This document shows positions 1 to 41,482 of a stretch of 41,482 bases of DNA, in pieces. The number at the start of each line of letters is the position of its first letter. Position 1 is the first letter of the stretch. The stretch lies in assembly GCF_001552675.1 (NCBI RefSeq), contig NZ_BCRQ01000020.1, positions 1 to 41,482 on the forward strand, in the 5' to 3' direction. A program made the translations under genes and the position numbers. Source of the DNA: Alicyclobacillus sendaiensis NBRC 100866. Its GTDB lineage: Bacteria; Bacillota; Bacilli; Alicyclobacillales; Alicyclobacillaceae. The notes under the pieces are model-generated. The model was not told where the DNA came from. It ran no database searches and was given only the letters and a program-made list of their open reading frames with translations.

Positions 1-137
1 CAACGTCTTTCCACAGCATCCACGGATCCACATGCAGAGCCATCCACAGACTGTGGACGTGTGGATGGGTTGTGGATGAGCGGGGGAAAACCATGAGGGA
101 AGACATGTGTCGGCGAGATTTGTCCACATGTGGACAG
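1..137. other. DnaA-box cluster, origin-proximal
   Basis: About eight copies resembling the DnaA box TTATCCACA lie in both orientations. TTGTCCACA (120-128) and TGTGGATGA (71-79) match 8 of 9 bases. CTTTCCACA (7-15), GGATCCACA (24-32), CCATCCACA (40-48), TGTGGATGG (60-68) and TGTGGACAG (129-137) match 7 of 9. Two dyads are visible: TCCACAG/CTGTGGA around 43-57 and a perfect 16-base palindrome at 121-136. In Firmicutes rpmH and dnaA diverge from such a cluster, so this is probably part of oriC or the dnaA regulatory region. No AT-rich unwinding element is seen in the window. Confidence 0.8.
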
Positions 138-151
138 CGGAGAATCGAACA

Positions 152-180
152 TTGACACGGTCAGGATCTTTCTGTATCGT
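152..180 (+). promoter_or_regulatory. Probable sigma-A promoter of rpmH
   Basis: A perfect -35 hexamer TTGACA (152-157) and TATCGT (175-180) are separated by 17 bases. The start would fall near 187, about 27 bases before the rpmH ATG. The site adjoins the DnaA-box cluster, so DnaA binding could influence it; that part is inference. Confidence 0.8.
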
Positions 181-213
181 AGCTACGTGTGTCCGCACGG
201 GGGAGGTGTCTCG

Positions 214-348
214 ATGAAACCGACCTATCAACCGAACGTTCGCAAGCGGAAGAAGAACCACGGTTTCCGGAAGCGCATGGCGACAAAGGGCGGTCGTCGC
301 GTGCTGGCGCGCCGTCGCGCGAAGGGCCGTAAGGTGCTGTCCGCGTGA
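214..348 (+). CDS. rpmH: 50S ribosomal protein L34
   Basis: L34 is a small, very basic protein of the large ribosomal subunit that binds 23S rRNA. The 44-residue product has the family's usual length. It shows the typical MKPTYQPN start and the Arg/Lys-rich body with [15 protein letters not shown]. The ATG at 214 follows a GGGGAGGTG ribosome binding site (about 199-207). It is the first gene of the rpmH-rnpA-yidD-yidC-jag block next to the origin. A hairpin with a T-run directly after the stop probably reduces transcription into rnpA, which fits the need for far more L34 than RNase P protein. Identification is secure. Confidence 0.98.
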
Positions 349-349
349 A

Positions 350-375
350 AAGGGCCACGGAAGTGGCCTTTTTTT
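350..375 (+). terminator. Intrinsic terminator or attenuator after rpmH
   Basis: The arms AGGGCCAC (351-358) and GTGGCCTT (363-370) form an 8-pair stem with one G-U pair and a GGAA loop, followed by a run of seven T. It lies between rpmH and rnpA. Since these genes are usually co-transcribed, it may be a partial terminator. Confidence 0.85.
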
Positions 376-424
376 GTGAAGGGGTGGGTGGATACCGGGG
401 CATCGAGGAACTGGAGGGCGGACA

Positions 425-787
425 TTGCAGAGTCAGCATCGGCTTCGAGATAGCCGGGATTTCCGGCGCGTGTTTCGCAAGGGCAAGTCGTTTGCGAGCG
501 GCAAGCTCGTGTTGTATTATTGCGACAATCGGGTAGCTCGGGTTCGTGTTGGGTTTTCCATAAGCAGGAAAGTTGGAAAAGCGGTCGTGCGCAACCGCCT
601 GAAGCGGTTGCTACGGGCGATTTTTCAGCGCAGACTGGACGAGCTGTGCGACAGGCCCGTAGATATCGTGGTGGTTTGTCGGGCGAATGCGGCAGACGCG
701 GATTTTCACGATCTCGAGCGAGAAGTCGAGCGACTTTTGATCAAGGCGAAACTGTTGCCGCAACAAGCGGGAGATGAGCGTCCGTGA
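425..787 (+). CDS. rnpA: Ribonuclease P protein component
   Basis: The protein subunit of RNase P helps the catalytic RNA bind pre-tRNA 5' leaders. The 120-residue product has the family length and shows the diagnostic RNR motif in RNRLKRLLR (residues 56-64), preceded by the [15 protein letters not shown] segment. The start is a TTG at 425 with GGAGGGCGG just upstream (about 412-420); no better start lies closer to the conserved N-terminus. The stop overlaps the yidD start by four bases (GTGA), which suggests translational coupling. The TTG start and the upstream hairpin would both keep expression below that of rpmH. Confidence 0.97.
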
Positions 788-1002
788 AGCGGCTTGTGAT
801 TGGTTTGATTCGATTTTACCAGCTCTACATTTCGCCAGCCAAGCTGCCCACGTGCCGGTTCACGCCGACGTGTTCCGAGTACGCCGTCCAGGCCATCTCG
901 CGGTTTGGCGTGATCTATGGCGGCTGGCTCGCGGTCCGGCGATTGTTGAAGTGTGGACCGTGGCATCCGGGCGGCGTGGATGAGGTGCCGGAGGTCAGGT
1001 AG
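784..1002 (+). CDS. yidD: Membrane protein insertion efficiency factor YidD
   Basis: YidD is a small membrane-associated protein that assists YidC-dependent insertion and is nearly always encoded between rnpA and yidC. The 72-residue product has the family core: a hydrophobic, amphipathic N-terminus with [10 protein letters not shown], then [15 protein letters not shown] with its paired cysteines, and [12 protein letters not shown] near the end. Translation starts at GTG 784 and overlaps the rnpA stop by four bases, so it is probably coupled. yidC starts 12 bases downstream. Identification is secure by motif and context. Confidence 0.96.
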
Positions 1003-1014
1003 GGGGATGCGCGC

Positions 1015-2019
1015 TTGAACGGAAATCGGAAAGCCAGCAAGAGATGGACCATCGCCCTGAGTCTCGCGGCCGTGGTGGCGCTGACAGGGTGCGGGCTGTA
1101 TCCCACAAAGCCAGGCGAATGGCCGAAGAACGCGTGGGGCTCAATCCTCCACGGCATCTCCGATTTGATGGACTACTTCGCCCATCTGTTTGGCAACGAC
1201 TACGGGATCTCCATTCTGTTCATGGCGATTCTGGTCCGCCTGGTCGTGTTGCCGCTTTTTCTTCGCCAAATCCGCTTTCAGCGCGCCATGGTGAAGCTGC
1301 AGCCGGAGATCCAGAAGATCCGGACGAAGTACAAGTTCGACAACCAGAAGATGCAGGAAGAGCTCATGAAGCTGTATCAGGAGGCGGGGATGAATCCGCT
1401 CGCCGGCTGCTTTCCCATGCTGATTCAGCTTCCCTTCCTGTGGGCGTTTTATGGCGCCATCATCGGAAACGTCGGCATGCGCCAGAGCACGTTCCTCGGC
1501 ATCTTTCCGCTTGGGCATTGGGACACGCATTACATCCTGCCCGTGCTTGCGGCGCTCTCTACGCTGCTTTCGTCGTGGTTGTCCATGCAAAGCCAGCCTG
1601 TTCAACAGAAGTCGATGTTGTTCGTGTATCCCGTGATGATTTTCTTCTTTGCCTTCCGGTTGCCCGGAGGTCTTGTCCTGTACTGGATTTACACCAATCT
1701 CCTCGTGGCTGTGCAGGTGTACCTGTTTATCACCCTGCCTACCATGCGCGAACAGCGTGAGATGGCGCTCGCGGGTGGTGGAAGGGCGGCCGTGAGGTCC
1801 GTCGATGCGAAACCCGCGAACCAGGCGTCCACGAGCGGAGGAAAATCGAACCGCTCGTCTGCTGGGACCCATCAAAAAGCGGCTAAGAAGCGGGCATCGC
1901 GCGCACCAGGTCAGAAGTCGAGCAGCAAGAAGTCTCAAGGGACGAGCAAAGCCGGGGATGGCGCGAAGGCGACGGGCGGAGAATCGCCTTCCGAGGGCGA
2001 ACGCTCACAGGACTCGTGA
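1015..2019 (+). CDS. yidC: Membrane protein insertase YidC/SpoIIIJ
   Basis: YidC/Oxa1 proteins insert membrane proteins, alone or with SecYEG; the Bacillus SpoIIIJ copy is also needed for forespore development. The 334-residue product starts at TTG 1015 after GGGGG (about 1002-1006). It has a lipoprotein signal ending in LTGC (predicted lipidated Cys26). About five membrane segments follow, and Arg75 in AILVRLVVLP matches the conserved groove arginine of Gram-positive YidC. The family core ends near residue 245. The rest is an 80-residue low-complexity tail rich in Lys, Ser, Gly and Ala, longer than in most homologues and probably facing the cytoplasm, where basic tails contact ribosomes (inference). 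Confidence 0.96.
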   Translation: MNGNRKASKRWTIALSLAAVVALTGCGLYPTKPGEWPKNAWGSILHGISDLMDYFAHLFGNDYGISILFMAILVRLVVLPLFLRQIRFQRAMVKLQPEIQKIRTKYKFDNQKMQEELMKLYQEAGMNPLAGCFPMLIQLPFLWAFYGAIIGNVGMRQSTFLGIFPLGHWDTHYILPVLAALSTLLSSWLSMQSQPVQQKSMLFVYPVMIFFFAFRLPGGLVLYWIYTNLLVAVQVYLFITLPTMREQREMALAGGGRAAVRSVDAKPANQASTSGGKSNRSSAGTHQKAAKKRASRAPGQKSSSKKSQGTSKAGDGAKATGGESPSEGERSQDS

Positions 2020-2088
2020 CGAGGCAAGAGAGGCGCGAGCCGCGGTTTCAACAGGCGCAGCGTGAGAAGCGTCGGAGGCTTAGGCGAG

Positions 2089-2739
2089 ATGCGAAAAGTG
2101 GTGGCGACGGGCAAGACCATCGAAGAAGCGGTGATGTCAGCGCTTGTGAGGCTCGGGGTGCCGAGATCGCAGGCGCAGGTGCGGGTGATTCGGGAACCGG
2201 CTCGCGGATTTCTCGGATGGCTCGGCGGCCGAGAGGCGGAGGTCGAGGTGACGGTCATCGAGACGCCCCTCGACGCGGCGAAGGAGTTCCTTCGGACGGT
2301 TATCTCCAAGATGGGACTGGGGCAGGCCGTCATTGTCGCAGATGATGTGGATGAGGAAGGTCACGTGAAGCTGTCCATCTCGGCGGACGAGGACGCCCTG
2401 CCCATCCTCATTGGCCGGCGCGGTGCGACGCTGGACGCGCTTCAGTATTTGGTGAACATCGTGGCGAATCGGGACGCGGCAGAGAAGATGCGGTTCACGC
2501 TCGACGCGGCGGGCTATCGCGACCGCCGGCTGGAGTCGCTCCGGCGGTTGGCGGACGAGGCGGCGGACAAGGCGGTTCGGCTCGGAAGGCCCGTGGCGCT
2601 GGATCCCATGCCGCGAAAGGATCGCAAGTGGGTGCACGCGCACCTGCAGGCGAGAGGAGACGTCGTGACGGTCAGTGAAGGCCAGGAGCCGTACCGTCGG
2701 GTGAAGATCATTCCGAAGCGGCACGATTGGATCGAATGA
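2089..2739 (+). CDS. jag: RNA-binding protein Jag/KhpB
   Basis: Jag (KhpB, EloR) is an RNA-binding protein that works with KhpA and affects cell elongation and sporulation. The 216-residue product has a Jag-N domain (about 1-50, GKTIEEAV), a KH domain with the GRRG loop (about 109-112) and a C-terminal R3H domain with Arg179 and His183 in RKWVH. An in-frame GTG at 2062 would add nine residues. I prefer ATG 2089 because GGAGG (2074-2078) lies ten bases upstream and the conserved domain begins there. It follows yidC, the standard arrangement, and a terminator follows it. Confidence 0.94.
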   Translation: MRKVVATGKTIEEAVMSALVRLGVPRSQAQVRVIREPARGFLGWLGGREAEVEVTVIETPLDAAKEFLRTVISKMGLGQAVIVADDVDEEGHVKLSISADEDALPILIGRRGATLDALQYLVNIVANRDAAEKMRFTLDAAGYRDRRLESLRRLADEAADKAVRLGRPVALDPMPRKDRKWVHAHLQARGDVVTVSEGQEPYRRVKIIPKRHDWIE

Positions 2740-2766
2740 GGCGTCGAGGAGAAGATGTGAGACGAG

Positions 2767-2793
2767 AACCCCGCTCGAAGCAGTGGGGTTTTT
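2767..2793 (+). terminator. Intrinsic terminator after jag
   Basis: AACCCCGCT (2767-2775) pairs with AGTGGGGTT (2782-2790) through nine pairs, one of them G-U, followed by a short T-run. It closes the rpmH-to-jag block before mnmE. Confidence 0.85.
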
Positions 2794-2814
2794 GTGTAGA
2801 AGGGAGGGTGGCGG

Positions 2815-4212
2815 ATGGCGATGAAAGCTGTTGAACAGGAGGACACCATCGCGGCAATCGCTACGGCGGTGGGCGAGGCGAGCGTGGGCATTGTGCGAGT
2901 GAGCGGTCGCGGCGCGCGGGATGTGGGGGAGCGGCTGGTGAGATCGAAGCGAGGGGCTCCCGTGAAACTTCGCGAGCGAGGAATGCGGTACGGCCACGTG
3001 ATCGATCCGAAGTCGGGAGACGTGATCGACGAAGCGATTGTGCTGTGGATGCCAGGGCCGCACAGCTACACGGGCGAAGACGTGCTGGAGCTGCAGGTCC
3101 ACGGCGGCGCCTATGCGGTGGAGGCTGTGTTGTCCGCGTGCCTGGATGCGGGCGCGCGGATGGCTGAACCGGGGGAGTTCACGAAGCGCGCCTTTCTCAA
3201 CGGTCGCATGGATTTGTCGCAGGCGGAGGCCGTGATCGACCTCATCCGCGCCAAGACGGCGTTTGCCGGCAAACTGGCTGAACGGCAGGTGCGCGGGCGG
3301 TTCGGCGAGGCGATTCGCGCGCTAAGGCGGCGGCTGTTGGAACTCGAGGCGCACGTCGAAGTGACCATCGACTACCCGGAACACGACGTGGAAGACGTGG
3401 CTTGCGATCACGTCGTGCGCGTGTGCGACGATCTGATGGGCGAGATCGACCGGCTGATTCGCTCGGCGGAGCTCGGGCGAGTGCTGCGGGACGGCGTGGC
3501 TACGGCCATTGTTGGGCGTCCCAACGTGGGCAAGTCGTCGCTCTTGAACGCCCTGGTGGAGCGCGAGCGCGCCATCGTGACGGATCTGCCCGGCACGACG
3601 CGCGACGTGCTGGAGGAATACATCAACCTGCGCGGGATTCCGCTCAGGCTCATCGATACGGCGGGCATCCGCGAGACGGAGGACGTGGTGGAGCGAATTG
3701 GCGTGGCGAGATCGCGCCAGTCGATGCAGGACGCGGAGCTTGTGCTCCTGGTGTTGGACGGAAGCGAACCGCCGACCGAGGAGGACGAGGTCATCGCGCG
3801 CGAGTCGAGCGGATCGCGGAGGATGGTGGTGCTGAACAAGGTGGATTGCGGCATCCACCCGGAGGCGGCGCGATTTGCGGACGAGATGGCGCCGGAAGGG
3901 GCCGTGCGGGTGTCGGCGCGCGAGGGCATCGGCCTGGATGCGTTGCGGGACGCCATCGTCGATGCGATTCGCCGAGATCTCGCGGTCGATCTCGACGCCA
4001 GTTACATGGCGAACCACCGCCAGAAGCGGCTCTTGGAAGAGGCGAAGGAGGACCTGCGCACGGCGCGGGACGCGGCGCGCGCGGGGGAGACTCTCGATTT
4101 GGTGGCTGTGGCGCTTCAGTCGGCGTATGAAAAACTTGGAGAGACCATCGGCGAAGAGGCCGGGGAGGATCTGTTGAACGAGATCTTTTCCCGCTTCTGC
4201 CTGGGCAAATGA
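2815..4212 (+). CDS. mnmE: tRNA modification GTPase MnmE
   Basis: MnmE works with MnmG to put the 5-carboxymethylaminomethyl group on the wobble uridine (U34) of certain tRNAs. The 465-residue product has the usual length. It contains an N-terminal tetrahydrofolate-binding domain, a helical domain, and an inserted GTPase domain with G1 GRPNVGKSS (234-242), [16 protein letters not shown] and NKVD. It ends in FCLGK, which carries the catalytic cysteine of the C-terminal C(I/L/V)GK motif. GGGAGGG lies just before ATG 2815; a second ATG two codons later is possible. mnmG follows after 16 bases. Confidence 0.97.
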
Positions 4213-4228
4213 CGGGAGGTGGGTGGAG

Positions 4229-6115
4229 ATGCGGTTTTTCGCCGGATCGTATGACGTGATCGTCATCGGGGGCGGCCACGCGGGATGTGAAGCGGCGCTC
4301 GCGGCGGCGCGCATGGGCTGCCGAACGCTACTTCTGACCATCAACTTGGACACCATCGCGTACATGCCCTGCAATCCGTCGATTGGCGGGCCTGCGAAGG
4401 GTATTGTCGTGCGCGAGGTGGATGCGCTCGGTGGACAGATGGGGAAAAACACGGACGCCACCTACATTCAGATGCGCATGCTGAACACCGGCAAGGGGCC
4501 GGCGGTGCAGGCGTTGCGGGCGCAGGCGGATAAGGCGTACTACGCCCTGAACATGAAGTGGACGCTCGAGCGGACGGACAACCTTCACCTGAAACAGGGA
4601 CTGGTGGAGGAGCTGCTCGTCCGGAACGGTCGAATCTACGGGGTGGTGACGAAGAGCGGTCAGGAGTTTCACGCGCAAGCGGTGGTGCTCACCACCGGCA
4701 CCTATCTCCGCGGGCGCATCTACATCGGCGAAGTGTCGTATGAAAGCGGCCCGAACGGCCAGATGCCGGCCATCCGCCTGTCGGATTGCCTGGTCGATCT
4801 CGGCTTCCGCTTGGTGCGATTCAAGACCGGCACGCCGCCTCGTATCAACAAGAACTCCATCGATTTCAGCAAATTGATCGCCCAGCCCGGCGATCCCGTC
4901 CCGCGCCACTTTTCCTTCGATCCGGACACGCCAGTGCGGGAACAGGTGCCGTGCTGGCTGACCGGCACCACGGAGGAGACCCATCGCATCATCCTGGAGA
5001 ACTTGCACCGGTCGCCGCTTTACAGCGGCGAGATCAAGGGAACGGGCCCGCGCTACTGCCCCTCCATCGAAGACAAGGTCGTGCGCTTTCGGGATCGCGA
5101 CACACACCAGATCTTCCTCGAGCCGGAGGGTCCGCACACGAGCGAGTGGTACGTGCAAGGGCTGTCGACGAGCCTGCCGGAGGACGTGCAGTTGAAAATC
5201 CTGCACTCCATTCCCGGCCTGGAGCGCGCGGAAATGCTGCGCCCCGGCTACGCCATTGAGTACGACGCGGTGATCCCCACGCAGTTGTGGCCGACGCTTG
5301 AGACGAAGCTCGTGGAAGGGCTGTTTACCGCCGGCCAGCTGAACGGAACCTCCGGGTACGAAGAGGCAGCGGGTCAGGGCATCATGGCCGGCATCAATGC
5401 GGCGCGAAAGGTGAAGGGTGAGGAGCCAGTGGTGTTGTCGCGATCGGACGCGTACATCGGCGTGATGATTGACGATCTCGTCACCAAGGGAACGAACGAG
5501 CCGTATCGGCTTCTTACCTCTCGCGCGGAGCACAGGCTTTTGTTGCGGCACGACAACGCGGATCTGCGGCTGACGGAGCTCGGCTATCGCATTGGCCTGG
5601 TGTCCGAGCGGGCCTACAGCCGGGTGATGCGCAAAAAGGAGGGCATTCAGGCGGAACTCGCGCGCCTGTCGCGCGTGAAGGTGAAGCCGCAGGACGTGAA
5701 CGGGCGCCTCGCCGAGTGGGGCTCGCAGCCCATCGAGTCGGGCATGAGCCTCGCGCAATTGCTGAAGCGGCCGGAGTTGTCGTACGAGCAGATTCGGGAA
5801 ATCGATCCGAGCGGAGGCGTCGAGATCGACCCCGAGGTGAAGGAACAGGTGGAGATTGAGATCAAGTACGCGGGCTACATCCGAAAGCAAAACGAGCTCA
5901 TTGAACGCCAGAAACGGCTCGAAGGCCGGAAACTGCCGGAGGATCTCGATTACATGCAGTTGACGGGCCTCGCGATGGAAGCGAGAGAGAAGCTGTCCCG
6001 CGTCCGGCCGCGCACGGTGGGGCAGGCCGCGCGGATTCCGGGCGTGACGCCGGCGGACATCTCCATCTTGCTCGTGTACCTCGATGCTCAGGAGAGGCGC
6101 GCTGCCCATGCGTGA
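4229..6115 (+). CDS. mnmG: tRNA U34 carboxymethylaminomethyltransferase subunit MnmG
   Basis: This FAD/NADH-dependent enzyme is the partner of MnmE in U34 modification. The 628-residue product shows the dinucleotide-binding GGGHAG at residues 14-19, the family signatures [12 protein letters not shown] and TGTYLRG, and the C-terminal [13 protein letters not shown] at 4223 is in frame, but the ribosome binding site GGGAGGT (4214-4220) is only two bases from it and eight bases from ATG 4229, so I chose the ATG. It sits directly behind mnmE and overlaps rsmG by eight bases, so the three genes probably form an operon. Confidence 0.97.
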
Positions 6116-6830
6116 TGTGATGGAGCAAATGCGCGCCTGGGGGGTTCCGGTGACCGACGAGATGGAGCGCCAGCTGGAGCGGTACGGCGAACTGCTCGCG
6201 GAGTGGAACGAACGGTTGAATCTCACCGCGATTGTCGAATCGCGCGAGATGTGGATCAAGCACTTTCTCGACAGCGCGGGCATCGCGCAGGTGCCCGCGT
6301 GGCGCGAAATCGCCGCGCGAGGCGGCCGCGTGATCGACATCGGCAGTGGCGCGGGGATCCCGGGTATTCCCCTGGCAATAACGTGGCGAAATCTGTCGTT
6401 TGTGCTGTGCGATGCATCAAGAAAGCGCGTGCAGTTTGTGGAACACGTCGTTGGCGATCTCGGCCTCACGAACGTCAGCGCGGTGCACGCGCGGATGGAG
6501 GATTTGGGAAGGGCCCCTGGGGCGCGGGGCTCCTTCGACGCCGCGGTGGCGAGGGCCGTGGCGAGATCCAATGTGCTCCTTGAGTATGCGGCGCCGATGC
6601 TGAAGACGGGCGGCTGGGCGTTTTTGTACAAGGGGCCGTCGTATTTGGGTGCCGAGGAGGAGGACGCTGCGCGCGCGGCGCGCGTTCTCGGTGCGCGTCC
6701 AGAAGGCGTGATCGCCTATCAACTGTTGGACGAGCAGGGGGATAGGGTCATCGCGGTCTTTCGGCAAGCGGAGCCCTGCCCGAAGCGGTACCCGAGAAAG
6801 GCAGGAACGCCTTCCCGGCAGCCGCTGTAG
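6108..6830 (+). CDS. rsmG: 16S rRNA (guanine-527-N7)-methyltransferase RsmG
   Basis: RsmG (GidB) uses S-adenosylmethionine to methylate G527 of 16S rRNA; loss gives low-level streptomycin resistance in several bacteria. The 240-residue product has the family length. It contains the SAM-binding loop [16 protein letters not shown] (about 75-90), with NLTAI before it and RAVA after it. The start at ATG 6108 lies inside the end of mnmG, with AGGAGAGG at 6090-6097. The position after mnmG and before noc/parA is the usual one. Confidence 0.96.
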
Positions 6831-6927
6831 GGCGCGGAGGATGTCGAATAGCGTCTGGAAGATACGATCTTTGTAAATTCATGAGAACTTTTGTCGAAGA
6901 GCAGGAATGCGGGCACGCCTTGGTGAA

Positions 6928-6946
6928 ATCGACATTGAGTGTCGAT
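6928..6946. promoter_or_regulatory. Dyad upstream of noc
   Basis: ATCGACA (6928-6934) and TGTCGAT (6940-6946) form a perfect 7-base inverted repeat around TTGAG. It lies in the 147-base gap between rsmG and noc, 31 bases before the noc start. Copies of TTCATGA flank it near 6878 and 6956. It could be an operator for noc. No convincing sigma-A promoter was found in the gap. Confidence 0.4.
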
Positions 6947-6977
6947 CCTCGTGTGTTCATGAATAGAGGGGTCTAAG

Positions 6978-7862
6978 ATGAGGGAAACGTGGGGACGATT
7001 CATCAGCTTCCGCGACGTCGGACACGCGCAGACGCAGGTCGTGGATATTCCGGTGGAACGCATTGTCCCAAATCCGTATCAGCCCCGAGCGATTTTTCAT
7101 CAAGAATCGATTGAAGAATTGGCCAAGACCATTCACACACACGGGGTCATTCAGCCCGTGGTGGTGCGCAAAAAGGGCGATGTGTACGAACTCATCGCCG
7201 GCGAACGGCGCCTGCGCGCGGTGCGCCACCTGGGGTGGCCCACCATCCCGGCCATTGTGCGGGATCTGAACGACGCGCAGACGGCGTCTGCGGCGCTGAT
7301 CGAAAATCTTCAGCGCGAGGGATTGACGCCGATCGAAGAGGCCGTCGCATATCAACAGCTGATGGAATTGCACGGGCTGACGCAGGAGAGTTTGGCGCAG
7401 CGGCTGGGCAAGGGGCAGTCGACCATCGCGAATAAGCTCAGGTTGCTGCACCTCCCGCAGGTCGTCCAGGACGCGCTGCTCACGCGCCAGATCACGGAGC
7501 GCCACGCTCGCGCGCTTCTGGCCTTGCCCTCGGAGGATCTCCAGGTAGAACTGCTGAACGAGTGTATCGAAAAAGGCTGGAACGTAAAGCAGATGGAGGA
7601 AAAGGTCAAGGCCAAGCTCGAGTCGCTGGGCTCAACGGCTGAACGCCGGAGGAAGCCACGGAAGCGGGGGTTGTCCAAGGACATCCGCCTGGCCGTCAAT
7701 ACCATCCGCCAGTCCCTGCAGATGATTGAGCAGACAGGGTTGCAGGTGGTGTGTGAAGAGGTGGACGACGACGAATACTATCAGTTTACCATTCGCGTGC
7801 CGAAAAAGGCGCCAGCAGAGAAGGGGACTGTCGAGGCGCCGCGAGAAGCGAGGTCGTCTTGA
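6978..7862 (+). CDS. noc: Nucleoid occlusion protein Noc (ParB family)
   Basis: Noc is a CTP-dependent ParB-type DNA-binding protein that keeps the division septum off the nucleoid by binding its own sites and the membrane. The 294-residue product has a ParB/Srx domain with PNPYQPR (about 31-37), AGERRLRA (about 74-81) and [16 protein letters not shown] (108-123), and a helix-turn-helix near 134-158. I call it noc rather than a second parB because it lies between rsmG and parA, as in Bacillus, and has a basic N-terminus ([10 protein letters not shown]) in place of ParB's ParA-stimulating [14 protein letters not shown] 12-of-14 match to the Bacillus Noc site lies at 26573-26586. Confidence 0.9.
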
Positions 7863-7912
7863 AAGCGCGAATGACACGCGGCGGTGCCGAGGAACGCATG
7901 CGCGGGGGGTTG

Positions 7913-7943
7913 AAGCGGCCAAACGGCCGCTTTCGCGTTTTTT
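7913..7943 (+). terminator. Intrinsic terminator after noc
   Basis: AAGCGGCC (7913-7920) and GGCCGCTT (7925-7932) form a perfect 8-base stem around AAAC. TTCGCG and then six T follow. It separates noc from the parAB operon. Confidence 0.85.
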
Positions 7944-7998
7944 CCGGCGATGAAGGGATCCGCACAACGTTGAAGCGGAAATCCCCGAGGTTTTGCAG

Positions 7999-8004
7999 TA
8001 GAAT
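7999..8004 (+). promoter_or_regulatory. Weak candidate -10 element for parA
   Basis: TAGAAT lies about 65 bases before the parA start, downstream of the noc terminator where a promoter is expected. No good -35 is found at 16-18 bases; TTGAAG is 23 bases away. The call rests mainly on position. Confidence 0.3.
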
Positions 8005-8070
8005 GAGAGGAGTCGAGACATGATCTACAGTATCTAGGGAATTTCGTTCGAGTTTGAAGGAGGACTTGTC

Positions 8071-8838
8071 GTGTCGAGCGCCCGCGTGATCGCCATCGCC
8101 AATCAAAAAGGTGGCGTGGGGAAGACGACAACCGCGGTGAATCTCGGGGCTTGTCTGGCGACGTTGGGCAAACGCGTTCTGCTGATCGATATCGATCCGC
8201 AGGGAAACACCACGTCCGGGGTCGGTATCAACAAAGCCGACGTGAAGTACTGTGTGTACGACGTGATTATCAACGACGTGAATATCGCGGATGCCATCAT
8301 GCCGTCAGGCCTCGACAATTTGGACGTGCTTCCGGCCACGATTCAATTGGCGGGTGCCGAGATCGAGTTGGTTCCGACCATCTCGCGAGAAGTGAGGCTT
8401 CGAAGAGCGATTCAAGGGATGCGGAGTCGGTACGATTACATCGTGATCGATTGTCCGCCCTCCCTCGGTTTGTTGACCGTGAACGCTTTGACGGCGGCCG
8501 ACTCCGTCATCATTCCCATCCAATGCGAGTACTACGCGCTCGAAGGCTTGAGTCAGCTGCTGAACACCGTGCGGCTCGTGCAAAAGCATCTGAACACGTC
8601 GCTCGAGGTGGAGGGAGTGGTGCTGACCATGTTGGACGCGCGCACCAACCTGGGATTGCAGGTCATCGAGGACGTGAAAAAGTTCTTTCGCGACAAGGTG
8701 TACAAGACCATTATTCCGCGCAATGTTCGCTTGAGCGAGGCGCCGAGTCACGGCAGGCCCATCATTCACTATGATCCGAAATCGCGCGGCGCCGAGTCGT
8801 ATATGGAACTCGCGAAGGAAGTGATCGCGCGTGGCTAA
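8071..8838 (+). CDS. parA: Chromosome partitioning ATPase ParA/Soj
   Basis: ParA/Soj is a Walker-type ATPase that acts with ParB on origin segregation and, in Bacillus, regulates DnaA. The 255-residue product has the deviant Walker A motif KGGVGKTT (13-20), the DIDPQGN segment and the [13 protein letters not shown] Walker B region. The GTG at 8071 follows AAGGAGGA. It overlaps parB by eight bases, so the two are translationally coupled. Length and sequence are typical of chromosomal, not plasmid, ParA. Confidence 0.97.
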
Positions 8839-9679
8839 GCGAGGTCTGGGCCGCGGGTTGGATGCCTTGATCCCTCAGCTCAACGTATCGGACGAAGATC
8901 AGATTGTGCAGATTGACATTCGGGATCTCCGGCCGAATCCGTATCAGCCGCGGCGAACGTTCAATGAAGAAAAGCTGCAGGAGCTGTGCGATTCCATTCG
9001 CGAACATGGGATTCTTCAGCCGCTGATCGTCCGCAGGAGCCAGGTGAAAGGGTTTGACATCGTCGCGGGCGAACGGCGGTATCGCGCCGCGAAAATGGCC
9101 GGGCTCCAGGTGGTGCCCGCGGTCGTGCGGGATTTAAGCGATGTTCTGCTGATGGAAATCGCCCTCATCGAGAACTTGCAGCGCGAAGACCTCAATCCGA
9201 TCGAGATTGCCGATGCGTACGCGAAGCTGATTGAAACATGCCACCTCACGCAGGATGAGCTCGCGAAACGGGTGGGGCAAAGCCGGAGTCACATCACGAA
9301 CATGTTGAGGTTGCTGCAGCTTCCGGATCAAATTCAGGATATGGTTTCACGTGGAACGTTGACGATGGGGCATGCGCGAGCCCTGCTATCTGTGGAGGAC
9401 GCGGAAGAGCAGCTCCGATTGGCCGAACAGACGGTGAAAGAGGCGTGGAGCGTGCGCAAGCTGGAGATGGTCATCTACCAGCCGAAGAAGGTTTCACGTG
9501 AAACCAACAAACCCGCGCTTCCGACCGAATACAGGCGTTATCAGGAACAGGTTCAAGCCTATTTGGGTACCTCGGTTCGCATCCAACCAGGGAAAAAACG
9601 AGGAAAAATCGAGATCGATTATTACTCGGAGGACGATCTCCGGCGCATCATGGACCTTATGTTGGCGCACGCTCCATGA
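8831..9679 (+). CDS. parB: Chromosome partitioning protein ParB/Spo0J
   Basis: ParB is a CTP-dependent clamp that loads at parS, spreads, and recruits SMC. The 282-residue product begins with the [13 protein letters not shown] ParA-interacting peptide. The ParB/Srx domain follows with PNPYQPR (about 35-41) and GERRYRA (80-86), then ENLQRED, a helix-turn-helix near [13 protein letters not shown], and a C-terminal dimerisation region. It starts at GTG 8831 inside the end of parA. Two parS sites lie inside this gene, as one does in Bacillus spo0J. Confidence 0.97.
9343..9358. other. parS site inside parB
   Basis: GGTTTCACGTGGAACG matches the ParB-binding consensus TGTTTCACGTGAAACA at 13 of 16 positions, including the central TTTCACGTG. 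Its core GTTTCACGTGGAAC recurs exactly at 24753-24766. Confidence 0.85.
9490..9505. other. parS site inside parB (perfect palindrome)
   Basis: GGTTTCACGTGAAACC is a perfect 16-base palindrome that matches the parS consensus at 14 of 16 positions; only the outermost bases differ. It lies 147 bases downstream of the first site. Confidence 0.92.
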
Positions 9680-9717
9680 GGAAAGCCCTAAACCATGTTG
9701 TGCCGCGAGGTGAATGC

Positions 9718-10422
9718 ATGTTTCTTCTGGGTACGATTGTCGACGTCGTCGCCATCTTATTCGGAACCGCGATTGGTTACGTTTTGCCGCGCATACCGGA
9801 CCGCATGCGGGACACTGTAACGGTCGGCGTGGCCTTATGCGTCATCTGCATCGGACTGAGCATGGCGCTCAGCGACATGAGCGACATCGTTCTCATCATC
9901 TTCTCGGTCGTGATGGGCGCCATCGCCGGTGAACTGCTTCAAATCGAGGCTTGGTTTGAGCGCCTCGCTCACCGCTTGGAGGACCGGTTTCACCAAGTGT
10001 ATCGGGGGCCGATTGCGCAGGGGTTTATTTCCGCAACGCTCTTGTTTTGCGTGGGCTCCATGTCCATCGTGGGCGCTGTGCAGGACGGACTGCAAGGGGA
10101 TCATAAGACGCTCTTCGCCAAGTCGGTGCTTGATGGGTTCTCTGCCGTGGTCCTCACTTCTGCGCTGGGTCCGGGCGTGGGACTCGCGGCGATCCCGGTG
10201 TTGGTGTATCAAGGTCTCATCGCACTCATCTCGCATCTGTTCGGAAGTTTCTTGGACACGCCGCTCATCATTGAACCCATCACTGCGACCGGCGGTCTTC
10301 TGATTGTCGCCATCGGAATGCAGCTCGCGGGGTTGCGCAAAATCTCGGTTCCAAACCTACTACCCGCCATGATCCTTGCGCCCGTGGCCAAGGTTGTGAT
10401 TCATGCCATCCCGCACCTGTGA
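9718..10422 (+). CDS. DUF554 family membrane protein
   Basis: The 234-residue product resembles the DUF554 family (Bacillus YdfK type): integral membrane proteins of about 230 residues with unknown substrate. It opens with LLGTIVDVVAILFGTAIGY, and several hydrophobic segments and Gly-rich stretches follow (FCVGSMSIVGAVQDGLQGD, ITATGGLLIVAIGMQL). An ATG at 9676 overlapping the parB stop would add 14 residues. I chose ATG 9718 because family members start at this point and GAGGTG lies five bases upstream. It may be co-transcribed with parAB. No function can be stated. Confidence 0.88.
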   Translation: MFLLGTIVDVVAILFGTAIGYVLPRIPDRMRDTVTVGVALCVICIGLSMALSDMSDIVLIIFSVVMGAIAGELLQIEAWFERLAHRLEDRFHQVYRGPIAQGFISATLLFCVGSMSIVGAVQDGLQGDHKTLFAKSVLDGFSAVVLTSALGPGVGLAAIPVLVYQGLIALISHLFGSFLDTPLIIEPITATGGLLIVAIGMQLAGLRKISVPNLLPAMILAPVAKVVIHAIPHL

Positions 10423-10530
10423 GTGTGTCCTGCCGCGGGTGGGGGAGAAAGGTTCGGGAGCTTGTCATCCTACGTGACGTCACAGCGTGCGGATCGTGAC
10501 GGACAGTTGTAGCAGAAGGAGCGAATGGCC

Positions 10531-11055
10531 ATGGGGCTTTCTGTTCTACAACCATATGCGCTTGACATCGCGCTGTTCAGCGGAATCTTGGCGATCATCT
10601 GTCTCGTGATCGCGTCCGTCGCTCTATCGCGCTCCGCGCGCTTGAAGCGGAAGTTCAATCGGCTGAAGGAGCTGACGAGCGCAGCGGATCTCGAGCGAGT
10701 GTTTGAAGAGACCAAAGACGCGGTTCGCAAACTCGAGATGAAACTGCGTGAAGCTGAGGAGCACCTTCGTGAAGTTGAAGAAGCGCTCCAGTCGAAGGTC
10801 TCGACGCCAGTCATTCTGCGCTATAACCCCTTCGCCGAAGTCGGCAGCGATCTGAGCTACTCCGTCGCACTCATCGATGGCAAGGGCGATGGCGTCGTGA
10901 TTACGTCGATCTATGGGCGGGAGGATTCCGTCACGTACGGAAAGCCAGTTCAAGGGGGAGATTCTCCGTACATGTTGACGGACGAAGAACGAACGGTCAT
11001 CGAGGAAGCCCTTCACGGTGCAGCGAGAACAGGGACCACAGCCCGCATTTCGTGA
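10531..11055 (+). CDS. DUF4446 family protein
   Basis: This is a 174-residue single-pass membrane protein. A transmembrane helix lies near residues 10-32, a charged predicted coiled coil follows (about 38-90, rich in KLEMKLREAEEHL-type heptads), and a compact C-terminal domain contains RYNPFAEVGSDLSYSVALID. The RYNPF...GSDLSYSVALLD pattern is typical of DUF4446, a Firmicute family often found near parB; its function is unknown. An ATG at 10525 is in frame, but AAGGAG (10516-10521) is nine bases from ATG 10531 and only three from 10525. A 13-base inverted repeat follows the gene. Confidence 0.85.
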   Translation: MGLSVLQPYALDIALFSGILAIICLVIASVALSRSARLKRKFNRLKELTSAADLERVFEETKDAVRKLEMKLREAEEHLREVEEALQSKVSTPVILRYNPFAEVGSDLSYSVALIDGKGDGVVITSIYGREDSVTYGKPVQGGDSPYMLTDEERTVIEEALHGAARTGTTARIS

Positions 11056-11064
11056 GGGAACCAC

Positions 11065-11099
11065 GGGGATGTGACGAGCCGCGCTTTCGTCACATCCCC
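11065..11099. terminator. 13-base inverted repeat between convergent genes
   Basis: GGGGATGTGACGA (11065-11077) and TCGTCACATCCCC (11087-11099) pair perfectly around a 9-base loop. The dyad sits between the DUF4446 gene (+) and yyaC (-) and includes the yyaC stop codon. No T-run follows on either strand, so it may be a weak or factor-assisted bidirectional terminator, or an mRNA 3' end stabiliser. Confidence 0.55.
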
Positions 11100-11707
11100 A
11101 ATTTCATAGCGGCGGGATGCCGTTCGTACCACCGAATCAGGCTCGCCGTGAGAGCGTCCGCGACGATGTCGGCCATTCGCATCACGATGGCGAGCCGCGT
11201 GTTCTGCAGGACGAAGTACTCCATGAATCCCGATACGTTCACGACGCCCGTGATGCACAAATCGCCAAACTCCGGGAGGGCTTTCTTCACGCCTGCTCCA
11301 GGGCGCAAGGGCCCAACGTCAACCGCAATTTGCCCCACATGATCAAACCTCCCCAGACACGCGTCGATGGCGATCACGAACGGCTTGACCGGATACCACT
11401 CGTCAATCTTCTGAAGCGTCGCCTGCAGGTTGACGGCGTGGACGGGCTCATCCAGCGTGCCCAGCACGTGCACGCCCGCCAGCTTGACGCTCCGCGTCAG
11501 GCGCGATCCGACGATGGGGCCGAAGGCGTCCCCCGTCGAACGATCCGTTCCCACGCAAACGATGACCAGCGGCAGTCTGCCGTGGTGCGCGAGCGCTGCG
11601 TCAAGCTGGTGCTGCAGGGCCAACACGGCATCAGGGCTTTCCATCGAAACGCGGCCGCCGACGTTCGGCGCGTTTACCCAAGAGGACTCTGTGGACAAGC
11701 GATTCAC
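11090..11707 (-). CDS. yyaC: Spore protease YyaC
   Basis: The product (205 residues) is a YyaC-type protein, related in fold to the germination protease GPR and to hydrogenase-maturation proteases, and is found in spore formers. Its features are VCVGTDRSTGDAFGPIVGS near residue 50, VIAIDACLGR near 110, and PGAGVKKALPEFGD near 135. These carry the conserved acidic residues of the family. Start: the upstream in-frame GTG (11725) puts the AGGAGG (11720-11715) inside the coding region. GTG 11707 has that site seven bases upstream and is preferred. In Bacillus yyaC also lies between parB and ssb. It is divergent from the next gene. Confidence 0.9.
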   Translation of the reverse strand: MNRLSTESSWVNAPNVGGRVSMESPDAVLALQHQLDAALAHHGRLPLVIVCVGTDRSTGDAFGPIVGSRLTRSVKLAGVHVLGTLDEPVHAVNLQATLQKIDEWYPVKPFVIAIDACLGRFDHVGQIAVDVGPLRPGAGVKKALPEFGDLCITGVVNVSGFMEYFVLQNTRLAIVMRMADIVADALTASLIRWYERHPAAMKLGM

Positions 11708-11726
11708 CTGATTTCCTCCTCGCACG

Positions 11727-11779
11727 GAATATTCCCAGTATACGTTTGCGTATCATCGACTATACCTGTCCTGACAGGA
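11727..11779. promoter_or_regulatory. Three short dyads between yyaC and its divergent neighbour
   Basis: The 98-base gap between the two start codons contains the palindrome GGAATATTCC (11727-11736), the dyad ATACG/CGTAT (11740-11744, 11749-11753) and the dyad CCTGTC/GACAGG (11766-11771, 11774-11779). They are probably operator or promoter elements of the divergent pair. On the minus strand a TATACT (complement of 11736-11741) could be a -10 for yyaC, but no convincing -35 is present. Confidence 0.4.
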
Positions 11780-11805
11780 TGCGAAGTAGAAGCGTGGGGA
11801 CGCGC

Positions 11806-12396
11806 ATGATGGACCTGATGCTCTTGTTGGAGGCTTTGTGGATTGCGCTTTGGATTGGGGCACAGCCGGCTGAAGTCGCCCTCTTGTACGCCGCGGGCTT
11901 CTATGCCAGCATGTACGCCGCCGCACAGGTTGCGCCTTGGCTCGTGCTTCACTTGTCCATCACGCAGCCGGTTCTTCAGTGGATGGCGGAACACGCGGAA
12001 ACCAATGTCCCTGTCTTTGGGGAAGGACTTGTTCACCGCTCCATGCGGGTTCCGTCGCAGATATCGGGTCAGATCCACTGGACAGCCCTGCACGCGCTGG
12101 ACTGGATGGTGGCGCTCTTCCTTGGGGCCGCGGTCTGGTGTGCGTTCATGGGCGTCCATCGTTTCCTACAATCCATGCTCGACGAAGACGAGCCTGTTGA
12201 AGTGGGGGGCTTTTCGAGATGGGTGAGTGGCCTCATCGGAGCGTCCGCGGGTCTCTGGAGTGTATTCCAGGCTGCGCGGACGCTTGCGGCGCTTCTCCAC
12301 CTCTTTGGACATGACAAGTCGCTCGAATCCAATCCCCTCCTCGACCTCGTCCTGCACGGTCTTCAAGCCCTATCCGCGGCTCGAACTATGATATGA
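11806..12396 (+). CDS. Multi-pass membrane protein of unknown function
   Basis: I do not recognise this 196-residue protein with certainty. It has about four hydrophobic segments (near residues 3-20, 28-48, 100-122 and 145-170) and an acidic stretch DEDEPVE before the third/fourth boundary. The layout resembles CvpA-like proteins, and its position matches Bacillus yyaD, a membrane protein, but similarity cannot be claimed from inspection. ATG 11806 follows GGGGA (11796-11800). Longer in-frame starts (TTG 11746, ATG 11779) lack a binding site. It is divergent from yyaC and followed by mscS. Confidence 0.75.
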   Translation: MMDLMLLLEALWIALWIGAQPAEVALLYAAGFYASMYAAAQVAPWLVLHLSITQPVLQWMAEHAETNVPVFGEGLVHRSMRVPSQISGQIHWTALHALDWMVALFLGAAVWCAFMGVHRFLQSMLDEDEPVEVGGFSRWVSGLIGASAGLWSVFQAARTLAALLHLFGHDKSLESNPLLDLVLHGLQALSAARTMI

Positions 12397-12418
12397 TGGG
12401 ACATCATGAGACGAGCCG
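12377..12418 (+). promoter_or_regulatory. Nested inverted repeat upstream of mscS
   Basis: The outer arms CGGCTCG (12377-12383) and CGAGCCG (12412-12418) enclose the inner arms ATGATG (12393-12398) and CATCAT (12402-12407). The structure runs from the end of the preceding gene to the mscS ribosome binding site (GGGAGGGAG from 12418). It could be a leader hairpin controlling mscS translation, a transcription-factor site, or a weak terminator without a T-run. A possible -10 TATGAT overlaps it. Confidence 0.5.
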
Positions 12419-12430
12419 GGAGGGAGAGCC

Positions 12431-13279
12431 GTGACACTTTGGGCGAACATACAACAAAAGGGGCTTGCGGACATCCCGAGCCTCGAAGTGGTGATTTGGA
12501 CCGCCATCCGGATTGCCATCTTCTTCGTCTTGGCGCAGTTGCTGATCCGCGTCGGTGTTCGCATCATACGGCGCATGTTGTCGATGCACACCAGGATGGA
12601 CGAGCGCCGGCGAAAAACGCTTGAATCGCTGTTCACGAACGTCGTCCGTTACACGGTATACTTTGTGTTGGTGGTCGAAATTCTGTCGCTCTTCCACGTC
12701 AACGTGTCCGCCATCCTCGCGAGCGCGGGGATTGTCGGCGTCGCCGTTGGATTTGGAGCGCAGAGCTTGGTGAAAGACCTAATTTCGGGCCTGTTCATCC
12801 TGTTCGAGGACCAGTACGGCGTCGGTGACATCGTGCAGATCAACGGGTTCAAGGGCACGGTGATTTCCATCGGCATTCGCCTCACGAGGATCCAGGCTTG
12901 GACGGGCGAGGTTCAGGTGATTCCCAACGGCCAGATCACGAGCGTGACCAACTACTCGCGCACGAACTCCACGGCCGTGATCGATGTCACCGTCCCCTAC
13001 GATGTGGACGTGGACCTTGTGAAATCTGTGATGGAACGCGTGTTGCTCACGCTCCAACAGGAGCGGCCCGACGTCGTGACGGGGCCGGTTCAGGTCCTCG
13101 GTGTCCAGGATGTTTCCAACTCGAATCTGGTCATCCGGGCCACGGCAGTGTGCGCGCCCACCAAGAATGGCGAGATCGAGCGGGAGGCGCACGAGCGCAT
13201 CAAGGAGGAGCTGGACCGGGTGCTGCACGAGAGCCAGGGCGCGCAAGGGACGGCGGGCGGGGAGCTCGCTGCCGAGTGA
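12431..13279 (+). CDS. mscS: Small-conductance mechanosensitive channel (MscS family)
   Basis: MscS channels open under membrane tension to release solutes during hypo-osmotic shock. The 282-residue product fits the three-helix MscS core. It has TM segments near 20-40 and 72-92, the Gly/Ala-rich pore helix ILASAGIVGVAVGFGAQSLVKD (about 97-118), the beta domain with GFKGTV, and the signature VIPNGQITSVTNYSR. A cytoplasmic alpha/beta domain and a short Gly/Ala/Gln tail follow. The start is GTG 12431 after GGGAGGGAGAG. DUF951 follows 18 bases later, so the two may be co-transcribed. Confidence 0.94.
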   Translation: MTLWANIQQKGLADIPSLEVVIWTAIRIAIFFVLAQLLIRVGVRIIRRMLSMHTRMDERRRKTLESLFTNVVRYTVYFVLVVEILSLFHVNVSAILASAGIVGVAVGFGAQSLVKDLISGLFILFEDQYGVGDIVQINGFKGTVISIGIRLTRIQAWTGEVQVIPNGQITSVTNYSRTNSTAVIDVTVPYDVDVDLVKSVMERVLLTLQQERPDVVTGPVQVLGVQDVSNSNLVIRATAVCAPTKNGEIEREAHERIKEELDRVLHESQGAQGTAGGELAAE

Positions 13280-13297
13280 GGATGAGGAGGCGATCGC

Positions 13298-13522
13298 GTG
13301 CCGGTCTCGTTTGGACTGGGCGACATTGTCCGGATGAAAAAACCGCACGCGTGTGGCGAAAACCGCTGGGAAGTCATCCGGATGGGGATGGACATCCGCA
13401 TCAAGTGTCAGCGCTGCGGGCATAGCGTTCTGATCCCGCGCTCGCGCTTTGAGCGGCTGATTCGCGCGGTTTTGGAGAAGGGGGGAACCGTCGGTGAAGG
13501 TGAAGACAGCGTGTCCGATTGA
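13298..13522 (+). CDS. DUF951 family protein (YyzM-like)
   Basis: This is a 74-residue protein with the DUF951 pattern: an N-terminal GLGDIVRMKKPHACGENRW, then RMGMDIRIKCQRCGHSVLIPRS. The cysteines in HACGENRW and CQRCGH (residues 19, 37, 40) suggest a small metal-binding beta domain. The function is unknown. Bacillus yyzM, from the same family, lies in the same region next to yyaF. The start is GTG 13298 with GAGGAGG upstream. Its end overlaps the start of the next gene by 29 bases, which indicates coupling. Confidence 0.88.
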   Translation: MPVSFGLGDIVRMKKPHACGENRWEVIRMGMDIRIKCQRCGHSVLIPRSRFERLIRAVLEKGGTVGEGEDSVSD

Positions 13523-15530
13523 CTGTTACGACGCGTGCGCGTTGGTGGCCGAGGTAGGGGAAGACGGCGAGATCTGCTTGAGCGGGAACCCCGAGCACCC
13601 CATCACGCGCGGGACCATCTGCAACCGCGGACGTCAGCTGGCGGTTCGCCGGAACAGCCGCGATCGCGTCCTTCACCCGCTCAAGCGGGAAGGGGACGCA
13701 TGGGTCGCCATTCCGTGGGAGCAGGCGCTGCGCGAGATCGCGGCCGAGGTGCGGCGGACGCTTGAAGAGGTGGGGCATCACGGCATTTTGCACTACTACG
13801 ACTGGGGCTCGGGTGGACTGCTCAAGTCCTTGAACCAGCGGTTCTTCTACGGGCTCGGAGGCTGTTCGGAGGCCGTCGGTAGCCTGTGCTGGGATGCGGG
13901 CATCCGCGCTCAGACGTACGACTTCGGTCAGGCGAACAGCCATGCGCCCGAAGATATGGCGAAACATGCCGAGGCCATCGTGGTGTGGGGCCGCAACGTG
14001 GCCAACACCAACGTGCACATGATCCCGTTCATTCGCGAGGCGCAGGCTCGGGGAGCGAAGCTCGTTGTCATCAGCGCTCTGCCGCAGGATTTGGCGCGGC
14101 GAGCCGACAAAGCCATCTATCCCCGCCCGGGCACGGATGGCCTATTGGCGTTGGCGGCGCTCCGCATCTGCCGCGATGAGGGCTGGCTGGATCGCGATTT
14201 CTTGCACCATCGAGCGGTGGGGTGGGAGGAACTCGCGCGGGATTTGGACCGGTACGATCTCGGCGAAGTGTCGCGGTGGACTGACGTTCCCGTGGAGGAC
14301 ATTCGGTTTTTGGCGGAGCTGTACGGGAAAACGAGGCCTGTCTGCACGCTGCTTGGCATCGGCATGCAGCGGTACGCACAGGGCGGACAGACCATCCGCG
14401 CCATCGACGCGCTCGCTGCCGCCACAGGCCACGTCGGCGTTCCTGGGGGTGGCGTGAACTACGCTCAGCGGCAACTCGGCCGATTTTACGACGAGGAGGC
14501 CATCACCCATCGCCGCGGGGCGAACGTGCGGGAGATGTTGCGGCCCACCCTGGCCGCGGATTTGCTCGCGGCCGATCCGCCAGTCCAGGTGATGTTTGTC
14601 ACGCGCAGCAACCCCGTGGCTCAGGTGCCGGACAGCGGCCGCCTGCGCGAGGCCATGGCTCAGATACGCTGCAAGGTCGTGATCGACACGTTCATGACGG
14701 CCACGGCGGAATGCGCGGATTACGTGCTGCCGTGCACCAACGTGCTCGAGGAAGAGGACGTGGTCTACACGACGATGTGGCACGACTGTGTCAGCTACGC
14801 TCGCCCCGTCGTGCCGCCGCGAGGAGAGGCCCGGCCGGAATGGCAGATTTTTCGCGATCTCGCCGCGATGCTCGGAAGACCCGAGATCATGGCGGGCGAT
14901 GTGGAGACCTGGATCCGGCATGCGCTGAAGCGGTGGCCGGAGGACAAGTTGGCGGAACTCAAGGAGCGAGGATTTGTCCGGCTCGACGTTCCGAAGGTGC
15001 CGTGGCAAGACGGGCACTTCCTCACGCCAAGCGGCAAGTTCGAGTTCGCCTCGTCGGTGGCGGCGCGCGACGGGCACGCCCCGGTTGCGCGAATTGAGGT
15101 GGGGCGGTTCCCGCAAGATGAAGGCTTGCCATACACGTTGCTCACCGTGCACCCGCGAAAGTGGCAGATGTCGCAGCGCGATACGCTTCCCGAGGCAAAG
15201 GGACCGTATCCCGTCGCGGAGCTGGGCTGGAATGTCGCGCAAGAGCGCGGCATCCAGGACGGGGACTGGGTGAGAGTTCGAAACAAGAAGGCGAGCGTGA
15301 TCGCGCGGGCTCGGGTTCAGACGGAGGGGCATCCGCGCGTCGTGAGGATGGAGATTGGATGGCACGGGCAGGGCATGACCCTGAACGACTTTACCTCGGA
15401 CGGTCTCGCTGATTTTGGAATCCAGGCGGCACTCTACGACTGTCTGTGCGACGTGGAGAAGGTCGCTTCGGTTCCCGATGATGAAAACGCGAGAGCGCCC
15501 AGGACGGAAGCTCTCGCGCAGCAGATGTGA
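13494..15530 (+). CDS. Molybdopterin-dependent oxidoreductase (YyaE-like)
   Basis: The 678-residue product belongs to the DMSO reductase/formate dehydrogenase family of Mo-bis-MGD enzymes. At the N-terminus Cys7, Cys11, Cys15 and Cys43 form a [4Fe-4S] site. Cofactor domains follow with VVWGRNVANTNVH, YPRPGTDGLLALA and VTRSNPVAQVPDSGRL, and a C-terminal molydopterin dinucleotide-binding domain begins near residue 530 (LLTVHPRKWQMSQRD). No Tat signal is present, so it is probably cytoplasmic. The substrate is not evident. The position between yyaC and ychF matches Bacillus yyaE. It starts at GTG 13494 behind GGGGGA, within the end of the DUF951 gene. Its last bases contain a hairpin that would terminate minus-strand transcription. 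Confidence 0.92.
   Translation: MKVKTACPIDCYDACALVAEVGEDGEICLSGNPEHPITRGTICNRGRQLAVRRNSRDRVLHPLKREGDAWVAIPWEQALREIAAEVRRTLEEVGHHGILHYYDWGSGGLLKSLNQRFFYGLGGCSEAVGSLCWDAGIRAQTYDFGQANSHAPEDMAKHAEAIVVWGRNVANTNVHMIPFIREAQARGAKLVVISALPQDLARRADKAIYPRPGTDGLLALAALRICRDEGWLDRDFLHHRAVGWEELARDLDRYDLGEVSRWTDVPVEDIRFLAELYGKTRPVCTLLGIGMQRYAQGGQTIRAIDALAAATGHVGVPGGGVNYAQRQLGRFYDEEAITHRRGANVREMLRPTLAADLLAADPPVQVMFVTRSNPVAQVPDSGRLREAMAQIRCKVVIDTFMTATAECADYVLPCTNVLEEEDVVYTTMWHDCVSYARPVVPPRGEARPEWQIFRDLAAMLGRPEIMAGDVETWIRHALKRWPEDKLAELKERGFVRLDVPKVPWQDGHFLTPSGKFEFASSVAARDGHAPVARIEVGRFPQDEGLPYTLLTVHPRKWQMSQRDTLPEAKGPYPVAELGWNVAQERGIQDGDWVRVRNKKASVIARARVQTEGHPRVVRMEIGWHGQGMTLNDFTSDGLADFGIQAALYDCLCDVEKVASVPDDENARAPRTEALAQQM
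15484..15518 (-). terminator. Minus-strand intrinsic terminator inside the oxidoreductase 3' end
   Basis: CGCGAGAGC (15488-15496) and GCTCTCGCG (15510-15518) form a perfect 9-base stem. Read on the minus strand, the stem is followed by TTTTC; on the plus strand no T-run follows. It would end transcripts coming from the gap at 15531-15894. Confidence 0.6.
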
Positions 15531-15584
15531 AAAACACCATGGGTGTGTCATGGGTATCCATTACAAGGCCGGTGGCACGCCCGA

Positions 15585-15701
15585 TCATGAAGCCATGGGA
15601 TACGCGCGGGCAGTCGAGACGGAGGCGCGCTTTGGCTCGCAGGCCAGCGCCTTGGGCGACAGTTTGCGAACGCGAAGGCGGCGCAAGAGCCGACGCAGCA
15701 T
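15585..15701 (-). CDS. Possible 38-residue basic peptide gene
   Basis: This is a hypothetical gene in the 364-base gap between the oxidoreductase and ychF. The minus-strand ATG at 15701 is preceded by AGGAGGTGA (15715-15707), an essentially perfect anti-SD match eight bases away. The 38-residue product starts MLRRLLRRLRVRKLSPKA, an arginine-rich stretch that could form an amphipathic helix, and ends ARAYPMAS. A sigma-E-like promoter lies about 75 bases upstream and a terminator about 65 bases downstream. I recognise no family. Small membrane-binding peptides such as SpoVM are known in the mother cell, but any such role here is speculation. Confidence 0.5.
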   Translation of the reverse strand: MLRRLLRRLRVRKLSPKALACEPKRASVSTARAYPMAS

Positions 15702-15740
15702 CGCTATCACCTCCTCTGATGATGAGTATTCCAACGGGGA

Positions 15741-15774
15741 GAACGTTTATCCGGACAGATGTCCCGGAACGTTC
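15741..15774. repeat. Interrupted 34-base inverted repeat
   Basis: The outer arms GAACGTT (15741-15747) and AACGTTC (15768-15774) enclose CCGGACA (15751-15757) and TGTCC (15760-15764). The element lies between the sigma-E-like promoter and the ribosome binding site of the 38-residue ORF. It could be an operator or a leader hairpin. Confidence 0.55.
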
Positions 15775-15783
15775 TGCATCCAT

Positions 15784-15811
15784 ATTGTATGCGCGCATTC
15801 GTACAACATGG
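15784..15811 (-). promoter_or_regulatory. Sigma-E-like promoter (minus strand)
   Basis: On the minus strand CATACAAT (complement of 15784-15791) equals the Bacillus sigma-E -10 consensus CATACAMT. Thirteen bases upstream, CCATGTT approximates the -35 KMATATT. It points away from ychF toward the small ORF at 15585-15701. Confidence 0.45.
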
Positions 15812-15833
15812 ACAAGAATTCTCCCCGACAGCT

Positions 15834-15862
15834 TTGTCGAGCTTCGGGTGAATCTCTATACT
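15834..15862 (+). promoter_or_regulatory. Probable sigma-A promoter of ychF
   Basis: TTGTCG (15834-15839) and TATACT (15857-15862) are separated by 17 bases. The start would lie near 15869, 26 bases before the ychF ATG. The -35 overlaps a small dyad CGACA/TGTCG (15826-15839). Confidence 0.7.
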
Positions 15863-15894
15863 TAATCCTGCAAACAAGGCGGCGAGGTGTCAAC

Positions 15895-16995
15895 ATGTCA
15901 CTTCAGGCTGGGATTGTCGGCCTGCCGAACGTCGGCAAGTCCACACTGTTCAACGCCATCACGAAGGCCGGCGCGGAGGCGGCCAATTATCCCTTCTGCA
16001 CCATCGATCCGAATGTCGGCGTCGTCGAGGTTCCGGACCCGCGGCTCCAGGTCCTCGCGGACATCGTCCATCCCAAAAGGATTGTTCCGACGGCCTTTGA
16101 GTTCGTCGATATTGCCGGACTCGTCAAAGGGGCCAGCCAAGGGGAGGGCCTCGGCAATCGATTTCTCGCTCACATCCGCGAAGTCGACGCCATCGTGCAC
16201 GTGGTGCGCTGCTTTGAAAACAGCGACATCACCCATGTCGCCGGCACGGTGGACCCTCTTCGGGATATCGACATCATCAACGTGGAACTGATCCTCGCGG
16301 ACCTGGAGACCGTCGCGAAGCGGCTGGAACGGGCTCGCAAGAACATGAAGAGCGGCGACAAGCGGTTCAAAATCGAAGTGGAGGCGCTCGAGCGCCTTCA
16401 AGCTGCGCTCGAGTCCGAGCGGCCGGCGAGATCGGTCGAGCTGAACGAGGAAGAAGCGGGCATCCTCCGGGATCTTCACCTGCTGACCGCGAAACCGGTC
16501 CTCTACGCCGCCAACGTCGGGGAAGATGACATCTTGGATCCGTCTTCGAATCCCTACGTTCAACAGGTGGAGGAGAGGGCGAAGTCTGAGGGCTCCGAAG
16601 TGGTAGTGGTGTGCGCGCAGCTCGAGTCCGAGGTGGCGGAGCTTGAGGGCGAGGACCGCGACGCATTTCTGCGCGATCTCGGCCTCGAGGAGCCGGGACT
16701 CCATCGCCTGATTCGCAAGGCGTACCAGCTGCTCGGGCTCATCACGTTTTTCACCGCGGGCGAACCAGAGGTGAGGGCTTGGACCATCCGCCGAGGAACG
16801 AAGGCGCCGCAGGCCGCGGGCGTCATCCACTCCGACTTCGAACGGGGCTTCATCCGCGCGGAGGTGGTCGCGTACGAGGATCTGGTCGCGGCGGGAAGCT
16901 TCCAGGCGGCTCGAGAACAAGGGAAGATCCGCCTGGAAGGGAAGGACTACGTGGTCCAGGACGGCGACGTGTGCTATTTTCGCTTCAACGTGTGA
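15895..16995 (+). CDS. ychF: Redox-regulated ATPase YchF
   Basis: YchF/Ola1 is a conserved Obg-family P-loop protein that hydrolyses ATP in preference to GTP and associates with ribosomes. The 366-residue product has the usual length. It shows the P-loop [14 protein letters not shown] (9-22), [22 protein letters not shown], the altered base-recognition segment NVGEDD in place of NKxD, and a C-terminal TGS domain ([20 protein letters not shown]). The reading frame is open far upstream of 15895, but the family N-terminus and GAGGTG (15884-15889) fix ATG 15895. It matches Bacillus yyaF just upstream of rpsF. Confidence 0.97.
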
Positions 16996-17027
16996 GCCGA
17001 GGCTTGGGCGGGTTGGCGCACTGGGCC

Positions 17028-17056
17028 TTGTGCAGGCAGGCGGATCGTGCTAGCAT
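17028..17056 (+). promoter_or_regulatory. Probable promoter of rpsF-ssb-rpsR
   Basis: TTGTGC (17028-17033) and TAGCAT (17051-17056) have a 17-base spacer in the 143-base gap after ychF, 83 bases before the rpsF ATG. Confidence 0.6.
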
Positions 17057-17095
17057 GGATCGACGGTGCACACTTGTTTGTGGCGCGCCATCCTT

Positions 17096-17111
17096 GCTCC
17101 CAACCGGGGGC
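17096..17111 (+). promoter_or_regulatory. Possible S6:S18-binding leader hairpin of rpsF
   Basis: GCTCCC (17096-17101) pairs with GGGGGC (17106-17111), one pair being T-G, around the loop AACC, giving ACCG at the loop edge. Known rpsF leaders bind the S6:S18 complex through a hairpin with CCG-type elements. The match is by eye and the full consensus was not tested. Confidence 0.3.
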
Positions 17112-17138
17112 CATTAGACCAGAAGGAGGTGTCACGGG

Positions 17139-17426
17139 ATGCGCCAGTACGAGACGATGTACATCGTGAATCCCTCTCTGGAAGCGGAGCAGACCGCAGA
17201 GGTGATTCAGCGGTACCAGTCCATTGTCACTGACAAGGGCGGTCAAATCGACGAACTTCAGGAGATTGGCAAGCGCCGCTTGGCGTACGAGATCGACGGC
17301 CACCGTGAGGGCTACTATGTGCTCATGAAGTTCACGTGCGACACGGAAACGCCGAAAGAGCTCGAGCGCCTCATGCGCATCGACGACAACGTGATTCGTT
17401 ATTTGACGGTCCGCGTCGGTGAGTGA
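17139..17426 (+). CDS. rpsF: 30S ribosomal protein S6
   Basis: S6 binds 16S rRNA with S18 in the platform of the small subunit. The 95-residue product has the family length and motifs: RQYETMYIVNPSLE at the start, then GGQIDELQEIGKRRLAYEIDGHREGYYVLMKF and a conserved DDNVIRYLTVRV at the end. A strong ribosome binding site AAGGAGGTG lies before ATG 17139. It is the first gene of the standard rpsF-ssb-rpsR operon; ssb begins 17 bases later. Confidence 0.98.
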   Translation: MRQYETMYIVNPSLEAEQTAEVIQRYQSIVTDKGGQIDELQEIGKRRLAYEIDGHREGYYVLMKFTCDTETPKELERLMRIDDNVIRYLTVRVGE

Positions 17427-17443
17427 ACGCGGAGGGGAAATAG

Positions 17444-17914
17444 ATGCTGAACCGAGTGATTCTGATCGGCCGCCTGACGGCGGATCCGGAGTTGCGATAC
17501 ACCAACAACGGCACAGCCGTCGCGTCGTTCACGCTCGCGGTAGACCGCATGCGGTCCGGACCGAACGGCGAACGCCAGACCGATTTCATCAACGTCGTGG
17601 TGTGGCAGAAGCAGGCCGAGGTGGTCGCGCAGTATCTCCAGAAGGGGAGACTGGCGGCGGTCGATGGCAGGCTGCAGATCCGGAGTTACGACAACCGCGA
17701 CGGACAACGCGTTCGCGTCGCCGAAGTGGTTGCCGAAACGGTCAGGTTCCTGGACCGCGGTCCGGACCAGGCCCAGGGGTCTGGCTACAGTGCGGCCGGC
17801 GCGCAAACTCGGCAGCAGCGGCCGACGCCTTCGTCGGCGCCTCCGTTTGAAGATGATCCATTCGCGGATGACAGTCAGTTGATCGATATCTCCGAGGACG
17901 ATCTTCCGTTTTGA
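17444..17914 (+). CDS. ssb: Single-stranded DNA-binding protein
   Basis: SSB coats single-stranded DNA during replication and repair and recruits partner proteins. The 156-residue product starts MLNRVILIGRLTADPELRY, followed by the OB fold to about residue 105 with FINVVVWQKQAE. A Gln/Pro/Ser-rich linker follows, and the acidic tip ISEDDLPF is the protein-interaction peptide. Its place between rpsF and rpsR is the SsbA arrangement of Firmicutes. Confidence 0.98.
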   Translation: MLNRVILIGRLTADPELRYTNNGTAVASFTLAVDRMRSGPNGERQTDFINVVVWQKQAEVVAQYLQKGRLAAVDGRLQIRSYDNRDGQRVRVAEVVAETVRFLDRGPDQAQGSGYSAAGAQTRQQRPTPSSAPPFEDDPFADDSQLIDISEDDLPF

Positions 17915-18001
17915 CCATCGCGCTGGACACCCCGTGCGAACATGCGAAGCGGATGGCCGCGGCGACGGCCCGCGGCAACAGCGCGCAAAGGAGGGAACAC
18001 G

Positions 18002-18232
18002 ATGCCACGCAAGGGTCGCGGCGGCAAGCGCCGCAAGGTGTGCCAGTACTGCGTTGACAAAATCGACTACGCGGACTACAAGGATGTGGCCCGCCTGAGC
18101 AAGTTTCTGACGGAGCGAGGCAAGATCTTGCCGCGCCGCATCACGGGCAACTGCGCGCGCCATCAGCGCCAGGTGACGGTGGCTATCAAGCGGGCGCGTC
18201 AGGTTGCGCTCCTGCCGTACACCACGGAGTGA
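18002..18232 (+). CDS. rpsR: 30S ribosomal protein S18
   Basis: S18 pairs with S6 on the 30S platform. The 76-residue product starts with a Lys/Arg-rich stretch [17 protein letters not shown] and has [25 protein letters not shown] and the conserved [20 protein letters not shown]. The frame is open 20 codons further upstream, but AAGGAGGG (about 17989-17996) precedes ATG 18002. A terminator hairpin follows directly. Confidence 0.98.
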
Positions 18233-18241
18233 AGATGCGCC

Positions 18242-18290
18242 AAGGGCCGTTCGGGGTGGCGTGAGCCGCCGGCGAGCGGCCCTTTGTTGT
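18242..18290 (+). terminator. Terminator after rpsR
   Basis: AAGGGCCG (18242-18249) pairs with CGGCCCTT (18277-18284). An inner stem GGTGGC/GCCGCC lies within the loop. TTTGTTGTTTG follows, a T-rich but interrupted tail. It closes the rpsF operon. Confidence 0.8.
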
Positions 18291-18417
18291 TTGTGCGCAT
18301 GCCGCGTTGGTCGCGCGGAGGCAGATGACCCGAATTCGGCATTCAAGACCTCCATGCAGGACTATGGGTCTGGCCTGTGGAAGTGGAATGAAGCCGAATT
18401 GCGGGCGTCTGGGGGAA

Positions 18418-18729
18418 ATGGCCGTGGATGAAAGCATGGAAGACGTGCTGATGAAGCGCCTTCGGGCTCTCGAACATGAGCAGATGGACCTCTTGCAACA
18501 GGTTGTGGACGTCATGCGGCACGCCCTCACGGGAAATCACGCGATGTTCGTGGAGTCGTTGGCGAAGGTGGTGGGCATCGCGTACGTGATGGCCCAGGAG
18601 CTTGGCATTCCGCCGGAGCGTCTGGACCGGGAAGTGGTCATCGCGCTGATGACGATGCCGTTTGATCCCGAAAGCGATGGCGAGAAGGCCGCGAAGGAAG
18701 TCGCGCGATACCTGAAGGATCGCGGGTAA
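18418..18729 (+). CDS. MazG-like family protein
   Basis: This is a small helical protein, 103 residues from ATG 18418. It has MKRLRALEHEQMDLLQQVVDVMRHAL, then LAKVVGIAYVMAQELGIPPERLDREV and a final EKAAKEVARYLKDRG. The LAKVVG...AQELGI pattern resembles short proteins annotated as MazG-like in Firmicutes, which are relatives of nucleotide pyrophosphohydrolases. The acidic catalytic ExxE...ExxD set of true MazG is not obvious, so activity is doubtful. The start is uncertain: ATG 18418 and ATG 18436 are both possible and neither has a well-placed ribosome binding site; longer starts (18325, 18307) would add non-conserved residues. Confidence 0.6.
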   Translation: MAVDESMEDVLMKRLRALEHEQMDLLQQVVDVMRHALTGNHAMFVESLAKVVGIAYVMAQELGIPPERLDREVVIALMTMPFDPESDGEKAAKEVARYLKDRG

Positions 18730-18768
18730 TGGCGCCGTTTCGGGTGATTCGGCGCAGGATCTTCGGCT

Positions 18769-18797
18769 TTGCGTCTGCGCAAGGCAGTCGTTAGGAT
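18769..18797 (+). promoter_or_regulatory. Probable promoter of rplI-dnaB
   Basis: TTGCGT (18769-18774) and TAGGAT (18792-18797) are separated by 17 bases and lie 24 bases before the rplI start. Confidence 0.5.
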
Positions 18798-18821
18798 CTA
18801 GGGTACAGGGAGGTGGCCGCT

Positions 18822-19265
18822 GTGAAGGTCATCCTGCTTCAGGACGTGAAAGGACAGGGCAAACAGGGCGAAATCAAGGAAGTCAGCGAAGGGTACGCGA
18901 GAAACTTCTTGTTTCCTCGCAAGCTGGCGGAGGAGGCTACGCCACAAGCGCTCAAGGCCCTTGAAGACAAGCGGCGCAAGGAGGAGCGGCTCAAGGCGCA
19001 AGAACTGGCGGACGCGAAAGCCCTCGCGGAACGCCTCGACAATCTGAAGGTCACGATTCGCTCGCAGGTGGGCAAGGACGGCCGCCTGTTTGGCGCCATC
19101 ACGACGAAACACATCGCGGATGCTCTCAAAGCGCAAGGGTTTGACGTGGACAAGCGAAAAATTTCGCTGCCGGATCCCATCAAGTCTCTCGGAGGTCACA
19201 AGGTGACCATCAAGCTTCATCCTGAGGTCCATGTCCAGATCCTCGTGTATGTGGAAGCGGAGTGA
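18822..19265 (+). CDS. rplI: 50S ribosomal protein L9
   Basis: L9 is an elongated protein of the large subunit near the L1 stalk. The 147-residue product has the family N-domain [30 protein letters not shown] (the starting residues and the Gly/Lys-rich loop are typical), a long charged connecting helix (about 42-75), and the C-domain with [18 protein letters not shown]. An in-frame GTG at 18813 lies within the ribosome binding site AGGGAGG (18807-18813). GTG 18822 sits eight bases after that site and starts at the conserved first residue, so I chose it. dnaB overlaps or follows within nine bases. Confidence 0.97.
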
Positions 19266-19273
19266 GGACCACC

Positions 19274-20653
19274 ATGGCGGCAGAGGAGACGCTGTGGCGC
19301 GATAGGGAAGCCGAGGCAGCGCTTCGCATGCCGCCGCACAATCTCGAGGCGGAGCAGGCGGTTCTCGGCGCCATGCTCATTTCGCCGGACGCGGTCGTCG
19401 AGGCACTGGAGATTCTCGAGGCGGACGACTTCTATCGCTCCGCGCACCAGGCCATCTTTCGCGCAATCCGCGAGGTGTACGAGACGGGCGATCCGGTCGA
19501 CATCATCACGGTGGCGTCGCGGCTGCGCACGTACGGCGACGTGCTCGACTCGGTCGGCGGGCCCGAATACCTGGCCGATCTCGCCGCGATCATGCCTACC
19601 GCGCTTCACGTCGTGCACTACGCCGAGATCGTGCGCGAGAAGGCGCTTTTGAGGCGCATCATCGCCGCTGGTACGCGGATTGCGGAGGCGGCATATGAGC
19701 CGGACGCGTCCGCGATGGAGGTGCTGGCGGACGCGGAGCGGCTGGTGCTCGAGCTCAGCCAACACCAGCGGACGCGGGATTTCACCCACATCTCCGACGT
19801 CCTGCAGACAACGTTCGAGCGGATTGAGCAGCTGTACGAGAGCGACGGCAACATCACGGGCGTTCCCACCGGCTACAGCGATCTCGACCGGATGACGAGC
19901 GGCTTTCAGAAGTCCGACCTCATCATCGTGGCGGCGCGCCCTTCGGTGGGGAAGACGGCGTTCGCGCTGAACATCGCGCAAAACGTCGCGGTTCAAGCTG
20001 GACTGCCCGTGGCCATCTTCTCGCTGGAGATGTCGAAGGATCAGCTTGTGCAACGCATGCTCTGTGCGGAGGCGTTCATCGACGGCCATAAGCTCCGCAA
20101 CGGCACGCTCGACGATGAAGACTGGCCCAAGTTGTCGATGGGCGTGACGACGCTCAGCAATTCGCCTATCTACATCGACGATACGCCGGGCATCACGGTC
20201 CCGGAGATGCGGAGTAAGCTCAGGCGTCTCAAGCTGGAACACGGGCTGGGGTTTGTCGTGATCGACTACCTGCAGCTCATCCACGGGCGGCGGATGGCCG
20301 GGGAGAACCGCCAGCAGGAGATCTCCGACATCTCGCGTTCGCTCAAGCAGTTGGCCCGCGAGCTCGAGGTGCCCATCCTCGCCTTGGCCCAGCTCAGCCG
20401 ATCCGTCGAGCAGCGCCAGGACAAGCGGCCGATGCTGTCGGATATCCGAGAGTCGGGTTCCATCGAACAGGACGCGGACGTGGTGGCGTTTTTGTATCGC
20501 GACGACTACTACAACCCCGACACGGAGAATCCGAACGTGGTCGAGGTGATCATCGCGAAGCAGCGCAACGGGCCCACGGGCAAAATTGAGCTCGTGTTCC
20601 TGAAGAACTTCAATAAGTTCGTGAATCTCGAACGTGTACACGCGGAGCCATGA
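19274..20653 (+). CDS. dnaB: Replicative DNA helicase DnaB
   Basis: This is the hexameric helicase that unwinds the replication fork (named dnaC in Bacillus subtilis). The 459-residue product has the N-terminal domain with PPHNLEAEQAVLGAML and the RecA-like domain with Walker A ARPSVGKTAF near 220-229. It also has FSLEMSKDQLVQRM, Walker B VIDYLQLI, ALAQLSRSVEQR and the AKQRNGPTG segment near the end. An upstream GTG at 19262 overlaps the rplI stop and would add four residues; ATG 19274 with GAGGA six bases upstream is slightly preferred. No intein is present. Its stop overlaps the next start (ATGA). Confidence 0.97.
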   Translation: MAAEETLWRDREAEAALRMPPHNLEAEQAVLGAMLISPDAVVEALEILEADDFYRSAHQAIFRAIREVYETGDPVDIITVASRLRTYGDVLDSVGGPEYLADLAAIMPTALHVVHYAEIVREKALLRRIIAAGTRIAEAAYEPDASAMEVLADAERLVLELSQHQRTRDFTHISDVLQTTFERIEQLYESDGNITGVPTGYSDLDRMTSGFQKSDLIIVAARPSVGKTAFALNIAQNVAVQAGLPVAIFSLEMSKDQLVQRMLCAEAFIDGHKLRNGTLDDEDWPKLSMGVTTLSNSPIYIDDTPGITVPEMRSKLRRLKLEHGLGFVVIDYLQLIHGRRMAGENRQQEISDISRSLKQLARELEVPILALAQLSRSVEQRQDKRPMLSDIRESGSIEQDADVVAFLYRDDYYNPDTENPNVVEVIIAKQRNGPTGKIELVFLKNFNKFVNLERVHAEP

Positions 20654-21123
20654 ACGAAGAGCGGACGGATCTGCTGTACTCGGCGGCGGACGCGGCGGAA
20701 CGCGAGCTTCGCCTGACGCGCCGGGAACGGCGAAAGCGAATGGAAAAGGCGCGCAAGCGCCGGAAGAGGCGGCGCAGACGGCGCATGCGGCGCGTGCGGA
20801 TGTGGCGAGCGATACGCAGTCTGCGGTTTTGGACGCGGGCGCTCGCCGCCTTCGCCGTGGCGCTCATGTTCGCGTTCTGGGCGCGATTTGCCTATGTGTA
20901 CGACATCCCGGCGTATGTGGCGCCATACCTTCCGCCGCACGTGACGGCGTACGTGACGGTGAAGAGTTGGTGGTTCGGCCCGCCGGTCATCGACGTGGCC
21001 GCCTATGAGCCGGATTTCGGAGTCCTGAGCGTCTCCAACCCGTATGACGTGCTCCTCCAGAACATGGGCACGTACGCGTCCGTTGTTTCGCACCCGCGCA
21101 TCGTCTGGGCGAGATCGTCCTGA
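20650..21123 (+). CDS. Arginine-rich single-pass membrane protein, unknown
   Basis: I do not recognise this 157-residue protein. Residues 20-56 are extremely basic: a run of Arg/Lys including RKRRKRRRRRRMRR. A single transmembrane segment follows (about 62-82, LAAFAVALMFAFWARFAYVYD), then a neutral C-terminal domain of about 70 residues with WWFGPPVIDVAAYEPDFGVL. By the positive-inside rule the basic stretch is cytoplasmic and the C-terminal part is outside. The start ATG overlaps the dnaB stop by four bases, so it is coupled to dnaB, and walR begins 14 bases after its end. The location suggests a link between replication and the cell-envelope stress system, or simply a structural membrane protein. 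Confidence 0.85.
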   Translation: MNEERTDLLYSAADAAERELRLTRRERRKRMEKARKRRKRRRRRRMRRVRMWRAIRSLRFWTRALAAFAVALMFAFWARFAYVYDIPAYVAPYLPPHVTAYVTVKSWWFGPPVIDVAAYEPDFGVLSVSNPYDVLLQNMGTYASVVSHPRIVWARSS

Positions 21124-21137
21124 GAGGAGGGGATGAC

Positions 21138-21830
21138 ATGCCTGCGCACATTTTGGTGGTCGAAGACGAGGAGCCCATCGCGAACATCCTCCGCTTCGCG
21201 CTGGAGCGCGAGGGGTACAGGGTCTCCTGCGCGTACGACGGGGCGGAGGCCTTAGAGCGCTGGCGAGCCCTCCAGCCGGACCTCGTCCTGCTCGACGTGA
21301 TGTTGCCGGAGGTCGACGGTTTCGACGTGCTCCGCGCCATCCGCCAGGCGTCGGGCGTGCCGGTGATTATCCTCACGGCCAAGGATGACGAGGTCGACAA
21401 GGTGCTCGGGCTGGAGCTTGGTGCGGACGACTACGTCACCAAGCCGTTCAGCACGCGCGAGCTGGTGGCGCGCGTCAAGGCCAACCTGCGGCGCGCATCC
21501 GACGTGCTGCGGGAGCACCGGGACAACGAGCGGTACGTCGTCCAGGACCTCGTGATCGATCTCGCCGAATACACGGTCACCAAGGCGGGCCAGCCGATTC
21601 CGCTCACGCACCGGGAGTTTCAAGTCCTCGCCGTGCTCGCCGCTCATCCCGGGCGCGTGTTCACGCGTGATCAGCTGGTGGACCAGGTCTGGGGCACCGA
21701 CTACGTGGGCGACACGCGGGCGGTGGATGTGACCATCCGGCGGCTGCGCGAGAAGCTGGAACCCGATCCGAGCCAGCCGAGGTACGTGCTGACGCGCCGC
21801 GGCGTCGGCTACTATGTGAGGAATGAATGA
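21138..21830 (+). CDS. walR: Response regulator WalR (YycF)
   Basis: WalR is the essential OmpR-family regulator of cell-wall metabolism in low-GC Gram-positive bacteria. The 230-residue product has a receiver domain with the acidic pocket VEDEE, phospho-acceptor Asp53 (LLDVMLP) and the conserved Lys in YVTKPFS. A winged-helix DNA-binding domain (about 130-230) carries LTHREFQVLAVLAAHPGRVFTRDQL and VDVTIRRLREKLE. GAGGAGGGG precedes ATG 21138. The adjacent walK, walH, walI and walJ genes confirm the identification. Confidence 0.97.
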   Translation: MPAHILVVEDEEPIANILRFALEREGYRVSCAYDGAEALERWRALQPDLVLLDVMLPEVDGFDVLRAIRQASGVPVIILTAKDDEVDKVLGLELGADDYVTKPFSTRELVARVKANLRRASDVLREHRDNERYVVQDLVIDLAEYTVTKAGQPIPLTHREFQVLAVLAAHPGRVFTRDQLVDQVWGTDYVGDTRAVDVTIRRLREKLEPDPSQPRYVLTRRGVGYYVRNE

Positions 21831-23596
21831 TGCGGTTCCGAAGCCTGCGCGTGAAGCTCGTCATGGTGTACACGCTGCTTATCCTGTTTGCCGTGGAGCT
21901 CATCGGCGCGTACTTCGTCCAGGCGCTAACGTCCTCGCTCGTGCGCAATCAGGCGCAGACCGCGCGCACGCAGGCGCAGCTCATGGCCACCCTCATCGCG
22001 CCGGAGCTCGCGCCGGGGGCGCGCGCCTCCAACAGCGCCGTGGCCAATCTCCTGCAGTCGGTGCCCCAGTTTTTGAACGGCACCGTGTACGTCCTCAACC
22101 AGAGCGGCTACGTGATGTACACCACGGCCGGCGGCGCGCTCGTGGGGCAGAAGCGGATTGACTCGGTTGCCACGCAGGCGCTGCTCCACCGCACCTTTGC
22201 GCAGTCCGTGCGCTATGATCCCCTGTCGAAGAGCCACCTGCTCGCCGTGGCCGTGCCCGTGACGCTGCACGGGACGTATCTCGGCGTGCTCGAATACGTC
22301 TTGTCCATCCAGTCCACCTACGAGACCATCCACCAAGCCACCACTATCTTCTACACCGGTTCCATCGGCGTTCTGGCCATCGTGATGATCCTCGGGGCCA
22401 TCGTCGCGCGCGCCCTGACGCGCCCCGTCATCGAGGTCACGCGCCAGGCGGAGGTGATGGCGCGTGGAGACTTCTCGCAGCGCCTCGAGGCCACGAGCAA
22501 CGACGAAATTGGCGATCTCGTCGTGTCCATCAACCACCTCGCCGACGAGCTTGAGGAGGCCATCGCGGCGAACCGGTTGGAGCAGGAGCGGCTGCGAGCG
22601 GTCATCACGTCGATGGGCGAGGGCGTGATCGTCCTCGATTCGTCCGGGCAGGTGCTCATGATGAACCGCGCGGCGAGGCAGATGTTGGCCCAGGCCGCGG
22701 GCGGCGAAGAGGAGGCCATCCGGCAGCTCGAACTGGACCGGCTGATGCAGGGCGATATGGCGACGGGCGTGCGCGAGGTGCGGGTGATTGGCGACACCAT
22801 CTTTCACGTCATCCTGACGAGCGTGCAGCGCCGCGGCCAGGTGGACGGCTACGTCGCGGTGGTCCGGGACGTGACCGAGCAGGAGAAACTCGACCAGGCG
22901 CGCCGGGACTTCGTGAGCAACGTGTCGCACGAGCTGCGCACGCCGCTCACCACGGTCAAATCGTACATCGAGGTCATGCGCGATCTCGGCGAGGACGAGG
23001 CGGAGACGAAGCGCGAGTTCCTCGAGGTCATCGCGCGCGAGACGGATCGCATGGTGCGGCTGACGCGGGATTTGCTCCTGTTGTCGGGCCTAGACCGCGG
23101 AGGGCCGCGGAGCGTGGAGATGCGGGCCATTCCGGTGCACGGGCTGTTGAAAGGCGTGGTGGAGCGGTTTCAGCTCCAGGCGGCAAAGCAGGAGTTGTCG
23201 CTTCGCGTGCACCTGACGCCGCGCCAGGATGTGTGCGTGTATGGGGACGAGGACATGGTTAACCGGGTGCTCGACAACGTCCTGTCGAACGCGCTCAAAT
23301 ACACGCCGCCGGGCGGGCGCATTGACGTGCGCGCGGACGTGGCCGCCGAGCATGTGACCTTCATCATCTCGGACACCGGCATCGGCATTCCGGCCGAGGA
23401 TCTGCCGCACGTCTTCGAACGGTTCTACCGGGTCGAAAAGGGGCGGAGCCGGCGGGGCGGGGGCACCGGGCTCGGGCTGGCCCTGGCCCGGGAGATGGTC
23501 GAGCGCATGGGCGGCGACATCCGAATGGAGAGCGAGGTACAGCGCGGCACAACCGTGTACGTGACGCTCCGCCGCGCGGAGGAGGATGCCGCATGA
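21830..23596 (+). CDS. walK: Sensor histidine kinase WalK (YycG)
   Basis: WalK phosphorylates WalR in response to cell-wall state. The 588-residue product has TM1 (about 10-30), an extracellular domain, TM2 (about 178-198) and a HAMP domain. A PAS domain follows (about 250-350), then HisKA with His367 in NVSHELRTP and an ATPase domain with NVLSNALKY, DTGIGIP and GGGTGLGLALA. ATG 21830 shares one base with the walR stop. ATG 21827, one codon earlier, is also possible, but spacing from GAGG favours 21830. The gene overlaps walH by four bases. Confidence 0.96.
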   Translation: MRFRSLRVKLVMVYTLLILFAVELIGAYFVQALTSSLVRNQAQTARTQAQLMATLIAPELAPGARASNSAVANLLQSVPQFLNGTVYVLNQSGYVMYTTAGGALVGQKRIDSVATQALLHRTFAQSVRYDPLSKSHLLAVAVPVTLHGTYLGVLEYVLSIQSTYETIHQATTIFYTGSIGVLAIVMILGAIVARALTRPVIEVTRQAEVMARGDFSQRLEATSNDEIGDLVVSINHLADELEEAIAANRLEQERLRAVITSMGEGVIVLDSSGQVLMMNRAARQMLAQAAGGEEEAIRQLELDRLMQGDMATGVREVRVIGDTIFHVILTSVQRRGQVDGYVAVVRDVTEQEKLDQARRDFVSNVSHELRTPLTTVKSYIEVMRDLGEDEAETKREFLEVIARETDRMVRLTRDLLLLSGLDRGGPRSVEMRAIPVHGLLKGVVERFQLQAAKQELSLRVHLTPRQDVCVYGDEDMVNRVLDNVLSNALKYTPPGGRIDVRADVAAEHVTFIISDTGIGIPAEDLPHVFERFYRVEKGRSRRGGGTGLGLALAREMVERMGGDIRMESEVQRGTTVYVTLRRAEEDAA

Positions 23597-24906
23597 GAGC
23601 CTGGTGGCGGACGGCCAAGACGGTGATCCTCGCGCTGCTCGTGGCGGGCAGCGTCGTGCTGAGTTACGCGCTGTGGTCCGGCAATCTTCAGGGTGGCGCC
23701 GAGATCGGGCTGACGCAGACGCAGACCATCCCGTATTCCACGTCGCCCGCGCTCGCGTCCACCGTAGAGCCCTACGAGATCGACATTCGCGCGGGGAACG
23801 CGTACACCGTTGCTCGGCCCGGGAGCGCCGCGTACGCCGCGTGGACCGGCCTCCTGATGGGCCTGAAGGCGGAGCGGCCGGAGCCCATTGCCGCCATGCC
23901 GTCACGGTCTCCGGCGAGCGTGGTGTTTCAATTCGGTATCCCGCTCGATCCGGCCGTAGGCCGAAGCTGGCTCGGCGATCTCGCCGCGTCGGTCGGCAGC
24001 ATCCACTGCCGCGCCATCGCGCTCAGTGCCGGGCCTGGGTCGACGTGCACCGTGGTGTACGAAGGGATGAACGCCGCGGGCAAGCCCGAGCTCGTCGAGG
24101 CCACGGCGTCGCTCCCGGCGGGCGCCTTCATACGGCAAGCCGAACGCGACGTCGCGGAGGCGCCGTATAACGCATGGAGCGACTTCGAGGGTGAAAGCTT
24201 TGTGCCGGTCCGCGGGCGAATGACGAGCTATGTCTACGCGTTCACGGAACCGTCCATCATGCCGCTGGTCCAGTCGTTCTTCGTCAATCCGCAGGCCTTA
24301 ACCCGCATCCAGGAGAGCAAAACCGTGACCATCTGGACGGACGGAAGCCGAGCAGTTCAGGTGGACCGCGCCGGGATGACGCTGCAATACGAGGACCCCA
24401 ACGCGAGCGCCGCGCCCGGGCATACCGAGGACTATATCGCCGCCATCGACTTCCTGCACGCCCACGGCGGTGGACCGAGCGATCTCCTTGGCTTCGATCT
24501 CGTCGGGATGCTGACCGTCAACCTGAACGGTCCCAGCTTTTCGTTCGCGCAGTACGTGGACGGTTATCCCATTCTCTCCAACGGCGCCGATTACAACTTC
24601 GAAACGGACAGCGGGCATGTGATGGAGTTTGATCGACCGCTCTGGGAGCTCACGAAGCCCGTGCAGGCGATTTCGGTGCCCATTCTGGGCGAGGACGCCT
24701 TGGCCAAAGCGCTGGCCAAGGTGACGGGCGCGAAGGCCGTGTCGCTCTCGACGTTTCACGTGGAACTCGGCTACTGGCCGTCCATCCAGGGGACGAAGCC
24801 CGGGCAAATCCGCCTCCTGCCCATCGACTACGTGACCAATGCGAGCGGCGGCGTGTGGGTGCTGAACGCGGAGACAGGCGCGCTCATCGCGGGGGGATTG
24901 TCGTGA
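23593..24906 (+). CDS. walH: WalK regulatory protein WalH (YycH)
   Basis: YycH and YycI are membrane-anchored extracellular proteins that control WalK activity through their transmembrane helices. The 437-residue product has one N-terminal transmembrane segment (about 8-28, VILALLVAGSVVLSYALW) and a long extracellular part. Overall similarity within the family is low, so the call rests mostly on position between walK and walI, the topology, and the size. ATG 23593 overlaps the walK stop. A parS-like sequence lies near codons 387-391 (24752-24767). Confidence 0.88.
   Translation: MRAWWRTAKTVILALLVAGSVVLSYALWSGNLQGGAEIGLTQTQTIPYSTSPALASTVEPYEIDIRAGNAYTVARPGSAAYAAWTGLLMGLKAERPEPIAAMPSRSPASVVFQFGIPLDPAVGRSWLGDLAASVGSIHCRAIALSAGPGSTCTVVYEGMNAAGKPELVEATASLPAGAFIRQAERDVAEAPYNAWSDFEGESFVPVRGRMTSYVYAFTEPSIMPLVQSFFVNPQALTRIQESKTVTIWTDGSRAVQVDRAGMTLQYEDPNASAAPGHTEDYIAAIDFLHAHGGGPSDLLGFDLVGMLTVNLNGPSFSFAQYVDGYPILSNGADYNFETDSGHVMEFDRPLWELTKPVQAISVPILGEDALAKALAKVTGAKAVSLSTFHVELGYWPSIQGTKPGQIRLLPIDYVTNASGGVWVLNAETGALIAGGLS
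24752..24767. other. Third parS-like site, inside walH
   Basis: CGTTTCACGTGGAACT matches the parS consensus at 13 of 16 positions. Its 14-base core GTTTCACGTGGAAC is identical to that of the site at 9343-9358. It lies about 15 kb from the parB copies. Confidence 0.75.
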
Positions 24907-25739
24907 ACTGGGAAGTCGCCAAGTCGTGGCTCATCGCGCTGTTTGCGCTGCTCGACGTGATCCTCGGGTGGCTCCTGTACGAATCTCGCCAGTTGGCGAG
25001 CGGCTACGCCGAGTCGCCCGCCGACGCCCTGGCGAACACCAAGACGCTGTTGGCAAACCAGGGATTCAGCCTGGCCACGTCCGTTCCTTCCGGGCAGCCG
25101 AGCCTCGTCACGTTCCAGGCCGATTTCGCCAATCCGCGCTGGGCGTCGCTCGAACAGGCGGCGTTTCCCGGCGCAAAAGGCAAAGCGCAAATCGCGGGCG
25201 GCACGCTCACCACAAGCGAAGGCCAGATCACCGTCACCGGCCAGGGCACCTGGGCGGTACAGTATCAACCCCCGCTGCAGTTGTCGCCGAACCGCGGGGC
25301 GCTGGCCTACGTGTTTCGAGGCGCGGACTACGCGCCGGATCCGGTCACGTCGGATCCCGTCCACGCCGTGTACTTCGAGGTGGTGAACGGCTACCCCGTG
25401 TTTGACGCCGACGTGATCACCGTGCAGGAAAAAGGCCAGCTCATCGGCTATACTCAGACGTATATCGATCATGTTCAGTCAAACAGCTCTCCCAAACCGG
25501 TGATCAGCGCGCTCGACGCCCTGGACAGCTTCGCCGAGGCCGTGGACAAGGCTGGATCCGGCCAGGTCAACAGCGTGGTAAAGGTCGATCTCGGCTACGC
25601 CCGCAAAATTCAGGTTGCCTCTGGCAGTCAGGCCATCCTGCACAGCTACTGGTTTCCGGTCTGGCGGATTGTGACGACGGCGGGCGTCTACTTTGTCAAT
25701 GCGTTCACCGGCGAGGTCGAGACGCAGAACGCTTACTGA
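24903..25739 (+). CDS. walI: WalK regulatory protein WalI (YycI)
   Basis: The 278-residue partner of YycH starts MNWEVAKSWLIALFALLDVILGWLLYESRQ, with a single N-terminal transmembrane helix (about 7-27) as in YycI, and has a large extracellular beta-rich region. GTG 24903 overlaps the walH stop and is preceded by GGGGGA. Position directly after walH and before walJ supports the name. The sequence beyond the helix is divergent, as usual for this family. Confidence 0.9.
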   Translation: MNWEVAKSWLIALFALLDVILGWLLYESRQLASGYAESPADALANTKTLLANQGFSLATSVPSGQPSLVTFQADFANPRWASLEQAAFPGAKGKAQIAGGTLTTSEGQITVTGQGTWAVQYQPPLQLSPNRGALAYVFRGADYAPDPVTSDPVHAVYFEVVNGYPVFDADVITVQEKGQLIGYTQTYIDHVQSNSSPKPVISALDALDSFAEAVDKAGSGQVNSVVKVDLGYARKIQVASGSQAILHSYWFPVWRIVTTAGVYFVNAFTGEVETQNAY

Positions 25740-25786
25740 CCCCGCGAGCCGCGCGCGGCGGGGCGGGGGCAACAGGAGGTGGGCGC

Positions 25787-26593
25787 GTGGAATTCTGCGT
25801 CCTGGCGAGCGGAAGCAATGGAAACAGCCTGTACCTGGAATATGGCGAGACCCGCATCCTGCTCGACGCTGGGCTGAGCGGCAGACAACTGGAGGCGCGA
25901 CTGCGCGCCCAGTGCCAGCGAGAGCTGCGCGATCTCACGGCGGTCCTCTTCACCCACGAGCATGACGATCACGTCAAGGGGCTGGTTCAGCTCGCGAAGA
26001 AGAGCCAGGCACCGCTATACATGACCGAGGGTACATACGCCGGCCTGCCGGCCAAGGCGCGGCTCGACGAGCCGGATCGCGTCGTACATATTCGGGCGGG
26101 AGAACCGTTTGACCTGGGCGGGGTGCGCATCACGCCGTTTGCGGTGTCGCACGACGCGGAGGAGCCGGTCGCGTTCCGCTTCGACACGGCGGAAGGCAGC
26201 CTCGCGGTGGTGACCGATCTTGGCTACGTGAGCGATCGGCAGCGAGAACTGCTGCGAGGCTGCGACGTGTACGTGTTGGAGACGAATCACGATACGGAAA
26301 TGCTTCGCGCGGGCCCTTATCCGTGGCACCTCAAGCGGCGCATCCTCGGCGACAAGGGGCATCTGTCGAATGTCGACGCGGCCTACGCGCTGATCGACAT
26401 CTTGGCCGATCAACCGGCGCACGTGTACCTTGCGCACTTGAGTGGGGAGAACAATCTGCCGGAACTCGCCGAATTGACGGTAGAACAGATTGTGCTCGAC
26501 GCGAGGCCGGAGTTGGCGGATCGACTTCGCCTGCACCGGACGAGCCGCCAGGCCCCCTGCGCAGCGATGAAAATTTCCCGGGCAACCGTATGA
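25787..26593 (+). CDS. walJ: Metallo-beta-lactamase fold exonuclease WalJ (YycJ)
   Basis: WalJ/YycJ is a metal-dependent hydrolase of the metallo-beta-lactamase superfamily with reported 5'-to-3' double-strand DNA exonuclease activity in Bacillus-type bacteria. The 268-residue product has the metal-binding HEHDDH motif (57-62), FAVSHDAEEP near 123-132, VVTDLGYVS near 143 and LETNHD near 165. It lacks a signal peptide. The start is GTG 25787 after ACAGGAGGTGG. A near match to the Noc-binding sequence lies in its last codons. Confidence 0.93.
   Translation: MEFCVLASGSNGNSLYLEYGETRILLDAGLSGRQLEARLRAQCQRELRDLTAVLFTHEHDDHVKGLVQLAKKSQAPLYMTEGTYAGLPAKARLDEPDRVVHIRAGEPFDLGGVRITPFAVSHDAEEPVAFRFDTAEGSLAVVTDLGYVSDRQRELLRGCDVYVLETNHDTEMLRAGPYPWHLKRRILGDKGHLSNVDAAYALIDILADQPAHVYLAHLSGENNLPELAELTVEQIVLDARPELADRLRLHRTSRQAPCAAMKISRATV
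26573..26586. other. Candidate Noc-binding site
   Basis: ATTTCCCGGGCAAC matches the Bacillus Noc-binding consensus ATTTCCCGGGAAAT at 12 of 14 bases, including all of the left arm and the centre. It overlaps the end of walJ. Confidence 0.5.
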
Positions 26594-26662
26594 TGCCAGA
26601 CGTTCCCGTTCACACTACCCTCAGCACAGCGCGAGGATGGATACGCGTGAGGGGGATGAGCT

Positions 26663-27868
26663 GTGAGGGGGATGCGCGAACTCCGCTGGAAGCGCACCTG
26701 GGCGATGCTGTCCGTGGCCTTTGTGTCGTGCGGCGCGGGGGTGGCCGCGGGACTTGCGGCATCGCGGCTCGAGCCAGCCATCATGGCGCCTGCGCCCCCG
26801 CAACATGTCGCCGTTCGGGCCGTGGATGCGGCGGCGGACCCGGAGAGCGTGGTGAACCTCTCTACGGGCGTCACGCAGGCGGTGAAGCGCGTCGAGCCGG
26901 ACGTCGTCGGCGTGGAGAACTATCAACTCGTCTCCAACTTCTTCTCCCAGACGTCGAAACTGCAGGCCACGGGACTCGGGACGGGCGTGATGTTCTACAA
27001 AGACGAGCGGCACGCGTACATCGTGACGAACAATCACGTGGTGGAAGGCGCGGCCAAGGTGGACATCGTGGTGGACCCGGGCAAGCATCACGACGCGGAC
27101 GTGGTGGGGACGGATCCGTACACGGATTTGGCCGTGCTGCGCGTGCCGGCGTCGGTGTTTCGCGGCATCGAGCCGGTCACGTTCGCGGACTCGAGCCGGA
27201 TTGAAGCGGGCGAACCCGCCATCGCCATCGGGACGCCGCTCGGCTTGGATTTTGCGGATACGGTGACGAGCGGCATTGTGAGCGCGAAGTCGCGCCTCAT
27301 GCCTGTGCAGGATGAGGCGACGGGGCAGACGCTCGACTACCAGACGGTGATCCAGACGGACGCCGCCATTAATCCGGGCAACAGCGGCGGCCCCTTGCTC
27401 AACATCCGCGGCGAGGTCATCGGCATCAACAGCTGCAAAATCGTGGCGCAGAATTTTGAAGGCATGGGATTCGCCATTCCTTCGAACGAGGTGAAGGTCG
27501 TCGCGAAGCAGCTGATGGAGAAGGGGCACGCCGTGCACCCAGCGCTCGGCGTGGAAGGATACTCGCTCGCGTCGCTGCCGCAGCAGATGTGGCCCGACGT
27601 GCCGGTGGACTACGGGGTGTGGGTGAAGCGGGTGTCCTCGCCGGAGGCGCGCGCGGCCGGAATCAGGCCGGGGGACGTGATTGTCTCGTTCAATGACCGG
27701 ACCGTCCGAACCATGGCGGAACTGAGAACCGCGCTGTTTCAGACGCACCCGGGCGATGTGGCGGTGGTGCGCGTGTATCGGGGCGACAAGTTGATGGCGC
27801 TCCGCGTGAAAATCGGACAGATGGGGACGAGACCCACCATTGCGCCGGCGCTCGACTTCGCGCGCTAG
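26663..27868 (+). CDS. htrC: HtrA-type trypsin-like serine protease with PDZ domain
   Basis: HtrA proteins degrade or refold damaged extracytoplasmic proteins. The 401-residue product has an N-terminal membrane anchor (about 12-33) and a trypsin-like domain with catalytic His125 (NNHVV), Asp155 (TDLAV) and Ser241 (PGNSGGPL). One C-terminal PDZ domain follows (about 290-385) with AGIRPGDVIVSFNDRTV. Bacillus carries yycK/htrC at this place behind yycJ; the symbol follows that synteny. GAGGGGG lies seven bases before GTG 26663. Confidence 0.93.
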   Translation: MRGMRELRWKRTWAMLSVAFVSCGAGVAAGLAASRLEPAIMAPAPPQHVAVRAVDAAADPESVVNLSTGVTQAVKRVEPDVVGVENYQLVSNFFSQTSKLQATGLGTGVMFYKDERHAYIVTNNHVVEGAAKVDIVVDPGKHHDADVVGTDPYTDLAVLRVPASVFRGIEPVTFADSSRIEAGEPAIAIGTPLGLDFADTVTSGIVSAKSRLMPVQDEATGQTLDYQTVIQTDAAINPGNSGGPLLNIRGEVIGINSCKIVAQNFEGMGFAIPSNEVKVVAKQLMEKGHAVHPALGVEGYSLASLPQQMWPDVPVDYGVWVKRVSSPEARAAGIRPGDVIVSFNDRTVRTMAELRTALFQTHPGDVAVVRVYRGDKLMALRVKIGQMGTRPTIAPALDFAR

Positions 27869-27920
27869 GCAGGGCGAGCGCCGGCGGGTGACCTGGCGTC
27901 CCCACAGGGAGGGGACGGAC

Positions 27921-28400
27921 GTGCGGGTGGCCGTGGTAGCGGTGGGCAAAATTCGAGAGAAATTCTGGCTGGAGGCGCTTCGCGAATACGAGAAGCGCCT
28001 TTTGGCGTACGTGGACCTCGAGGTGGTGGAGGTGGCCGACGAGCCGGACGTCGAGGAGATGTCGCCCGGCGAGGTGGAGGCGCTTTTATCGCGCGAGGCG
28101 GATCGCATCGAGCGGCGGCTCCGCCCAAGGGACGGTGTCATCGCGCTGGACATCGAAGGCGAGGCGCTGTCCTCGGAATCGTGGAGCGAGCGATACAACA
28201 GGCTGTGCGCCGCTTCGTACGGGCGGCTGGTGTTTGTGGTGGGGGGATCTCGCGGACTGCACCCGCGCATCAAGCGGCGGGCGGTCTTCCGCTGGAGCTT
28301 CGGTCCCATCACCTTGCCGCATGCGCTCGCGCGCGTCGTGCTCCTGGAACAGCTGTACCGCGGCATTCGGATTCTCCGCGGCGAGCCATACCACAAGTGA
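27921..28400 (+). CDS. rlmH: 23S rRNA (pseudouridine1915-N3)-methyltransferase RlmH
   Basis: RlmH is a homodimeric SPOUT methyltransferase that uses S-adenosylmethionine to methylate pseudouridine 1915 in helix 69. The 159-residue product starts VRVAVVAVGKIREKF and has VIALDIEGEALSSESW, VVGGSRGLHP and the knotted C-terminus SFGPITLPHALARVVLLEQLYRG ending in YHK. The frame is open upstream, but GGGAGGGG lies six bases before GTG 27921, at the family start. Position downstream of htrC is the usual one at the left end of the wal operon. Confidence 0.97.
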   Translation: MRVAVVAVGKIREKFWLEALREYEKRLLAYVDLEVVEVADEPDVEEMSPGEVEALLSREADRIERRLRPRDGVIALDIEGEALSSESWSERYNRLCAASYGRLVFVVGGSRGLHPRIKRRAVFRWSFGPITLPHALARVVLLEQLYRGIRILRGEPYHK

Positions 28401-28460
28401 CCGACCTAAGCGGCGCGTGCGGAGGCGTGCGGGGTGCGCCGTGCCGCGGCGCGTGCCTCT

Positions 28461-29378
28461 TCATGCGCCGGTCAGACTCGGGTTCTCGGGCGATCCGTGT
28501 TCCATGAGAAAGCTGTACAAGAGCTTCGCCGCCTTCGTCTCGAACGCCGATTTCGGCGTCACGATGGAAAAAGTCCGCTTCACCGGTGCGCACGGAATGG
28601 GGAGGGCGCGGAGCATCCCCCACGTGAGTTCGCGTGCCACCACCCAGCGCGACAGGCACGCGAGCCCTAGGCCCGCGGCGACCGATTCTTTGATCACCTG
28701 GCTGCTCGTGTATTCGACGAGATCGCGCGGCTGGATGTCCAGCTGGGCAAAGAGGCGATCCGTCATCTCCCGCGTCCCAGATCCAGGCTCGCGGATGAAC
28801 CAGGTGGCGCGCTCCAGCAGCGCGCGATCCGGCGCTTCGACCCACCAGGGCGAGGCAGGGCTTGCCACCACGAGCATTTCGTCCTCCGCAAACGGCGTGA
28901 GCACGACTTCGTCCTCGACCACGTCCTGGCCTTCGACGATGCCGATGTCGAGATCGCGCGTGGCCACGCCATGGGCGATGGTCTGGGTGTTGGCAATGGA
29001 CACGGACGGCTTTACCGCGGGGTACGCCTTTCGAAACCGCGCGATGACGTGCGGCAGGACATATTCCCCGTAGGTCAGGCTGGCGCCCACGTGCACCTGG
29101 CCCGCCGGGACCTCCTGCATATCCGCGATGAGCCGCTCCATGCGGCGGTACAGGGCGAGGATTTCCCTGGCATGCTCATACACAATCTTTCCGGCTGGAT
29201 TCACCTGCAATCGCCTGCGGCCGCGATCGATCAGGCGGACACCGAGGCGCTGTTCGAGCGTCTGAACGTGCTGGCTGATGGCCGGCTGACTGATGTGCAG
29301 CTTTTCGGCGGCGCGGGTGAAGCTGTTCTCCTCCACGACCGTGACAAACACGCGCAACTGCAGATCCAAGCGCTCCAC
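28461..29378 (-). CDS. LysR-family transcriptional regulator
   Basis: The product is a 305-residue LysR-type regulator. It has an N-terminal winged helix (about 3-60) with TRAAEKLHISQPAISQHVQTLE, a linker helix, and a periplasmic-binding-like effector domain (about 88-290). Its sequence resembles the CysL/CbbR group. It is divergent from a TDT-family transporter 106 bases away, the classic arrangement in which a LysR protein controls its neighbour. The start is a GTG at 29378 with a weak GATGGG upstream; no in-frame ATG is near. The inducer cannot be read from the sequence. Confidence 0.92.
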   Translation of the reverse strand: MERLDLQLRVFVTVVEENSFTRAAEKLHISQPAISQHVQTLEQRLGVRLIDRGRRRLQVNPAGKIVYEHAREILALYRRMERLIADMQEVPAGQVHVGASLTYGEYVLPHVIARFRKAYPAVKPSVSIANTQTIAHGVATRDLDIGIVEGQDVVEDEVVLTPFAEDEMLVVASPASPWWVEAPDRALLERATWFIREPGSGTREMTDRLFAQLDIQPRDLVEYTSSQVIKESVAAGLGLACLSRWVVARELTWGMLRALPIPCAPVKRTFSIVTPKSAFETKAAKLLYSFLMEHGSPENPSLTGA

Positions 29379-29389
29379 ATCCCATCAAC

Positions 29390-29404
29390 ATAAGTTATTC
29401 TTAT
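29390..29404. promoter_or_regulatory. Candidate LysR-binding dyad
   Basis: ATAAG (29390-29394) and CTTAT (29400-29404) form a perfect 5-base dyad around TTATT. This fits the 15-base dyad (T-N11-A-like) preferred by LysR proteins. It lies in the 106-base gap between the LysR gene and the transporter; a possible -10 TATAGT overlaps it. Confidence 0.5.
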
Positions 29405-29484
29405 AGTCTACATCAAGAAGATGTATTTCCCCTAATGCAAGTCACCTCATACCATGGAAGTTGACATGAGTGGGAGGTGACGGA

Positions 29485-30594
29485 ATGCACATCATACGTC
29501 AGTTCGGCGTCAACTGGTTTACGACCGTCATGGGCATCGGCATTGTGGCGGCGCTCACCTACACATCGCCCATTCACCTGCCGTTCCAGCACGTGGTCGG
29601 CGAGATCCTGTTCATCTGCGTCAATGTGGTCTTCGCCTTCGCCTTCGCGATGTGGCTTTTGCGCTGGCTCTTGACTCCGGACGCCGCCATCGACGACTTC
29701 CGGCACCCGGGCCGGGCATTGTTCTACGGCGCGTTTGCGATGGGCATCAACGTCGTCGGCAACGATTACTTCCTCATCGGCACGCATATGATGCCGAAGC
29801 ACGCGGCCATCGTCACGAGCTTCGTCATCTGGCTCGCCGGCGTCGCCGCATCGGTGTTCTCCGTCATCGTGATCCCGTATCTCCTCTTCACCGAGCACAA
29901 GGTGGAGCGCGACGAGACGGTGGCCTCCTGGCTGATCCCGCTCGTGCCGCCCATCGTCGCAGCGGCCACCGGGACCAACCTGATTCCCTACGCGGGCGGC
30001 CCCGCCGCGCAGTTTTCCATGGCCAGTGGCATTCTCGCCCTGTTTGGGATGACCTTCTTCCTGTTCATTATGACGAGCGCCCTGGTGTACTCGCGCCTCG
30101 TCTTTCACAGGCGGCTGAGCGGCCAAGAGGCGCCGACCTTGTGGATTGAGATTGGCCCCATCGGGATGGCCATGGGAACGTTCTGCGGCATTCCGCTCAA
30201 CGCTCCGCACGTCTTCGGACCGTATGTCGGCGGTTTGCGCGATCTCGGCGCCGTCTTCGCCATCGCCATGTGGGGCGTGGGCGTCTGGTGGATCCTGCTC
30301 TCGGCGCTCTACACGTTCCTGCATCTGTCGCCGAAGGGCGACGGGCTGCCCTTTCACCTCGGCTGGTGGAGCTACGTCTTCCCCATCGGCAGCTTCACCA
30401 ATGGGACGTACGCGCTGCACCGCCTGCTAGGCCATCCTTTCTTCGCCGTGGCCGGTTTGGTCCAACTCGGGATTCTGTGGCTGTGCTTTGTCATTGTCAT
30501 CGCGCGCACGATACACGGTGTGGTCGCAGGGCACCTGATTCAGTGGCGGCGCGATCACGCCCATCGTGCGGAACTCAAGGCGCGGCGCGCTTGA
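29485..30594 (+). CDS. TDT-family transporter (TehA/Mae1/Ssu1 superfamily)
   Basis: The 369-residue protein has about ten hydrophobic helices with the fold pattern of tellurite-resistance/dicarboxylate (TDT) transporters, relatives of TehA, yeast Mae1 (malate), Ssu1 (sulfite) and plant SLAC1 channels. Early segments include NWFTTVMGIGIVAALTY, where the FTTVMGIGI pattern is typical. Polar residues within helices (GTNLIPYAGG, FCGIPLNAPHVFGP) may line the pore. Substrate could be an organic acid, sulfite or another anion. ATG 29485 has GGGAGGTGA seven bases upstream; a GTG at 29470 overlaps that site. It is probably controlled by the divergent LysR protein. Confidence 0.9.
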   Translation: MHIIRQFGVNWFTTVMGIGIVAALTYTSPIHLPFQHVVGEILFICVNVVFAFAFAMWLLRWLLTPDAAIDDFRHPGRALFYGAFAMGINVVGNDYFLIGTHMMPKHAAIVTSFVIWLAGVAASVFSVIVIPYLLFTEHKVERDETVASWLIPLVPPIVAAATGTNLIPYAGGPAAQFSMASGILALFGMTFFLFIMTSALVYSRLVFHRRLSGQEAPTLWIEIGPIGMAMGTFCGIPLNAPHVFGPYVGGLRDLGAVFAIAMWGVGVWWILLSALYTFLHLSPKGDGLPFHLGWWSYVFPIGSFTNGTYALHRLLGHPFFAVAGLVQLGILWLCFVIVIARTIHGVVAGHLIQWRRDHAHRAELKARRA

Positions 30595-30643
30595 AATGAC
30601 CGATACAGGTTATTTTAGCGCCGCTTCCGGATCCAACAGACAC

Positions 30644-30673
30644 TAGTCAGGCTGGCAGGATAAGCAGTATAAT
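30644..30673 (+). promoter_or_regulatory. Promoter upstream of the GGDEF-EAL gene
   Basis: TAGTCA (30644-30649) and a perfect TATAAT (30668-30673) are 18 bases apart. The implied leader is about 125 bases long to ATG 30805. It contains a hairpin CGGCAC/GTGCCG near 30706-30724. I saw no c-di-GMP riboswitch consensus in it. Confidence 0.6.
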
Positions 30674-30804
30674 CGTTAGAGAACTCTTAGGAATCCGCGT
30701 TGGCCGACGGCACGCCCTTGTGCCGCCGGACCAGCGGGATTTTGCGTGTTTGGCTCTGCGTCTGCCCCGAAAGGCCCGACGACATGGTCCGGTGGGGACT
30801 TTTT

Positions 30805-32910
30805 ATGTTTCCGAATGGATGGGGAGTCCTGGTGCATTCACGTTCTCCGCAATCCGGTGATGAACACGGTCTGCAAACACGTCAGCTCGAAGATTGGCTC
30901 GTCCGGGAGGCGCCTCTCGCCGTATTCGGCGTGGACCGGGACAACCGCGTGAACCTCTGGTCGAGCCCGGCCGCGCGCATGCTGGGATGGGAACGCGACG
31001 AGATTTTGGGCAGCGCAGCTCCCTTCTGGTGGGCGGACGGCGATTTCGAACGATATCTCGGCGAGATCGAACAACGCCGCCGCGTGAACGGCCGCCTGGT
31101 CAAATGGCGGACGAAGGCAGGCATCGCCTTGGAGTCGGAGACGTGGGCGTGGTCGACCGGCGCAGGCGGGCTCGTCTTCGTGGTGACGGACCACGTCCGC
31201 GATACGGAGATGTACGCCGAAGTGGCCCAGTCCAGAAACTTCATGGAGCGCATCGCAGACGCGGCGGACATCTGCTTGTTTGCCTACGACGTCGGCTCGA
31301 ATCGGCTGATCTACGCTTCCAAGGCGTGCGAGGCGATGTGCGGCTATTCGAGCGACGAACTCGTGCAGAACCCACACCTCTGGCTCTCCTTGGTCCATCC
31401 GGACGATCTCGCCGTCGCCACCGAACCGGTTCGCACGGGCTCCGGCGGGCGCAGCGAGTACCGCATTCGCCACCGGAACGGCACCGAGCGGTGGGTCGCC
31501 GTCCACTTGTATCCGCACTTCGGGCCGGACGGGCAGGTCACCTACCTCGAAGGGCTCGCCATGGACATCACGGATCGCAAGATTCACCAGGTGGAACTGC
31601 AGCGGCTCGCGTTCACCGACGCCCTGACGCACCTGCCGAATCGCCAGCAGTTTGAGCACGATCTCCGCGAGGCGGTGGCGCAGGCGGAGCGGCGAGGGGA
31701 GAAGCTCGCCGTGTTCGTCCTCGACTTCGACGGTTTCAAGTACGTGAACGACACCTTCGGCCATCAGTTCGGCGACGCGACGCTGCGCGCCATCGCCGAG
31801 CGCCTTCAACAGACCCTTCGCGGGCGAGCCAAGGTGTATCGCATGGGCGGGGACGAATTCACGGTCATCCAAGCCGGGATCGGCGGCGAGGCGGAGGTCC
31901 GGGAGACCGCGGCGCGGTGCCTGGACGCGTTTCGTGAACCGCTCCACGTGATGAACGAATGGATCCCCATGGGCATCAGCATCGGCGCCGCCATCTATCC
32001 GGATCACAGCCGCGATGTCGACACGTTGCTCCGATATGCGGACATCTCGATGTACGCGGCCAAGGAGCAGGGCGGACACCGGCTGTGCCTGTACAGCGAG
32101 AGCGGGGACAGCGCCATCCATAACCGGCTGCTCCTCCACAACGCGCTCGCGAAAGCGTTCGATCGCGGCGAGTTTTCCCTCGATTATCAGCCCATCTTCG
32201 ACGTGCGCCGCGGCGTGTGGGTGGGCGCCGAGGCCCTTTTGCGCTGGCACTCGCCGGAGCTGGGGTTTGTTCCCCCGGGGGTGTTTGTGCCGTTTGCGGA
32301 ACAGTGGGGCATGATGCAGGAGATAGGCGCTTGGGTGCTCCAGACGGCGTGTGAGACGGCCGCGCGGTGGCAGCGGCAGAACCGCCGCCTGCGCGTGTCC
32401 GTGAACGTGTCGCTTTCGCAGATGGCGGATCCGCGGTTCCTGGACGGCGTCGCGGACGCCCTTCGGCGCGCTCAGTTGTCCCCCGGGCACCTGCAGCTCG
32501 AGGTGCATGCGAGCCTGCTCGCGCAGTACGCGGATCTCATCGGGGATCTCGCCCAGGAGCTCGATCGCCTGGGCGTCTCCGTCGCCATCGACGATTTCGG
32601 CCACGGCGAGGCGGTGCTCGCGGCCCTGTCGGCCGGATCGTACGACGCCATCAAGCTGCACCCGTCGCTGTTGTCCGTGGCGCCCGAGGGAGAGCGCCAG
32701 GAACGCCTGATGGCCGGCGTGGTCCGCCTCGCGCACGATCTCGGCATGCGCGCCATCGCCGAAGGGGTGGAGCGGCGGGAGCAGGAAATGCTGCTCGCCC
32801 GCACCGGGTGCGACGAGATGCAGGGATTTTGGAAGGCGCGCCCGGCCCCCGCCGATGACCTGGCCGATTGGAGCAAGCGCGTCGCGGCGGAGGAGGGGGA
32901 CACGGTCTGA
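30805..32910 (+). CDS. PAS-PAS-GGDEF-EAL c-di-GMP protein, EAL altered
   Basis: The 701-residue protein has no transmembrane segment. Two PAS-like domains (about 30-135 and 145-260; the second ends DITDRK) precede a GGDEF domain with intact GGDEF (348-352). Its inhibitory I-site keeps Arg, but Asp is replaced by Ala, so feedback may be absent. The EAL domain has EAL (476-478), DDFG (596-599) and AEGVE. However, the usual LEITES is LEVHAS (His568, Ala569) and KID is KLH (His619), so phosphodiesterase activity is uncertain. ATG 30805 has GGTGGGGA (30791-30798) six bases upstream. Longer starts (TTG 30700, ATG 30784) exist but lack a good site and give a non-PAS sequence. Confidence 0.88.
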   Translation: MFPNGWGVLVHSRSPQSGDEHGLQTRQLEDWLVREAPLAVFGVDRDNRVNLWSSPAARMLGWERDEILGSAAPFWWADGDFERYLGEIEQRRRVNGRLVKWRTKAGIALESETWAWSTGAGGLVFVVTDHVRDTEMYAEVAQSRNFMERIADAADICLFAYDVGSNRLIYASKACEAMCGYSSDELVQNPHLWLSLVHPDDLAVATEPVRTGSGGRSEYRIRHRNGTERWVAVHLYPHFGPDGQVTYLEGLAMDITDRKIHQVELQRLAFTDALTHLPNRQQFEHDLREAVAQAERRGEKLAVFVLDFDGFKYVNDTFGHQFGDATLRAIAERLQQTLRGRAKVYRMGGDEFTVIQAGIGGEAEVRETAARCLDAFREPLHVMNEWIPMGISIGAAIYPDHSRDVDTLLRYADISMYAAKEQGGHRLCLYSESGDSAIHNRLLLHNALAKAFDRGEFSLDYQPIFDVRRGVWVGAEALLRWHSPELGFVPPGVFVPFAEQWGMMQEIGAWVLQTACETAARWQRQNRRLRVSVNVSLSQMADPRFLDGVADALRRAQLSPGHLQLEVHASLLAQYADLIGDLAQELDRLGVSVAIDDFGHGEAVLAALSAGSYDAIKLHPSLLSVAPEGERQERLMAGVVRLAHDLGMRAIAEGVERREQEMLLARTGCDEMQGFWKARPAPADDLADWSKRVAAEEGDTV

Positions 32911-32931
32911 GCGCGCCTCCGGGGACGGGCA

Positions 32932-33693
32932 TCAGAAGTTCGGATTTCTCGACCGGAAGCCGGCCCACATCTGCTCGGCCGCGCTCTGCAGTTCCCGAGG
33001 CACGAGGGAAAGCCTGCGTTCCGCGTCCCCGTAGCCAATCTCCTCGGCGCCTGCCTCCAGTTTTTCGAACACGCCGTCGGCGAAGTCGTCGACCGGCACA
33101 CCGAAGGTGTGAAGGCCAGGCCCGCCGAGATCCGTGTTGACCGCGGGCGGGACAATCTCGATGACCTCCACCGAGGTACCCCGAAGCTGCAGGCGAAGCG
33201 ACTGGGTGAAGGAGCGGAGGCCCGCCTTCGTGGCGCTGTACACCGGTGCCCACGCCGCAGGCGCCAGCGCGAGGCCCGAGGTCACGTTGACCACGGCTGC
33301 GCTCGGCTGTTCGAGCAGGTGCGGCAAGGCCGCGAGTGTCAGATGCACGGGCGCATCGAAGTTGATGGCGATCTCGCGCTCGTAGTGTTCCCACGGCTCC
33401 GCCGCGCGCCGCACGTTGACGTGTTGCTGAATGCCTGCGTTATTCACGAGCACATTCCACTCGGGATGCGCCTCGTTCATGTAGGCCAAAAGGCGCGCCC
33501 GCTCGTCCGGCAACATGACGTCGCAGCGCACCGTGATGAGTTCCGGGTAAGCGGCTTTCGCCTCGTCGAGCTTTTCCTGTCTGCGCCCGCAGATGACCAC
33601 CCGGTTGCCGCGCGCGAGAAAGCGGGCGGCGAGTGCGAGCCCAATGCCGTTCGATCCGCCCGTCACAAGGATGGTATTTCCGTTCCATTTCAC
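32932..33693 (-). CDS. Short-chain dehydrogenase/reductase (DltE-like)
   Basis: The 253-residue protein has a Rossmann fold with TGGSNGIG (about 11-18), NNAG (about 85-88), the catalytic Ser of VTSGLA, and Tyr-x3-Lys in YSATKAG (about 151-157). C-terminal EIVPPAVNTDLGGPG is typical of the group annotated as DltE-like. Cofactor preference is NADPH or NADH; the substrate is unknown, since SDR substrates cannot be read from sequence. On the minus strand it converges with the GGDEF-EAL gene, 21 bases away. It lies behind the J-domain gene on the same strand, 34 bases away, and may be co-transcribed with it. Ribosome binding site: AAAGGTG just before ATG 33693. Confidence 0.93.
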   Translation of the reverse strand: MKWNGNTILVTGGSNGIGLALAARFLARGNRVVICGRRQEKLDEAKAAYPELITVRCDVMLPDERARLLAYMNEAHPEWNVLVNNAGIQQHVNVRRAAEPWEHYEREIAINFDAPVHLTLAALPHLLEQPSAAVVNVTSGLALAPAAWAPVYSATKAGLRSFTQSLRLQLRGTSVEVIEIVPPAVNTDLGGPGLHTFGVPVDDFADGVFEKLEAGAEEIGYGDAERRLSLVPRELQSAAEQMWAGFRSRNPNF

Positions 33694-33727
33694 CTTTCGT
33701 TCACTCCCAGCGAAGTTCCGTGTCGCA

Positions 33728-34405
33728 TCAGGATTCCGCGTCGAGTGTCATTTTGGTCAGCAGATACAAAAGCTGCATACCCCCGAGCATCCCCAGGCCC
33801 AAGAAGGTCATGAGTGCCAGCTTCGAGCCAAAAAGTCCGGTCAAGATGGCGCCGCCCATCGTGCAGATGGTGAACAGGCCCACGCCGAGCACCGTGTAGA
33901 GCGAGACGGGCCGATTCCGCCCAGGACCAGCCGTCCACTCAAAGCCCGCGAGGCGCCAGGGGATGCGCAACAGAAACCGGCCCTGAGCACCGGTGGCCTG
34001 ACGGGAAACGTCCTCCGGCGCTCGCTGCGCTTCGTTCGCCTGTGTCGTCGCCGTCTCTCGGTAGGCTCCTTCCGATCCGTCGAAGTGAAGGAGAAGGTCG
34101 TAGCGCTTGCGGGCTTCCGGCTCGGACAGCGTGCGGTAGGCGTCCTGGATCCGCCGAAAGTGCCGTTCCGCCATGGCGCGGTCCCGGTCTTTGTGGACGT
34201 CCGGATGCCAGTGCTTCGCTGCTCGCCGATAGGCGGCCTTGATCTGGGGCAACGTGGCGTTCTTCGGCACGCCGAGGATCTCGTAGTGCGTGAGGGCCAA
34301 CGGGGCTTTGCATCTGCCGCAGCGGCACAAAAAGCCGTAATCCAGTCGGATGCGGTTCACCGCCCGGCAGGACGCGCATTGCTTGATGACCATCCATTCG
34401 CTCAC
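33728..34405 (-). CDS. Zinc-ribbon J-domain membrane protein
   Basis: The product is about 225 residues. An N-terminal zinc-ribbon-like segment has Cys10, Cys13 and the CRCGRC cluster at 27-32. It is followed by a J domain (about 38-106) with the HPD motif (67-69) and YEILGVPKNATL. A polar stretch follows, then two predicted transmembrane helices (about 165-185, 192-212). J domains stimulate Hsp70/DnaK ATPase, so this is probably a membrane-tethered co-chaperone. The N-terminal ribbon before the J domain differs from DnaJ, where the zinc domain follows it. The start is uncertain: GTG 34405, ATG 34393 and ATG 34438 are all possible. A TACAAT -10-like element near 34448-34453 (minus strand) favours a start downstream of 34438. 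Confidence 0.82.
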   Translation of the reverse strand: MSEWMVIKQCASCRAVNRIRLDYGFLCRCGRCKAPLALTHYEILGVPKNATLPQIKAAYRRAAKHWHPDVHKDRDRAMAERHFRRIQDAYRTLSEPEARKRYDLLLHFDGSEGAYRETATTQANEAQRAPEDVSRQATGAQGRFLLRIPWRLAGFEWTAGPGRNRPVSLYTVLGVGLFTICTMGGAILTGLFGSKLALMTFLGLGMLGGMQLLYLLTKMTLDAES

Positions 34406-34497
34406 GCGGAGCCCAGCCTTTCGCCAGAAGAATGGCATTCTACGTCCATTGTACCACGCTTCGTACACAGAACTGAAACAATTTCCACTCCAGGCGC

Positions 34498-34526
34498 TTG
34501 ACTCATACACCTAAATAGGTTAAATA
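34498..34526 (+). promoter_or_regulatory. Efflux operon promoter with palindromic operator
   Basis: TTGACT (34498-34503) and TAAATA (34521-34526) are 17 bases apart. Inside the spacer ACCTA and TAGGT (34509-34520) form a perfect dyad around AA. A repressor bound there would block RNA polymerase. No regulator gene lies directly next to it. Confidence 0.55.
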
Positions 34527-34620
34527 TACATAGTGGTTAAAAGGTCGAATCTCTAAAATGATCGCGGTGCATGGTGAGGGCGCCGAGATCGACAAGAGAG
34601 ACGAGGAGGAGATGTCCAAC

Positions 34621-35307
34621 ATGAGCGCTAACGCGAACCCCACGCCGAACAATTCGAGCGCCACGTTCCGCAGGATGATCCTGGTGAACTTGATCATCCT
34701 CATCGTGCTCATCGCTGCAGCCATCACAGGCTATTACTTCTACAACCAGTCGACGTTGTATCTCAAGACGGATGACGCGCAGGTCGCAGGCAACCAGATT
34801 GTCGTGTCCGCGCCGGCGAGCGGCAAGCTCATCAACTGGCAGGGCACCAACGGCTCGACGTTCAGCGCGGGCGACGAGATCGGCGAGATTCAGACGCAGG
34901 TCGGCAATAAGACGGTCGACGTGCCGATTGACATGCCGGCCAACGGCACCATTGCGCAGAACGAGGTCATGAACAACGAATTCGTCGCCGCGGGCACGCC
35001 GCTGGCGTACGCGTACGACATGAACCACCTGTACATCGTGGCGAACATCAAGGAGACGCAGCTGCAGAACGTCAAGGTGGGTGACCAGGTGGACGTCTGG
35101 GTCGCCGGCAAGGCGGGCTCCATCAGCGGCACGGTGACGCAGATTGGCGATGCGACGGCTAGCACGTTCTCGCTGCTTCCGGATCAGAGCACGACTGCGG
35201 ACTACACGCCTGTGACGCAGGTCGTTCCGGTGGAGATTTCGATTGGCACCACGGCGGGCAGTGGCTTGGTTCCTGGTATGAGCGCGACGGTTCGCATCCA
35301 CAAGTAA
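34621..35307 (+). CDS. HlyD/EmrA-like membrane fusion protein
   Basis: The 228-residue protein has an N-terminal cytoplasmic tail, one transmembrane helix (about 19-41) and an extracellular part with the lipoyl-like hallmark DDAQVAGNQIVVSAPASGKL, then a beta-barrel region (VNVKVGDQVDVW-like, NVKVGDQVDVWVAG). It is shorter than Gram-negative EmrA (about 390 residues) because the coiled-coil hairpin is missing, as expected in a Gram-positive cell with no outer membrane. It overlaps functionally with the MFS pump immediately downstream (12-base gap). ATG 34621 has GGAG upstream; ATG 34612 lies too close to the AGGAGG. Confidence 0.88.
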   Translation: MSANANPTPNNSSATFRRMILVNLIILIVLIAAAITGYYFYNQSTLYLKTDDAQVAGNQIVVSAPASGKLINWQGTNGSTFSAGDEIGEIQTQVGNKTVDVPIDMPANGTIAQNEVMNNEFVAAGTPLAYAYDMNHLYIVANIKETQLQNVKVGDQVDVWVAGKAGSISGTVTQIGDATASTFSLLPDQSTTADYTPVTQVVPVEISIGTTAGSGLVPGMSATVRIHK

Positions 35308-35319
35308 GAGGTGAGGCGT

Positions 35320-37230
35320 ATGTCGAACGATTCGCTGCAACCGACCGCGTCCCAGGCGGTCGTGCCGGCCTCGCCCAACGCGCCGAGTCACGCGCCAAGC
35401 GGTGAGGCGGCGCACGGACATCCGCATCGGACGCCCATCATGATTGTGATGATCTTTGGTGCGTTCGTTGCCATTCTGAACCAGACGCTGCTCAATGTGG
35501 CCCTGCCGCACCTGATGTCGGCGTTCAACGTGGACGCCAACACGGTGCAGTGGCTCGCGACTGCTTACATGCTGACGAACGGCGTGCTGATTCCCATCAC
35601 GGCGTTCCTGATGGGGACGTTCACGACGCGGCAGCTGTTCATCTCGGCCATGTCGCTGTTTCTCGTGGGCTCGTTCCTGTGCGCCATCGCGCCGAACTTC
35701 GGCGTGATGGTGTTTGGCCGCATCGTGCAGGCGTCGGGATCGGCCGTGATGATGCCGCTTTTGATGACGGTCATTCTCGAGCTGTTCCCGCCGCAACAGC
35801 GCGGACGCGCCATGGGCACAATGGCCATCGCGATGTTCTTCGCGCCGGCCGTGGGTCCGACGCTCTCGGGGTGGATTGTGACCAACTGGTCTTGGCGCTG
35901 GCTGTTCTGGATCATCATTCCGCTCGCGTTCATCGACATCATCCTGGCGGTGGCGGTGCTGCGCAACGTCTCGAAACCGGTGCGGCCCAAGCTCGATGTC
36001 CCGGGCTTTCTGCTGTCCATCGTCGGGTTTGTCAGCCTGCTGTACGGGCTGAGCGAAGCGGGGAGCAAGGGCTGGGGCAACGCGACCGTCGAGGTCTCGC
36101 TTATCGTGGGCGGCGTGTTCCTCGTGTTCTTCATCCTTCGCGAGCTGACGGCGAAGGAGCCAATGCTCGATCTGCGCGTGTTTAAATACGACGTGTTCAC
36201 CATGACCACGATCGTGGGATGCATCGTGAACATGGCGATGTTCGGCGCGATGATCCTGATGCCCATCTATCTGCAGGACATCCGCGGCTACACCGCGCTG
36301 CAGTCCGGCCTCATGATGCTGCCGGGGGCCATCCTGATGGGCATCATGTCGCCCGTCTCGGGCGCCATCTTCGATCGCGTCGGCGCTCGCCCGCTCGCGG
36401 TGGTGGGTCTCGCCATCACGACGGTGACGACGTGGGAGTTCACGAAGCTGAACGCGCAGACCGGCTACGGCCATATCATGCTGCTGTACACGCTCCGCAT
36501 GTTTGGCATGTCGCTGCTCGCGATGACGGTGCAGACCGCCGGCCTGAACCAGCTGCCGCGGCACCTGTACCGCCACGGCACGTCGGCAGCCAACACGGCG
36601 CGCACGGTGGCCTCGTCGGTCGGCACGGCGGTGCTCGTCACCATCATGACGGATCGCGCAAAGGTGCACTACGCCAACTTCCAGAACACAGTGACCGTGA
36701 ACAATCACTACATCTACACGATGTACCAGACCATGGTGGAGTACTTCATGATCCACCTGCACAACTCGCTGCAGGCGGCTGAAGAACTGGCTCGGTACGT
36801 GCTCTACGGCCTCGCGGAGCAGCAGAGCACCATCATGGGCATCAACGATGCGTTCTGGTGGGCGACCTGGGCCAGCTTCGTTGCGTTTGTGTTGGCGTTC
36901 TTCATCCGCCGGCCGAAGCTGGCGCAGGCGGCCGCGGCCGGCGCTGGCGCCGTGACCATGGGGCGTGCGCAGGCCGAAGCGGCACCCTCGACTTCTGAGC
37001 CCGCTGCGCTCGGCGGCGCGCATCACGCGGAAGGGCCGGTGGAGCAAGCGCTCGAGCACGACATCCAGATTGTGGACAGCGTGGCGGAAGCCGAAGAAGT
37101 GGTGGACGCGCTGCCGGAAGAGTCGCCGCGCGAAGCCGAGCAAGATGCGGCGGCCGAGTCGCCGGGTGACGAGCCAACAGACGAAGATTCGCCCTCGGAC
37201 GTGGAGGACGAGCCACAGCCGGTGAAGTGA
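35320..37230 (+). CDS. DHA2-family MFS drug efflux pump (EmrB/QacA)
   Basis: The 636-residue protein has a hydrophobic core of about 14 helices (39-525), as in DHA2 transporters. Conserved parts include NQTLLNVALPHLMSAF, QWLATAYMLTNGVLIP, MFFAPAVGPTLSGWIV and WRWLFWIIIPLAF. Its probable role is proton-driven export of hydrophobic or toxic compounds together with the upstream HlyD-like protein. ATG 35320 follows AGAGG; a GTG at 35311 is possible. Unusually it carries a tail of about 107 residues (530-636) rich in Ala, Glu, Asp and Pro, ending EDEPQPVK; this tail is not part of the family core. A strong terminator follows. Confidence 0.94.
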   Translation: MSNDSLQPTASQAVVPASPNAPSHAPSGEAAHGHPHRTPIMIVMIFGAFVAILNQTLLNVALPHLMSAFNVDANTVQWLATAYMLTNGVLIPITAFLMGTFTTRQLFISAMSLFLVGSFLCAIAPNFGVMVFGRIVQASGSAVMMPLLMTVILELFPPQQRGRAMGTMAIAMFFAPAVGPTLSGWIVTNWSWRWLFWIIIPLAFIDIILAVAVLRNVSKPVRPKLDVPGFLLSIVGFVSLLYGLSEAGSKGWGNATVEVSLIVGGVFLVFFILRELTAKEPMLDLRVFKYDVFTMTTIVGCIVNMAMFGAMILMPIYLQDIRGYTALQSGLMMLPGAILMGIMSPVSGAIFDRVGARPLAVVGLAITTVTTWEFTKLNAQTGYGHIMLLYTLRMFGMSLLAMTVQTAGLNQLPRHLYRHGTSAANTARTVASSVGTAVLVTIMTDRAKVHYANFQNTVTVNNHYIYTMYQTMVEYFMIHLHNSLQAAEELARYVLYGLAEQQSTIMGINDAFWWATWASFVAFVLAFFIRRPKLAQAAAAGAGAVTMGRAQAEAAPSTSEPAALGGAHHAEGPVEQALEHDIQIVDSVAEAEEVVDALPEESPREAEQDAAAESPGDEPTDEDSPSDVEDEPQPVK

Positions 37231-37255
37231 CGCTCGGGCGTCCGAGGACAGGCAG

Positions 37256-37285
37256 AGCCACAAGGGGCACGCCCCTTGTGGCTTT
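37256..37285 (+). terminator. Terminator after the efflux operon
   Basis: AGCCACAAGGGG (37256-37267) and CCCCTTGTGGCT (37272-37283) pair perfectly over 12 bases around a 4-base loop. A short T-run (TTT) follows. It closes the efflux pair. Confidence 0.85.
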
Positions 37286-37332
37286 CGCCATGATCGACGA
37301 CCGGTGCGGGTGATTTTCACATGCGCCTGGGC

Positions 37333-37338
37333 TACAAT
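37333..37338 (+). promoter_or_regulatory. Candidate -10 element for the nitroreductase gene
   Basis: TACAAT lies 64 bases before the start codon. The -35 is poor (TGATTT at 37311-37316), so this is tentative. Confidence 0.35.
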
Positions 37339-37401
37339 GGATAGGCTTCCGGGTGATATCCTGCTTACGAATTCAAAGAGAAATGAGTGGAGGGAAAGCA
37401 C

Positions 37402-38010
37402 ATGCCTGTGACGACGGAGAAGGGATTCCTTGACGCCATTCGAGATCGCCGCTCGATTCACACGGTCGGAAAGAAATCTCCGCTCGCCGATCACGAGCTT
37501 GAGCAAATTCTCGCGGACATCGTGAAGCACATGCCGTCCGCGTACAATTCGCAGTCCACGCGCCTCGTGCTGCTCCTCGGCGCGGCGCACGAGAAGTTCT
37601 GGGACATTGTCCACGACGTGATGCGCGCGGTGGTGGCCCCAGAGCAACTGGACGCGGTCTCCGCGCGCCTCGGCGGATTCCGGGGCGGCTACGGCACGGT
37701 GCTCTTTTTTGAGGATCAGGCCGTGATCGAGTCGTTTCAGCAAAAGTTCCCGGCCAACCAGGACAAGTTCCCGGTCTGGGCCGAGCACACCAACGCTATG
37801 CACCAGTACGCGGTCTGGGTGGTGCTCGAGGCGTATGGCTACGGCGCGAGCCTGCAGCACTACAACGTCGTGGAGGATCGCGTGAAGGCGGAATGGAAGC
37901 TGCCTGCGACATGGCGGCTCGTGGCGCAGATGCCGTTTGGCTCGCCGGAAAACGCGCCGCGTGACAAGCAGATTCAGCCCGTGGAAGAGCGGTTCAAGGT
38001 GTTCAAATGA
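37402..38010 (+). CDS. Nitroreductase-family protein
   Basis: The 202-residue protein has the FMN-dependent nitroreductase-like fold: AIRDRRSIHTVGKKSPLADHEL at the N-terminus (the Arg-Arg-Ser FMN phosphate-binding motif), PSAYNSQSTRLVLLLG in the middle, and YGYGASLQHYN near residue 150. It lacks the fuller C-terminal motifs of NfsB-type enzymes, and its length and pattern suit the short HBN1/Frm2-like subgroup. FMN would come from the dimer interface. The substrate is unknown. ATG 37402 has GGAGGG seven bases upstream; a GTG at 37387 is also open. A terminator follows. Confidence 0.9.
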   Translation: MPVTTEKGFLDAIRDRRSIHTVGKKSPLADHELEQILADIVKHMPSAYNSQSTRLVLLLGAAHEKFWDIVHDVMRAVVAPEQLDAVSARLGGFRGGYGTVLFFEDQAVIESFQQKFPANQDKFPVWAEHTNAMHQYAVWVVLEAYGYGASLQHYNVVEDRVKAEWKLPATWRLVAQMPFGSPENAPRDKQIQPVEERFKVFK

Positions 38011-38016
38011 CGCATC

Positions 38017-38051
38017 GCCCCCGGCAGGCCGAAGCGCCTGCGGGGGCCTTT
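38017..38051 (+). terminator. Terminator after the nitroreductase gene
   Basis: GCCCCCGGCAGGC (38017-38029) pairs with GCCTGCGGGGGC (38036-38047) with one bulged G; CTTT follows. It lies between this gene and the convergent GH127 gene. Confidence 0.75.
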
Positions 38052-38068
38052 GAGTCTTAGCGCCGCCT

Positions 38069-40039
38069 TCAGCGCCACCTGAGCCAGACGCGCATCTCGC
38101 CCTGGCCGCGGTTTCCCCAGAGGAAATACGGGATGGCGCGGATCTTCACCCTCTGCTCCTGGCGAGCCTCCTCCGTGGCCGGCCGGTACAGGGCGCCATC
38201 TCCAAACGCCGCCTCGTCGCGCCGAAACGCGTCGCATTCCAGCGCAATGGCATCCACGCCTGCAATTCGGCAAGGCACCTCCGCCAGCGGCGCGTCGAGA
38301 TCGACGGACAGCGCGGCGAGGTTGGGGCCGTGATCGGCCTCCTCGACGCAGTACACCAGTGGGCCGCGCTCGATGGCCACCATGCCGCTTGCGGCGCGGA
38401 GCTCGGGATGAGCCATCACGAAACGCGCGCGCATCGGGAACTCCAGGGAAATCTCGTCCCCGTCCGCAAACGTCCGCTCCAGGACGGCGTACCCGTGTTC
38501 CATTCGCACGTCCGTGATCGGCAACTGCTCGCCATTCAACCGGATGACCGGATCACCCGCACACCACGACGGCATGCGCACCGCGAGGGAGAAGTGGCGC
38601 GATCCGTCCGGGCACCTGAACCGCAACGTGGTCCGCCCCTGCCAGGGCACATCCGACCGCTGTTTCATCTGCACGTGCCCACCGTCCACGCGCCACGCGA
38701 TGTCGCTCCCGATGTGCAGGTGCACATAGAGCGTCCGGCGTGTTTCGTCCCACGTGTACACGTAATCGCCGAGGCTCATCAGAAGCCGCGCCACGTTTGG
38801 CGGACAGCAAGCGCAGCCAAACCACGCCTGCCGCGTGGGCCTCACGTGCCGCCGATCAGGATTGGCCTCATTCGCGCGCGGCCAGATCTCGAGCGGGTTG
38901 ACGTAGCAGTAATGCTTGCCATCCTGGGCCATGCTGCCGATGACCGTGTTGTAGAGCGCGCGCTCCATGACGTCGGCGTACTCGGCGCGGGGGGCGAGAT
39001 CGAGCATGCGCTTGGCGAAGAAGATGAGACCCACCGATGCGCACGTCTCCGCATACGCGGTCTCGTTCGGAAGATCATAGTCACACGTGAAGGCCTCGCC
39101 CTGATGGGTCGATCCGACGGCTCCCGTGATGTACATCTGGCGCCGCGTGACGTCTTTCCACAGCCGCTCGCAGGCTTGGGCCAGCGTGTCGTCGCCCGTG
39201 AGTTTCGCGACGTCCGCCATAGCGGTGTACATGTACATCGCGCGCACCGCGTGGCCCACCGCCACGTCCTGCTCACGCACCGGTTTGTGCGCTTGGTAAT
39301 AGGCGAGATCCGGCTCCTTCATCCACGGCCACCAGAATGACTTTCCCCCTCGCTGCTCCCATTCTTGCAAGAAGAAATTCGGTTCCGTGCCGCGGGCGTC
39401 GAGGAAGTAGCGAGCGAGATCGAGATAGCGCTTCTCCCCCGTGGCGCCGTACAGTTTCACGAGCGCGAGCTCAATTTCCTGGTGCCCATCGTAGCCGTGA
39501 ATCTGGCCTTCACCTGGCCCGAAGGTGTCGGCGATGAGATCGGCGAAGCGGCACATCGCGTCGAGCAGCTTGCACTTGCCCGTCGCCTCGTAGTAGCTGA
39601 CGGCCGCTTCCATCATGTGGCCCGCGCAGTACAGCTCGTGGCAATCCATGAGGTTGGTGAAGCGCTTGCCTGGCTCCTGAATCGTGAAGTAGGTGTTCAG
39701 GTAGCCGTCGGGCTGCTGCGCAGCGACGACGAGATCGATCACGTCATCCGCCATCTGTTCCAGCGCCGAATCGCGCTTGGTCTTCAGGGCGTGGCCCACG
39801 GCTTCGAGCCACTTCGCCACATCGCTGTCCTGGAACACCATGCCCGTAAAGGTACCGGACTCAAGGCCAGCGGCGATGCGGAAATTGCGGATGGCACCGC
39901 TCGGCTCCACGCCGGGGACGCGATCGTTCAGGATGTCGTACTGGTAAGGCAGGACGGTTTCGCGCACGAGTTCCTGATAGCGAGACCAGAAGGGGGACTG
40001 AAGTTGTACGGATGAGTGATTGGCGGTTCGAGCGACCAA
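38069..40039 (-). CDS. GH127 beta-L-arabinofuranosidase
   Basis: GH127 enzymes release terminal beta-L-arabinofuranose from plant glycans; they use a Zn2+-bound cysteine nucleophile. The product, about 656 residues, shows the family's ligands: Glu and Cys spaced as in AETCAS, and the paired cysteines of CACCPPN, the second giving the nucleophile. Other family parts are FWSRYQELVRETVLPYQYDIL, CHELYCAGHMMEAAV and GYDGHQEIELALVKLY. An upstream ATG at 40072 reads the ribosome binding site AAGGGAAGTGG as protein (KGSGG), so I prefer TTG 40039. No signal peptide is seen, so it is cytoplasmic and needs imported substrate. It follows an MFS gene on the same strand. Confidence 0.92.
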   Translation of the reverse strand: MVARTANHSSVQLQSPFWSRYQELVRETVLPYQYDILNDRVPGVEPSGAIRNFRIAAGLESGTFTGMVFQDSDVAKWLEAVGHALKTKRDSALEQMADDVIDLVVAAQQPDGYLNTYFTIQEPGKRFTNLMDCHELYCAGHMMEAAVSYYEATGKCKLLDAMCRFADLIADTFGPGEGQIHGYDGHQEIELALVKLYGATGEKRYLDLARYFLDARGTEPNFFLQEWEQRGGKSFWWPWMKEPDLAYYQAHKPVREQDVAVGHAVRAMYMYTAMADVAKLTGDDTLAQACERLWKDVTRRQMYITGAVGSTHQGEAFTCDYDLPNETAYAETCASVGLIFFAKRMLDLAPRAEYADVMERALYNTVIGSMAQDGKHYCYVNPLEIWPRANEANPDRRHVRPTRQAWFGCACCPPNVARLLMSLGDYVYTWDETRRTLYVHLHIGSDIAWRVDGGHVQMKQRSDVPWQGRTTLRFRCPDGSRHFSLAVRMPSWCAGDPVIRLNGEQLPITDVRMEHGYAVLERTFADGDEISLEFPMRARFVMAHPELRAASGMVAIERGPLVYCVEEADHGPNLAALSVDLDAPLAEVPCRIAGVDAIALECDAFRRDEAAFGDGALYRPATEEARQEQRVKIRAIPYFLWGNRGQGEMRVWLRWR

Positions 40040-40062
40040 GCCACCACTTCCCTTCGGATGAA

Positions 40063-40071
40063 TGTATAACA
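40063..40071 (-). promoter_or_regulatory. Extended -10-like element before GH127
   Basis: On the minus strand TG-T-TATACA (40071-40063) reads as an extended -10. The transcript would start near 40056, downstream of the ATG at 40072, which also argues for TTG 40039 as the true start. The gap to the MFS stop is 67 bases, so co-transcription is equally possible. Confidence 0.35.
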
Positions 40072-40106
40072 TTTGAGCTCAACGTAAACTAATTTGCGCG
40101 AAAAGT

Positions 40107-41339
40107 CTACTGAACGGGATGAGTTGGCGTGGGTCTGGTCAAGCGGCGGGCGGCTTCAACGCAAACCATACTTGCAGCCATCACGATGGCGGTCCAGACG
40201 GCGGTCGAACGGGGGTGCCAGGCGTACAGGTAGCCCGCTATTGCGCCGGCGGGTGAACTGCAGAGTAGGATGAGTGTGTTGAGCACAGCGAGACTTGTGG
40301 AGCGTTCGCTGTCGTCAAGCGCGTTGGCCACCATGGACTCCACAAACGGATTTGCAAACACCGTGCCAGCAGCCGCCAGGGCGGTCGACATGAGTGTTGG
40401 CGCCAACGAACGCGGTGGAGACATGCATAGAAGCAGGGCGGAGACCGTGAGGAGCGCCAGCCCGAGGTGCATCCACCGGTAGCCATGATGGTCCTGGAAT
40501 CGCGAGGCCCATAACACGAGGCAAATCGCCATCACGAGGGACGAAAGGGCAGGGAGTGTGCCCATCAGCCAGGCAGGAATCATGAGGCCATCCATCTGGT
40601 AGGCGGGGATGAACGTGGAGCGAATGGACGCCTGAATATTCCACAGGACGTAAAGACTGAACAGCCAGAACAGGTTTCTGTTCTGTTGAATCGCGCGGAT
40701 CACGCGCCCCATACGGCGAATCTCCTCCGATAGATTCCACGGCCGCGCTTCCGCCAGGCGTTGAAGTCCAATGGACGTCTCGCGGAGTCCTAGGTGCCTG
40801 AGGACAATCATCAGCGTCATGCTCACAAACGCGTATGTGTACAAGATTCGCGTTGCGGGCACCAAACCTAGACGGTGCACGAGGTAGCCTGATAGCGGCG
40901 CCAAAAAGCCAGCGACGGTCGAGACTACCTGCAACAGCGTGAAGACGCGCGTTCGCTGGAGAGGGGGCGTGTCCTCGGTGAGCAAGCAATACCATGCCGT
41001 CGTCGGAATGCGTTGCAATCCGTTCAGGAGAAATGCAAGGCCAAATCCAATCCAGGTGTGCGAAATGGCCCAAAGGAGTGTCGCACACGACCAACTGAGG
41101 ACGTCGAACACCCACAGAGCTGTACGGCGCCCCATTCGGTCTGTGAGATATCCGCTAGCCGCGGCAGATATCATTTGAACGACCAAGTTCATGGTCGTAA
41201 ACCACCCGAGTTGCACGCTCGACAGGCCCTGTTGCAACATGTAGACGGACGCATATGTGGTATACATGTTGTAGGGAATCACAAAAAGAGGCTCAGCCAC
41301 AATACAGGTCACGGCGTTTTTCGGGAGCTTGAGAGCCAA
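40107..41339 (-). CDS. MFS transporter, possibly sugar-related
   Basis: The 410-residue protein has about 12 hydrophobic helices, the MFS motif A-like GYLTDRMGRRTALWVFD (about 64-80) and the second-half repeat near ASRFQDHHGYRW. It cannot be assigned to a known subfamily by inspection. It lies 67 bases upstream of the GH127 gene in the same direction, so uptake of arabinofuranosyl oligosaccharides is an inference from context only. The start is a TTG at 41339 with no obvious binding site; a frame-shifted ATG upstream makes no sense as an N-terminus. A dyad lies 41-58 bases upstream of the start. Confidence 0.85.
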   Translation of the reverse strand: MALKLPKNAVTCIVAEPLFVIPYNMYTTYASVYMLQQGLSSVQLGWFTTMNLVVQMISAAASGYLTDRMGRRTALWVFDVLSWSCATLLWAISHTWIGFGLAFLLNGLQRIPTTAWYCLLTEDTPPLQRTRVFTLLQVVSTVAGFLAPLSGYLVHRLGLVPATRILYTYAFVSMTLMIVLRHLGLRETSIGLQRLAEARPWNLSEEIRRMGRVIRAIQQNRNLFWLFSLYVLWNIQASIRSTFIPAYQMDGLMIPAWLMGTLPALSSLVMAICLVLWASRFQDHHGYRWMHLGLALLTVSALLLCMSPPRSLAPTLMSTALAAAGTVFANPFVESMVANALDDSERSTSLAVLNTLILLCSSPAGAIAGYLYAWHPRSTAVWTAIVMAASMVCVEAARRLTRPTPTHPVQ

Positions 41340-41379
41340 TCGTGTTACCCCATTTCGCGCAAAGCAACGGGTTTGTCAT

Positions 41380-41397
41380 ATCGAATGCGATTTCGAT
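41380..41397. promoter_or_regulatory. Dyad upstream of the MFS-GH127 pair
   Basis: ATCGAA (41380-41385) and TTCGAT (41392-41397) form a perfect dyad around six bases, 41-58 bases before the MFS start. It could be an operator for a carbohydrate-responsive regulator encoded outside the window. The rest of 41340-41482 contains nothing else I can support. Confidence 0.4.
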
Positions 41398-41482
41398 GTA
41401 CGTTCTAGTTTGACTCTATCGCAACGAATGCTGTCTGGCCAACTTCAAGTTTGAGAAATGGTGATGCAAACATGGCTTCTCC

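Follow-up and report, generated by a model that had tools for sequence, protein, structure and literature searches.

Results

Between ychF and a convergent yyaE-like gene of Alicyclobacillus sendaiensis NBRC 100866 lies a short open reading frame (ORF) on the minus strand, and its presence raises the questions of whether it is a gene, in which cell it would be expressed, and what its product would do. The window, meaning the whole stretch of DNA that was analyzed, is contig NZ_BCRQ01000020.1 at its full 41,482 nt. A preliminary description, made from the letters of the window, had listed a -10-like octamer, an inverted repeat, a ribosome binding site (RBS), an ORF starting with ATG, and a hairpin followed by a T-run, and all of these elements were found on the minus strand. 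Our comparative analysis makes it fairly likely that the locus is an undescribed, order-specific small-protein gene with a forespore-type promoter and its own terminator; its product may be a short-lived docking peptide. The features of the locus are as follows.

13494-15530, plus strand: convergent molybdopterin-oxidoreductase-like gene (the yyaE-like gene)
15518-15488, minus strand: putative terminator hairpin with 13-nt arms, one mismatch and a loop of 5, followed by the T-run TTTT (15487-15484)
15585-15701, minus strand: mini-gene ORF of 38 codons, ATG at 15701-15699 and TGA at 15587-15585, product MLRRLLRRLRVRKLSPKALACEPKRASVSTARAYPMAS; within it, a conserved head (residues 1-22), a variable tail and a C-terminal A/C/S dipeptide
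15715-15707, minus strand: RBS AGGAGGTGA, with AGGAGG ending 8 nt upstream of the ATG
15732-15724, minus strand: putative -10 element GGAATACTC (family form GG(C/A)ANACTA) of the conserved promoter pattern
15735-15743, minus strand: inner arm TTCTCCCCG of a long inverted repeat, within the mini-gene promoter spacer
15752-15748, minus strand: putative -35 element GGATA, separated by 15 nt from the nonamer of the -10
15784-15791, minus strand: CATACAAT, the sigma-E -10 of the preliminary description; not conserved and probably not a promoter
15819-15827, minus strand: outer arm CGGGGAGAA of the long inverted repeat, immediately upstream of the ychF -35
15834-15862, plus strand: sigma-A-like promoter of the divergent ychF
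15895-16995, plus strand: ychF (TIGR00092, above cut-off)

The ORF overlaps no neighboring coding sequence, the terminator hairpin overlaps the final codons of the yyaE-like gene, and the inverted repeats sit upstream of the mini-gene RBS.

Conservation and coding character of the mini-gene

Relatives of the peptide were sought with a profile (A1) built from 14 peptides and run against both families of the order. All 41 genomes of the first family, Alicyclobacillaceae, were found to carry one (best E-value per genome 3e-18 to 4e-7), and because of this the conservation is more than chance. When 61 genomes (the own genome and 60 relatives) were searched at the DNA level, the intergenic region proved alignable beyond ychF in several members of the genus, and scanning upstream of ychF repeatedly recovered this small ORF across genera, with a good RBS ahead of it. 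Where positions were compared, the mini-gene was divergent from ychF in 36 of 37 first-family genomes (35 by coordinate comparison and G031 via locus L088), the remaining genome, G026, being 62% complete. The peptides of A. fructus and A. mali are 97% identical to that of the window. The RBS is the same in the six close loci, the window's included, and a purine-rich RBS precedes the start in the upstream rows of aligned relatives as well. Over the first 22 codons, six lineages of the genus displayed 11, 4 and 21 variable sites at codon positions 1, 2 and 3, respectively. The whole ORF in the six closest loci was without a third-position excess (4, 3 and 5 variable sites), with six variable codons synonymous only and four not; in these loci the head hardly changes, whereas the tail varies freely. 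The earlier proposal of a minus-strand mini-gene was thus borne out by conservation, with the RBS kept and third positions most variable across lineages, and its ORF is translated as judged from the substitution pattern. Taken on these comparisons, the ORF is almost certainly a real coding gene. A structured RNA was considered in place of a peptide and rejected, as the window had no Rfam match and the fold of the transcript was no better than that of shuffles (z -0.82); the peptide is favored because of the coding pattern across lineages.

Three extra copies of the mini-gene were observed in genus g2; two of them adjoin sigK and are divergent from it, and the third is on a short contig. They are located as follows.

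L093 (G030): peptide 3589-3702, plus strand; sigK 2594-3370, minus strand, intact, TIGR02846 above cut-off
L092 (G015): peptide 4309-4419, minus strand; sigK-like frame 4608-5261, plus strand
L091 (G030): paralogue MLRRLLRRLRLRRLFGKGLAAEVTEQKRSECA 158-256, plus strand; short contig with cas1

In the sigK-like frame of L092 the match to SigK stops at about residue 152 of 217, which is suggestive of interruption by a skin-like element, and a neighbor on the L091 contig appears by eye to be cas4-like. Both the head and the CA end are retained in the sigK-side paralogues, a hint at redeployment of one and the same module.

In the second family of the order, 10 genomes were found to encode shorter basic peptides of 20-35 aa (e.g., MRRRWRALRDRIRKSRNILA) behind an RBS at the same place beside ychF. 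Profile A1 matched none of the 18 second-family genomes; profile A3, built from eight second-family peptides, matched 12 of the 18 at E < 1e-7, and a 13th genome, G043, gave a match at E 0.146 at the expected place. The five second-family genomes without a candidate include G038, which is 97% complete. From place, orientation, size and composition, we infer that the peptides of the two families share descent, their sequence similarity being low. Two class-wide scans covering 398 genomes returned no convincing member outside the order; seven marginal matches in other families (E 0.002-0.01) were judged to be chance, and the second-family model had no match in other families at E ≤ 0.001. A search of a plasmid collection with the region likewise gave no match. 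Presence of the peptide could not be linked to sporulation loss: the search for spoIIR missed it in second-family genomes G043, G051, G053 and G054 and in first-family genomes G030 and G064, and among these G030, G043, G051 and G064 carry the peptide. A second spoIIR match was observed in G016, G021, G029, G033 and G035, and a weak one in G037, G049 and G046.

Promoter of the mini-gene

The preliminary description had placed the gene under mother-cell sigma-E control on the strength of CATACAAT. This octamer was kept in only one of the five closest relatives (L006); with the window's locus counted too, two of the six close loci have it, while the position reads CATAAAAT or CATAGAAT in the other four. 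What is conserved is a promoter of forespore type that lies closer to the ATG by about 60 nt: its GGATA and GGAATACTC, and likewise the RBS AGGAGGTGA, do not differ among the six close loci. The -10 element GGAATACTC lies 22 nt upstream of the ATG in the window, giving a predicted leader of about 16 nt.

The pattern GGATA-N15-GG(C/A)ANACTA recurs over 47 rows, which are the distinct upstream regions among the loci supplied. Eight loci gave no row, including L029 (second family), L085 (found later) and the first-family L073, whose peptide was missed by the search pattern owing to Arg at position 11. In a scan of the 47 rows that took few -35 forms and spacers of 13-17, and that gave no site in five rows, 35 rows scored at least 11; of these, 33 have a spacer of exactly 15 and two a spacer of 16. 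A search for the exact pattern in the own genome was not informative, there being no enrichment (6 matches vs 4 in the reversed control).

For comparison of sigma factors, spoIIR, the SASP genes and gpr of the same family were examined. The clear SASP promoters of the family have TCATA or GCATA, a spacer of N15 or N16, and a nonamer whose last seven bases are CATACTA, CATAATA or CACACTA; in the own genome, one SASP gene (L171) reads GCATA-N15-GTCACACTA. The family spoIIR promoters mostly have GTTTA with a 16-nt gap. No clear shared promoter site was found upstream of gpr, which was left out of the models. It was observed by eye that an inverted repeat, CCTATCA.../...TGATAGG, flanks the -10 of family spoIIR promoters (e.g., L131 and L138) and is operator-like.

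Models built from these sites were scored against shuffles, using all 47 rows or 27 lineages (one row per sub-lineage, chosen by us). A SASP model of 14 sites, which we picked from 30 SASP loci with unclear ones dropped, reached p ≤ 0.05 in 38 of 47 rows and 21 of 27 lineages; it was missed in L020, L023, L058, L067, L077 and L079. At the same threshold, the spoIIR-type sigma-F model was found in 10 rows and 6 lineages, and the sigma-A model in 2 rows and 1 lineage. As the scan of the SASP loci itself favored forespore-like sites, a strict SASP model keeps nine sites; with it, 15 of the 27 lineages were detected, three of them at p ≤ 0.01, compared with 0 of 24 for the upstream regions of ychF (the sequences obtained from the 27 loci) and 1 of 27 for the region 70-140 nt upstream. 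Outside the 27 lineages, G029 has no such promoter site by eye.

These results make it likely, on sequence grounds, that the mini-gene has a forespore promoter. Both the forespore-type promoter elements and the 15-nt spacing of a sigma-G or sigma-F regulon are present. Sigma-F alone, as modeled from spoIIR, was a weaker fit (6 of 27 lineages) and was set aside; 15 nt is given as the commoner sigma-F spacing in PMC5942855. The -35 element GGATA is unlike the GCATA/TCATA of SASP genes. Sigma-G is the best fit among the forespore sigma factors, and sigma-F is possible. Because the conserved promoter resembles the SASP (sigma-G) promoters of the family, expression is probably in the forespore and not in the mother cell. 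The tie to sporulation that had been suggested for the locus therefore probably holds, with a SASP-type promoter in 15 of 27 lineages by the strict model, in a compartment other than the one proposed.

Two other assignments were weighed. The elements can also be read as TGGATA-N17-CANACT, a weak sigma-A promoter of a vegetative gene, in agreement with the N17 spacing and with a TATAAT found at the corresponding position in a single genome of the second family (L077); we regard this as improbable, since matches to sigma-A equal those of shuffles (1 of 27 lineages) and the first base of the -10 is C or A, not T, in nearly all rows. The original proposal of a mother-cell sigma-E peptide, for which CATACAAT is a good -10 in the window by the consensus the preliminary description gives, is rejected as very improbable, as that octamer is not conserved among the close loci and the other promoter elements are found in all of them.

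Terminator and inverted repeats

A hairpin with a T-rich stretch was detected within 117 nt of the stop codon in 31 of 47 rows, comprising 30 of 39 first-family rows (some weak) and one of eight second-family rows. The first-family rows without one are L007, L012, L028, L030, L058, L065, L071, L074 and L088. In the first family the mini-gene probably forms a monocistronic unit, and the RBS and terminator of its own that had been claimed for it were both found on the minus strand.

The arms of the long inverted repeat (15735-15743 and 15819-15827) are 9 nt long and about 70 nt apart, reaching from the mini-gene spacer to the ychF -35. Repeats of differing arm sequence at equal distance were observed in L009/L010 and L015; p ≤ 0.05 was reached in 6 of 26 rows tested, all within the genus, and no consensus RNA structure was found for the repeat. 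It is possibly an operator shared by the mini-gene and ychF. A palindrome at 15751-15767 (minus strand CCGGGACATCTGTCCGG) overlaps the -35 and is identical in the six close loci save for its first base.

Anatomy of the peptide

The conservation table is made up of 37 distinct first-family and seven second-family peptides. Among the former, M1, L5, R7, L9 and A20 are invariant; L2, R4, R12, L14 and L19 are nearly so; and K and R interchange at positions 3, 8, 10, 13 and 17. Arg was found at position 7 in 37 of 37 and at position 12 in 36 of 37. Net charge was +8 to +11 in the eight peptides computed. AlphaFold2, given nine sequences (the window's and those of named loci), predicted a helix over residues 2-11 (pLDDT 83 over residues 1-10), a short second helix at 16-19 and an unstructured tail, at a mean pLDDT of only 65. 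Six column ranges were examined for hydrophobic moment. Columns 1-10 (mean 0.60, fraction of column permutations 0.043) and marginally columns 2-10 (0.051) lend weak support to the amphipathic helix suggested in the preliminary description; the other four (1-11, 1-14, 1-18 and 5-18) are unremarkable. In the seven second-family peptides, columns 1-14 gave a permutation fraction of 0.039.

First-family peptides are 36-41 aa overall, and their tails differ in both sequence and length. The last two residues, by comparison, are only A, C or S in all 37 distinct peptides, which come from related genomes and hence are not independent (CA 17, AS 16, SA 3 and AC 1); elsewhere in the tail the A/C/S content is 22.6%. 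The combination AA does not occur (0 of 37). Codons for this pair vary (GCN, TCN, AGC and TGY) and all three stops occur; therefore, selection acts on the protein. The peptide of G029, which is outside the table, ends in CA, as do the three paralogues. As a rule, the A/C/S end is not shared by the seven tabulated second-family peptides. Searches of Pfam-A (four members, E up to 5) and NCBIfam (four members) returned no families and a PDB search with the peptide no match; 26 members searched against PHROGs gave five families, all at E 0.15 or worse.

Possible functions of the peptide

The reading we put forward has the following steps: (i) a small-protein gene would be transcribed alone in the forespore from a sigma-G (possibly sigma-F) promoter; (ii) the cationic head, a short helix of residues 2-11 that carries the invariant L5, R7 and L9, would dock on an anionic or protein surface; (iii) the unconstrained tail would display the small-residue C-terminus; and (iv) a Clp-type protease would recognize this C-terminus, making the peptide, perhaps with a bound partner, short-lived. 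A docking peptide with a C-terminal degron is offered tentatively, by analogy.

Precedents for such a C-terminus are at hand. The tmRNA (ssrA) tags of the family end in ALAA in 19 of the 20 loci scanned (of 30), whereas the mini-gene pair is never AA; for L261, ARAGORN gives an atypical tag ending in VRAA, which may be an ordinary tmRNA read at the wrong place. CmpA is a small protein of the mother-cell compartment under sigma-E. In PMC5506225, CmpA is described as a ClpX adaptor in B. subtilis sporulation that mediates degradation of the coat protein SpoIVA, with its own turnover under Clp protease control, and the C-terminal LCN of SpoIIAB as targeting that protein to ClpCP. The likeness to CmpA, a sporulation protein with Clp-controlled turnover, is a proposed analogy, as for the mini-gene peptide only the selected C-terminal dipeptide is shown. 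As with SpoIIAB, a short C-terminus would set stability; the residues differ, and here they are known from sequence. An extension of the docking peptide to an order-specific forespore adaptor, whose head would capture a partner and whose A/C/S end would deliver it to ClpXP or ClpCP, is conceivable by analogy and rather doubtful.

Equally likely as the docking peptide is a spore-core protein resembling the minor SASPs, a basic sigma-G product that would accumulate and coat DNA or ribosomes; this too is held tentatively. The α/β-type and minor SASPs likewise are small and basic, and the promoter type is common to the SASPs of the same genomes; the charge of +8 to +11 and the Arg residues at positions 7 and 12 fit as well. 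Yet four members had no Pfam match, SASPs (PF00269) included, and the peptide is shorter, with an Arg/Leu head and a conserved C-terminal dipeptide. Bulk coating of DNA would leave the Leu-rich head and the selected pair unexplained.

Less likely is a membrane peptide that would act from the forespore side as the equivalent of SpoVM, its amphipathic helix bound to the acidic inner forespore membrane. SpoVM is a coat-anchoring amphipathic peptide of the mother cell under sigma-E, and it has a family model in Pfam/NCBIfam. Both are tiny peptides with a short helix, and the predicted helix and the moments of columns 1-10 in the first family and 1-14 in the second are consistent with membrane binding. 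The mini-gene, unlike SpoVM, has a forespore-type promoter, the sigma-E -10 being present in two of six close loci, and its peptide is far more cationic and without a family match in four members. Moreover, the moments of columns 1-14 and 1-18 in the first family were not significant, our helical-wheel reading puts R12 and K13 on the hydrophobic face, and Arg is strict at R7 and R12, whereas for lipid binding Lys should be acceptable too. By its proposed working, the mini-gene peptide is like the tiny sporulation proteins; by membership, it is a family of its own.

Significance

A full-text literature search returned no paper on the mini-gene, as judged by title or the start of the abstract. 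Alicyclobacillaceae are described in PMC3533761 as without some sporulation genes (gerM, sda, spoIIB and others), and because known sporulation genes are missing there, lineage-specific sporulation factors would be no surprise in this family. If the adaptor reading is true, the peptide would play in the forespore the part that CmpA plays elsewhere, and no relative of it was detected in the sampled rest of the class. The peptide may also provide a test case for whether short C-terminal signals generally limit the lifetime of sporulation peptides. A gene that all examined genomes of a spore-forming family carry, and whose promoter, RBS, head and C-terminus are conserved, likely matters to sporulation or dormancy, and the mini-gene would offer a tractable, lineage-specific forespore factor.
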